The position numbers and the translations under genes are program-made. Positions 1 through 64,000 of a DNA stretch of 64,000 nucleotides are shown piece by piece. This DNA is from Medicago truncatula (Eukaryota > Streptophyta > Magnoliopsida > Fabales > Fabaceae). The stretch covers positions 13,278,001-13,342,000 of the forward strand of contig NC_053046.1 of NCBI RefSeq assembly GCF_003473485.1, in the 5' to 3' direction. The notes below the pieces were generated by a model, which did not search any database, had not been told where the DNA came from, and was given only the letters and a program-made list of their open reading frames with translations. Each line of letters starts with the position of its first letter. Position 1 is the stretch's first letter.

Positions 1-105
1 TTGTGACTTCGAACTGCGATTCAAATATAGTTCATTAAAAAAAATTATTCGAAAGAAGATCTAAAAGGAAAAACTATTATTCTAATTCTCTTAAATGATT
101 TTCAG

Positions 106-3100
106 GTGGTGATTAGCAATGGCATCATGTCCCTTACTTTGGCAAATCCAGGGGGGTATGTCTTAGGAATATCATATGCTGGAATGGAAAATGTACTTGA
201 AGCTGGAAATGAAGCTGATGATAGAGGGTATCTATTTCTTATTAAATAAACTCTATTCAATTTGAGACTTAATTTCTACAAGCATCCATTAATATATATG
301 ACACAAAAATATGATACATTGACACAATTATGCTTTGTTATTATTAATAGGTACTTTGACGTTGTTTTTGGCAAAACATTTCAAAGGTATAATGATATAA
401 TTTAATTGTTTGGCATGTTATTCTATTGATAATTTGATACACTAATGATGTTTTAAATTTATAACAAACTTAATAGAAGAGACTAATTTATAATTGAAAT
501 TACCATTGCAGAGTTCATGGGACAAGTTTCTCAGTCGTAACACAAAACGAGCATATAGTGGAGGTTTCATTTTTAAGGGCATGGAGTTCTTCTATGGGTG
601 TCTCAAGTGTCCCTATAAACATAGACCAAAGGTGAAATCCTAGTCCCAATTATTTGGCACTGTTTGTGAAATTTAATTATGAACATGTTTCTTGGTTTTG
701 ATGATTAATAATAATTCTTTGTTTGAAAAAATATATTTTTATAGGTATATAGTGAGAAAAGGCGATTCTGGATTTTACACTTACGTGGTATTTGAACGAC
801 CAAAAGGATTCCCTGCTATTAAAGTTGATCAAATAAGGACCGTTTTTAAACCTAAGGAAGCCAGGTAACTAACTTGAGTATCAAAAAGTGTTCAATGAAA
901 GAAAATAATTTCTTTTTATTTTTTAAAACCAAATATTAGCTCTTGTTATACAAGTGAAACCTATTGAACTCTTAAGTTTTAGGTTTTTTTGAATAAGAAG
1001 GTTAACATTTTGAAAGAGAGATAAAAAAACACAATATATGCTTAACTAATGAAGAACCAATGATGCATGTAGCTTCAACTATATGGCCATATCAGATATT
1101 AGGCAAAGAAGAATGGCATCAATGAAAGATAGAGATGATGGTCAAAAACTGGCTTATCCTGAAGCTGTTCTCTTAACACGTCCATCTAATCCACAATTTA
1201 AGGGAGAGGTAACCATAAATAAATAGGTTTATGCTTTATTTTTGGGTGCCATTTCTACTCAATTTGGTACATAGTTATAAATTCGATTTTAAAAAGCATG
1301 GGAATAAATTTATGAATGGTTTGTGTTGCACTTAGGTTGATGATAAATATCAATACTCCGTTGAGAATCAATACAATCAAGTTAATGGATGGATTACCGC
1401 AGATTCTGAAAAACCCGTGGGTTTTTGGATCATAACACCGAGTAATGAGTTCCGTAATGGTGGGCCCGTTAAGCAAGATCTCACATCTCATGTTGGCCCA
1501 ATTTGCCTCTCTGTAAGTTCAACACATGTTGCTCAATCTCGAAAGGAAATAAAAAAAGTTGATCGGAAGATAGATTTCGATAGACTTTAATAAAACTAAA
1601 TAAACTAATCAATAGATATATTCCGATAAATTGAAGACTTTTTTTGTATCAAAGAAGGGTCTAAAAAGTCGCACTCAAATTTGACTCTTACTTATCGCCC
1701 GTTTATTTTTGGTTTTTCATGTTTCCAATTTAACCGATAAAATAAAAATTTGAGAATGTATTATAAAAGTTAAAAAAAAAAAATGCAATTATGTGTGTGT
1801 AGATGTTTGTAAGCACCCACTATGCTGGTAAAGACGTAGCCATCCAATTTCAACAAGGAGAGACTCATAAAAAGGTTTTCGGGCCTATCTTTGTTTACTT
1901 GAATTCTGCTCCAAGTAAAGATCAATTTAAATCTCTATGGTCAGATGCTAAACAAAAGGTCAATATTTCTCTTACAATCATCTATGATTTATTTGTTTCC
2001 ATTTCTTAGTATGCAATGACATACTTAATTGTTCTTTGATTAATCAGCTATCGAATGAACTCAAAAGTTGGCCTTATAATTTTATTCAATCAAAAGATTT
2101 CATTCCACCTAATCAACGTGGAACCCTAACCGGACATTTACAAGTCCAAGACGGGTAAACATTAACGAATTTTGTTTATGTAAAATGAACTATACACACA
2201 CACACACACACACTCGATGTGAGCTGAATTTCTTGCTTTACCATATTCATTAGGGGCGGCAAATCTCAAAATGCTAAGAATGCATACATTGGTCTAGCTT
2301 TGCCTGGGGATGCAGGATCATGGCAGAGAGAAAGCAAGGTAAATTTGAAATTTGATTTAAACTTTGAAGAAATATTTATATGTATGTAACTAAAAAAGTT
2401 TTGAATTATATACAAATTCACAGGGATATCAATTTTGGATTAGAGCAGACCAAAACGGAAACTTTGTTATAAAAAACATTGTACCTGGGTCATACAACTT
2501 GTTTGCATGGGTTCCTGGCTACATTGGAGATTACAAATATAATTCTCCAATTACAATTAAACCAGGTAAATTTTGCAAATAAATTTCCAATAAGTCACCG
2601 AAAAATTATTATTAAAGACGTGATTAGTTAATATGTTAGTTAATAGTTTGTTATGATTAGTTAGTTATTAATTTACTAACTAATTACATCTCTAATGAAG
2701 TTAGAAAATTTATATTGTGACTGTTTTTGGTTCTTACCCAAAGTAATTATAACTATATTGCATTAGAAAATGACTTTGTAATAATGTGTATATATGTAGG
2801 AGGCACCATCAACTTGAATTCGCTTGTTTATAATCCTCCAAGAAATGGCCCAACTGTATGGGAAATTGGCATTCCAGATCGCTCAGCTGGAGAATTTTTT
2901 GTACCAAAGCCTTACTCTAACCTCTTGAACAGATTATTCACGAATGACATCCCAGACCAGTTAGTCTCTAAACCATTATCGAATAATTTGACTCGCTTTG
3001 CATCTACTACCTCTGTCCCAAATTATAAGCTTATTTCACTTTCCCCTAACTCGATGAAATATATATTCTATGATAGGTTTAGGCAATATGGAATATGGAG

Positions 3101-3968
3101 CCGTTACAGCGATTTATATCCAACTCAGGATCTTGTTTACACAGTTGGTGTTAGTAACTATCGAAAGGATTGGTTTTATGCTCATGTTCCCAGGTAATTA
3201 ATTTTCTGTTGATTTGTTGTTATAATAATTGTCTTGTTTAAGTTCCATTTATTGGTCTAAACTTCAATTATATATGCAGGAGCACAGGAAATAATAAATT
3301 TCAAGCAACCACATGGAAGATTATATTTGAACATGGTGCTGTAATAAGTGGAAACTACACATTACAACTTGCCCTAGCAAGTGCCTCTAATGCTGAAGTG
3401 CAGGTACATTAAATATGTTTTATTCAATACAATATCTAACCCTAAATATATTTTCAGTCCTTGAAATACGGTAGTTTTTGCTTTTGGTCCTTTAAAATAA
3501 TTTCATTATCTTGTTATCTTTGTTTTTGAAAATGATCACGCGCAATTGATCCCTCTCTAAGATGCGTGTCAGTCATGTATGTCTATGTGGCAAACATAGT
3601 CGAGTGCTATGTAAGCCACAAAGAAAGTTTTACCAATAAAGTATACACCGATGTAAGTTATTTGATATTCACAATATTAATATATACTTGTATTTTTTTG
3701 GATGATGTGTGATTAGGTTTGGTTCAATAACATGAATGCCAATACTCCCTACTTCACAACAAAGAGAATAGGAGATGATAATGCCATACCAAGGCATGGA
3801 ATCCATGGATTATATTGGTTGTTTACCATAGAAGTACCTAGTATTCATTTGGTAAAAGGAAAAAATACAGTATTTTTGAGACAATCAAGATTTGACTCAT
3901 TTTGGCAAGGAGTTCTATATGATTATATCCGGTTAGAGAGTCCTCCAACAACCAAGTTGAAAGTGTGA
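106..3968 (+). CDS. Rhamnogalacturonan lyase (PL4), 5'-incomplete
   Basis: Thirteen exons can be joined with GT-AG introns in one open frame: 106-227, 351-386, 512-631, 745-864, 1073-1208, 1336-1512, 1803-1958, 2048-2154, 2254-2338, 2424-2565, 2800-3193, 3280-3403 and 3717-3968 (stop). They encode 656 residues, close to full length for plant enzymes. Family knowledge: these are secreted enzymes cleaving the rhamnogalacturonan I backbone of pectin by beta-elimination. The order matches the family: an N-terminal lyase domain opening with VVISNGIMSLTLANPGG, a middle fibronectin-like domain (PGSYNLFAWVPGYIGDYKY) and a C-terminal carbohydrate-binding-like domain ending QGVLYDYIRLE. The first visible exon starts at an acceptor (AG at 104-105), so the initiator exon and any signal peptide lie before base 1. 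No frame break was seen. Identity rests on recognised family motifs, not a search. Confidence 0.88.
2193..2214. repeat. (AC)n microsatellite
   Basis: About 11 AC units in the intron between exons 8 and 9 of the lyase gene. Confidence 0.9.
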
Positions 3969-5645
3969 TTCTTGCAGTATTGAAGGAAAATTTACTTGGA
4001 AGTGTGACTGCTTGACTAGGAATAAATTATCTTCTCTTATTTAAATTATGGAATAATTTGCTAGAAAGCATAGATTTTAGGAAAATAATAAAGCTGGTCA
4101 TTGTATATAATCAAAAGTCTGTTATTAGTTGTATTGTGTACATATACGTATTAAAGAATAAAATTGATGTTTTTAGTTTTGTGCTTATATTTCATTATGT
4201 TATTATTATCAATCGCAACAAAGTTGTTAAAATTGTGAGTTAACTTGTGAAAATCGTACGGTTTCATAAACAAGTATATGTATCAATTTAGAGTTGATCT
4301 CGTTAAAAACTTGAATTTCAATAAAATTGAAATGATACAGAGTTCGGTTGGATGGACTTGACAAACTTGGGTAAAATTGCACAAAATTTTGATCATAATT
4401 TTTTATCTTTATTTTTCATTCGGTTCTCTTTGTTCTTTGTTATTTTCATTGTCGCTTTTTGTTTTATAATAGTGTAGAAATATTAAAATATTGATGCATT
4501 TATTGCATTCTACAAGTATATATGAAAATATCAATTTGAACGAGTCGAACTTATGAATCGATTTCAAACAAAAACAAGCTTATTTAAATTCTTGTTTCTA
4601 ATTCTATATAAGCCATATGTGTTTCGGAGCCAAGGGTTCAAAATTTTGAAGAGAAAAAGGTGTTTTTGAAGCGGAAGAACTAGAGAACCGGTGGGAGACC
4701 ATCAAAACTCATAGTCCCACTTCCAATCTATGTAATGAATCCTTCTTTTCTATTAGTTATGAGTAACTAATTTCCTTGTGGTTAAGCCTGCGATGAATCT
4801 TTTGTAAGCTATATGACCATGTAATTTGTATGGACATTCTTGAATATCATTGAAGATCTAGTCTTGTTCAGATTTCCTTGAATGTAATGCCTTATATATG
4901 TTTATGATTAACTACTAGCCCTAGCTTCTTAACTGTATGAATTGATCATAGACATTGAATAACAACTAGTCATAGCCTTTGAATGTGACCTAGGTAATCT
5001 GATTAACTTAACTGGTTAAGCTATAGATAGACAACTCTTAAGTTATGATTTATAGATTAACGAACGACTAAAACCTCCAACATTTTTTAATTCACTTAAG
5101 AGATTAAGGGATTGTGACTTTAGGGGAGAGTTCTAAGTCAAGAGATTGATTTAAACTACTTTGTTAATTTATCGTTAGACTATGGAAAGAATGATAAGAA
5201 AGAGGTGCAAATTATCATATAACAAGCATTAGAGGATTTAGTGAACTTAATCATTCTCCACATTAAATTTATAAAACCAACTTTGACTACACTTTTTCTA
5301 TTAGTTAATGTTATCAAATTAAACTATTTGCCTTGTGCAACCCCCAAATTTTATACATCATTTATAACGATGAAATTACTAAATAAAAATTAACAACAAT
5401 ACTTGTGGATACAAATTTAATATTATTACTTCGTTCTCAACAAGATAGCAATATACAAATAAAATATTTTCGTTCTGTACAAGATAATAATAAAAAAAGT
5501 AGATAAATAAAAGAAAAATGAAATGAGTAGTAAAGAGTATATATAATGTAAAAGGGTCAAAATAGAATTATTATTTTTTTATTCAAAAATATTTTTTATT
5601 TTTTTTTAGCAAACAGAATTATATTTTCTAAACAGGTTCGTTAGG
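3969..5645. other. Intergenic, possible retroelement remnant
   Basis: No gene is supported. The 3' flank of the lyase gene is followed by AT-rich sequence. Around 4610-5300 a moderately GC-richer tract (for example GGGAGACCATCAAAACTC near 4691) reads like an old LTR, but I found no paired repeat, primer site or coding part, so the identity is a guess. Confidence 0.3.
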
Positions 5646-8600
5646 TCAAGAGCTTGCTTTCAACGTGTTTCCAATGTCAATAACAAAGCGATATTTCACA
5701 TCAGCTTTGAGTAGACGATCCATTGCACTATTCACATAATCTATTGGAATAACCTCAATATCAGGTTTCACATCATGTTTGGCTGCAAAATCAATCATTT
5801 CTTGTGTCTCCTTTATCCCTCCAATCATACTCCCACCAATTATCTTTCTCCCTGCCAGCATTTTGAAGAATTAACAACTTTCTTAAAATAAAGGGTATAA
5901 TGACATTGTTTTCTATATGCTTACCTCCAATTAAAGAAAATGCAGGAAGCTCCAAAGGCTTCTCTGGAGCTCCAACCATAACAAGTTTACCATGATTCTT
6001 CAATAAACCCATCAAGGGCATTAGTGGATGGAGTGCTGAAACAGTGTCAATAATACCATCAAAGGTGCCCATTACAGCCTATAACATAATGAACAGTGTT
6101 AGAAGTTTATAACTGATTTCATATATAGATTAGTTATTAAAAGCGAGCTATTGGTACGCACCTGCATTTGGTCTTGTTCGTGGCTAACCACAAATGAGTC
6201 AGCTCCTAAGTGTTCAATGGCTTCCTTCTTTTTGTTAGGAGAAGTGCTTATCACTGTTACATTAGCACCAAAAGCTTTGGTAAATTTCACAGCCATATGA
6301 CCTAATCCACCAAGACCAACCACACCCACATGTAAACCAGGCTTGTTAAGTCCAAAATATTTCAAAGGGCTATATACTGTGATCCCCGCACAAAGAAGAG
6401 GAGCAGCGGCATCAAGTGGTAAGGCATCAGGAATACGGATCACGAAGTGTTCGTGGGCAACCATGGTATCAGAGTAGCCTCCATATGTGATTGTTCCATC
6501 AATATTCTTGGCGCCATATGTGAGGATCATCTTTGAGCAATAATTCTCGAGATCATCACCACAACTTTGACATGAGTGGCAGGATCCAACCATGCACCCT
6601 ACACCTACCTTGTCTCCAACTTTGAACTTTGTCACCATGCTTCCAACCTTTGTCACTTCACCAGAAACTTCATGCCTTTACAAAATAGAGAAAGGAAAAG
6701 ATTATTTTGTGAAGGAGTTTTGTTTAAATAATTGAAAAATAAAATTTAGTTTGTTTTATGATGTTAAGAGTACCCGGGAACTAAAGGGTAAATAGAACTA
6801 CCCCACTCGTTCTTCAGCATGTGGAGATCCGAATGACATATACCACAATATAGTACTTTGAATGCCACATCTTTTTCTCCCGTTTCCCTGAAAAGCAACA
6901 GCAACATTATGTAATTTTATAGTAGGCTTAAATATGTCAAAGGTCCCTGTAAGTTCGTCCATTTTTTGTTTTCGTCTCTGTAATTTTTTTTTTTTTAAAT
7001 GAACCCTGTATCTTTTAAACCTTTTGAAAATAGTCCTTGCCGTCAGCTTCTGTCAACAAAAACGCCATGGTGGCTAACCGAGTACACGTGGCAGTTCATG
7101 AGTTGGCACATTTGATGAGATGGCATGAGAGATGATAAGTTGTTAAAATACAGGGACTAAAATAAAAAACGTAAATTGACACAGGGATGAAATTAAAAAA
7201 ACGTTCAATCTTCTTCTTCCTCTCAAATTTCAGTCTTCTTCCTCTCAAACTTTCCCCAATTTATCCCATACCTTGCGACCTTGAACCAAAATCCAAATCC
7301 TTCAACAATTTATTCTAATTCCATTACTCAATCATATTGTATGTTTTGATTGTAATGTTAAGTTGAAACATTGTATGCTACTTAAGTTTGATTAATTTAG
7401 TGATGTTTGTTGCAATTGATTGCAAATTCATTCATAAAGTTTGTAGATAATAAAGGCAAGAATACATCTTTTTCATCCCTCTTTTTTTCCACAATTCCCT
7501 CTTATTCTTCGAGATTGCTACCAATTACCATACATAAATAGTCAGATCCCCTTTCATCTTTTCTCACTCACATTCAAATTCAAACCCTAATTTCTCAAAT
7601 TTTCATATGTTGAAAACGCCAGATTGTGGTAAGAGGCATTTCAACATACACATACTTGAAAATCCAAAAGAAGTGACACATGTGTTTCTTCCATTTTAGT
7701 AGCAAGAGACAAACAAGCAACAACAGTAATCTGAGTGATCCATGACTCATCCTTTTGAAATATCAAACTAGTAACGAATCTATCACATAATCATTTTATT
7801 GGGTGAAATTAGTTCTAATCATTCCTATTAATTGTGAAATTGTAGAATCCACGATCTTTGAATCAATTTCTCAATTCTGGTCACAATGAAAAAGATGCGG
7901 CGTTTTCAAACGCGGGTCAGAGAAAGGAAGGAGATTGAGGTTGTTGTTGGGTTTGATACATCTTCTATGGAGAAGGTGAAGAGAAAATGTTGTTTCATTG
8001 TGACAAAGGGAGAGAAAGCAGAGCCATTTTCAACTGTGTAATTTGAACATGTGTTTGAATTGTGTAATTTTGTGTTTTTATGTAATTGATGAAGAGAGTT
8101 TGTGTTGTTTTAATGTGTTGATGAAGAGTGGGTCTTGTTGTTGTTGATTGATGATTATTAGTTTTGTTTAAAAAAAATCTGTTTGTTTTTTCTTTCTTTT
8201 CCTGGGTTTGGTGTTGATGAGTTATGAATATGGTGATGAAGATGAAGAAGACAATGAGGGAAGAAGAATAAGATCTTGATTTTAAATCTGAAATTATGAT
8301 TTTACGTTTTTTATTTTAGTCCCTGTCTTTACACAACTAATCATCTCTCATGCCAACTCATGACCTGCCACATGTGCTCCGTTAGCCACAATGGCGTTTT
8401 TGTTGACAGAAGCTGACGACAATGACCATTTTCCAAAGGTTAAGAAGATGCAGGGTTTATTTTAGGGAAAAAAACTTATAGGGACGAAAACAAAAAATGC
8501 GCGAACTTACAGGGACCACTTTTAAGCCTTTATAATATAGGAAAATAAAATCAACATTTGACATCACATGTCATCATTCATAATATGTTTTGTTTTTCCT

Positions 8601-9748
8601 TTATAAAAAAGATAGGGACCAAAAAAATGATTGAAAATTTTATAGGACTGAAAGTCGAAGGAAAATTTTAGAGGGACTAAAACAAAAATTTGATATCTTT
8701 TTAGAGGTGTGTTATTTGAACAATTCGTTTATGAAACAACTTTTGGGATAACCATAAATTTACAGAGAAAAGTAGATATTGACACTATTGACACAAAAAC
8801 TAAAACAATAGAGAGAAAATAAAAATATAATATAATATAAATATGATAAAAAAAAGTTGTCACAAAATAGTTACATAATACTCATCCAAATATCATTTCT
8901 CATCTTTTTATGGATGCGAAACAAACTTTTTTAGACAATTTCAAGTGAAGTTAATTGTCCTTCAAAAAAAAGTGTAGTTAAATTATTTTTATTCTTTCTG
9001 GGAGAAAAAAGTATACTATTGTAATGTACACGGATCGGCTCCAAGAAAAATAAACAAACAAACAAGATGTGGGGTATTTTATTTTTTTATTTTTTTTTAA
9101 ATAGATGTGGGGTATTTGTATATGTATCAAACGATGGTGTTCAAATTACTCCATAGACATATAAAAATATCATTTTTGACAAAAATAGCAAGGTTAGAGG
9201 TACTTTTGTCCCATGTTAATGGAGCAAATTCCAGTTTGCCATCCGTAAAAGAAATTTAGATGCCAATTTTGTAATTAAAAGATTATTTACTTTTAAACCT
9301 TAGTGAAATATGATTTTACAGAATTTGTATTGTAGCAAGGGGAGTAAATAAAAATTTACCCAAATGGTATGGATCAAAATTATCTTTAATTTTAAAATTG
9401 TATGCGATGAAGGTATAAAAGAAAAAAAATCTTTAAATTACAATGTTTAAATAAAATATATAGGGGATATATTAAAATTAACTCAAATACCATGAGGTAA
9501 AAGTATGAGTGTATCACCCATCACCCATGCTTGATGAAGGTAAAATTAAGGAAACCTTGTTGATAAACTTTTTATGGTTATAACAAGGAAAGGACTACTT
9601 GAAAACAGAAACAAATGGTGAATGAATACATGTGTCATGTGTATAGGTACCTTCTAGAGAATTTGAATGGAGACAGGACTCCAGATGAGTCCCTAGCTGC
9701 CCATCCGAAAGCCTTTTTAGGATGCTCCATCTCTGGTTGTAAAGCCAT
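5646..9748 (-). CDS. CAD/mannitol dehydrogenase-like, copy A
   Basis: Five exons on the minus strand: 9651-9748, 6774-6887, 6162-6675, 5925-6078 and 5646-5851, together 1086 nt and 361 aa, starting [10 protein letters not shown] zinc-dependent, NADP-dependent medium-chain dehydrogenase that should interconvert an alcohol and its aldehyde in the cytosol. Visible are the catalytic zinc ligands Cys50 ([10 protein letters not shown]), His72-Glu73 and about Cys166 (PLLCAG), structural-zinc Cys103/106/109/117, the Rossmann motif [10 protein letters not shown] and the STS loop that usually binds the NADP phosphate. A Trp equivalent to AtCAD5 Trp119 is absent, placing it in the ELI3/mannitol dehydrogenase/8-hydroxygeraniol dehydrogenase branch rather than among lignin CADs; the substrate cannot be read off. 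Intron 1 is about 2.8 kb because of a Mutator-type element. Copy B is its closest neighbour and shares its 5' flank. Confidence 0.93.
6925..8528. mobile_element. Non-autonomous Mutator-like element, long TIRs
   Basis: A 1604-bp element in intron 1 of copy A. The outer roughly 200 bp at each end are inverted repeats: left GGCTTAAATATGTCAAAGG..., right ...CACTTTTAAGCC, each with the same internal block including AACGCCATGGTGGCTAAC or its complement. Flanking 9-mers TTTATAGTA (6916-6924) and TTTATAATA (8529-8537) look like a 9-bp target duplication with one change, the Mutator signature. No transposase frame is visible inside. Confidence 0.8.
8595..8690. mobile_element. Fragment of the 41.1-kb MITE family
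   Basis: Contains GATTGAAAATTTTATAGG and GGAAAATTTTAGAGGGAC, matching the right arm of the palindromic element at 41099-41596. Only one arm is present, so this is a decayed piece within intron 1 of copy A. Confidence 0.6.
8943..8981. mobile_element. Poly(A) micro-insertion (candidate)
   Basis: AAGTGAAGTTAA and AAGTGTAGTTAA flank a short TTGTCCTTC plus oligo(A) insert. One mismatch between the repeats; the candidate is weaker than the others in this class. Confidence 0.45.
9065..9117. repeat. 15-bp direct repeat around a T-rich 23-mer
   Basis: AGATGTGGGGTATTT occurs at 9065-9079 and 9103-9117 with a T-rich spacer. It fits either a target duplication around a very short poly(T) insertion or a local slippage duplication. 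Confidence 0.55.
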
Positions 9749-11382
9749 TTCAGTTGCAGAGAAAGTGAAAGGATGTGTCTATCTATCATGTAATGGGAAG
9801 GGCCTAAATCCACAAGTTATTATAACAAGAGTGTATGTGGCAATGTGATAGCCATGTGTGTTACTTTTGATGTATGAGGGGATGACTTAGTCAATGGGTT
9901 GTGTGAAATGTCAAGACACAACCCAATCAATGTTAGTCTTATTGTCATATTAGAACAAAATTTATGTTTTTCAAATATTTTGGTGGGTCCATCATTGTCT
10001 CATGGGATCATTCAAGAACAACCATGTAGTTTTACTCTAATGCAAAAATATAATGTTTGTTTTTAATTTATTTTAAGTGGGTCCTCATATCAGTGTCCTC
10101 CAATGTTCTTTAGGGAGAATCCGTTCTCCAACATGGCATCCATGTCATTCCACTCCAATGAGATAGAACATAAAATCAAGTTCTTACGACCTCAAGAACA
10201 TATCATAGAACAACATTGGAGTTGCTTTGAATTCTTATTATTACTACCTTGTTTTTTTTAGGGGAATTACCTCATATTATTCACAAGGATAATTTAGCCA
10301 TAATATACGACATAAAACATTTAAATATATTTCCAGAAAGTAAAAATAAATTAATATAAATTTTTTAAATATGAAAGTGATATAAATAAAAATTATTTAA
10401 CAATTAATTAAATGTTACAATGATAACTTTATCATCTTTTGCTAGAAAAAAAAAAAAAAAAACTTTGTCATCTTGGTCAATTGTCTGTATATCAGCATAG
10501 TAGTAAGAGTTTGATCTCACAATATCGAAGGATTGAAATTTAAATAAAAATATCTGTAAAATAATTCTTAGTGTCACATTAATTTATAAATAATTTCCCT
10601 TTCTTCAATTTTAAAAAATATACAATTTGGTCAATCTTAAAACAGTAATGCTATTTGTAGCGACATTTTTTATAACGAAGTACTTACGAATTATGGTCTA
10701 TCCAATTAAATCAGAGCCTGTCCGGAAAACATGGAGGTGGTGGGGTATAGTGGACTGTACTGTAGCACTAAATTTTCTTCGTAGTTTTCTCGCGAGCTCT
10801 TTTGTCGCTGTGTTCAACATTTTCCATCTTAAAAACAAAAGCGCAAGAAACACTCCCACACGGTCCAAACAAAAAAAAACACTGCCAAAGCTCCAGCCTT
10901 AAAACCGACACCAGAGCCGAATAAACCTCGATTATCTATTTAGACGGTCACCAGGGTTTTCAAAAGCGATTTAGTTTGTTAACATACGTACATTAAATCT
11001 TGTAAAAAATATATTAACCACATGATTAAACTTAATTATGCTCACATATCATATGTCTTTCATGTTATAACGATCAAACAAATTTGGGTGATTAGATTTG
11101 AGTTAAGGGATAAGAAGTTGGAGGTTATGAATTCAACCAAAACAAAGAAGAAACAAAATTCAAACAAAACTTAAATACTCATAGGCTAAAACAAAGACTC
11201 AATAACAAACACAAATGTGTTCTTTCTCAACGAGAGAGATAAAAAAAGTTAAAAAAACGAAAAATGGAACAAGTAATACATGTCTTGCAAAGAAATAGAA
11301 ATACAAAAATGAAAACAAAGCCCTCCCAAAAATGAATACAATGTGAAAGAAATACTAATTTTTTATAAACCCATCTAGTTAT
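9749..11382. other. Intergenic between CAD copies B and A
   Basis: The first 150 bp upstream of copy A resemble the region upstream of copy B (shared ATCCACAAGTTAT and ATAACAAGAGT blocks), so the promoter was duplicated with the gene. About 9918-10230 has AACATTGGAGTTG-type ends suggestive of a decayed TIR element. At 10425-10474 AACTTTATCATCTT and AACTTTGTCATCTT flank TTGCTAG plus poly(A). The 10620-10920 stretch contains no recognisable gene. Confidence 0.5.
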
Positions 11383-13338
11383 TTAAGAGCTTGCCTTCAT
11401 TGTGTTTCCAATGTCAATAACAAATCGATATTTCACATCAGCTTTGACTAAGCGTTCCATTGCAGTATTTACATAATCCACTGGAACAACCTCAATATCA
11501 GGTTTTACGCCATGTTTGGCTGCAAAATCAATCATTTCTTGTGTTTCCTTCATCCCTCCAATCATACTCCCACCAATTGTCTTTCTCCCTACAAAAAATA
11601 ATGTGATGTATTATATATAACAACCTTCATATTTTAATATAACATAGTCTGTATAGAATTTTTTTATCATATGCTTACCCACAATCAAAGAAAATACTGG
11701 AAACTCCAAAGGCTTCTCTGGAGCTCCAACCATAACAAGTTTACCATTATTCTTCAATAGACCAAGCAAAGGCATTAGAGGATGGAGTGCTGAAACAGTG
11801 TCGATGATTCCATCAAACGTTCCCATTACAGCCTATAACATATTGAACAACATTAGAATTAAAGGTAGATTTTTCAGACCGTCGATAAATCGATTACTAT
11901 ATAGAAATAAATTTGTTTTCTAAATTAGTCATTAAAAGCGAATTATTGGTACGCACCTTCATCTGGTCTTGTTCGCGACTAACCACGAATGAGTCAGCTC
12001 CTAAGCGTTCAATGGCTTCCTTCTTTTTGTTAGGAGAAGTACTTACCACAGTTACCTTAACACCAAAGGCTTTGGCGAACTTCACAGCCATATGACCTAA
12101 TCCACCAAGACCAACCACACCTATATGCAGTCCAGGTTTGTCAAATCCAAAATGTTTCATTGGGCTATACACTGTGATCCCAGCACAAAGGAGAGGAGCG
12201 GCAGCATCAAGTGATAAGGCATCGGGAATACGGACAATAAAGTGTTCGTCGACAACCATGGTGTCAGAGTAGCCTCCATATGTGATAGTGCCATCAACAT
12301 TCTTGGAACTGTATGTCTGAATCATCTTTGAGCAATAATTTTCGAGATCCTCGCCACAACTTTGACATGAATGGCAGGATCCAACCATGCACCCCACACC
12401 AACCCTATCTCCAACTTTGATGTTTTTCACCTTGCTTCCCACCTCTGTCACTTCACCAGCAACTTCATGTCTTTACACAAATGAGATGAGAAAGAAACAA
12501 AAAATTAGTTTGTTTTATAACAGAGTAATGTTTAACTCATTGAAAATAAAATAAAAAATGGTTTGTTTTGTGATGTTAGAGTACCCAGGAACTACTGGGT
12601 AAGTAGTACTGCCCCACTCATTCTTCGCCATATGGAGGTCCGAGTGACATATACCGCAAAATAGTACTTTGAATGCCACATCCTTCTCCCCTGTTTCCCT
12701 GAAAAGGAATGAAAAAGAGCAGTGTTATTTCTCGCGAGTGATGTGCTCGTGTTAATTAGCATTATGCCACAAATAGCACCTGCATTACCACTAGTCAGCA
12801 CCCTCTTACCATACAAGGAGCCAATTAAAATAAATCATATGTCAATCGTGATTTTCGCTATAACAATGCTTCTCGATCTTTATCATTATCCATAAAAAAA
12901 AAAAAATTCAGGATTTTACATCACACATCATCATTCAGGATGAATCTCTACAAAGAAAATCTCTTATGTTTTCTCAAGCAGGACAATTCACCCTGTCTTT
13001 AAATCTTTTAACTTTTTGATGACCTAAATTGCACCGGACTCTCCGTTCGCTAGAGATGATCCAGTCCCCATCGTTTATGAGATGTTATCTTTTACTTTAT
13101 CACTCAACAATCAAACAACATAAATCATCATACCAAGTGAAAACCACCTTGATTAGCATTGTTTAAGCAATTAGTTAATCTTGGGAAGTTTTATATGCAT
13201 CGCCAATGTTTGATGAAGGAATACATGAGTGGTTACATACCTTCTAGAGAACTTGAAAGGAGAAAGGACTCCAGATGTGTCCCTAGCAGCCCAGCCGAAA
13301 GCTTGTTTGGGATGTTCAGTTTCTGGTTTTGAGGCCAT
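11383..13338 (-). CDS. CAD/mannitol dehydrogenase-like, copy B
   Basis: Exons on the minus strand at 13241-13338, 12585-12698, 11957-12470, 11679-11832 and 11383-11588 give 1086 nt and 361 aa, starting MASKPETEH. All splice phases equal those of copy A, but intron 1 is only about 540 bp because no element is inserted. Zinc ligands, structural cysteines (CHSCQSC...C), [10 protein letters not shown] and [10 protein letters not shown] are intact, so an active NADP-dependent alcohol dehydrogenase is expected. The SSKNVDG loop after the structural zinc differs from the GAKYRDG form of other copies. Copies A and B share [13 protein letters not shown] and LKASS, marking them as a local duplicate pair. 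The substrate is unknown. Confidence 0.93.
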
Positions 13339-15113
13339 TTCAATTGCAGAGAAAGTGAAAGGATATTGATGAAATGGTAAGAACCAAAATCCACAAGTTA
13401 TATAACAAGAGTATGTGGTAGATGTTATAACCATATCATACGTGCTACTTTCTTGGGTGAGTGGGTGACTTTGTCAATGGATTGAGAGAACTGTCCATAA
13501 TAATACACCTCTCCTTAGATTATGGTCAGTGCTATTGATCAAATTCTTTTTCTTCTATTTTTGGCCATGAAGAGCTATTGTCACATTCTTATTATTAAAC
13601 CAACGAAGTAATTAGTGAACAAATAAAAGTATATGCATTTAATTTTTTTAGGCAAATTTTATGGTGAAGTCATGAGAATGACTTTTCTAGTGAAGTTAAC
13701 CCTATGATCACTTAATGAGTATTTGTGTATTTAATCTTTATAACGTCATACTACATGGTGTATTGCACATTTACCCATAAAATATGTCATTATATCTTTA
13801 TTTATTGCAATTGTATCCCTGATTAAATCAAAATTAAACATTTTTATTATTATTTTATTTTGTAATCGTAAATCAAAATTTGGTAAAACACCAACTTTGA
13901 ATCCCTTTCATCTTCATCCGTCTGAATCTCTTCATCTTCATGAATTGCCGCCTTTTATTTATTTTTCCAAACAAGAGAAAACTGCCCACAATATAACAAC
14001 AAAGTGTGTGGCATAATTATCAGTTACAACTTTCATAATGTAATTTTGGTAAGCCAGACACAAAACCAAAACTATGAAATACATCAAGCGAAAGAAAGGG
14101 AAGTCATAAGGAATACTTTATGGCCAACATACAAAACTGGAGGCATCAGCTCTATTTTCAAACTCAAACAAAATATGTACTTTACAAACATCATCTATCT
14201 CAACAGTTCAAAACAATGCAATTCCAGTTTGTAGCATCATTTATATAAAATCAGTAATTAAGGTAAAATCAAAAGTAATTAATATTTTGTATGAGGATTG
14301 ATTTATAATAAGGTAAAGTTTAGCCTTAGAGAGGTCCACCAGCAGAACACTAGCTGACATGACATCAACAGTTATACTATTGACTAAACAAAATAATTTT
14401 TCTAAAATAGTTAGTTTACTGACCGCACCGTAGAATTGCCCTTTATTTTATTCAAAACGTATCTTGATTTGTACTTGTATTAATTAGTGTATTTTGGTAA
14501 TTTTGTTAAATAGATTTTTTCAAGTAGAGGTTTTTTGACCCCAAAAAAAATTTGTTTTTAAACTCTAAATAATATTAGTTGTACATACATATTTTGATCT
14601 TCTTCTCATATTTGAATGCAAGATGAACGGATTAGGAAATGTGGCTGAAGTAAGGCTGAGAGCATCCCACTTCTTCTAACGGGGACTTGTTTACGGTAAC
14701 TGTTGGTTAATTATTTATTGGAAGTCTAGTGTTTAATAAAATGGAATTTGTGTGAACGAAATTGTTGATAATCTTGCACAAACCAGGTGTTAAAGTTTAA
14801 TTTGAAAAATCAAAGCTCCACCTAAGCATAAGAACCTTGTCTAGTGTGTGTGCGAGGTTGCTTCCCAACCCGACCACGTCTTAGTGGTCGCGAGTTGTGG
14901 TTTGTCCAAGAGATTGTGTAATTTGTGGAAACAATATTTTTGCTGGACTCTCTTTTAAACAATATTTTTAATATTCACTTTTTTATTGATTTAAATCATT
15001 ATAGGTTTACGTTTTGGAAATAGAACCCACTCAAAGTCTTGGGAAATACATTGATTCCGTCCAATAAAAAATGAGTTGTAGAGAGACTGTTCAAAAGTAA
15101 GTGTTGCTAACAT
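13339..15113. other. Intergenic, no gene seen
   Basis: AT-rich sequence without a supported coding region. The short open frame at 14004-14234 has no family features. The first 100 bp hold the copy B promoter region. Confidence 0.5.
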
Positions 15114-15116
15114 TTC

Positions 15117-15466
15117 TCATCCAAAGAAGACATGCCAATTATTCGCATAATCATGCTCACAAAAAACACATTTACCTGTGCATTTTACCCCTTGATGTTG
15201 AAGTCGTTGTTGTCGAGTAGGTAACACTCCTATCAAAGCCCTTAAAAGAAAAGCCTTCATTCTTTGCATTATTTTCAAACCCCATATCTTTTCCAATTCA
15301 GTTCCGTTTGGTATTCTATTGTCTATCAAGTGTTCCATTGTACAATAGTAACCCAACTTTTCGCAATAAATTCCGGTAGGACTAGATTTTGAACTTACTA
15401 TATCTTCTTGATCATCCTTATAAAGCGGTATTGATAAAATATTAGAGGCATCCTTAGCATTTGAAT
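15117..15466 (-). pseudogene. LINE (L1 type) zf-RVT domain fragment
   Basis: Read on the minus strand the frame gives WGLKIMQRMKAFLLRALIGV, LPTRQQRLQHQ, CTGKCVFCEHDYANNWHVFF, the zinc-binding reverse-transcriptase-associated domain at the C-terminal end of plant L1 ORF2. An upstream stretch (SNILSIPLYKDDQEDIV) fits the preceding ORF2 linker. Only about 115 residues remain and there is no reverse transcriptase core, so it is a dead fragment. Confidence 0.82.
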
Positions 15467-15503
15467 TTTTTCATAATAAATCTTCTCCATTCTTTTCTAT
15501 TTG

Positions 15504-16218
15504 CAGGCCCGTTCCTAGAGTTTTACAGGCCTTAGGCATAATATGAAAAAAGGGCCCTTACATAATGGATCATAATTTTTTTAGCTCAATGTTGTGTTTT
15601 TTCGCTTTTCATTTCGTTTTTTTATTTTGTTTTTCACTACAAAATAAATGTTTTTTTTAGACAACATCTGAAAATAAATTAAATATTCTATATACACCAA
15701 AACAAAATAAAAATACCGTAGAAGTAGAGAAAAATAGCACATGTGAAGTAGAATGAAATTTTGGCACCCTATTTTCAACTAAAATAGAATTTGCTTTGTT
15801 ACGAAAATTATCCCAATTTCTTGGATAATAAATATCGTCGATATTTTTAATATTAGTGAAGCACATTATTAGGAGTAAAGGGCCCAAAAAAATATCACCA
15901 ATTTCTTAGATAATAAATTTTTGAGCATATTATCAAGAACAACCAATTTTTTTTTATAGGAGGGTGTATATAGAAAATTTTGTGTTACATGGGATATATA
16001 TAGCAAATCTCACTAAAAGGGCCAAAAATACTAACAGATGTCAGCTCATTCCTTTATCATGTCAAAGTTTGAGCCTTTGAAGAGAATTCTTCTATATATA
16101 TCCCTCAAAATCCAAATATTTCTATATGCACCCCCTTACCTTAAAAAAAATTTTGGGCCCCCTAACGGCATGGGCCCTAGGCCGTCGCACTCGCGGCCTA
16201 TGCCTAGGGCCGGCCCTG
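15504..16218. mobile_element. hAT-type MITE
   Basis: A 715-bp element whose ends are CAGGCCCGTTCCTAG and ...GGGCCGGCCCTG, flanked by perfect 8-bp target duplications TCTATTTG (15496-15503 and 16219-16226). CAGGSCCG ends plus 8-bp duplications are typical of hAT elements. Internal sequence is AT-rich and non-coding. Confidence 0.85.
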
Positions 16219-16226
16219 TCTATTTG

Positions 16227-17690
16227 GTTCCATAAGATTTGAAACAAACACGTTTTGCAAACTTAGACTAATCAGGCTAGTTACAATAGTTACCTTTGAG
16301 TACAATTGATCAACTTAGTTTTATTACAATTCAAAAAAACATATAGATACATGCATGAATTACAATTCAAAAAACCCTAAATAGTAACACACAAATAAAG
16401 ACTTCAAAGACAAAAGAGTTGATTCCAACAATATTGTTTTTTTACTAAATATGATATTATTAATGGGGTTGCAAGGGGTACACCAACATTGTGTCATTTG
16501 TCCACTTTACAAAGACTTAAACGTTCCAAACAAATATTTTGAAAAAATCCAACAATTCCCTATCAATTTTAAAATATATTTAAATTTAATATTCTAAAAA
16601 TGTCAAGGTTTCAGATAAATATATCTTATAATTTGAACCATTACGTAGGAAGTTTAGTTGTCACTCATCTCTAAATAGATTGGTAGATGGCTAATTCATT
16701 TCACATTAAACATCGTGGTTAAATCATTTCTCTTCAATTCAATCAATCATAGGCTCATTCCATTTGCTAATTATAAACTTAATAATATTTTCTTTGAAAT
16801 TATCTTTAAATTTTTGAATGAATGTAATAATTCACCTTCAATGTTAGAGATACATTGAATGCAGGGTAAAATATTCTCATATGAAGTCGTGAAAAGTTAG
16901 TTGAAATGATTTAGAATTTGATATAAGTTAGGAAACAAAGTTTGATTATGTATTTAAGTTAACTTATATAAGGATACCTCAAGGGTCACTATTTTAAATA
17001 AAAAACCGTTTCTTAGGTTCATTAAATAAATAATGCATATACCAATATTATAAATCAGGTGTATGTAAATTATTGTCTCATGTCACATGACATAAGAGTT
17101 CTTTGAAATAAGCTTTTGATTTGGTAGGTAAGAGAATTAAAAGGAAAGAGAATTTGAGATAAAAAAGGGGAAAATAAGTTTAAGGGTTGAGATTTCTCAA
17201 CATGAGGAAATTTAACTTGAGAGAATCTCCTCCCTCATATGCATAAGTTTTTTTTTTTTTTTGAGAGATCATATACATAAGTTATTAAATAAAGGAGTTT
17301 TTGTTGCATACAATAATGAGGGTAGGATACTAGGATGTAATTATTTTTATTTTAGAACATACACTAAGACATACAAAATCATGAATTGAATGCCCTATAA
17401 ATTTTAGAAAACGTACCTTAACAAGGAGAATCGCAAAAAATCATTTGTGGAAACATACGTTTTCAATCAAAATATTGATTAGTCATTAAAAAAATCAAAA
17501 TATTTGTTTATCTTTTTAAAAACTTACCTAGGTTGGTGGAATCCCAAACAATGTATTTTGGAATACTATTAATTTTTTTGATAAAAAATAGTATCAATTA
17601 AGCACACATTATTTCAAAACCAAATCAAATATTCTATTCTTTCTAATCTTTTAAATATTTACTATTTTAAGGATGTATTTGAAGGGAAAA
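16227..17690. other. Intergenic 5' of copy C
   Basis: No gene seen. About 17390-17660 matches 21080-21420 upstream of copy D (shared CAAGGAGAATCGCAA and ATACGTTTTCAATCAAA), so roughly 0.5 kb of 5' flank was duplicated with the gene. About 16985-17100 contains a decayed Stowaway-like stretch. Confidence 0.5.
17235..17283. mobile_element. Poly(A) micro-insertion
   Basis: TCATATGCATAAGTT and TCATATACATAAGTT flank only about 19 bp, which on the minus strand read ATCTCTC followed by A's. Confidence 0.65.
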
Positions 17691-17695
17691 AAAAT

Positions 17696-17757
17696 CGTCA
17701 CTGAATATGTCAATACAAGATCAAACCAATCCTCACAACACAATGTCATTATAAATA
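17696..17757 (+). promoter_or_regulatory. Proximal promoter of copy C
   Basis: CGTCACTGAATATGTCAATA then TATAAATA at 17750-17757, about 95 bp before the ATG. The same block and spacing occur before copies D and E. ACGTCA-type boxes are bZIP (TGA-factor) targets in other plant genes; here that is inference. Confidence 0.6.
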
Positions 17758-17851
17758 GCCATAGCTCCTTATGATTGTAATATCCATAGCAACATTGCTA
17801 CTCACTAACTAGACAGACACATTTTATTCACTTCCTTTTGGTCACATTGAA

Positions 17852-19418
17852 ATGGCAAGACAACCTGAATTTGAACATCCAAACAAGGCCTTTGGTTGGG
17901 CAGCTAGAGACACTTCTGGTGTTCTCTCCCCCTTCAACTTCTCTAGAAGGTTCATTCCTCCATCCACCTCTTCAGTTTTTTTTTTTTTTTTTTTTTTCAA
18001 TTAATTTATTTTTACACTTTGATGGATCATATATAATGTTTAAGAGTAAAATTGTTGTTAGGAAAATATATAACTCATGTTTGATGTGTCAAAACTTTCA
18101 GAGAAACAGGAGAAAAAGATGTGGCATTCAAAATATTGTATTGTGGAATATGTCACTCAGATGTCTGCATGGCGAAGAACGAATGGGGCATATCAACCTA
18201 TCCACTAGTTCCGGGGTATGTTCTAATTAAATTATCTTAGAAAAGTCTTAAAGTCTTACCATTTTCTACTATTTTGATTTGATTCTAATTTATATAAGAA
18301 ATACAGGCATGAGATTGTTGGTATAGTGACAAAGGTGGGAAGCAAAGTAGAAAAGTTCAATGTTGGAGACAAAGTAGGTGTTGGCTACATAATTGATTCA
18401 TGTCGATCGTGTCAAAATTGTGTTGACAATCTTGAAAATTACTGCCCCGCATACACTACTACAGTTGGTGGCATGCATCGTGATGGAACCATCACACACG
18501 GAGGTTATTCTGACTCATTGGTTGTGGCTGAGAACTTCGTGGTTCACATTCCTGATGGATTACCACTTGAAGCTGCTGCACCTCTCCTTTGTGCTGGGAT
18601 CACTGTGTACAGTCCTCTTAGATACTTTGGACTCGACAAACCTGGTCTTCATGTCGGTGTTGTTGGTCTTGGTGGGCTTGGTCACATGGCTGTGAAATTT
18701 GCCAAAGCTTTTGGTGCTAATGTGACCGTAATTAGTACATCTGCTAGCAAAGAAAAGGAAGCAAAAGAACACTTAGGAGCTGATTCATTTCTGATAAGTC
18801 GTGACCAAGATAAAATGCAGGTACAAAAAAAAATAGTTCAATATTCTATTATACTCAAATTGACAATGCTAATCAATTCATGAAATAATTATGTTAATGT
18901 TTTTATAGTCTGCACTGGGTACTTTGGATGGTATCATTGATACCGTTTCAGCAAATCATCCTGTCTTGCCACTACTTGGATTACTGAAGTCTCATGGAAA
19001 ACTTGTAATGGTTGGTGTACCTGACAAGCCTCTGGAGATCCCCGTCTTTCCTTTAATTTTGGGTAAGCTAGCATATATATGAACTATGTTTCCATAGATC
19101 TCTTATATGATTAAAAGCTATAAGGCATATATATATATATAGTATAATGCACATGAGAATATCAATTTAATTTATGAATAAGCATTTTTATGATGCTAAC
19201 AATTATTGGCAGGGAGAAAGCTGGTAGCTGGAAGTGGAATTGGAAGCATTAAGGAGACTCAAGAGATGCTTGAATTTGCTGCTAAACACAATGTAAAACC
19301 TGACATTGAAGTTGTTCCTGTGGATTATGTTAACACAGCAATTGAGCGACTCCTCAAAGCAGATGTCAAATATCGATTTGTGCTCGACATTGGAAACACT
19401 CTGAAACCAAGTTCTTAA
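17852..19418 (+). CDS. CAD/mannitol dehydrogenase-like, copy C
   Basis: Exons 17852-17949, 18102-18215, 18307-18820, 18909-19062 and 19213-19418; 361 aa starting MARQPEFEH. Zinc ligands Cys50, His72/Glu73 and about Cys166, structural cysteines (SCRSCQNC...YC) and [10 protein letters not shown] are present. The residue after SDV is Cys55, where copies A, B, D, E and G-I have His (SDLH or SDVH). By alignment on the shared motifs this is AtCAD5 His52, described in that enzyme as part of the proton relay. The codon is TGC against CAC in copy D, two base changes. The structural loop is also unusual ([17 protein letters not shown] rather than TCGAKYRDG). Otherwise C is the closest relative of D, so it may have altered or lost activity while staying fully open. 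Confidence 0.92.
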
Positions 19419-20032
19419 ATTTTCGTGTTTGTGGCAACTTTGTTCTTTAATAAACTTGTGATGTGTTGTGTAACTTGCTATGTTGTTAAGTCTTGATTGT
19501 TATTATTAAACTTTCTATGTATTGAAAAAAAGTTCTTAAATTTTCCAGAGCTGCATTGTCTGCAGTTGGGAGTTGGGACAGTTTCTAAATTATGTTTTAG
19601 TTTGTTTACTCAAATAAAGGTTATGGTCTGCTGAATCTAAACATATATAAATGTTTTATGATTTAGAAACATTTTTCAAATGTTACTAAGGTTTACAATC
19701 ATTTGTTTATTCTATTTTTCCTTACAACCATATGTTTAGTCCGTCACAATTATGTCTGTCACAAAATTCCTAATTATTAGCAGAAATTGGCTCTCAAAAC
19801 CTAAACTTTTGTCCAATTATAGCTGTGGATTTTTACTCTGTGACAAAAATAATTTGTCATAAATTGCGATGAATATCAAAATCCCTTGCTAATATTTTGT
19901 GAAGCCAATTTTCATTATGAATTTTTGTGTCGATAAATCAATCTCTAAACTAGATGGTGACGGAAATTTGGTAATTTAGTGATGAACCTGTTCCATCTTT
20001 AAATTCATTTTTTTAGCCGTGTGCTTCTATGT

Positions 20033-20266
20033 GAAGACAAAATGCTTGGTAAAATTTGTCCAAATGTGAGTCTTATATACAAATATAAAAATAGGTAACG
20101 CATAGCGTGCGAATAGGAAATGCGCATAGAAAACAAAATGTCAACCAAAGACAAAATGCTTGTTAAAATTTGTCCAAATGTGAATCATATATACAAAATT
20201 GAACATATGCATAGCGTGCGAACCAGAAATGTGCATAGAAAACAAAATATCGAGCGAAGAGAAAAT
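20033..20266. repeat. Two-copy tandem repeat, about 115-bp unit
   Basis: Both units contain GACAAAATGCTTG, AAAATTTGTCCAAATGTGA, GCATAGCGTGCGAA and GCATAGAAAACAAAAT in the same order. Units begin near 20033 and 20148. Confidence 0.8.
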
Positions 20267-21038
20267 GCAAAAACTAAAAATAAGAAATACAAGCACATAT
20301 AGCATATTCATGACTTGTACCTAAACAGATGTTGCAGTGCAAATCATAAGGAGAGAGAGGCGCAAATCAACGAAATACAACGCAAGTCGATTTCAAGAAT
20401 ATGTTTCTAAGAGCGAATTAAGAACAAGATTGAGAGCAAATGATCGTGATTGAGATTGGAGCGAGATTGAATGCAAATTAGCGTGATTAAGAGTCGTTCC
20501 TAAATTAGAGTGATGTCAAAGCGTTTCTAAGAAGCACATTATGTAGGCACACATAAGATATATAAGTATAAATTATAACACTGAAATATCAAATCAATCA
20601 AATTAAGGCACTTGAAATTAAAATCTAAATTCGAGTTGCAGATTGTAAAATATTTTTGTGCATTCAAATTCAAAAGTGAACAAGATGCAATGACTATTTT
20701 TCATGTCTTGTGTTAATAAGGATAGAGAAATATACCATGTCATTCATAATACCTCTGCCAACATTATCACTAATCCCACAAGATATATAAGTCTTAGGTC
20801 CTATACCATTCTGCAAAGAATAATGAAATAACTTATCTGCAACATTAAAAAGGCCGCACTTGGAATTAATATACTGAAGAAATGACAAGTTATTGATAAG
20901 TTCATGTCTTTGGTACAAAAGATACTTATTAGATGCACTAAGTGAAGATAAATTCTTAAGCTTCAATATTTGTGGCCAAACATTGTCAATTATACGCACC
21001 TAAGAATATACTTTCATCAAAAGAATTGATTGTGTTCC

Positions 21039-21106
21039 GTAAATTTAACTCAATTGGTACATTGTATAATATATGTAGGGGTTAGAGGTTTCAAACCCCG
21101 AACATG
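21039..21106 (+). mobile_element. tRNA-derived SINE remnant
   Basis: TTTAACTCAATTGGTAC resembles a pol III A box and GGTTTCAAACCCCG a B box, spaced as in the SINEs at 42.6-42.8 kb and 60.9 kb. No clear poly(A) tail or target duplication. Confidence 0.5.
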
Positions 21107-21467
21107 AATTGAATGCTATATAAATTTTTTAAATACTACCATTTTTTATTTTTTTTAGGATATTGAAACAATTTTTTAATCCAACCTTAGCAAGGAGAAT
21201 CGCAATCAGATCATTTCTGGAAAAATACGTTTTCAATCAAATTTTACCGAGATATTTGTCAATCAAAAATATTTATTATTCCTTTTTTATTACCTATCTA
21301 GTTGGGGAAATGCCAAACAACATATTTTGGAATACTATTAAAAAGAAAATTGACAAAAACTAGTATGAATTAATCACATATTATTGCAAAACCAAATCAA
21401 ATATTCTATTCTTTGCTAAACTTTAAAATATTAACTATTTTGAGGAAATATTTGAAGGAAATGAAAA

Positions 21468-21529
21468 ACGTCACTGAATATGTGAATACAAGATCAACCA
21501 ACCCTTACAACACAATGTCACTATAAATA
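21468..21529 (+). promoter_or_regulatory. Proximal promoter of copy D
   Basis: ACGTCACTGAATATGTGAAT at 21468 and TATAAATA at 21522-21529, the same arrangement as copies C and E. Confidence 0.6.
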
Positions 21530-21640
21530 GTCATAGCTCCTTAATTAGGCTTGTAATATCCATAACAATTACCAACATATATTTCATTGCTACTCACAAA
21601 GAGCAATACAGGTTATTCACTTCCTTTTGTTCACATTGAA

Positions 21641-23206
21641 ATGGCAACACAACCTGAACTTGAACATCCAAACAAGGCCTTTGGTTGGGCAGCTAGAGAC
21701 ACATCTGGTGTTCTCTCCCCTTTCAACTTCTCTAGAAGGTTCATTCATCCACCTTTTAATTTTTACACTTTTAATTCATTAATTCTATATTTCATTTTTT
21801 ACCACTTCACAACACTATGATCCATTCAAGGAATTGGATAGGTTGTCCTAAATATGTGAATATTTGATTAATATGTTAAGAGTAAAATTGGTGTTAACTA
21901 AATATATAACTCACCTTTTCCGTAACAAAACTTTCAGAGAAACTGGTGAAAAAGATGTGGCATTCAAAATATTGTATTGTGGGATATGTCACTCAGATGT
22001 CCACATGGCGAAGAATGAATGGGGAATATCTACCTATCCCCTAGTTCCGGGGTATGTTCTAATCAAATCATCCTATAGAAGTCTTAAAGTCATTGTATTT
22101 AGATTCTAATTTATATAATAAATACAGGCATGAGATTGTTGGTATAGTGACAAAGGTGGGAAGCAAAGTAGAAAAGTTCAATGTTGGAGACAAAGTAGGT
22201 GTTGGCTACATGGTTGATTCATGTCGATCATGTCAAAATTGTGTTGACAATCTTGAAAATTACTGTCCCACATTTACTTTCACATGTGGTGCCAAGTATC
22301 GCGATGGAACGAGCACATATGGAGGTTATTCTGACTCATTGGTTGCAGATGAGAACTTCGTGGTTCACATTCCTGATGGATTACCACTTGAAGCTGCTGC
22401 ACCTCTCCTTTGTGCTGGGATCACTGTGTACAGTCCTCTTAGATATTATGGACTCGATAAACCTGGTCTTCGTATAGGTGTTGTTGGTCTTGGTGGGCTT
22501 GGTCACATGGCTGTGAAATTTGCCAAAGCATTTGGTGCGATTGTAACAGTGATTAGTACATCACCCAACAAAGAGAAAGAAGCAATAGAACACTTAGGAG
22601 CCGATTCATTTCTGATAAGTCGTGACCAAGAGAAAATGCAGGTACAAAAAAAATTGTTCAATTTTCTATTATACAGAAATTGACAATGCTATTGCTAATC
22701 AATTCATGAACTAATTATGTTAATGTTTTTATAGTCTGCATTGGGTACTTTGGATGGTATCATCGATACAGTTTCAGCAAATCATCCTATCTTACCCCTA
22801 ATTGGATTATTGAAGTCTCATGGAAAACTTGTAATGGTTGGTGTACCTGACAAGCCTTTGGAGATCCCCGTCTTTCCTTTAATTTTGGGTAAGCTAGCAT
22901 AAATATGAACTACATTTCCATTGATCTCTTGTTTGATTTGAAGCAAAAATAAAATTCATATATGAATAAGCATTTTGATGATGCTAACATTCATTGGCAG
23001 GGAGAAAGCTGGTAGCCGGAAGTAATATTGGAGGCATCAAGGAGACTCAAGAGATGCTTGACTTTGCTGCTAAACACAGCGTAAAACCTGACATTGAAGT
23101 CGTTCCTGTGGATTATGTTAACACAGCAATTGAGCGACTCCTCAAAGCAGATGTCAAATATCGATTTGTGCTCGATATCGGAAACACTTTGAAACCAAGT
23201 TCTTAA
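21641..23206 (+). CDS. CAD/mannitol dehydrogenase-like, copy D
   Basis: Exons 21641-21738, 21938-22051, 22128-22641, 22735-22888 and 23001-23206; 361 aa starting MATQPELEH. An in-frame ATG at 21587 would add 18 residues, but the 21641 start aligns with every other copy and the added part has no family match. All zinc ligands, structural cysteines, [10 protein letters not shown] and [10 protein letters not shown] are intact, and His55 ([11 protein letters not shown]) is present, unlike in C. Exon and intron sequences are nearly the same as copy C over long stretches (for example GGGGTATGTTCTAAT at donor 2 and the exon 3 start), so C and D are a recent tandem pair. An NADP-dependent alcohol/aldehyde oxidoreductase is expected; the substrate is unknown. 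Confidence 0.93.
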
Positions 23207-23493
23207 ATTTTCGTGTTTATGACTACTTCGTTTTGTAATAAACTTGTGAGGTGTTGTGCAACTTTTTTTTTAGAACGTTATTGTATGAGTCTTCTGCTAA
23301 TCTTCATTGAAGGTGGGAGGAGTTTTCTTACTATGATGTTATGTCTTTACCGTTATTAATAAACTTAATTTCTATTTATTGAATAAAAGTTCTTTGGTTT
23401 GTTACAGCTGCACTATCTGCAGTTAGGACAATTTTCAAACAATGGTCACAATTTATGTTTTAGTTTGTTTAGCCAATGTTAATTTTCTGTTGT

Positions 23494-24122
23494 TGTTTTT
23501 TTTTTTTTAACAAATCAAAATGGAATATATAGCTCAAAAGAGAAGTGATTCACCCCGCACAAGATGTGCTAACGTGATGAACCACCTAAAGTCTGATACA
23601 AACAACATGCACCTATCAAGGATACCCGCTCCCAAGAAGGAAAAAAACTAAAAAAAACTTACATGATACCCATACAAGGTAGTGGGTATCTTCACCAATC
23701 GTGAAAGCCAAACGGAAGAGGAACAACATTTGACGAAAGCTATAAAAAAGAATTCAACTTCACCTTTTCTACAATACTAAGAGGATCAATAACCATATTG
23801 TTAAAGACACAGTTATTTCTCTCATTCCATATTGCCCAAATACAAGCCTGCCAAATAACTTTTAAATAAAAATGAGTAGATCGCGGCATACCCGCCAAAT
23901 GAATAAACTGAGGAAAATGTTCCTTAACCGAGCCTGGAAAAACACAAGGAACACCAAGCCACTTACAAACAAGATATCAAGTTCTCCCAAAAAGATCACA
24001 CCTAATGAAGAGATGATCCGCCGTTTCAGGGTCACCGCAACCGCCAACACAAACGTTGTCAGCTGGTTGAATAACATGACGACGCACCAAATTTGATCTC
24101 GTTGGAATTCTATCTTGAAGAG
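23494..24122 (-). pseudogene. LINE (L1 type) ORF2 3' fragment
   Basis: Minus-strand reading gives DNVCVGGCGDPETADHLFIR, WLGVPCVFPGSVKEHFPQF and WQACIWAIWNERNNCVFNN, the zf-RVT region and C-terminus of a plant L1 ORF2. Stops interrupt it (after FGRT, after NSFL and before RYPL). A T-run near 23494-23510 is the expected poly(A) tail in this orientation. A 5'-truncated, dead copy. Confidence 0.85.
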
Positions 24123-24389
24123 TGTGTTTGGATGAGGTAATTGGGAAATTTTAAAGAATTTAGAATTCTAAGCAATTTAAATTACTTTCATTTCTCAATA
24201 CTTTTGTTTGGATGGAGTACTAAAAAATTTCATTGTCATCATTTTTGGGCAACTTTTATAAATTTTAATTTTTTGGGGCCAAATTTTAATTGTTGTTCGA
24301 TTATATTGCTGAAGCCTTTAAATAAAATATATTTTAGGGTTGATTTAGTAAATAATTCTTACAAACATCTATAATATCTTTCCTACAAA

Positions 24390-24540
24390 ATAAAATCACA
24401 TTTTTTAGTCCCTATAAAATTTTCTGTCAATATTTTTAGTCCTTGTAAAGAAAAATCATTACCAGTTTTAGTCATTGTAAAAAAAATTGATCAACTTTTT
24501 TTGTCCCTAAAAAATATGATTTTATTTTGTAAGCTTAAGC
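24390..24540. mobile_element. Degraded MITE arm
   Basis: Repeated TTTTTAGTCCCTATAAAATTTT and TTTTTAGTCCTTGTAAA phrases match arms of the 41.1-kb palindromic family. Too worn for end calls. Confidence 0.45.
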
Positions 24541-24686
24541 ACAAAATACTTGGCGTAATATTTGGATTGAGAGTGATTCTTCAAGCGTTGTCCAACCCTT
24601 GAGGGATCTCTTGACATTATTCCATTTTCATCACTAAACTGTTAGTGACGGAAATTTGTTAATTCAGTGATGAACTTGAACTTGTA

Positions 24687-24831
24687 CCCTCTGGTCACTA
24701 TTATAAGTAAAAGTCAACTTTTTAGATTCATTCAATAAATGATGTATTTGGTCAATAATATAGACTAAATACATAATTTATTGAATGAACCTAAAAAGTT
24801 GATTTTTGCTTATAACAGTGACAGGAGGGAG
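24687..24831. mobile_element. Stowaway MITE
   Basis: 145 bp with imperfect terminal inverted repeats (TATTATAAGTAAAAGTCAAC... against ...GTTGATTTTTGCTTATAAC) ending in GGAGGGAG, flanked by TA at 24685-24686 and 24832-24833. TA duplication and CTCCCTCC ends are the Tc1/mariner Stowaway signature. Confidence 0.8.
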
Positions 24832-24849
24832 TATGTAACTAGCTTTGTG

Positions 24850-25840
24850 TGTATTGTACAAACTATGCTATTAATAATATTTTGCAAAGTGTTTGCTCAC
24901 CGAGCGACGGAAGGATCGCCATGACGAGCGAGGGTTTATTCACCAGTGGGTTTCTGCCACATCAGCAAAGTGGCCCAGAAACCGCCTTTGCGCGCCATGG
25001 CGAAGAGTAGGCTTGCTTAGCCACACCCTGTTTTGATTATAAAAAATAAAAAACTTTATCTCTGCCTATATTCGCCTTGACTTCGCTTCAAGCTTGCTGT
25101 GGCGAGCCTTCTTGCCATGGCCTCGCTTCAAGTTCACTTGGCCACACCCTGGAAATCCATATTTTGGTGCTTTATGCCTATGTTCGTTTTGTGGTCCTCA
25201 AGGGCTCGCCATGGCAGCTTAGCTTAAATTTTCTTCTTCTTTCTTTGCTCTTTAAATGCCTTGGCAAGCAATTTCCTACACAAAAGGTTGGTATAAGATA
25301 TAAAAAGCATAAAATTGAAATTATTCAATATTTTGAGCTTTTCATGAGATATCTTGTGAAACAAGTAACTAAAGCCTAAAATAATATAATATTTAAATGA
25401 TTTTTGATACTTATCACCTTATCTCGCTTGGCGTGGATTTAGCTCACTTAGCCTACTTTCTCGCTTAGCAAGGCTCTAACTTTCTTATTTCAATAAAAGA
25501 AAAAGAGAAAAAATAAGGGATATCATGCCATTTGAATTATATAATTCGAACAAATAAGACACAAGAAATTAATAAGGTGGGAAAAGAAGAGTTTTTTTGT
25601 TATGAAGAGACAATTATGGTTTTTTGTTTGTGCTTTTTACAACCCGATTCATGCTATGAATGATGAAAAGAGAAAGGAGAAATATATTCTAGTACAAGAC
25701 ACGTATTATTAAATATATGATGGACTTACATGAATGAGTGGTACTAAACAAAATAGCAAAGTAGTCTTTTGTGTGGACCATCTAATGTGTTAGTTCACAC
25801 TAGTAATAAAGTGACTTATTTTAAATGTGAACTATTTTGA
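24850..25840. other. Intergenic with GC-richer repeat
   Basis: About 24890-25480 is GC-richer than its surroundings and repeats CTCGCTT, GGCGAG and GCCATGGCG phrases, as seen in some legume LTRs. No ends or coding parts are visible, so the identity is left open. The rest is plain AT-rich flank. Confidence 0.35.
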
Positions 25841-25864
25841 AGACTTGTTTAAGGGGAAGCAAAA

Positions 25865-25963
25865 ACGTCACTGGATATGTCAAAAGTATGTATAACGTCA
25901 CCAAATATGTCAATAGAAGAACAACTCTCACACGTCACAACACATTCATGGTCACTATAAATA
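25865..25963 (+). promoter_or_regulatory. Proximal promoter of copy E, doubled box
   Basis: ACGTCACTGGATATGTCAA at 25865 and ACGTCACCAAATATGTCAAT at 25895, then TATAAATA at 25956-25963. Copies C and D have the box once. A third ACGTCA-type site (CACGTCAC) lies near 25931. Confidence 0.6.
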
Positions 25964-26068
25964 CTCCTTATAGCTCCCACATGTTTGTAATATCGACAAT
26001 AACATATACTTTCATTACTACTCAAAGAGACACAATTCATTCGCTTACTTAATTTTTGTCACGTTGAA

Positions 26069-27666
26069 ATGGCAACACAACCTGAATTTGAACATCCAAA
26101 CAAGGCATTTGGTTGGGCAGCTAGAGACACTTCTGGTGTTCTTTCCCCTTTCAACTTCTCCAGAAGGTTCATTCTTCCATCCACCTCTTCATTTTATACA
26201 TCTTTTTAACTAAGAAAATGCTAACAATTGTTGTAAAGACAGAAATATTTTAATATGTTGAGAACAATGTTGTTGGCTAAATACTTATTTCTTTGTGTGT
26301 CATGAACTTTCAGAGAAACGGGTGAAAAAGATGTGGCATTTAAAGTACTGTATTGTGGGATATGTCACTCGGATCTTCATATGATAAAGAATGAATGGGG
26401 CATGTCTACCTATCCACTAGTTCCTGGGTACGTTTGCTTTGAACTACTTTAACAAACCATATCTTAGGAATATTTTTTTTTTACCATTTTCCACTACTTC
26501 GATTTTATTCTAATTGATATATGATTGATTATAGGCATGAGATTGCTGGTATAGTGACGGAGGTAGGAAGCAAAGTAGAGAAGTTCAAAATTGGAGACAA
26601 AGTGGGTGTGGGATGCTTAGTTGATTCGTGTCGTGCATGCCAAAACTGTGAGGAAAATCTTGAGAATTATTGCCCTAAACAAACAAATACATATAGTGCC
26701 AAATACAGTGATGGAAGCATCACATATGGAGGGTACTCTGACTCAATGGTTGCAGATGAGCACTTTATAGTTCACATTCCTGATGGCTTACCACTTGAAT
26801 CTGCTGCTCCTCTCCTTTGTGCCGGTATTACTGTGTATAGTCCTCTTCGATATTTTGGACTCGACAAGCCTGGTATGAATATAGGTATTGTTGGTCTTGG
26901 TGGACTTGGTCACTTGGGTGTGAAGTTTGCAAAAGCTTTTGGAGCTAATGTAACAGTAATTAGTACATCACCCAACAAAGAGAAAGAAGCAATAGAAAAC
27001 CTAGGAGCTGATTCATTTCTTATAAGTCATGACCAAGATAAAATGCAGGTACAAATACATAATCAAAGTTAGAATAATATTCATAATTGGAAATGGTAAT
27101 TGATTAATTAATAAATGTCGATGATTTTATAGGCTGCGATGGGTACTTTGGATGGCATCATCGATACAGTTTCAGCGGATCATCCTCTCTTACCTCTAGT
27201 TGGTTTATTAAAATATCACGGAAAACTTGTAATGGTCGGTGCACCTGACAAGCCTCCGGAGCTCCCTCACATTCCTTTAATAATGGGTAAGTTATTGTGT
27301 GTGTATATATGAAAAATGTTCCCACGGCTCTAGTGTTTGAATTTTATCATAACTATCTCTAAATTTATGATTGATTGTGATCGATATGTCCACGGTTTAA
27401 ACCCTTTTATACCTATGAAAATAAATGTATAAACATTTTTATGATATTATTTATTGGCAGGGAGAAAGACGATATCTGGCAGTGGCATTGGAGGCATGAA
27501 AGAGACACAAGAAATGATTGATTTTGCTGCTAAACACAATATAAAACCAGACATCGAAGTCATACCAGTGGATTATGTTAACACAGCAATGAAGCGACTC
27601 CTCAAAGCAGATGTCAAATATCGATTTGTGCTCGATATCGGAAACACTTTAAAACCTAGTTCTTAA
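26069..27666 (+). CDS. CAD/mannitol dehydrogenase-like, copy E
   Basis: Exons 26069-26166, 26314-26427, 26535-27048, 27133-27286 and 27461-27666; 361 aa starting MATQPEFEH. Catalytic zinc ligands, relay His55 ([11 protein letters not shown]), structural cysteines (SCRACQNC...YC), [10 protein letters not shown] and [10 protein letters not shown] are present. It differs from C/D at [28 protein letters not shown] and [19 protein letters not shown], so it is an older member of the forward-strand trio. Its promoter has a duplicated ACGTCA box. No defects seen. Confidence 0.93.
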
Positions 27667-28019
27667 CTTTTGTACAACTCCACTGTCTGTTGTTCGGATC
27701 ACCATCACAATTATTACGATTTTTGTTTGTTTATCCAATTTTTTTTAAGGATGTTTGTTTATCCAATATTGTCGATTGTTTTTTCTTCTTCTTGTATACA
27801 ATAAAGGTTTTTGATCTTGGACAGAGAGCGTCTGCGGTTGAAAATCATAGGGATTCAAATTCAGCACTATTCACATATATGTGAATGAATAATGTATTTT
27901 CTGTTATAGAATAATGTATGTGTTTTATGATGTGAATTTCAACTTGTTACAACTAGTGCAAGAACTTGTGTCTTGCACGAGTTTACCCCATTTTCTAAAT
28001 ATGTCAATAATATCTACCT
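27667..28019. other. 3' flank of copy E
   Basis: No gene seen; pyrimidine-rich and AT-rich sequence leading into the copia remnant. Confidence 0.5.
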
Positions 28020-29148
28020 AAGCATATATAATCACTGATTGTGATTAAATATAAAATGTCTTTTCAAGATGAGCCATATATGTTCATTTGCACCAGAGTC
28101 AATGAGCCATATAGGAGTTTGAAATTTTAAAGTATTGGAGAAAATGGTGTTTATACCTGGAGTAGAGGCTTCCTGATGAGAAAGAATAGCAGGATTAGAG
28201 GTTTTATTATTTGGAAATTGCGAAAATGTATGACTTGACCCTCTAAGCGAAAAATGCGTGCAGAACACATAGCGTCACATCTACAAGGATGGATGTATAT
28301 ACAATTAGGTGTAGGCCTCTGAGAATTAAGCTCCTCCCATAGGGTTTTCATTTTTGTGAAGTAATCAAGGACATATTTTGATCCTTGTTTGAGATTGTTG
28401 ATTGCATAACGTAATATAGAAACACGAATACTATCTGCTTTGAAATCTTTCTTTGAGTTCTTCCCAAAATCAATAACATGAACATGAAAAATGATGGTTT
28501 GAGAAATTTGTGGAGAAACTGAATTGAGAATCCATGAATGAATCAAGTGGATGCACCGTTCCCACGCACCTCTGGTTAAATCATCAATAGCAGGAACACG
28601 GATAGATCCATCAATGAAGGACAACTTGGTCTTTGCACCAAGAGCACGTTGCATAGATCTACTCCAAGCTAGGTAGTTGGATTCTATGAGAAGAGAAGTA
28701 ACCCTAACTGAATTATAGCAGGATTCTGACGAGGAGGCATGATAATATGGTGAAAAAAATGAGAAACGTGAATCACAAACACTGAAAATCATGAAAGAAG
28801 ATGGAAGGTAAAGAAACTTGCAGAACAAGAAACTGCAAAAAAAGAGAGAGAGAATGTTCTTCAGAAATACGAAGAAACGATGAGAAAAGGTGATGAATTC
28901 ACAAAGCATGCAGCGAGAAAACACAAGAAACTGCGAGAAAATATGAGAAAACGCAATGGAAAAGAAAAATGTTTACGGATCGTAACTAACTCTCTTAAAG
29001 AGAGCTTCTGATACCATAATATGAAATGAATGAAAAGAGGAAAATTCTCATCAGATTGAAACAGGAATGTACAAGAGTATATATGTATACAAGATGATTT
29101 GTACTACTAAATTGTACTACTCACTAATTACTTGTACTATACGCTACA
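28020..29148 (-). mobile_element. Ty1/copia retrotransposon fossil
   Basis: On the minus strand: a partial 5' LTR (about 29018-29148), an adjacent initiator-tRNA-type primer binding site (complement at about 29004-29016), a gag region recognisable by copia-type ESNYLAWSRSMQRAL and LTRGAWERC, and a short protease-like piece (WLIDSGANEHIW). Integrase, reverse transcriptase and the second LTR are absent, so it is an incomplete, broken copy. It abuts the 3' end of the TIR-NB-LRR gene. Confidence 0.8.
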
Positions 29149-29164
29149 CTTGTCTTTTTCGTAT

Positions 29165-32100
29165 TTAATGTGCTTTGCTGGTGTAATATTCAACGTAATC
29201 ATGTTCCAGTGCCGATAAATATTTATGAGTTGTGACAGAACGTTCATCCAAGTTCAAGCAATTCCAAAACTCTATCCTTTTCTTGTTTTCCTTGAATTGT
29301 TCGGTAACTTTTGAAGGGAACACTACAGACTTCAGTGACTTACATTCAACAATTAGAGTTTCAAGTGATGAAGGAAGCACAGGTACAGCCAGAAGCTTTG
29401 AGCAGAATTGTATGTCTAGTACTCTTCGTCGTGTAAGATTGATGATGCTTGAAGGTATACTCTCAATTTTAGTGCCAAGTAAAACCAGAACTTCTAGCTT
29501 GCTTTGACATCCAAAAGATGATGGCAGTGCTTTGATAGAACAACAAGATAGATCTAGTTCTACTATATTCTCTAAAGTCACTGAGAATTTACTAAGATTT
29601 TTGCAAAATCCAAGGTTGAGATACTTGAGGGAGGTTAAGTGGGAATTTCTTGTAAAAGTTGCAAGGGAAAAGCAAAAACTTAGGTCCAAATGCACAAGCT
29701 TGTCAAGAGAGAAAATTGATGGATGGACGCTTGTCGATCAACCTATTACACCATCTCATATTCAATACCTTAAGATTTGTGGCGTTTGAAAAGTCTGGTA
29801 ACTCCTTCAGGTATTTTGAATGGCAGAGTGTAACTTGTTTTAAATTAACTAGATCCTGCTAAAAAAAAATGGTGTGAGGTGCGATCAAATATAAGATTAA
29901 GTAATTAATTTATAATTCCTTGAATTAAGATAAATTTAATCTGAAAGACACGTATTCAATTACCTGTACTCCACACCAAAGCTTTTCTACAAGGCTATAT
30001 GGCAAGCCCAGTATAACAAGATTATCAACAGAAAACTTCTCTGGGAATGATTTTAGAGGGTAATGCATCCAATAAAGATATCTTAGATCAGTTGGAAAAA
30101 ATTGAAGCCCTTGAGGAAGACGATCCAAACCGTCTATATCATGAAAATACAAAAATTTCAGGTTGGTCATCTTATCAAATACAGGCGGGCTTAACTTCAG
30201 CTTCCTAATTGCTGACAAGTCTACACTTATGCTTCTAATAGCATCAGTACCCTGTCATTATTATAAAAGAAAATCAAAATATTTTTTACCAAAATGACAA
30301 ATGTTATCTAAAATTGCCAAATTTTTTTACCTTGTCATTTTTCAATACATCGTAGATAATATCAGGATCCCATAATCGACTGCATTTTCTAGGGTCTTCA
30401 CTAGATTCTTGGCGAACAACCTCGCGACCCATTTCCTGTAGAATGTCATGCATAGATATAACATTATCTTTAGAAATAGTTATAAGAGCTTTATCTTTCA
30501 ACCTTTCTAACCCAATAGCTACAGAATTATCACTTTCATAATCTTTCAATAAAAGTTTCATGTACTCCACTTTCAAACTCATCCCGTTGAAGAAACATGC
30601 AATATCTAAAAAATACTTCTGCTCTAAACGATCAAGATCATCAAAACTGAGTCTCATTACATCATGAACTTTTTGAATTGGCAGTCTTTTAAGTTTGTCT
30701 AGCTGACTTTCCCATAGTTCTTTATTCTTTCCACGAAGCATATGAGCCAAAACTTTAAGAACTAATGGGATTCCTTTGGCATAATCGACCACCCTCTTTG
30801 ATACATCATAAAACTCGTTTTCAAGATGACTTTGTTTAAAGGCATTCAAATTGAAAAGCGCAAGTGCTTCACTAGAATCCAATACCCTAACCTCATATAA
30901 AGCATCATCATCAACAACTTCATTAGCAATAAGTACTTGCTTATCCCTGGTTGTTATAATTATTCTACTATCAGATCGAAACCAATCAAGAGTTCCAAAT
31001 AACATCTCCAGCTGACCTTCTTCCGTAACATCATCAAGAACAATAAGAACCTTCATATGGCCAATCCTTCTCTGAATATAACTAGGCAACCCATTTGATG
31101 AATCGATTTTTACATCTTCTGCTAATAGTGTAGAAACAAGCTTTTCTTTTAAAAACGCTATTCCATGCCTTCCTAATTCTTCACTCACCTTTGCCAAAAA
31201 ACAACATCCTTCATATTCAGAACAAATTTGATTAAAAATTTCTTCGGCAATAGTTGTCTTTCCAATACCTCCCATACCCCAAATACCAATTACGCGAACC
31301 TTTTCTGACTCTTGATGTAACAATGGTTCTAAATGTGCAATTGCTTTCTCAATTCCAATAAGTCCTTTTGTTTTAACAGGGTGCTTATTCAACCTCTTCA
31401 ACACAAGCTTGATGATTTCTTCAAGTAGCTCAGCATCATTCCTATGCAACAAAAGATAAAAATGTATGAATATTAATGGCCTAAGAAGCCATAACACAAA
31501 TATCATTGGTAATAATTTAAGAAAATAGAAGTGATTAAATGTAGCCATATGTGTTGTATAGATGCCGAAGACCAACACACGTTGAACACCAGACACGCTT
31601 TCAACCTGAAGTGTCGGTGCTCTATGGTTAAAGCAACTACTATAAACTTATTTGTTTGGATCACGGGTTAAATATTCGATGTGGTCTACATTTTTCGTCT
31701 ATAGAAGCTTCCAACAAACATTAATTACAGACTACATTGGCCCAAATTAAAACCACAATAATCACAATCAAGCCATTTTTGTTTCGGTGAACACAAAGTA
31801 TCTCTGATCGGGAATCAGAGATTAACCCCTCAAAATACTTAGATTCATATTAAACCCAGCATAAAAAGGTTGTAGCATTAACAACTATTTAAGAAAGTAA
31901 AAAATTAATTCATATGCATGCACTCTAGTAAAATAGAGAAAATAAAGATTACAACTTTTTGCTATTTAAGCAAATGAGCTAATGCTGGCTTGCATTACTA
32001 TTATCTATACATGAAACAAGTAAATATATAGCTACTATAAAATATTTAAAATTCATGGAGAGGAAAGAACTAACCGAAAACTTGATGATGTAATTCCCGA

Positions 32101-32631
32101 TAAATTAGCAGATATTTTTAAAGTGTTTCTCCATATCTGAACCTCGGACGAATTATACCTTTTTCCAAGTTCAACAAATGCATTTTCATAACTCTTCTTT
32201 TGATGTCGTACATCGGTGGGATCTACTCCGTAGAAAACAGGTATTACAATTTGTCCATATTTCTCTTTGCACTCAATTATTTTCACAAGTTCTTCTAAAC
32301 ACCAACGTGAAGAAGCATAGTTTTCTGAGAATATGATCAATGAAATAAATGATCCTTCGATTGCTTCAAAAAGTGAATGTGATATGTCATTTCCCCTCTT
32401 AAGTTTGTCGTCAACAAAGACATTTATTTGCTTTTGAGAAAAAGCCTTAAACAAATGGCCAAGAAAGCCGTGGTGGATGTCCTCACCCCTAAAGCTTACA
32501 AAAACATCGTATATTGATTGGGGAGCATTTCTTGACACTGCTTTTTCAGCTATACCCTTCAACTTATTAACAAAAAAAAATATATTAGTTTCTTCATGAA
32601 AAATTGGGTGAGATCTCTTTAACATAAACAA
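29165..32631 (-). pseudogene. TIR-NB-LRR resistance-type gene, LRR exon damaged
   Basis: Minus-strand exons: TIR 32075-32631, NB-ARC 30331-31441, first LRR exon 29964-30251, second LRR exon 29165-29855. Family role: intracellular immune receptor. TIR: YDVFVSFRGEDI, SRWCLEELVKI, VIPVFYGVDPTDVR. NB-ARC: P-loop GIWGMGGIGKTT, kinase-2 KVLIVLDDV, SRIIITTRD, GIPLVLKVL, FLDIACFF, MHD (SMHDILQEMG). LRR: LRYLYWMHYPLKSFPEKF and SLKYLNLGFCKNLSKFSV. The first three exons join cleanly in phase. The last is 691 nt, not a multiple of three: the frame entering from exon 3 stops after RPSIN near 29710 while the frame carrying DKLVHLDL continues, so there is a one-base shift at about 29710-29725. The frame ends at DYVEYYTSKAH, short of the usual C-terminal domain, 17 bp from the copia LTR. 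Start codon uncertain. Confidence 0.85.
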
Positions 32632-33219
32632 AATATAGCAAGACCAGGTAATTATATCAAAAACTTGCTACTTAATTAGTTTCTTCCTAAATAATTAGTT
32701 CTTCATAAAAAATTTACTACTTAATTATCCAAAAGTGATTAAAAAGGATTGTTTTGGTGACATTTTGCTGAATAACATCGAAGTCTGGAATAGCAATATT
32801 AGTCAGAACAGAAGATATAATATGAACTTTAGATCAGTGTTAAATTGTATGAGTGAAGAAACAATCACCTTTGTGACGATTTTATGGACCATTTCTTTCT
32901 TCTTAACTCCGGCAATAGCCAGCAAGTTTAACCTGTGCTTTGAAATTCTCTATAGAAGAAGAAAAATGATGCAAGAAAAAAAAATTAATAAAGTAGATGC
33001 AAATCATCAACCTATAAAATTAGCAGGATTTAACAGATATATGTTCCTTCGATTTCATGCTGCCACTTATGCTTTTATAGATAAAGTTTCAATACAAATT
33101 CAAATATCAGTTTCTTGGTCCAAAACTAAACTCCAATTAACAAAATTCAAGTAGAAACAAAAAATGTATATTTCGGTGAAGGATTGAAAGTAAAGACTAA
33201 TGCTAGCTACAAGAGTCTT

Positions 33220-33804
33220 CACTGAACTTTTATACTATAACTGATTGAGTAGCAGCACATATTTCACATACATTATTTATACCAAAGTCCCATAATGGCC
33301 GCATTTCCGAGTTAGATGTTCTAGCAGCAACAATTCCATATGGCAATGCCTTATTTTCAGAATGCCTGTATTGTCTCTGAGGAAATGTAAATTAACAGAA
33401 GCTCAATTAGAGGCAAATATAAGTTGTTATAACTCTAAGTTGTTAATAGGAGCAACGCGTGAGGAATTTTTTAATTCTCAATTCTTGATTTGAAGGACCA
33501 AAATAACAGTTCACACTAATTTCTGCAAAGTTAAACATTTCTGCATAAAAATGTCATTGATAAATCTAAAAGTATTAGCGTTAATTTGTAACGAAAATTT
33601 GAAATTGATAAGCAGAGTATTTACAGCATATATTGTTGGAGAGGCTCCAGAAGAAAAATATGCCATTGGATTGGAACAAGCGCTATGAACAATCTTTCTT
33701 TGTCTCAAGAACCTTGAACATCGCAATAAGGGAAACACAAGGTTATTACCGAAGTCCCATTCTGGATTTGTACATGTGACAAATACTAACATTGTCATTG
33801 TCAC
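33220..33804 (-). CDS. Possible small two-exon gene, unknown function
   Basis: Two minus-strand exons can be joined in frame: about 33627-33804 and about 33220-33381, using donor GCT|GTAAAT and acceptor TCCTCAG|AGACAA. The product would be about 110 aa, MTMTMLVFVTCTNPEWDFG at the N-terminus and ...AATQSVIV at the end. It carries two similar short motifs, NPEWDFGNN and RPLWDFGINN. A nearby stretch (about 33890-33940) repeats the first exon's 5' part in worn form. A real acceptor could instead precede EWDFG, shifting the start upstream. I do not recognise a family. The in-frame junction and repeated motif are the only support. Confidence 0.33.
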
Positions 33805-34794
33805 AGGTTAATAGTGACAAAATACTAGCATTGGATTTTCACTTTAAAGTGTGAACTAATACACATTCATTACCACTCCCAGAGATCATTGGATTTATAC
33901 ATTTGACAAAAACTAAGATTGTCATTATTTTAAGGGGGTTAATAATCATGTTGGTTCCAAATGTCTAATAATAATCTCAGTAGTCTGTCAATGGTTACTA
34001 GTTACGAAAAGAAGTGTACCATCATGAACTATTTTGTAATTGCTATACATTAAACGATTATTGCGACTATTATCCCTTATTTTAATGTCTTTGACTTTTT
34101 AGGGACGAGACTACTTAAAAAAAACAACCAAAATGGTATTAAACTAAAAAAAGGTCTTTAAAATGGTCATATGTGTACATATTATTTATTTATAATTTTT
34201 ATAAATTTTTCTATAAATAACTCAATGAAAAAAGTCAATAATATATACTTTAATATATGCATTTGGAAATAAGATAAAAAAGTGAAGAGTCCAAGAATCA
34301 TATGAATTTGATATGATGGGACATCTTTTATCTACTTTCTTTTATATTTTAATCATGAGACTCGTTAGTTGCTAAAGAAAAATATTATTTGAATAATTGC
34401 CGGTAAATAATAGGTACTCATTTTTTTTTCTGAAAATTGCTCTTCTAACTTATGAAATTGCTCATTCACGCCAGAAAAATACACTAATACCCCCCAACAA
34501 TAGTTAACTTTCGCTCGACTTCAACGGTAGTTAACCGCCGCTGAATTTCAGTATGCAGTCAGACATCATTTATGACCTTAACACCAGGACATTGATGGCC
34601 TGTTACTTATGAACACAATTTGCATCAACAATACAAAGAGTTTGACAACAAAACTCACTCATAAGTCACATCATTACATAATCATTCGTAATTGAACAAA
34701 ATTACACAAATTTGACAATACATTCATAATACTCAAAAGATTGAAATCCAATAAAAATGCAAATTACATAATACTACACATCAAAACATAAAAA

Positions 34795-34796
<2 letters not shown>
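33805..34796. other. Intergenic, no gene seen
   Basis: AT-rich sequence; contains a worn repeat of the preceding exon flank (about 33890-33940). Nothing else supported. Confidence 0.45.

Positions 34797-34838
<42 letters not shown>
34797..34838. repeat. (TA)n microsatellite
   Basis: About 20 uninterrupted TA units. Confidence 0.95.
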
Positions 34839-34839
<1 letters not shown>

Positions 34840-34871
34840 AACTTAAAAGTCCATAAAATGATACCAAATCT

Positions 34872-36504
34872 TTAGTGATAATTTTGGCCGTCGCAGTTGA
34901 AACGAACACAAAGATATAGTTTATTATTTTCAATCATTAACCTAAACATGGATGCTACATCGCCATCATTATTAATAATTGGAGGATAATAAACAGTTTT
35001 CCACATGTCTTCATCTTTATTTGCACTCATATCTACACATGGTACTTGTACAAATATATGAGACGTAGTTAGGCATGGCAACAAAACCCATACCCGCGGT
35101 TACCCGCCCGAACCAAACCCAATTTGACGGATTTTTTCCGTTTTGACTAGGTTTGGGTATGGGTATGAGTTTTTCCCGATTTTCAAACACGGGTATGGAA
35201 CGGGTAACGGGTATTTAGGTACCCACTCCGAACCCAACCGATACCCGTCCCAAATGTAAAAAATTACTTTATGTTGATATGTATGTTATTTTGTTTGATA
35301 ATTGTCATGTTAATAAAAACTACTATTGATATTTAAAGGATCAACTAAATCATTTCGTCTAACAAATGTTAAAATGAGCATATTGTTGGATAATGTATTA
35401 CAACATTGCTCTTGGGGATGCAAAAAAACTTCTATTTTTTATTAAAAAAAATTATTCGATACGGGGATGGGGATAGGGTGGGGATACCCGAACCCATCGG
35501 GGACGGGGATGAGATTCAATTTCTCATCCCCGTTGGGTATAGGTAGGGTAACGGGTAAGTATATAAGAATCAGATATGGGGACGGGAAAGGTAAAATCTG
35601 TCCCCACTTCGTCCCATTGCCATGCCTAGACGTAGTTTGATTTTCACCAAGATGGACAAAGTATTTGTTAAGTTGTGTCTTCAACTCATCCAACTTGTTA
35701 GTGGGGGCTAAAAAAACTTTAACTATCCTCTTAAAGGCGGAGTACTTGACATGAGCTTCAACTTTTTTCCATTCTGAGACATAATTCACTTTACAAAAGT
35801 AGATATAATAGAAAATATCATAATAAAATCAAATGAAAGATAAAATAAATTGTTGATTAACTGGAGACATATATTTATATAAAATACGAGCAATAATAAC
35901 CACATAAATTGTTGGTGCTTTGTCCACCGTATAAAAATCATATCATATATTTATATAATTTATATAATGGTAGTTATAAAATGGCCACAAAGAAATGGCG
36001 TTACATTATCGACCATAAAAATATGTCGGTGCATTATTTAACAAACAAAATATGAACTCCAACAAAAAAGTATCATATCCTATCTAGTGAAACTTCATCT
36101 TCATCCTCTCGAATAACTTCAAATTTTTCATTTTCTCATGAAGGGGTATCACATAAATTTGGATTGAGTTGATTTGATTATTTTTTCGGTGGTTTCTCTA
36201 CTTTAGCCATGAGGTCTCGGAACAAACTTTATCTATCCATAAACTCAAATTCCTATTTCTCAGCCTCAACAAACTCAACTTTGTTGTAACAAGTTGCAAC
36301 AATGTGACACATGTCTAGTAACGTCAACTCTATTGTTAAAACGCTCCTCGGAAGTATTGGCATGTAGTCACTCTTAATAGCTTGCAACTCTAGAATAAGT
36401 GCTCTGCGAACCATAGGATGAATCTCTTCATCCATACCCGTGTGTCGAGCAACAACCCGAAATCCACAATTTTCATTCCCTTTAACATTCACAATTTTTT
36501 TCAA
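34872..36504 (-). pseudogene. Mutator-like transposase remnant with OTU domain
   Basis: Minus-strand pieces. 36253-36504 encodes VNVKGNENCGFRVVARHTG and MVRRALILELQAIKSDYMPI, an OTU-like cysteine-protease core with the catalytic Cys context NCGFR (the usual Asp before G/E-N-C is Asn). Downstream pieces give KLDELKTQLNKYFVHLGENQ and, beyond an inserted MITE, VPCVDMSANKDEDMWKTVYY and NDGDVASMFRLMIENNKLYL, resembling the N-terminal part of plant MURA-type transposases. OTU domains carried by Mutator-like elements are known in plants. Coding stretches are short and disconnected, with no DDE catalytic region seen. Confidence 0.55.
35071..35628. mobile_element. MITE with 9-bp target duplication
   Basis: 558 bp with ends AGGCATGGCAAC and ...CATTGCCATGCCTA, flanked by perfect GACGTAGTT (35062-35070 and 35629-35637). 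Interior rich in ACCCG/CGGGT runs. It sits inside the MURA-like remnant: the reading frame on one side (HLGENQTTS) resumes across the duplicated target (HIFVQVPCVD). A 9-bp duplication suggests Mutator-type mobilisation. Confidence 0.85.
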
Positions 36505-36651
36505 TGTGAGGTCTCATGAACTTTGGCGTATGATCCATATATGGTAAATTATGATTATGGTATCGCGAGTCAGCAATGAAACCGGAGGATACGATGTATT
36601 TCCAATACGTGCACTTTTCCTTTTCGGAAATGAAGACTTAGTTTGTGACGA

Positions 36652-38753
36652 TGTTTTGAACGTGAGAAAAACACAAGAAGGGGGGGGGTTGAATTGTGTT
36701 TTCTTTTTCTCTTAAAAAAAAATCTTCTTCTGATATTACTTCAGAAGCTGTTTGAGAGTGCTTCTGATGTAATAATACTTCAGATGCAATTAAATTGCTT
36801 CTGATGTATTGTTCAGAATCGGATACGCAGCGGAGTAAAAAACAGAGTAGAGAAAAATAATCACACAGATTACAACTGCTCAATACTACACCTAGTATGA
36901 GACTTCACAAATGCTCAAGCACGCAGGCAAGAGACTTCCTATGCTCAAGCACGAAAGCAAGAGACTTCTAATCAAACAGAATTACACAAAAAATTGTTTG
37001 AGTTTGAACACTTGATATACTATCAGTGGGATGGCGTTTAATTTGGAAACAGACTCTTTTTTCCCACCATGGGAAAGTGGGACCATTAATGAGAGGTGGC
37101 GGTTTCAACCTGCTAGTTAAAAATAAATAAAAAATCTTATTACTTATTTTATTCTGTTTTATGTTTTATACTATTTCATCTCCTTGCTGGAATAAAAAAC
37201 TGATTCACACGCTTATCTCTTTACTCCTGTTTTTCCCCATCAACACAAAGAATACTACTATTTTCTATCATCCATCATGAATGCTGCAGGCAAACGACCC
37301 ATTTCATCATTCTTCTCATAACTCAAGTTTAACTCAATCTCTTTAGTATAACAATGATGGATTATTATCATGACAGCTCCACATTCCTCTTTTGTAATCT
37401 GTTTGCTTTAAAACTAACACCCTTCTCTTTTTGTTTCATTTGACTATCATTGATTGATAGGATCCGAAAAAGCAATAACAATATCAAAGAATTGATGAAA
37501 AAAGAAAACTATATTTGCATCTATGAACAAATTTTCGGAAGATCAAGAAGCTGCTGCAATTAATTAATTGATTGACAACGTTGCATCACTCCCTACTCTC
37601 ACCTTCAGAACCTGTCAACAACCCATATGCACCATAGCTTTGGCAAACTTTACTTTCCAGAGATTGCAGCTAGTCTGAAAGTTTTTAACACCATTCTCCA
37701 TCTTCCTCTTTGAAAAAATATTAATAAATTAAATTGTAAACAATATTGTGGGGTATCTTTTTTTATGTCTTTAAGACCAAACAGTTGCTTTCAGGTAGCC
37801 AGTATTTGATCTCAGCCATTTAATTTAAATACTAATATATCTATGATTAAGAACCCAACTTTCCCATGGTGGGAAAAAAGAGTCCGTTCCCAAATTAAAT
37901 GCCACCTATCAGTGGTGTTCACAATACAATGCAATTGAAAGACTCTCTAGACTTAAGAATTTCTAAGATATATCAAATCAACACAGAAATTCAAAGTGCT
38001 TTGTATGAAACAAATTTGGCAGAGTTTGGGCGCTTTTAACTTGTTGTATTGTCTCTACAGATCTTCAAGTCTTCACTCCTTTATATAGAGGTGTGAGAGA
38101 GACGTTGAGATCTTTTAGCACGTCAAAGAGTCGTTGAGAAACCTTGATCAAATACCAATGATCTTTTGCCTGATTTGGATGTTGTCCAATGAAGGATCAA
38201 GTTCAAATCCATTCCTTTCTTGAAGGAACATTTCTGCAGGCAGAGCTGTTATCTTGTCTTGTAGCGTAGACACAATCAGAGTCGTGGAGGTAGTGGTTGT
38301 ACAATTGTACTTTGTCAACTCTTCAATGAAGGACAAGCACCCAGTGCTTTTCTAATGAACGTTGGCACCTTCCTTTTAGTATTTCGCTCCCTTAGACGAG
38401 GTTAAATCCAATAGACAACTATTTGAAACTTCAGGTTGAATCTCCTGATCAACTTCAGTTTCTGATGTTTATATATAGCTTCTGAACAATTAGCTTCCGA
38501 AGGTCTTGCTTCTAATGATGTCATCAGATGCATTTTGTCTTCAGAGGCAGATTTCTTCAGATGCTTCTAGGTTTCTCTTCACATTGATTCCTTTGCTCTC
38601 TTTTGTTCTTCCAAGACCTATTAAATTGATCAACTTTGTCTATGGTCCTGTACACTTGAAACAAATATTAGCAATAACCAATTGACAATTTTTAATACCT
38701 TGTTATCATCAAAACTCATTAAGGTTTATTGTAAAACACATTTTGTTCCAACA
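36652..38753 (-). mobile_element. LTR-type retroelement remnant
   Basis: A retroelement fossil, read on the minus strand from TGTTGGAACAAAATGTG at 38753 to about 36652, with repeated CTTCTGATG/CATCAGAAG phrases along it. It looks like a solo or partial LTR; no coding part, primer site or convincing flanking duplication was seen, so superfamily is undecided. A DNA MITE (37030-37906) is nested in it. Confidence 0.45.
37030..37906. mobile_element. Mutator-type MITE nested in retroelement
   Basis: 877 bp; about 50-bp inverted ends (GATGGCGTTTAATTTGG left, CCAAATTAAATGCCACC right, each followed inward by CTTTTTTCCCACCATGGG or its complement). Perfect 9-bp target duplication TATCAGTGG at 37021-37029 and 37907-37915. 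Confidence 0.88.
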
Positions 38754-38759
38754 TGTTTA

Positions 38760-40088
38760 CCTTGATTTTCGTTGTCGAAAATACTGGCTAACAAACGGTT
38801 AACTATCAGAAAATTGAAAATCAACTCGCTCCCAAAAAGATGAGAGTCGACTAGTCGAAGCCTCTTTTGGTGTAGATCACACACTTTTTTTAACCCCTTG
38901 GTTTGTTCTTTTCTTGGTGATGGATTCAACATAGTAAGTATTATTTTAATGGATTCTTAGCTTTTCAATAATATTTTTAAAAAGTAATATATTTTAGGTG
39001 ATTTTATGTGTGTTTCTTTTAGAAGAAAAAAACTTAGGACCATAAACGCCAAGAGCATAGACGTACCCATAATAAACAAAATAATGAGAAAAACGTAAGA
39101 ATATTGTCAACTTTTTGTGTGCATTAATCCAACGTTTTTCGATGGAAAGAGATACCGTTAATTTGAAGTTCAGTTAGGAATTAAGTAAAGTCTTATCAAG
39201 AACTGTCCATCTAAAAATTAAATTCAAATTCTTCTAAACAACATCATGGTACTCAATAACCACTTAGAACACCACCTACTCTATTATAAAGTACTTTCAT
39301 TCATTTAATTTTAAGTCCCTTACATGACTTTTAGGTCTTGCATGTGTTCTATTCTATCCCAAGCAAGCACCAACTTTTATATTTAACACATGAGTATAAT
39401 TTATTTTTTTCACGCAATGAGTATAATTTTTTGAAGTACAACAAATTTGGTTAAGAAAAACATCTGAATCAGGAGCCTCCCTTTTGTTCGTTTCTTTTGT
39501 CTAGAGGCTTTGGCTCGATACCTAATTTTTATTTAAAAACCCAATATCTGCTAGGATACATTAATGTCAATGTTGTCACCAAATACATCACTAACATGAA
39601 CGAGTGATTTAAGATTCTCCCAGTTTCTTAAAAAATGAATAATTATATTTACGACAGATCTACATACAAATAAAAATTGTTGGGAATCAACTTTAAAAAT
39701 ATTTTAAAATAAGCCTCAATCATCTCTTATCTGTATCTAACTCCTTCACTATGTAAAAAATACTTAAAATAAGATTCTCCTTGTTTCTTTATTTTTCTTT
39801 CTTGAGGAATGAATGTAGACAACATGACCTGCTCACGGCGCATATAAATAAGTTATTATTATATGACTTTTTTTTAATGATGATGATATCACTTTCATAT
39901 GCTTTTTATTTTTTAGTATTAATTTATCAGTTTTCTTTTTAATGATGACTTCTTCACTTGTATTTATTATTTTTTTTATTATATCTTTGCCACTAATCAA
40001 ACTTTTGTTTTTTTTTTTTGGGTTTGTAAATCAAGTGTTAGGAAGTTCACATACACAATTGTAAGACTTAATATCGAATTAAATAGAG
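38760..40088. other. Intergenic, no gene seen
   Basis: AT-rich sequence. Contains the 39390-39429 micro-insertion and several T-runs; no coding support. Confidence 0.45.
39390..39429. mobile_element. T-run micro-insertion
   Basis: ATGAGTATAATTT at 39390-39402 and 39417-39429 flanks a 14-bp ATTTTTTTCACGCA insert: perfect 13-bp target-type duplication. Confidence 0.55.
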
Positions 40089-40097
40089 GTGTGAAAC

Positions 40098-40708
40098 CTA
40101 TGAAGTCCAGATACGGGTACGAGTGCGGATACGATAGGATACGGGTACGTGGATATGCGAATTTTTTAACTTTAGGATACAATACAGCTAAGATACGTCA
40201 ACGAATTTTTTATACTAAGACTTATATATGTAAAATATTTGAAGAAAATAAACATTGAGTATCCTTCATCATCATATGTATGTAAATTTTTCTTATGAAC
40301 CATACCATATTTTAATTTGTTGGGATATCAAGAGAAATATTCAACACAAATTTTATCAAATGTTGATTAATTAAATCACCTCTCTCTCTCTCTCTCATTA
40401 GCTCCATTCATAAGAAGTATAATTTTAACTGGTTCATCGAGAAACAATTATACTGATGTATATCTAAAATTGAATCATATAAGTTTCTACTGAATTTCTA
40501 CAACATTGTCTCAATTTTTTCTCCTTCATCTTTTCTAGGATACGTATTTGTGACGTATCTTATAAATATTCTTGTGTATTAATGGAGTATCCAAAAAGTA
40601 TCAGATAAAATATTTTTTAAAAATTAAAATAATTAATTCCAATGTATCGGTATCCAATACATATCCGGTACAGGTACGGCTCCATTTTGGAGTATCCAAA
40701 GTTTCATA
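40098..40708. mobile_element. Mutator-type MITE
   Basis: 611 bp flanked by perfect GTGTGAAAC (40089-40097 and 40709-40717). Ends CTATGAAGTCCAGATACGG and the complement of TATGAAACTTTGGATACTCC. Internal GATACGGGTACG-type repeats. Confidence 0.82.
40381..40397. repeat. (TC)n microsatellite
   Basis: Short CT run inside the 40098-40708 MITE. Confidence 0.8.
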
Positions 40709-41098
40709 GTGTGAAACTTAACAATATCGATATTTGTCAGTTAAACTAAATTAAACACCGATAAGACTTTTTTGTTTTCACTTTTTTTGAAGTCGTCCTT
40801 AATTTTATATTTATATTTTCTGCACTATTCTCAGGATAATCGTTATAAATATAGTTCTCTAGCTTGGCACATGCATCTTAACTTCACATTATCGTCCTTT
40901 GAGTTCTAAGGCACCGGCCAAATACATTTTTTTTTTCTTTCTGCTTTTGACAAATTGAAATGGCAACACAACCTGAATTTGAGCATCCAAAGAAGGCCTT
41001 CGGTTGGGCAGCTAGAGATCCTTCTGGTGTTCTCTCCACTTTCAATTTCTCCAGAAGGTTCACTTCATTTACCTATTCATTTTATACATTTATTATTA

Positions 41099-41596
41099 GG
41101 GTTAAATATATTTTTGGTCCCTATAAATATACCAACTTTTCGTTTTAGTCCTTCTAAAATTTTCCTTCAAGTTTTAGTCCCTATAAAATTTTCAATCACT
41201 ACTTTTGGTCCCTATTTTTAAGTAAACTTTTGTATTTTTTAATGAAATTGTGCAGAAATGTATGGGATATTGTAAAAATCACTCCAAAAAAAAATTAGAA
41301 TTTTTTAACAAAACATGAATTAAATATGAATTTTTTACCGCCAAACATAAAATTCATATTTAATTCATGTTTTGGTAAAAAATTCTAAATTTTTTTTGGG
41401 AGAGATACTTATAATATTATGCATTTTTCTGCAAAATTTTATTTAAAAATATGAATTTTACATATGAGTTTACTTTAAACGGGGGACTAAAAATAAAGAT
41501 TGAAAATTTTATAGGAACTAAAACTTGAAGGAAAATTTTAGAGGGACTAAAACGAAAAGTTGTTATATTTGTAGGGACCAAAAACATATTTAACCC
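41099..41596. mobile_element. Palindromic Mutator-type MITE
   Basis: 498 bp in intron 1 of copy F. Ends GGGTTAAATATATTTTTGG and ...CATATTTAACCC; arms stay complementary inward (TTTTCCTTCAAGTTTTAGTC against GACTAAAACTTGAAGGAAAA at the level of a few changes) to a centre near 41345. Flanks TTATTATTA (41090-41098) and TTATTATTG (41597-41605) give a 9-bp duplication with one change. Confidence 0.85.
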
Positions 41597-42234
41597 TTAT
41601 TATTGTCAAATAATTTTATTTTTGTTTATACTTTTTTCTTTAATTTAAGCACTAGATATGCAAAGATTAGAGGTGGAAAATACACACTATCTGCAAGGAA
41701 TACAGTAATAACGCCATGCAAAAACCAATACAATAGTAGCAAACTAATAAACACAAATTGCAGCAGCTTTCAAAACAATACCCAAGTTGCATTTAATTTC
41801 AGCAACTTAAGATTATTAGTGACAAAAATTTCAAGTAACAAGTAAATAGGAACAAATTTTTTCTACGAAAGTGATAGATAAAAATGAAAAAGGGAGTATA
41901 TTCATGTGAATACCTAACCAAAACATTTTGAGGAATATAAGTTAAATTTTGACATAGAGCTTTTTTAAAGTTCATAATAAACATTTAACCGGTACTATTA
42001 CATTTTTGTTTGGATTTTATTATCAAAACCTCTAAAGTTCTTTAGCAAAAATTACAATTATCATTTATTTTTCGATGGATAATAAAGTTAAATCATTTAA
42101 TCTTTGTCAAGGCTAACAAATAACAATGTTTGAGATACAGTTTGAATCGAGCCTTCTTAGCCTAATCTAAAAAAGTCCCAACCCAACATCGATCGGTCTA
42201 ACGTTGGCCGGATAATCCATTTTAATACCTCCAC

Positions 42235-42277
42235 ATGTAACTCTTTTTTTTTTTTTTTTGAAAGATGTAACTCTTTT
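42235..42277. mobile_element. Poly(A) micro-insertion
   Basis: ATGTAACTCTTTT at 42235-42247 and 42265-42277 (13 bp, perfect) flanks a T-run plus GAAAG, i.e. CTTTC plus A's on the minus strand. In intron 1 of pseudogene F. Confidence 0.65.
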
Positions 42278-42524
42278 ATTCACCAAATTATTTAGATCTA
42301 AAGTGATTTCCTTTGTGATAAATTTTTCCTTGGGTCTCCCTTATAATCATTATGTTTATTACAAGACAACATAAGAATGAATTTGAACCCTATTAAATTT
42401 ACTTTAGGGAAACAGGTGAGAAAGATGTGGCATTCAAAGTGTTGTATTGCGGAATATGCCACACAGACCTCCACATGGCCAAGAACGGATGGGGCACATC
42501 CACCTATCCATTAGTTCCAGGTAA

Positions 42525-42786
42525 GCTTCCTACTTTATTAACATTTTGTTTAATGCATGCTAATTGTTTTAGCCATCTTATTATGAGTTTAGCTCAGTTA
42601 GTAAAGACAATGCATAATATATGCAAGGTTCAGGGTTCTAGAGTAAACTTCCTACTTTATTAACATTTTGTTTAATGTATGCTAATTGTTTTAGCCATGT
42701 CTTCGTAAGTTTAGCTCAGTTGATAAGAACAATGCATAATATATACAAGGTCCGGAGTTCAAACCCCGACCAAAAAAATTTATATA
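42525..42786 (+). mobile_element. Two tRNA-derived SINE copies in tandem duplication
   Basis: Two units (about 42525-42646 and 42647-42786) each carry CTTCCTACTTTATTAACATT, an A-box-like TTTAGCTCAGTT and an AATGCATAATATAT middle. The second has a good B box (GTTCAAACCCC) and a short A tail; in the first the B box is worn (GGTTCTAGAG). The shared non-SINE lead sequence shows the pair arose by local duplication, not two insertions. Confidence 0.7.
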
Positions 42787-42789
42787 TAG

Positions 42790-44118
42790 TTAACGGAATA
42801 AATGAGTCATACATACATACTCATGACAAACAATGGCTCAATATCTCAAATTAAAACTTGTGTATGTGTTCAAATTCAACGATCCCTCTTTATCTAATAT
42901 TTGAATGAAAACTTTATTTTAGTCAATGAGAAAATGAGAAAAAGTTCGAGTTCTAATAGATATTTGAGAAATCATAAAGTTTTGGTCCCCCATTTTATAA
43001 TTGACTAAACATAGAGAAATTTGATGTAACGTACCCCGCTATCGATCCTGTTGCTCCCCTCCTTTCTAATAGATAGATATTTGAGAAAATGAGAAAAAGT
43101 GTGAATTCAACGTTCATCTATCCCTTTTTATCTTCTTTTTTTACTCATTCATAAATTGGTTTCCCCATTTTTAAATCATCAAGTTTTGGTCCTCCATCAA
43201 ATTTTTGTACTTTAAAAAATGTTAAAACTAAAGTTTTTAATTGATTTTCTGCTAATTTCATGAATGTCGATCAATCCGCAATCATAAGGTCGTATGTCAC
43301 ATCATTTAAAATATTTTAAATCATTAGTTTTAAATAAAAAATTGTGATTGAGAGATCAAAATTAAATACTTATATAACTAGTAGACCGATTCGTGAATAA
43401 GTGAAAATTGATGGAAAAAAATTGTAATTAAACCAAAAAAAACTACAACTTAATCTAAACTACCATCACAAAATGGATAATTATATCACTAACACTAATT
43501 AAAAATTGACAATCTGTCACTTACAACAGAAAAAGGTTTTAATTAAATTTGTTTCCCAATAAATGAACTACTTTTTTTTGTCTTCTTTTGCATTCATAGG
43601 ACCACCTTACATGTAATATTTATTATGATTTTGGTAAGTACCAAGAGTGTACCAAATCATCATATAGTATTAAAATGAATGTTCACTCCTAATTAAGGTA
43701 AATTTTATGGTACATCCAACAATTTGAGTGTATTGGTACACCAAATTCTTAAATTAATAGTTAAATGAGTTATTTTTTGTAGGAAAAAATATTTTCCATC
43801 ACCTATAATTATAATAACTAAATCTTATCTACCAAAAATGTCAACACAATAAAATTCAATTTTTCTGAATTCATAATACTCATAATAGAGAATTTTTATT
43901 ATTTTTTACAATAAAATGTAGAAAAATTTAGTACGATTTTTCTAAAAAATGAAATGATGTTCTTTTTTATAAAATGATATTTTCTAAAATATATATGTCA
44001 ACAAACACCAATTTTCTTTCATAAAAAATGATAGTTAATTTATAAAAATTGTAAGCGAGAGTACCGGTACACCTTAATTTGCGGATGTACCGTAGAAGTT
44101 CCCATAAATTAAACATTA
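42790..44118. other. Remainder of pseudogene F intron 2
   Basis: AT-rich, no gene seen. ACATCC/GGATGT-like ends around 43680-44100 hint at an old element without clear termini. Confidence 0.35.
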
Positions 44119-44369
44119 CTCTTCCTCCGTCTTATATTAAGTGACATGATTATTGTTCAACACACGTTAATGCATTATTTTGATATTTAATATCTTTAAT
44201 TATTTATTAGTAAAAAGTTGATAATTTGAATATATTCATCGAGATAAATCCAACATATTATATACTACAATTTGTCTTTGTTGTATATTAGCGGAAAAAT
44301 ATGATTGAAATATGTTATAGGAATAATGCATATGATCAAACTAAACCACTTAATTTGAGACGGAATAAG
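44119..44369. mobile_element. Stowaway-type MITE
   Basis: 251 bp, ends CTCTTCCTCCGTCTTATATT and AATTTGAGACGGAATAAG, flanked by TA at 44117-44118 and 44370-44371. In intron 2 of pseudogene F. Confidence 0.65.
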
Positions 44370-44927
44370 TACTATCAAAGGATTACCGGTTGCCAAAACA
44401 AATTCATTTCCATTCTAACAATTGTTATAAGAAATACAGGCACGAAATTGTTGGTGTAGTGACTTTGGATGGTATTATTGACACAATTTCTGCTGATCAT
44501 TCCCTCTTACCCCTAATTGATTTACTAAAATCTCATGGAAAGCTTGTATTGGTTGGTGCCCCAGAGAAGCCTCTTGAGTTACCAGCATGGCCTTTACTAG
44601 TGGGTAAGCATTATGAAATTTATATTATTGTAGAACATGTGTACTTCGTATGCTTAGACATTAGATAATAAATAATAATAACATTAAATTAAACTTAAAT
44701 TAATGTTTTGATGTATTGCAGGGAGAAAAATGGTAGCTGGTAGTGGAATGGGAGGAATGAAGGAAACTCAAGAGATGATTGATTTTGCTGCTAAACACAA
44801 TGTACAACCTGATATTGAAGTCATACCTATGGATTATGTCAACACAGCAATGGAGCGTGTCCACAAATCAGATGTTAAATATCGATTTGTGATTGACATT
44901 AGAAACACTCTTAAAACAAGCCCTTAA

Positions 44928-45475
44928 ATTTCAATAAGTAATAAGTATAAGTAATTATCTACATTTGAGATCTTTCCAAATAAACATTTGCAAAGTTTTT
45001 ACTTGTAATATTTCTATTGTAATATGATTGCTATTGTTGGTTGAAATTATCTACAAGATCAGAAATCCATTGATTTTTGGTATATATTTTATTAAACATA
45101 TTTTAGATTTTGTTCTGCGTTATATTCAAGTGTTACCCATGATGAGACGTGGGCATTACAAATTAAAAGATCAAATAAAAATAAGGCTTGAAAAAGATTC
45201 ATTTCATACAATGTAGGGAAGTATTTAGGGAATCGTTCTTAGGGGAGAACCCTTTCATACGATATATTTGGTTGAAAAATATATATATTAAAAGCAAAAG
45301 AATTTTTTATTAAAAATAGCATGATTAACATTAAGCACAGGACATAGAAAATTGCATAACAACATTACAATAACGATGGAAATCTAAATTATCCTTGGCA
45401 AGTGATACACTTAAGCTCATGTTTTTGTTAAATTATTTGTTAACCCGTGAATCATGCTAATGTATCCTGCAAAGT
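44928..45475. other. Intergenic between F and G (tail to tail)
   Basis: Convergent 3' flanks of F (+) and G (-). AT-rich; no gene or clear repeat seen. Confidence 0.6.
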
Positions 45476-48000
45476 TCAAGAGCTTGGTTTCAGTGTGTTT
45501 CCAATATCAATCACAAATCGATATTTCACGTCTCCCTTAGCAAGACGCTGCATTGCTGTGTTGACATAATCAATCGGAACAACCTCGATATCCGGCTTTA
45601 CATTGTGTTCTGCCGCAAAATTAATCATTTCTTGAGTCTCCTTTAACCCTCCAACTTGACTTCCAGCTAATATTTTTCTCCCTATCAATAATATGAAATT
45701 AACACAACGTGAGCATAAAATTAACATGGTTCAAATATTTAATTAAATAGAAGTGCATAATTAGCATTTTCTCCTGAACTATTCTAAGGGAAAATATATA
45801 TGGAAATATTTTTCATATGCTTACCTTGAATTAACGTATATTCAGGAAGCTGCAAAGGCTGTACTATTACACCAAGCATTATAAGCTTTCCATGAGACTT
45901 CAAGAGACCAATCATTGGTAAGAGAGGATGAACAGCTGAAACTGTGTCAATAATACCATCCAAAGTACCAATTGCACCCTAAAAATTTATCAATAATGTG
46001 TTTATAAATTATAATTGTCGATTTCTGAAATAATGCATCTCAAAATCAAATGAATCATATATTGTATGGCACCTGAATCTGCTTTGGGTCACTACTTATC
46101 AGAAATGAATCAGCTCCTAAGTGTTCTATTGCTTCCTTTTCTTTGTTAGGCGATGTACTAATTACGGTAACATTAGCACCGAAAGCTTTGGCAAATTTCA
46201 CAGCCATATGGCCAAGTCCACCAAGACCAACAACACCTATATGTAAACCAGGCTTATCGAGTCCAAAAAATCGAAGAGGACTATATACGGTGACACCAGC
46301 ACAAAGGAGAGGACCAGCAAATTCAAGAGGTATGTTGTCAGGAATGCGAATCACAAAGTGCTCGTCTGCAACCATTGAGTCGGAGTAACCTCCATAAGTG
46401 ACGGTTCCATCACGATACTTGGCACCACATGTGACTACAAATTTGGGGCAGTAATTCTCAAGATTGTCATTACAATCTTGGCATGATCGACATGAATCAA
46501 TCAAGTAGCCAACACCTACTTTGTCTCCAACTTTAAACTTCTCCACTTTGCTTCCTACTTCTGTTACTATACCCGCAAGCTCATGCCTGTATTTATTACA
46601 CCAATTACAGAAAAATTATCTATTTTATGTTTTAGTTTTTTAAAATTGTCCTTTCATTTATATTTGTATATTTACTATCAAAATTACTTACACATCAATA
46701 GGAGACAAGCGGGCAACAAGCTGCACCGCTTATTGGGAAAAACCCAAGTCCCACATCAAATAGATAAGACTCTTGAGAAGAGTTTATAAAGAGGAGGCAA
46801 TCCTCACCTTACAAGCCGGTTTTGTAAGGATGAGTTAGGCCCCAAATTTCAACATGGTATCAGAGCTTTCGAATTCAAGGACTGCCTAAACCTATTCACG
46901 CACCAAGCCCAAAGAGTGCTGGGCGTAAGGGGGATGTATTGGGAAAAACCCAAGTCCCACATCGGATAGATAAGACTCAGTAAAAATAGTCAATTATTTT
47001 TACTTGTTAATTTGTGCAAAAATAGTTGATGAATCTCATAATTTAGAATGAGTATTAGTATAGTATATTTACAAACATGGGTAGTACTAATGATAACAAT
47101 AAAAGGAGTTCAAAACATACCCAGGAACAAGTGGATAGAAGGAAGTGCCCCATTCATTCTTAGCCATATGGAGATCAGAGTGACATATCCCACAATACAA
47201 CACCTTGAATGCTACATCTTTTTCACCAGTTTCCCTAAAATTTTGGTGTACCAAAGTTGAATTAATTTGTATCCAGAAACAAGATCTAAACATTTAAGGG
47301 TGTTCCCATTGAAGTTTGGTTTAATTATGAGACAAAAAATAATTCAATCTAAATACTATTAAAATACTTCTAGTTTGGTTCATTCTCGATGTCTCTTTAA
47401 AAGAATATGATAATGTGGGCTTAATTTAGATGTAATTTCGGTTATCTAAATTACAGTTTTAAAAAATTATATATTACAAAACTAACAGATTTTAATTACG
47501 GACATCGAGATGTTAGAAGGTCCTTTGATATGTGTCAAAAAGTTAATTAGTAGCGGTAGCTCACTAATTTTTAATGGTGCAGTTTAGTTTAGTATTAGAG
47601 TTATATGAACCGAAAACTAAACCGAACAGATCTATTCTTGTTTATTTTGGTCTAGACACATTCAAGAAATATTAGTTGAGTGATTTTTAGGGTTTTAATT
47701 TTTAGAACAACCCTAGTAAAGATAAAATATATTCATTCAATTAGCACATTCCATCCAATTCCTATTTTTAATCTTTTATCGGTGGAAAAAGAAAAGGCAA
47801 AAATATTAATTTCCTTGTAACTAGTAGAGGGGAATATGATGCAACAAATAATGTTAGAAATATGCATTAAATAAATGAAGAGGTGATCAAGAAATAAACC
47901 TTCTAGAGAAATTGAATGGGGAGAGAACACCAGAAGGATCTCTAGCTGCCCATCCAAAGGCCTTCTTAGGATGCTCTACTACTTTACCTTCTGTTGCCAT
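45476..48000 (-). CDS. CAD/mannitol dehydrogenase-like, copy G
   Basis: Minus-strand exons 47900-48000, 47121-47234, 46073-46586, 45825-45978 and 45476-45681; 362 aa starting [11 protein letters not shown], one codon longer in exon 1 than copies A-E. Zinc ligands, relay His, structural cysteines (SCRSCQDC...YC), [10 protein letters not shown] and [10 protein letters not shown] are present. Exon 4 is the most divergent in the cluster ([20 protein letters not shown] where others have LVMVGxxxKPLELPxFSLI), changing the wall beside the nucleotide and substrate cleft, so substrate or kinetics may differ. Intron 2 contains a TRIM element. The first member of the G-H-I minus-strand group. Confidence 0.93.
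46731..46980 (+). mobile_element. TRIM (miniature LTR element) fossil
   Basis: Non-coding miniature LTR element in intron 2 of copy G. An LTR of about 124 bp (46731-46854) starts TATTGGGAAAAACCCAAG, is followed directly by primer site TGGTATCAGAGC (46855), a short interior and a purine tract (AAGGGGGATG), then a partial second LTR at about 46937-46980. Incomplete at its 3' end. Confidence 0.78.
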
Positions 48001-48892
48001 TTCAAACTATGTTATGATAATTCAATGATATGCTCAAATTCAGGTTGTGTTATACGGTATTTATTTAGAAAAATGGATACAGCATTAAGTTATGGATATT
48101 ATTACTAACATCTACCAGTGCTAGTTATGGATGAGATATTTATAAGAGCTGTCAGGGTTGTTGTATTGGGACCATGAATTTGATCACATTGTCCTTGCTA
48201 TTGGGTCATGACTCATTGACTCCTAAGGCGATTAAGGCATCTGCCTCTGGCCCCATCATATAATACTATATAGGGTGATATGGATATACTATACTTTTGT
48301 CAAAAAGGACTTCTTCTTTATTTTCTTTTTTATTATTATTTATGAAAGAGATGCCTCTAAACCAAATTACAGATGAATACGACGATTAACTAATACATGT
48401 AGGTCGAGAATGAGCATAAATTGCAAGTCAGTTAGTCATCTGAATTTTTGGCTTGTAAATGTGATTAAAAGTAACTTGCCAAACACTCATCTTAAGGTGA
48501 TTGATAAGAGTGACAATAGATTAATGCAAATGCGACGCCGGACACCATCTATAAGAGGAATTCTGATTGTTGAATCAGAGAAATTGCACTACCATAACAT
48601 CAAAATTATTCCCATTAAAAATATTGTTGAAAATTGGCACAAAATTTGGTGATGAAGGTTCGCCAAAAATTTCACAACAAGATTGAGGAGAATCATGACA
48701 CAATTTTGCAATGGTCAGCTTCAGTACTATGTAAGAAACCTAACATCAAAATTATTCCCATTAAAAAATATTGTTGAAAATTGGCACAAAATTTGGTGAT
48801 GAAGGTTCGCCAAAAATTCAACTTCAGTACAATTTAAGAAACCTAAGGAGGGAACTTAGAGGTTAGAGGTTAAGTGTCTTAGGGTTAGATTT
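48001..48892. other. Intergenic 5' of copy G
   Basis: Promoter region of G, then a tandemly duplicated block (48597-48821). The short frame at 48410-48652 has no family features. Confidence 0.5.
48597..48821. repeat. Two-copy tandem repeat, about 145-bp period
   Basis: ATCAAAATTATTCCCATTAA, TTGAAAATTGGCACAAAATT and TGATGAAGGTTCGCC recur in order at about 48597 and 48742. Confidence 0.85.
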
Positions 48893-49318
48893 TGTTGGGT
48901 CACCAGGGGAGCCACGGGGACCGCCATTTCGAGGCTAGAACAACCGCACAAGCAAGAGAGACGCCACACTCTTACCCAAAACCTTAAGGTAATAGGTTTA
49001 TGGGTCCTCTTACTTATAAGGTGTTCAACCTTTACTAATTTATCCGATGTGGGACATATAACTCACACTTGCACACAACAGCACTCCCCTCAAGTGTGAG
49101 TCCATCTATTCAGCATGCTCCCCCTTCAAGCGGAAGCTCTTACTTGCTTGTATCGCTGTTGATGGTTTCTCCGCAAACGGACCGAGACTGCTTGCACCGC
49201 CGTTGCTGCTTTCTGCGCAAACGGACCGGTTGCCTCGGTCGTACCCTTCGACGAACGGGACTCTGATACCACTGTTGGGTCACTAGGGGAGTCATGGGAG
49301 ACCGCCACTTCGAGAGAA
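48893..49318 (-). mobile_element. TRIM element fossil, second family
   Basis: Miniature LTR element in minus orientation. One LTR spans 48893-49080 (TGTTGGGTCACC...CACACAACA), bordered inward by a purine tract on the minus strand (complement at 49081-49093); the primer-site complement CTCTGATACCA is at 49261-49271, and the partner LTR begins at 49273 and is incomplete. Non-coding interior. Confidence 0.8.
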
Positions 49319-49439
49319 TCAAAATACAAAGTAATAGTAAATATTCAGAGAATCAAAATTTGATGAAATTTTTTAGAGAAACGAAAATCAAAATTTAAAA
49401 TATTTATATCGACAAAAACTTAAGGAAACTACTAAGAGC

Positions 49440-50333
49440 CCGTTTGGTGCGCATGATATGATATAAACAAGATAGGATAAAAAAGCTGGATAAGGATATG
49501 ATATGATAGTGACATGATAAACATTATCCTATTATGTGTTTGGTGCACATATGATAAGAAAGATGATAGCATTATTTTATTTCATCATGTGTTTGTTATT
49601 GATATGATAAATAAATAAAAAATTAGATACACACATCCATTTCCATCGAATGACAAGTCTGTCCCCTTTGTCATTCGATCATACCAGATTCATCCCCAAT
49701 TCATGTGCAATTAATGGTCTCGTGTTGCCGGTGTCAAAATAGTTCATGATTCAACAGTCAAATCCCTAATTCATGTGCAGCAACCCATTTTTCTATACAC
49801 AACTTTAATTTTACACACATAATTAGATCATATTCAAATCCTTTAATTTCATCCGGTTGAAATTGATTGGTATCAAAAAAATTGAAATCAATTTTCTCAA
49901 TCAATTAGGAACAAGAAAAAAGAAACGAAAATTAACATGAAGAAACTTGATTGGGAAGAACAAGAAACTAGGGTGTAATTTATGCTATCAGGTTGGGAAG
50001 ATGTAGATTGGGAACAAAAAAAAACCAAGAAAATCGATTGGGAAGATATCATGTTTGTAATTCAGGGAACAAAAAAACAATAACAAAGAAACAATTTTCT
50101 CGTTGGAAGTTGGAAGATTGGGAAGGAAAAAAAAACATGAAGAAACATGGAAAAAGTGGGAGTCGAAGGTTTTACTGGGAATAGATGAGGAGTAAGAATA
50201 ACAAACTAGGAGTAGGTTAGGATTAGAAATAGGTTAAACTTATCTTTTTCTGTTGGTGCACCAAACGCGGATTGAGTCAGGATATAATAATTTAATCATA
50301 TCATGTATCCTTATCATGCGCACCAAACGGATC
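49440..50333. mobile_element. hAT-type element, non-coding
   Basis: 894 bp, ends CCGTTTGGTGCGCATGATA and TATCATGCGCACCAAACGG(ATC), 8-bp duplications CTAAGAGC at 49432-49439 and 50334-50341. Subterminal inverted GGTGCACC motifs (near 49550 and 50256). No transposase seen. Confidence 0.75.
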
Positions 50334-50337
50334 CTAA

Positions 50338-50691
50338 GAGCATCTACAATGGAGATCCTCACATTTGAGGTCTTAAACGGGTTCCACATGGACACATCAC
50401 TTTTTTATTATTTTTTAACAATAGTACCTAATAGGTACTCAACCACTCCAATAGAGATCATCTATCAAAAGGTCTAAATAGGTCCCACCAATAACTATTT
50501 ATTAATGAAAAGCAACCAAATCAATTCAAATAATGATTATTTTATTGAAAAGTGGTGTGGGGTCCACTTAACATTGGGGGTCTTAAGTTAGACCCTGAGT
50601 CTTAAGAGACTCCCAATTTTTTTCTCCACATTGGAGGTACATATTAGGTACCGGATCTTAAATGGTAAAGACCCTACCGATGTGGATGCTC
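50338..50691. mobile_element. PIF/Harbinger MITE
   Basis: 354 bp, ends GAGCATCTACAATGG and CCGATGTGGATGCTC, flanked by TAA (50335-50337 and 50692-50694). A relative at 53786-54134 shows the same ends. Confidence 0.78.
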
Positions 50692-51853
50692 TAAGTGACT
50701 TCACTTACCCATAGTATCTAGAAGCTGCAGTAATCACACGAAATCCTTTTGTTTGATGAAAGGTTTCCTGATCCTCTTCTCATCCAATTCAATGGGCCAA
50801 CTGCTGAGAATTTGGATATGGCCTTCTTGAGGGGTGAAGTTAAACGAAAAATGGTAAATTTAACATTTTTAATAATTTATTGGAGTGAAGGATTAAATGT
50901 AGGGGTACATGATATAATGTTCCTTCTTGTGCCGTACTTCTGGCCCAGTTGTAACTACATGTCTATCAACAATGAAAATTGCTCTTAGGCACCTTGGATT
51001 GCTCACAAGCACTTCAAACTTTCAAAAACACCTTGATCGAGAGTTATGAACCATCTATGAACGGAAGTTAGGAACCGTTTGGGACGTTGAAGCATTTGCA
51101 ACATGCCTTTGTAGCTTTGACACCAAGATTGCTTGTCAATGATTTATGGAACTAACAGGCAAGTATTCAAAGTTCAATAAGATTGTAGTATTTGATTCAA
51201 TCATTCAATTTAACAAATATAAAGTTGCTCATTGATGTGATGATCATTGAGATTAATGAAGGCTGACATGTGTGACTTGTGTGCATTATATGTTCTCTGC
51301 TTTCTGTTTAAACCAACTTGAACTCAAAGTCTCTCCCCCATCTCCCTTTTATGTTGTAAATTTGTGACTTGTGAGCATTATATTTAACAAATTAAACAAG
51401 GAATTTATGTTGTATTTTTTGTAAACACCTACTTATGTTTTTCACCACTAGTTTGTATGTAGGCAACGACCTTAGAGGCAATTGATTTGCAAATGCTTCA
51501 AAAGCTATAAAGACATATTGCAAATGCTTAGAAGTCCCGAACGAGTTCCCAACTCCCTTTCATGAGCGAACGTTTCCTAACTCTTGTTCACAACCGAGAC
51601 CGGTTTGTAAGTTCCGATGGGGGTATTTTCAGAAGTTTAATATGCTTGTGAGCAATCCAAAGTGGCTAAAGAGAAATTTTCAAAAACAACAAGTTCAAGA
51701 CACGGATTTTTATCAGAATACATAAAAATTTATTATTTCTACTCTTGCAAATTACATCACACAAATACAATAAAGAGGGAAATCTAAAACATCATTGGCA
51801 AAAGCGATACACTTAAAGCTGTAAATCATTCTCAGAGATATATCCTGCAATGT

Positions 51854-53319
51854 TTAAGGGCTTGGTTTCAGCGTATTTCCAATATCAATCACGAATCGAT
51901 ATTTAACATCTGCTTTATCGAGACGCTCCATTGCTGTGTTGACATAATCAATAGGAACAACCTCAATATCAGGCGTTACATTGTGTTCTGCTGCAAAATC
52001 AACCATTTCTTGACTCTCCTTTATCCCTCCAATCAAACTTCCAGCTACTAACTTTCTCCCTACAAATAATGTGCAATTAATACAGGTATAAAATTATGCA
52101 TAATTTGAATTTAGAACTGTGTATTAAACTATGCTATGGGATTATATATGGAAATATTTTTCATATGCTTACCTCCAAGTAAAGAAAATACAGGAAGCTC
52201 TAGAGGCTTTGCCACTCCACCAACCATTACAAGTTTTCCATTAGATTTCAATAAAGCAACCAATGGTAAAATAGGATGGTTCGCCGAAACTGTGTCAATA
52301 ATACCATTCAAAGTACCCATTGCAGTCTATGAAATGTTGTACAATATTAGTTTATTGATTACCATTGCCAATTTCTAAAATATTTTAATTCACAAATGAA
52401 TCAAATGAATCATATACCTGCATCTGATCAGGATCGCGGCTTACTAGAAACGAGTCAGCTCCCAAGTGTTCTATTGCTTCCTTTTCTTTGTGAGGCGATG
52501 TACTAATTACGGTCACATTAGCACCGAAAGCTTTTGCAAATTTCACAGCCATATGGCCAAGTCCACCAAGACCAACAACACCTATATTCATACCAGGCTT
52601 GTCGAGTTCAAAATGTCGAAGAGGACTATACACTGTGATTCCAGCGCAAAGAAGAGGACCGGCAGCATCAAGAGGTAAGCTATCAGGAATGCGAATCACA
52701 AAGTGCTCGTCTGCAACCATTGAGTCGGAGTAACCTCCATATGTGACGGTGCCATCACGATACTTTGCACCACATGTGACTGTAAATGTTGGGCAGTAAT
52801 TCTCAAGATCGTCAGCACAATTTTGGCATGAACGACATGAATCAACCATGTATCCCACACCAACTTTGTCTCCAACTTTAAACTTTTCTACTTTGCTTCC
52901 AACCTCGGTTACTATACCCGCAAGTTCATGCCTGCATTTATTAAATAAATTATAAACAAATTGAACAATTATTTACTACTCATTTCTTAACATTATTTTG
53001 TACAAATTAAATTTCAAATATACTCTTACTTTTTATTGACTCATTCAACTTTTTACTCTCTCATCATTAAAATAAGTACAAAGATATGGTCCAAGTAACG
53101 TAGAAATAAACAATAATTGTAGTAGAAGGAGTTGGAAGCATACCCTGGAACTAATGGATAGATGGAATTTCCCCATTCATTCTTCATCATATGGAGGTCA
53201 GTGTGGCATATACCACAATACATCACCTTGAACGCTACATCTTTCTCACCAGTTTCCCTAAAGTTTTGATGCATCAAGATTGAATTAATTAGTAGCCAAC
53301 AACATAGATCTAAATTAAG

Positions 53320-53366
<47 letters not shown>

Positions 53367-53525
53367 TATATATAATATTATTTCAATCCATCAAATAAAA
53401 GATGAGTTGATTAATGAAGAAAACCTTCTGGAGAAATTGAAAGGGGAGAGAACACCAGAAGGATCTCTAGCTGCCCAACCAAAGGCCTTCTTTGGATGCT
53501 CTAACACTTGAGTTTCTGTTGCCAT
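51854..53525 (-). CDS. CAD/mannitol dehydrogenase-like, copy H
   Basis: Minus-strand exons 53425-53525, 53144-53257, 52418-52931, 52173-52326 and 51854-52059; 362 aa starting [11 protein letters not shown]. Zinc ligands, relay His ([11 protein letters not shown]), structural cysteines (SCRSCQNC...YC), [10 protein letters not shown] and [10 protein letters not shown] are intact. Exon 4 reads [12 protein letters not shown] and [12 protein letters not shown], an Asp-to-Asn change and a GGVAK loop shared only with copy I. Copy I lies about 7 kb on in the same orientation, and the pair came from the 5.5-kb tandem duplication. H differs from I at LVALLKS and FELDKPG. Intron 1 holds a long TA microsatellite. 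An NADP-dependent alcohol/aldehyde oxidoreductase is expected. Confidence 0.93.
53322..53374. repeat. (TA)n microsatellite
   Basis: Long TA run in intron 1 of copy H; copy I has only a short ATATATGTATAT at the same place, so it expanded after duplication. Confidence 0.9.
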
Positions 53526-53584
53526 TTCAAATCTATGTTATTATAATTCAATTAGCTTCTGTGGTATTTATTGAGAGAATAGTA

Positions 53585-53730
53585 CTCCTTCGGTTTCTAA
53601 ATATAAGTAAAATTGATTTTTTAGGTTCATTCAATTAATAATGTATGTGATCCATAATATAAACCATATACATCATTAATTAAATGAACCTAAAAAATCA
53701 AATTTGCTTATATTTAAAAACGGAGGGAGT
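53585..53730. mobile_element. Stowaway MITE
   Basis: 146 bp, ends CTCCTTCGGTTTCTAAATA and TATTTAAAAACGGAGGGAG, flanked by TA on both sides. Unit 2 has the empty site ATAGTATAAAGTTATGG near 60511. Confidence 0.92.
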
Positions 53731-53785
53731 ATAAAGTTATGGAATATTTAGTACTAAGATGTGGGAGCTACTTTGGAGATATTTA

Positions 53786-54134
53786 GAGCATCCACAACAA
53801 TGACACCTATTTTTGGGTTCTTAAATGGGTCTTCACGTATATACATCACTTATTTGTAATTTTTAATAGTGGTACTTAATAATCACTCGATCACTCCAAC
53901 TTAGATCTCACACAAAGTTGTTAAATGGGACTCACTAATCAACTATCAATAACTTTATATAATTATATTTCAATTTTTTAATATTAAAAGTGGGTCTTAA
54001 GTAAGACTCCAAGTCTTATAAGATTCTGAAAAAGATTCTCCTTATTCTATTACATAATAAATACCGGATTTTAAATAGTTACGACCCTACAATACCAAAT
54101 TTTAAATAGTTACGACCCTACAATGGAGATGGTC
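53786..54134. mobile_element. PIF/Harbinger MITE
   Basis: 349 bp, left end GAGCATCCACAACAATG, right end ATGGAGATGGTC, flanked by TTA (53783-53785 and 54135-54137). Unit 2 has the empty site GATATTTATAATGGC. An internal 29-bp stretch with TTTTAAATAGTTACGACCC is repeated in tandem near 54075-54120. Confidence 0.88.
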
Positions 54135-54157
54135 TTATAATGGCTAGTTGTACTTTG

Positions 54158-54339
54158 TTGGATAGCACTTGTGTACCATTATGTTATATAACATTAGTCA
54201 AGTAAGGTGTGTCATGTGGCATACACTTTAAAAAACATATATTAAATAAAGCATTTATAAAGTAACATTGATATTTGATACACTCTTATTGATCAATGTT
54301 ATATAACATTGATACCTTAATGGTACACAAGTGATGTCC
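54158..54339. mobile_element. Small hAT-like MITE
   Basis: 182 bp with inverted GCACTTGTGTACCATTA / TAATGGTACACAAGTGATG and an inner inverted TTATATAACATT pair. Perfect 8-bp duplication GTACTTTG (54150-54157 and 54340-54347). The matching place in unit 2 (near 60580) has no insert. Confidence 0.85.
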
Positions 54340-54353
54340 GTACTTTGTCTACG

Positions 54354-54394
54354 CATTTGATGACGTTTTTTTTGAGAGAACATTTGATGACGTT
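54354..54394. mobile_element. 13-bp poly(A) micro-insertion, empty site known
   Basis: CATTTGATGACGTT at 54354-54367 and 54381-54394 (14 bp, perfect) flanks 13 bp, read on the minus strand as TTCTCTC plus A's. Unit 2 has a single CATTTGATGACGTTATC at about 60597. Confidence 0.85.
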
Positions 54395-54528
54395 ATCTAT
54401 AGATTGTTGCACACAAATCAAATCATAACATATTATTTTTGTCAAAGCTGTGTTTACTTTTTCTTTTGTGATTCACATGCACTGTGATGAAATGAAATGA
54501 ACATGCACTTTGTTCCTTTATCAAATTC

Positions 54529-54570
54529 AAGTGTACGGATATGGTTCCCTCAAAAAAAGTGTACGGATAT
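54529..54570. mobile_element. 14-bp poly(A) micro-insertion, empty site known
   Basis: AAGTGTACGGATAT at 54529-54542 and 54557-54570 (14 bp, perfect) flanks GGTTCCCTC plus A's on the plus strand. Unit 2 has a single AAAGTATAAGGATATAGTAC near 60728. Confidence 0.85.
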
Positions 54571-54575
54571 AGTAG

Positions 54576-54619
54576 ATTAATAAACTTTTTTTTTTTTTTT
54601 GAGGGATACATTAATAAAC
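54576..54619. mobile_element. 24-bp poly(A) micro-insertion, empty site known
   Basis: ATTAATAAAC at 54576-54585 and 54610-54619 flanks a 15-T run plus GAGGGATAC; minus strand TATCCCTC plus A's. Unit 2 has one ACATTAATAAGCG near 60747. Confidence 0.82.
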
Positions 54620-54847
54620 GTTGTTAACAGTCATCTGTTAACCGTCATCTAAGGACATTTAATAGGTAATTCTAATTATGAAATTATTCATTAGAAAAAT
54701 TAAATGATTCAATTTTTAATAGATTGAATACATAAATTTTTCTAAAAATTTAATATTTTAGGTTATTAAACAATGTCTTAAAGACAATCGGAAACATTTT
54801 TTATAAATGTATTCTTTCAATCCTTTCAAAAACAAACAAAAAAACAT

Positions 54848-55392
54848 AATGTATTCAAATATAGCCGATCCTAGTTTTTCTAGTGAGAGAAACTTCAACT
54901 TCTCTTTAAACTTTCTTTCTTCTTCATTCATGAGTATGAATGATTTTAGGTCATTTTTTGACATAGAATCACCCTCTACATCTTTTTCCCCCTTTTCTTT
55001 TAATCTAAATAAGTGGTTTTCCCATATATAAAGTTTTTCTTTTTGTGATTTTTTCGTCTAAGTGTGATGTTGTGTTGTTCGTCGTCTTGTGCGGTATTTG
55101 ATTTCGCGTATTGTCGTTGTGTTCATTTAGTTCCTATTGAAAGATCGACATCAGTCAATTACAAATTCAATCAATGATTTGGGCGTCAATGTTGCAGATT
55201 CTGAAGCATGTGTATTTCGGTGACTTATATTTTATCATATTATATGTAGGCATTTTTCCGTTTTATGCTATTAACTTGGATGTTGTGAGTTTGTTCGCAT
55301 ATTCATCCTTTACGTTTTTAGCGATGTTTGTATATGATGTATCTATCAATTTGAATGAATGAATATCATTTTGTTTTTGTCAACAAAAAAAA
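54848..55392 (+). mobile_element. LINE 3' end, 5'-truncated
   Basis: No coding domain, but the stretch ends AATTTGAATGAATGAATATC, TTTTGTCAAC and an A-run, as plant L1 3' ends do. Unit 2 goes directly from CAATCCTTTCAAAAAAAA to ACATATTCCAAG (about 61415-61455), so unit 1 gained this block. The 5' edge is not exact. Confidence 0.5.
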
Positions 55393-55427
55393 ACATATTC
55401 TTCCTATTCAGTTATTTGGTATGTAAT

Positions 55428-55715
55428 CACTCCCTCTGTCTCGGATTAAGCGGGTAATATACTCATTTCACACATATTAAGAAAAATGTATTGATGAAGG
55501 AGAAAGAAAAATGGTTTAAGTGCTTTCGTTATGTATTTGTGCATTCTTCACTATCATACATGCAAAATATATTGAATTGAGAGTGATGAAAGTAATATTA
55601 ATTATAGTTATAATTAAAAATAATAATTAATATTGTATTGAAAAGTGAAATGAATCAGTTATTTTATGACAATATTTTTTTTACAAAAGGATCAGTTATT
55701 ATGGAGGAGGGGTAC
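55428..55715. mobile_element. Possible decayed TIR element
   Basis: CACTCCCTCTGTCTCGG at the left and GGAGGAGGGGTAC at the right recall Stowaway ends, but the inside is not clearly inverted. It includes ATCAGTTATT repeated at 55654-55663 and 55691-55700 around a T-rich 27-mer. Confidence 0.35.
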
Positions 55716-55730
55716 TATTTAGGAATAATT

Positions 55731-55863
55731 TTATTGCCTGACGGTATTATAAACTTTTTCATGATTCCTTCTCTTTTTTATAATTTTTCTTAGAATTATA
55801 TTTATCTTCAAAATATATGTTTTATTGCCTGATGGTATTATAAACTTTTTCATGATTCCTTCT
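55731..55863. repeat. Local 90-bp tandem duplication
   Basis: TTATTGCCTGACGGTATTAT and its near copy (TGATGG) recur about 91 bp apart, each followed by AAACTTTTTCATGATTCC. Unit 2 has one copy (61450 region). Confidence 0.75.
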
Positions 55864-56134
55864 TTATTATTTGATAATTTATTTCCTGATTTAGTCCAGC
55901 CTATAACTTTTATCAACTTTTAATTTAATACATTTGAACTAAAATGATGCAATAGAGTACGCATGTATAATGAAAAATTGGTTTTTAGCATCGACCTAGT
56001 ACATAATCATGGCCGACATTCTGAGACGCATTCAAAGAAAAATCTTAACCTATCAAAAATCGATCGACACTAACTAACATTTATCTCAGACCGGGCCACA
56101 CCAATGAGCTACATTGAACATATAGTACTCTTTT

Positions 56135-56173
56135 AACTTATTTAGTGTCTTTTTTAAGGAACTTATTTAGTGT
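56135..56173. mobile_element. 11-bp T-run micro-insertion, older than the duplication
   Basis: AACTTATTTAGTGT at 56135-56148 and 56160-56173 flanks CTTTTTTAAGG. The same filled form is in unit 2 (about 61818-61856), so it predates the duplication. Confidence 0.65.
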
Positions 56174-56800
56174 TTTTATATTGGTCTTTGAAATATCTCA
56201 TATCAGGCCACAATTGATAGAGACGTTGTAGTATGAAGAGTAGATCAGATGGAGGATAGTTAGATCAAAAAATGGTAGAGAAAGACTTACAAAAATTAGA
56301 AGAAAAACAATTATGAAAGATTTATAAGTTATTGAGTTTGATAGAACATTACGACGCAATTTAATTCATGCAGTCGACCTCACTTAGTGGAACAATGCTT
56401 GGTTGTTATTGTTGTTGTTGTGTTATATTTGATACAAATTTTAGTAAGTGTACTAAACTATATTGAAGTAATAAAATTTATAAGATTCGTATCTACAAAG
56501 ACTGTTTCAACTTCTACTCGATAGTAACGTTATTATTAAGGGTGTTTGTATAATGGAGATTGCACTAAGGCAATTGGTTAGATTTGCAAGTTCTGAAGTG
56601 ATTCTGACCCAGTTGTAGTGTCCAACAACAATGAAAATTGCTCTTTTGAGACTTTGGATTACCCACAAGCACCTCAAACTTTTGAAAATACCTCCATGGA
56701 GAATTACGAACCATATGTGAACGGAAGTTAGGAACTGTTTGGGACTTTGATGCATTTGCAACATGCCTTTGTAGCTTTGACACTAAGATTGCTTGTCTAT

Positions 56801-57331
56801 CAGGCCCCGCCTTGAGGGTGTGCAAGGTGCTCAACCAGGCGGGGCCTCCAAATGTTACGGGCCTCTAACGAAAAATTAAATCTAATACCTATCTCCCACT
56901 TAAATAAAAAATATATATGTTATATCCTTTTCTTTCTTTAGCACACGTATGAGTTTTTTTTTTTTAGACTCTAGTTCTCTTTTTTGTACATAAATCGGAT
57001 CCTATCAAACCATTCCTAATTTGTATAATCACTTAATCAATCAATTTAGAAAGCTATTTCATTGAAAGAATCACAACAATCATTTTTTTCTTCGCATAAA
57101 CCATTCGTTTTACCCTTTTCCACAATAGAGGAGTGACAAATCTAAACGACACCGTTCGATAAATTTCACCTCTTTCACTTAATTTTTTTTTAATTCCTTT
57201 CATGTTTAAAAGTTCTTCTGATTCTGATTTTTTTTAATGAAATTTAACTACACAAAAAAATTAGTTTTTATCTTACTAGAGACCTATTTTAAAAAGAGAG
57301 CCGAGCCTCCTATTTCACAGGGACGGCCCTC
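56801..57331. mobile_element. hAT-type MITE
   Basis: 531 bp, ends CAGGCCCCGCCTTGAGG and CACAGGGACGGCCCTC, perfect 8-bp duplication TTGTCTAT (56793-56800 and 57332-57339). Unit 1 has the empty site GATTGCTTGTCAATGATTTA at about 51128. Confidence 0.88.
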
Positions 57332-57698
57332 TTGTCTATGATTTATGGAACTAACAAGCAAGTACTCAAAGTTCAATAAGATTGTAGTATTTGATTCAAT
57401 CATTCAATTTAACAAAAATAAAGTTGCTCATTGATGTGATGATCGTTGATATTAATGAAGGCTGACATGTGTGACTTGTGTGCATTATATTTAACAAACA
57501 TGGAATTTATGTTGTATCTTTAATGTTTTAGTTTGTAAACACCTACTTATGCTTTTTAGCCACAATTTGTAGACGACGACCTTAGATGTAATTGTTTTGC
57601 AAATGCTTCAAAAGCTTCAAAGACATATTGCATGTGCTTCGAAATCCCAAACGGTTCCTAACTCCCGTTCATGAGCGAAAGGTTCCTAACTCGTGTTC

Positions 57699-58108
57699 AA
57701 AGTTTTAAATAACGGTCGCGGTCAAGGTCGCAGTCGCGTATAAGATTTTGCAATTTCGACTCTTATGGGTGTGGCATACAGATTGTAGTTGTCGTGGTGT
57801 GAATTAATCACAACATTGCACAACTCTTAAATAATGAAACTTAAATAACTTAAAATAGAGAAAGATTTAGAATTCTAAAATAGATTAAGGAGATAACTTA
57901 CGTGATTTATGATCAAATATGTACTAAAAATATTATTTTCATTTATTTCAATTGAAAAAATATCCGGATTCTATGTCTACTGTCATGTTGCAGCTGTAAC
58001 GACATTTCGTCATGAATTTTGTTCACTCCGTAAAAACAGTAACATCGGCTACCTATACCTTTTTTTCGCGGTCTTTTTCTCGGTAATGGACCATATTTTA
58101 AAACCTTG
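57699..58108. mobile_element. Mutator-type MITE
   Basis: 410 bp, left AAAGTTTTAAATAACGGTCG, right GGACCATATTTTAAAACCTTG, flanks CTCGTGTTC (57690-57698) and CTCCTGTTC (58109-58117). Unit 1 has the uninterrupted AACTCTTGTTCACAACCG near 51580. Short frames inside are not protein-like. Confidence 0.78.
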
Positions 58109-58218
58109 CTCCTGTTCACAGCCGACCGGTTCGTAAGTCTCAATGGGGGTATTTTCAAAAGTTTAATATGCTTGTGAGCAATCCAAAGTGGCTAAAGAGA
58201 AATTTTCAAAAACAACTA

Positions 58219-58556
58219 CGCCCCAGCTGGTAGTAATTTGGCTAATTCTAAAATGTCCCTCTAATCATGGGTCTGTAAGTTCTGTTTTTTGAGTTTTAAA
58301 TTAGACAACATCATTTCCTTTATGCTGTGGTTCCAAGAAACTAGAGGCCTCACCCAAAGGCTACTTGATTGACTAATAATTTCACCTCATTTAAGATCAA
58401 ACTCTTTATAATGATTTGCTTTTGGATTCGACTCATCTGATGCAGTTCGACTAATTTAGATTGGCCGACCCTGATTCGGCTGATAAGGAAACTCGATTGT
58501 TCGTCCAAAACGACTAAAACTAATTTTCTGGATGATAACATAAGTTTTGTCAAAAA
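58219..58556 (+). mobile_element. Insertion with TTTTGTC-A(n) end
   Basis: Unit 1 reads TTTTCAAAAACAACAAG continuously; unit 2 breaks at CAAAAACAAC, carries about 340 bp and resumes after TTTTGTCAAAAAAA with AACAACAAG. The A-rich 3' end and repeated AAACAAC suggest a retroposed sequence; no family recognised. Confidence 0.55.
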
Positions 58557-58724
58557 AACAACAAGTACAAGACATAGATTTTTATTAGAAAACATACGAA
58601 ACTTATTATTTCTACTCTTGTAAATTACATCACACAGATACAATAAAGAGGGAAATCCAAAACATTATTGACAAGTGATACAATTAAAGCTGTGAATCAT
58701 TCTGTGAGATATATCCTGCAATGT

Positions 58725-60442
58725 TTAAGGGCTTGGTTTTAGTGTATTTCCAATATCAATAACGAATCGATATTTCACATCTGCTTTCTCGAGACGCTCC
58801 ATTGCTGTGTTGACATAATCAATAGGAACAACCTCAATATCAGGTGTTACATTGTGTTCGGCCGCAAAATCAATCATTTCTTGAGTCTCCTTTATCCCTC
58901 CAATCAAACTTCCAGCTACTAACTTTCTCCCTACAAATAATGTGAAATTAATACAAGTATCAACATTCTGCATAATTTGAATTTAAAACTGCGTATTTAG
59001 TATTTTAGTCTTAAACTATACTATGGGAGTATATATGGAAATATTTTTCATATGCTTACCTCCAAGTAAAGAAAATACAGGAAGCTCTAGAGGCTTTGCC
59101 ACCCCACCAACCATTACAAGTTTTCCATTAGATTTCAATAAACCAATCAATGGTAAGATAGGATGACTTGCCGAAACAGTGTCGATAATACCATTCAAAG
59201 TACCCATTGCAGCCTATTAAAACGTTGTACAATATTAGTTTCTTGATTAACATTCTCGATTTCTGAAATAATGAAATTCGCAAATCAATCAAATGAATCA
59301 TATACCTGCATCTGATCTGGATCGCGGCTTACTAGAAACGAGTCAGCTCCTAAATGTTCTATCGCTTCCTTTTCTTTGCTAGGCGATGTACTAATTACTG
59401 TTACATTAGCACCAAAAGCTTTGGCGAATTTCACAGCCATATGACCAAGTCCACCAAGACCAACAACGCCTATATTCATACCAGGCTTGTCGAGTTGAAA
59501 ATGACGAAGAGGACTATACACTGTGACTCCAGCGCAAAGAAGAGGACCGGCAACATCAAGAGGTAAGCTATCAGGAATGCGAATCACAAAGTGCTCATCT
59601 GCAACCATTGAGTCGGAATAACCTCCATATGTGACGCTGCCATCACGATACTTAGCACCACATGTAACTGTTTGTTGGGGGCAGTAATTCTCAAGATCTT
59701 CCGCACAATTTTCGCATGAACGACATGAATCAACCATGTATCCCACTCCTACTTTGTCTCCAACTTTAAACTTTTCTACTTTGCTTCCAACCTCTGTTAC
59801 AATACCCGCAAGTTCATGCCTGCATTTTTTAAATAAATTAGTATAAACAAATTGAATAATTATTTACTACTCATTTCTTAAGATTATTTTGTACAAATTA
59901 AAAAATATCTTTTATTAATTATATAAAAATTTCAAATATACTCTTGCTTTTTATTGACTCATTCAACTTTTTACTCTCTCGTCATTAAAGTGAGAGAGTT
60001 ATAAATGGAGAGGATCTTAACTCTGATCCAAATAACGTAGAAATAAACTATAATTGTAGTAGGAGTAGGAAGCATACCCTGGAACTAATGGATAGATGGA
60101 ATTGCCCCATTCATTCTTCATCATATGGAGATCAGTGTGACATATACCACAATACAACACCTTGAATGCTACATCTTTCTCACCTGTTTCCCTAAAGTTT
60201 TGATGCATCAAAGTTAAATTAATTAGTAGCTAACAACATAGATCTAAATTAAGTAAAAAAACATATATGTATATAAACATCAAATATTAATTAAATTAAA
60301 ACATCCCATTAAATAAAGATGAGTTGATTAATGAAGTAAACCTTCTGGAGAAATTGAAAGGGGAAAGAACACCAGATGAATCTCTAGCTGCCCAACCAAA
60401 GGCCTTCTTAGGATGTTCGAATACTTTAGCTTCTGTTGCCAT
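58725..60442 (-). CDS. CAD/mannitol dehydrogenase-like, copy I
   Basis: Minus-strand exons 60342-60442, 60078-60191, 59306-59819, 59060-59213 and 58725-58930; 362 aa starting [11 protein letters not shown]. All zinc ligands, relay His ([11 protein letters not shown]), structural cysteines (SCRSCENC...YC), [10 protein letters not shown] and [10 protein letters not shown] are present. It shares [24 protein letters not shown] and LKPSP with copy H. Visible differences from H are [15 protein letters not shown] against [22 protein letters not shown] against LVALLKS, FQLDKPG against FELDKPG and EMIDF against EMVDF. No defect seen, so both duplicates appear usable. An NADP-dependent alcohol/aldehyde oxidoreductase of unknown substrate. 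Confidence 0.93.
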
Positions 60443-60853
60443 TTCAAATCCTTGTTATTATTTCAATGATTTGTACAAAACTTAGCTTCTGTAGTATTTA
60501 TTGAGAAAATAGTATAAAGTTATGGAATATTTTAGTACTAAGATGTGGGAGGTACTTTGGAGATATTTATAATGGCTATTTGTATTGTGTTTACGCATTT
60601 GATGACGTTATCTATAGCGTGTTGCACATAATCAAATCATAACATGTTATTTTGGTCAAAGTTGTGTTTACTTTTTCTTTTGTCATGAAATGAAATTCAC
60701 ATGCACTTTGCTCCTTTATCAAATTCAAAGTATAAGGATATAGTACATTAATAAGCGTTGCTAACGAGTCATTTAATAAAGACACTCAGTAGAGATTTCT
60801 AATTAATATTATTCATAAAAAAAATGTATAATTTAATTTCTATTGGATTAAAT

Positions 60854-60974
60854 ACATAAATGTCTCTGTGCATGTGAGATTATTTCAGTTTAGTTGGTAA
60901 CGATAATGCATATAATATATGCAATGTTTGAGGTTCGAATCCCGGACACAAAAAAAAAAAACATAAATGTCTCT
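60854..60974 (+). mobile_element. tRNA-derived SINE, well preserved
   Basis: Perfect 14-bp target duplication ACATAAATGTCTCT (60854-60867 and 60961-60974). The body (60868-60960) has an A-box-like TTTAGTTGGTAACG and a B box GGTTCGAATCC (60932-60942), then CCCGGACAC and about 11 A's. Unit 1 has one ACATAAATTTTTCTAAAA near 54730. Confidence 0.92.
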
Positions 60975-60983
60975 AAAAATTTA

Positions 60984-61343
60984 GGCTTACTAGCAGTTTT
61001 GGTCCCCTAGCAAAATAAAATACATAACCATCCCCTAAGTATCGTCCCTTTTGCAGTTTTGGCCCCATGCCAATTTTGACCAACTCAATGCACACGTGGA
61101 CGCCACGTGTGTAATTATTATTTTTTATTAAAAATATAAAATAAAAAAATTATTTTTTTATATTTAAAAAAATTAAATAAATTACATACGTGGCGTTCAT
61201 GTCAGCTTTGACTTGGTCAAAATTGGTTTGGAGGCCAAAACTACAAAAGGGGCAATACTTAAGGGATGGTTTTGTATTTTACTTTGTTAGGGGTCAAAAT
61301 TGCAACTTCTTAAAATATAGGGGGCCAAAACTGCTATTAAACC
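60984..61343. mobile_element. Mutator-type MITE
   Basis: 360 bp, ends GGCTTACTAGCAGTTTTGG and CCAAAACTGCTATTAAACC; inner arms CATCCCCTAAGTAT and ATACTTAAGGGATGG also pair. Perfect 9-bp duplication AAAAATTTA (60975-60983 and 61344-61352). Unit 1 keeps the empty site TTCTAAAAATTTAATATTTT near 54741. Confidence 0.92.
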
Positions 61344-62102
61344 AAAAATTTAATATTTAATGTTAAGTTATTAAATTACAGTTGTTAACATTTTTTATAA
61401 ACATACTGTTCCAATCCTTTCAAAAAAAAAAAAAAAAAAGACATATTCCAAGTTATAAACATTTTCATGATTGCTTCTTTTTTATTTGATAATTTATTTC
61501 CTGATTCAGTCCAGCCTATAACATCTTTATCAACTTTTAATTTAATACATGTGATTTAAAATAATGCAATAGCGTACGCATGCATGTACAATAAAAAATT
61601 GGCTTTAGCATCGACATAGTACATAATCATGGCCGACATTCTGAGACGCATTCATAGAAATTTTTTAGCGTCCGTTATCTGTCATTTGATGATCTGGCCA
61701 GCACTAAAAAACGCTCCAACCTATGAAAAATCGATCGACACTAACATTTATCCCAGACCGGGCCACACCAATGGGTACCCCATGAACTTATGAGCTAAAT
61801 TGAATATATAGTACTCTTTTAACTTATTTAGTGTCTTTTTTAAGGAACTTATTTAGTGTTTTTATATTGGTCTTTTAAATATCCCATTTCAGGTATAGTA
61901 CTCTTTTAACTTATTTAGTGTTTTCATATCTGGCCCCAACTGGTGGAGATGATGTAGTATGAAAAGTAGATCAGGTGCAGGAGAGTTAGATAAAAAAATG
62001 TAGAGGAAAACTTATAAAAATTATTAGAGAAACAATATGAAAGATTTATAGGTTAATAAGATTTATAGGTTAATTTGATTCATGTGGCCAACCTCATTTA
62101 AT

Positions 62103-62145
62103 GGGATAATGCTTTGTTTTTTTGACAAGGGGATAATGCTTTGTT
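62103..62145. mobile_element. 11-bp poly(A) micro-insertion, empty site known
   Basis: GGGATAATGCTTTGTT at 62103-62118 and 62130-62145 (16 bp, perfect) flanks TTTTTGACAAG; minus strand CTTGTC plus A's. Unit 1 has one GGAACAATGCTTGGTTG near 56390. Confidence 0.85.
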
Positions 62146-62166
62146 GTTATTGTTGTTGTGTTATAT

Positions 62167-63126
62167 TGGTCCCTTAATTAATTAATATTATGTTTAAGTA
62201 CCTTAACATTTTAGTCAATTTGGTCTAATTCCATTAAATTTTAACTTCAATATCGAATATGGACAATCCATAAAAGACCTCATTAATTTGTTAAGTTAAT
62301 TGTTTGATCTTTTTTTTTTTTTGAAAATTCAATCATTAGATCATACATGTCTAGGAGTTTTTGGTTAGGGGTTTTTTTTTTTTTTTTTGACAAATGCTAG
62401 GGGTTTTGTTTTTTTTTTTTTTGGTTTTTCCCGGTCTTGTCGTGTGGTTTGTTTATGTTTCGGTCGGAGTTTTTGTTTCCGAGTGTACTAATTCTTATTC
62501 AAGAGGATTTCTTGTTCCATATGTGCTTTTGGAAAAATGGATGGATGTTAATTGTTGCTAGTTTGGATTTAAGGATATTGTATTTTTGTTGATGTTATTT
62601 GGTATATAAAGGTTGTGAAGGATCAACTCGTGTTGTCGAATCAATCTTTGGTATAATCTTTTTTTCTGGGGTTTGCTTGGATGATTTTTATGAATATGAT
62701 GATGAAGATGGAGAATAGAATGAGGAAAGAAGATGAAGAAAGGTGAAGAAAAATTAGATGTTAGTAGTGTACTATTAGATCTAGTTAACTAACGAAGTCT
62801 TTGGTGGACCACTTACAATGTGTGTGTATCTTAGACATTAGAGTTAAAAGTTAATAAAATGAGACCAACTTGACTAATAGATTTAATGTTAAAGGAGAAC
62901 ATAACATTGATTAAATAAGGGACGAATATGAAAGCATTAAATAAGTGAAGGGAACATATATCAAATTTAGCCATTTTTATATTTGCTGGTTTGATAGGTG
63001 ATGCATTCCTTGATAAATTGTTTCATGCACAAGAAAACGCGACAATGAGGCGAGCCGAAGTCACCCCCCTGAGGGGAACCATGTAATTCTGAAGCATAAC
63101 ATGTTTCAAACTTGTCAATTGTGGAA
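62167..63126. other. Intergenic, possible retroposon 3' sequence
   Basis: T-runs at about 62310, 62368 and 62410 and a TTTTTCCCGGTCTTGTCGTG to AAATGG tract reminiscent of LINE 3' untranslated sequence. No domain or tail proves it; no gene seen. Confidence 0.35.
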
Positions 63127-64000
63127 TTAAAATCTTATCTTTGTCATACAAAACCACTTGCTAGAAAACAAACAATTATTTGGAATGCTGAAATTACTAG
63201 CAAAAACTGTTACCACCAAATGTGAAACATAAAAGTTCTGGAGTTCAGTGATAATGATAGGTTGATAAGTTGAAATAGCAGCAAAGAGATGACCAACGGG
63301 TTGGCAGCGGGACAAACCATCGACAACCACATTTCCATGACCTGAGAAGTAAAATATTTCAAAGTCGTAGCCTAGAAGTTTTGTCAATCATCGTTGGGTT
63401 GGGATTTGTATAGTTTGATTCATTATGAGCCACTTCATAATTGCTTGGAATTTATCTAAGTCAAACTCAACACATGCTTCTGATATAATGTGACTGTGAT
63501 AATTAACTTTTGAAACCATGAAATAAAATTTAGATGGTTTGGCAAAAAGTTTATGATTCACTAATGTTTGCATGACCAATCGTATATGTGTCAAAAGTGA
63601 AGCCCTCATCATTATTGTATAAAAGAATATCGTAAAAATAAAACAACTTAATGTAAGAAGTCATAGAATATCTCATTCATGGTGGTTAGAACGTTGAAGG
63701 GGTGTTAGAGATCGCAAAAGGCATTGCAAGGAATATGAAATGCCCTTCAATTGTTTGAAATTGCATCTTGAAGGTATGTTCCGATGCAAGAAGGATCTAG
63801 TGGTATCCCGTGCGTAGTTCTAGCTTAGACAAGAACTTGGATCCATATAACGCATCATTCAGAATCGAGAACTGATCCTTAATTGTGATTTCATAGAGGT
63901 TCTAATAATAAACACAAAAAATCCAAGAGTCTTCTTTCTTCAAAACAAGAAGCACCATAGAAGAGAAAAGGCTTGTGGTAGGTATTCCATTAATTAACAT
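63127..64000 (-). mobile_element. Ty3/gypsy polymerase fossil, runs off the window
   Basis: A Ty3/gypsy-type fossil in minus orientation. RNase H-like features (KLLGYDFEIFYFSGHGN, DGLSRCQPVG) lie at about 63260-63387 and a reverse-transcriptase C-terminal stretch (THIRLVMQTLVNHKLFAKPS, VNYHSHIISE) at about 63460-63610, with further RT-like sequence towards 64000. Broken and incomplete in this window; no LTR seen. Confidence 0.75.

Follow-up and report, generated by a model that had tools for sequence, protein, structure and literature searches.

The window considered here is the whole 64,000-nucleotide stretch G000:C5:13278001-13342000 of Medicago truncatula, in a genome of 429,922,655 bases and 42 contigs. 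It includes diverged repeated units in both orientations (about 6.1, 11.9, 46, 52.4 and 59.3 kb, direct; 18-27 kb, inverted) and a set of very short inserts, each composed of a tip of a few nucleotides followed by an A-run and enclosed by a direct repeat (Table 1). A preliminary description had placed three of these within 270 bp, with flanking repeats of 14, 14 and 10 bp. All three are present; the 10-bp repeat of the third can be extended to 13 bp with one mismatch, and its tip is therefore TCCCTC-A15. Similar structures had been listed at 17235, 42235 and 62103, and their duplications bear this out. Three further sites had been listed less surely: 39390 does include a perfect repeat but around an atypical tip, 10425 is weaker, and the repeat at 8943 matches at 11 of 12 bp, which lies under the scan threshold and was missed by two duplication scans.

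Table 1. Ultrashort inserts, candidate inserts and the paralogous unit in the window (window positions)
Positions	Strand	Feature	Duplication	Tip and A-run	Empty paralogue	Remarks
8943-8982	+	candidate insert (possible, weak)	AAGTGAAGTTAA/AAGTGTAGTTAA	ending CCTTC-A8		
10425-10474	+	duplication around tip and A-run	14 bp, 1 mismatch	TTGCTAG-A17		score 11, weaker; tip unlike donor clade
17235-17283	-	ultrashort insert	15 bp, 1 mismatch	TCTCTC-A15		
27724-27767	-	ultrashort insert	16 bp	TCCTT-A8		absent from preliminary description
39390-39429	-	duplication around tip and A-run	13 bp, perfect	TGCGTG-A7		atypical tip, unlike donor clade
42235-42277	-	ultrashort insert	13 bp	CTTTC-A16		
54354-54394	-	ultrashort insert	14 bp, AACGTCATCAAATG (54354-54367, 54381-54394)	TTCTCTC-A8	60582-60686	
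54529-54570	+	ultrashort insert	14 bp, AAGTGTACGGATAT	GGTTCCCTC-A7	60655-60754	
54573-54619	-	ultrashort insert	13 bp, 1 mismatch (10 bp perfect), TAGATTAATAAAC/TACATTAATAAAC	TCCCTC-A15	60685-60825	
56135-56177	-	ultrashort insert	present	CCTT-A6		absent from preliminary description
60582-60825	+	paralogous unit				single-copy targets, without insert, for 54354, 54529 and 54573
61821-61863	-	insert, paralogous copy of that at 56135		CCTT-A6		
62103-62145	-	ultrashort insert	16 bp	CTTGTC-A7	56288-56429 (diverged)	
62366-62407	-	candidate insert (probable)	10 bp	GCATTTGTC + A-run		absent from preliminary description

Twelve window sites were compared with paralogous sequence. An empty paralogue lies inside the window for four of them (54354, 54529, 54573 and 62103) and, as had been claimed, the paralogous unit carries one copy each of the first three targets and no insert. 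Five of the twelve gave no match, 27724 gave only a match which does not span the site, and 56135 and 61821 each align to the other's filled copy. Since the CCTT-A6 insert is common to both of the latter units, the two copies probably represent a single event, older than the unit duplication. The diverged array provides a resource for further empty-site comparisons.

The frequency of such structures was assessed in a set composed of the window and the fetched loci, the central match being omitted at loci fetched for their tip. An event was defined as a duplication of net score at least 12 around a tip of 1-10 nt and an A-run of at least six. With overlapping loci (L106, L127 and L129) dropped, 322,120 bases contain 38 events, including nine from the window. 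When the downstream flanks were permuted 40 times among the 1337 A-runs of at least six in the set, the mean was 0.125 events and the highest count was 1. Including the overlapping loci, the count is 39 events in 331,168 bases (one of them a tip-selected site met again from L129), compared to 0.15 with permuted flanks and four in reversed sequence. The excess over control sequence which had been predicted is therefore found with both types of control. Target duplications in the 39 events, selected for a score of at least 12, are 12-25 bp long. That poly(A) adjoins the duplication is a requirement of the scan, and the arrangement is commoner than with permuted flanks or in reversed sequence. 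These inserts do not have the structure of a SINE: the tip is at most 10 nt long and there is no body.

At a stricter score of at least 13, with the same overlapping loci dropped, there are 29 ultrashort events (tips of 1-10 nt). Arranged by length, two events have tips of 1-3 nt, 16 of 4-6 nt (0.17 permuted), nine of 7-9 nt, five of 10-12 nt, three of 13-19 nt and four of 20-39 nt, followed by seven inserts of 40-79 nt, eight of 80-159 nt, five of 160-319 nt, three of 320-639 nt and four of 640-1399 nt; permuted means lie between 0 and 0.33 in the bins below 160 nt and are 1.0, 0.67 and 1.67 in the three larger ones. The density per nucleotide therefore drops steeply past about 10 nt, leaving a tail of longer inserts with duplications (15 of 40-159 nt against 0.5 permuted, 12 of 160-1399 nt against 3.3) which includes some SINE-like or tandem repeats. 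Scaled up, the range from 29 events (score at least 13) to 38 in 322 kb corresponds to about 39,000 to 51,000 per genome; because the scanned sequence is a non-random sample (LINE surroundings, tip-bearing sites and one reader-chosen window), only "tens of thousands" is claimed. On this scaling the plant genome holds tens of thousands of ultrashort inserts, and the earlier suggestion that such events could be common was too modest.

Genome-wide searches for individual tips gave a similar picture. TTYCCTC-A9 occurs at 767 places, a number slightly raised by copies carried within a dispersed repeat, against 40 for the reversed pattern, TTYTCTC-A9 at 818 against 141, and TTTTGTC-A9 at 1749 against 75. 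The first 30 TTYCCTC-A9 loci, which all lie on C1, were examined for duplications: 23 score at least 9, with tips 3-10 nt long, whereas permutation gave 1.7 on average and at most 5. The tip is exactly 6 nt in 12 of the 23; of the other loci, L057 is a long L1 copy and six of the 30 have no duplication call. Of eight TTTTGTC loci, two of the eight overlapping others, three gave a clear duplication (scores 17-19), with a permuted mean of 1.0 and maximum of 3; this sample is weak taken alone, since it is small and three are also reached by permutation. Together, the two TTYYCTC-A9 patterns account for 1585 places (767 + 818; reversed, 181). The L1 end of the donor clade described below is found at 27 of these exactly and at 118 with at most one mismatch, some of the mismatches lying in the tip, and therefore roughly 2-7% carry the end of the element. 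The other places, less a background of about one tenth, are, roughly, tips without that L1 end.

A separate, longer donor ending in TTCCCTC was considered and rejected: ten places with TCATTTTTG-TTCCCTC-A proved to be copies of a single ultrashort insert lodged in a different repeat family. This dispersed family (L112-L121, loci of 831 bp) carries a single TTCCCTC-A stump whose own 9-bp duplication is retained in most copies, indicating that another element multiplied one stump. An empty version of the repeat, without the insert, is present at C2:36771938 (one mismatch).

The preliminary description proposed comparison of the tips with the 3' ends of resident LINEs and named no donor. LINE loci were collected by their zf-RVT domain: of 6220 first-look candidates, 150 were scored and 30 were cut out. 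The 3' tips of these loci form several groups, one of which ends in the tips of the stumps, and the best match is to a single L1 clade with a 3'UTR of 11-14 nt. L081 (TTCCTCTC) and 20 relatives retrieved by its 3' end read ...TAATGAAATGATATAATTTACTTTCTCTC-A(n), with the variants TTTCCCTC, TTGCTCTC, TTTTCTC and CTCT. Translated in frame, TAATGAAATGNTNTAA supplies the last codons of ORF2 (...NEML/NEMI-stop), and the poly(A) begins 11-14 nt after the stop. Sixteen of the 20 first L1 loci were used for reading the 3'UTR, L062-L064 and L070 being excluded as having no clear 3' end; read in frame, it is 13 nt in L065, L067 and L068, which are near-identical copies, and in L081. In a second set (13 of the 20 loci L130-L149), it is 11-14 nt in seven of 13 and 18 nt in two, four being unusable (the frames of L134, L136 and L145 are broken and the start of the A-run is misplaced in L141). 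The pattern TAATGAAATGNTNTAA-N13-A6, which itself fixes the spacing of 13 bases in its matches, occurs at 632 places with at most one mismatch, against four for the reversed pattern.

Among 100 matches listed of these 632, the tips include TTTCTCTC, TTTCCCTC, CTTTC, TTTCCTT, CTCTTC, TTTCTTTC, CCCT and CTCTC, and TTTTGTC ends about ten of 100 L1-end places listed in a further pattern search. Since they are present at the ends of this clade, the tips CCTT, TCCTT, CTTTC, CCTTC, TCTCTC, TCCCTC and TTTGTC share a common kind of source. In the stricter sample, 18 of 29 tips fit the clade by eye as suffixes of the element 3' end, while 11 do not (for example GTACC, TGCGTG, GTCAG and TAAT), implying that other donors or false hits exist. 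The earlier proposal that the inserts represent the 3' tip of a donor is supported, with this clade as the source, for the commonest tips; those at 10425 and 39390, and about 11 of the 29, do not resemble this donor. An RNase H-like domain (PF13456) is present in all four proteins examined just upstream of the 3' end of the clade. A tree was built from 23 rows, leaving out L074 (early stop) and 22 of L002-L031 (frame of less than 200 aa after the domain); in it, the seven rows with 3'UTRs of 13-20 nt (five distinct sequences) fall on one side of a branch supported at 100/100. The likely donor is thus this L1 LINE clade, in which 11-14 nt lie between the NEML/NEMI-stop end of ORF2 and the poly(A).

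Another L1 group of the same genome behaves differently. Its tip, CTTTATC-A9, shows no genome-wide excess (89 places against 97 reversed). In three L1s with this tip the 3'UTR is 53, 106 and 121 nt (L017, L022 and L026, respectively), and in eight other L1s it is 74-233 nt. Ten CTTTATC loci were read: an L1 body is visible by eye in seven (L105-L111), a short insert flanked by a 7-bp duplication is possible at L103, and the only one of the ten to score for a duplication is L102, with a 14-nt tip. Twenty-five of the 89 places are regularly spaced, mostly 1.7 kb apart, at G000:C2:23568747-23620723, which suggests a tandem array containing the motif.

The target sites have the Y|AA character of an L1-endonuclease site, in the orientation of the element: among 29 events, position +1 is A in 27, a figure inflated by the A-run, position +2 is A in 23, and position -1, which by construction is never A, is a pyrimidine in 25. 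They resemble the target sites of LINE-driven Sadhu insertions, as far as the available portion of PMC2848041 describes these. Together with the duplications, the empty sites and the identity of the tips, the target sites point to target-primed reverse transcription (TPRT). The structure of the inserts, their excess over controls, the empty paralogous sites, the identity of the tips, the separation of the donor clade from the other L1s sampled and the null result with another tip were all observed, and most inserts very probably arose by TPRT of the RNA tail of this L1 clade, limited to its extreme 3' end; this judgement concerns the TPRT of the tail and leaves aside the cause of the stop. The enzyme would putatively be that of the clade itself, and any cause of the early end is equally putative. 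In such a scheme, the L1 endonuclease would nick the target at Y|AA, and the nick would prime synthesis on the poly(A) of the RNA. The copy would take in the A's and some 3-10 nt (most often about 6) of the 11-14-nt 3'UTR and would end within the 3'UTR, short of the ORF2 stop codon. The stub would then be joined at a second nick, which would leave about 12-25 bp of the target duplicated. The preliminary description had already suggested that target-primed retroposition stopped almost at once, leaving only the donor's 3' tip, a proposal supported by tip lengths which peak at 4-7 nt.

Given TPRT, we lean towards a reverse transcriptase which stops early on a long RNA. The favoured cause, a conjecture, would be a failure to pass from initiation to elongation while the RNA end is still held, conceivably either by ORF2 protein bound at the conserved end, TAATGAAATGNTNTAA, or by a ribosome in the act of terminating. 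More tentatively, TPRT of this clade might include an abortive-initiation phase, in which the last dozen nucleotides of the RNA would be held by the clade's ORF2 protein, or by a ribosome still on the stop codon, which lies 13 nt before the poly(A), synthesis would usually fail after about 6 nt and the stubs would be integrated. If so, the tens of thousands of stubs would be a record of failed jumps. A stall at a 3' hairpin was also considered. The last 60 nt of 12 L1 3' ends were folded: one family has a small stem of -3.9 kcal/mol and the others differ. This candidate was dropped because the stem is weak and not conserved, and because the conserved stretch is explained by the ORF2 codons and stop.

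The template might alternatively be short already. L1 RNA 3' fragments composed of a few nucleotides and poly(A), cleaved near the stop codon, would be copied whole by TPRT, and the inserts would then be full copies of decay fragments with no aborted synthesis. This would account for tips which fall short of the stop codon and for the narrow peak of tip lengths at about 6 nt (12 of 23), and some 5' junctions have no obvious microhomology, for example at 54354 and 17235; the evidence from junctions is, however, ambiguous, because a search pattern containing TT favours loci with T-microhomology. Tip length nevertheless spans 3-10 nt, and we consider a short template unlikely, although clearly less so than the explanations which follow. 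Some tips (GTACC, CTGTAACC and GTCAG) are foreign to the donor clade and, in the available text of PMC3747384, M. truncatula has three listed poly(A) SINE families; L1 enzymes could thus have copied trans-mobilised RNAs, SINE or gene transcripts with such ends by chance. Since the commonest tips are the 3' ends of the L1 clade itself, and the sole dispersed repeat met which ends in TTCCCTC is one ultrashort insert inside another repeat, this is improbable as a general origin.

A further possibility is that L1 insertions are 5' truncated at random, as usual, and that selection or deletion afterwards purged the longer copies. This would draw on a normal property of LINEs and on the greater harm of long insertions, and the sample does hold longer inserts with duplications. 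Purging, however, would be blind to the difference between a 6-nt and a 30-nt tip, yet the bins of 4-6, 7-9, 10-12, 13-19 and 20-39 nt contain 16, 9, 5, 3 and 4 events, and it is at odds with the lack of a tip excess for another L1 group of the same genome; we judge it very improbable. It is scarcely credible that replication slippage, or end-joining repair, left a short duplication and an A-run by chance. AT-rich DNA is indeed rich in A-runs (1337 of at least six in the scanned set), but slippage would not introduce one and the same foreign 6-7-mer hundreds to thousands of times across the genome and predicts neither the match to the tail of one L1 clade nor the choice of Y|AA sites, and there is a clear excess of tips over reversed controls. 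Early termination of TPRT on the tail of this clade remains our preferred reading.

TPRT and 5' truncation of LINEs are well known. Like the stumps, 5'-truncated L1 insertions of mammals and plants have a poly(A) end and duplications of similar length and lack the 5' part. Unlike ordinary 5'-truncated L1s, the stumps are truncated within a few nucleotides of the poly(A), most often at about 6 nt, and far outnumber the long copies of their clade. Human poly(A)-only or orphan-tail insertions consist of an A-run and a target duplication with almost no element sequence; these are known as rare single events and not as a dominant product of one L1 clade. The available part of a study of 5'-truncated L1s (PMC2912911) describes no such ultrashort class. 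Partial Sadhu retroposons of Arabidopsis, in the portion of PMC2848041 available, are LINE-driven, 5' truncated and terminated by poly(A) like the stumps, have duplications of 7-16 bp and empty sites in other strains, and are termed "consistent with abortive retrotransposition". According to the same portion, they differ in being recognisable partial elements, few in number, and do not form a group of stumps 4-9 nt long. Plant L1 lineages with stringent 3'-end recognition, as presented in the available text of PMC3747384, share with the donor clade a conserved 3' end before the poly(A). In the maize and sorghum L1s of that text this is a hairpin, while in the donor clade it comprises the last ORF2 codons, the stop and a tail of 11-14 nt, and a hairpin is unsupported. 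No report of 4-9-nt truncations dominating the output of an L1 clade was found in the literature searched, which was covered partly with over-strict terms and included few subscription journals.

If most integrations of this clade end within ten nucleotides, recognisable LINEs badly underestimate how often the machinery cuts the plant genome, and the ultrashort inserts fall below the size reach of normal repeat annotation. The stumps provide a natural record of the positions at which reverse transcription stopped, and early termination could be tested across L1 clades with 3'UTRs of 13 nt and of 50-230 nt within one genome. They could also act as phylogenetic markers and seed new A-run microsatellites.

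Two other features of the window may be mentioned. An insert of 82 nt and A12 at 60850-60974, tRNA-like or SINE-like, has GGTTCGAATCCCGGACAC ahead of its A-run and flanks AAATACATAAATGTCTCT/AAAAACATAAATGTCTCT; the alignment of the paralogous units breaks at this point, so that the other unit is probably without it. A match to the MIR2593 microRNA precursor lies at 24701-24815 on both strands, with 104.5 bits on the plus strand.
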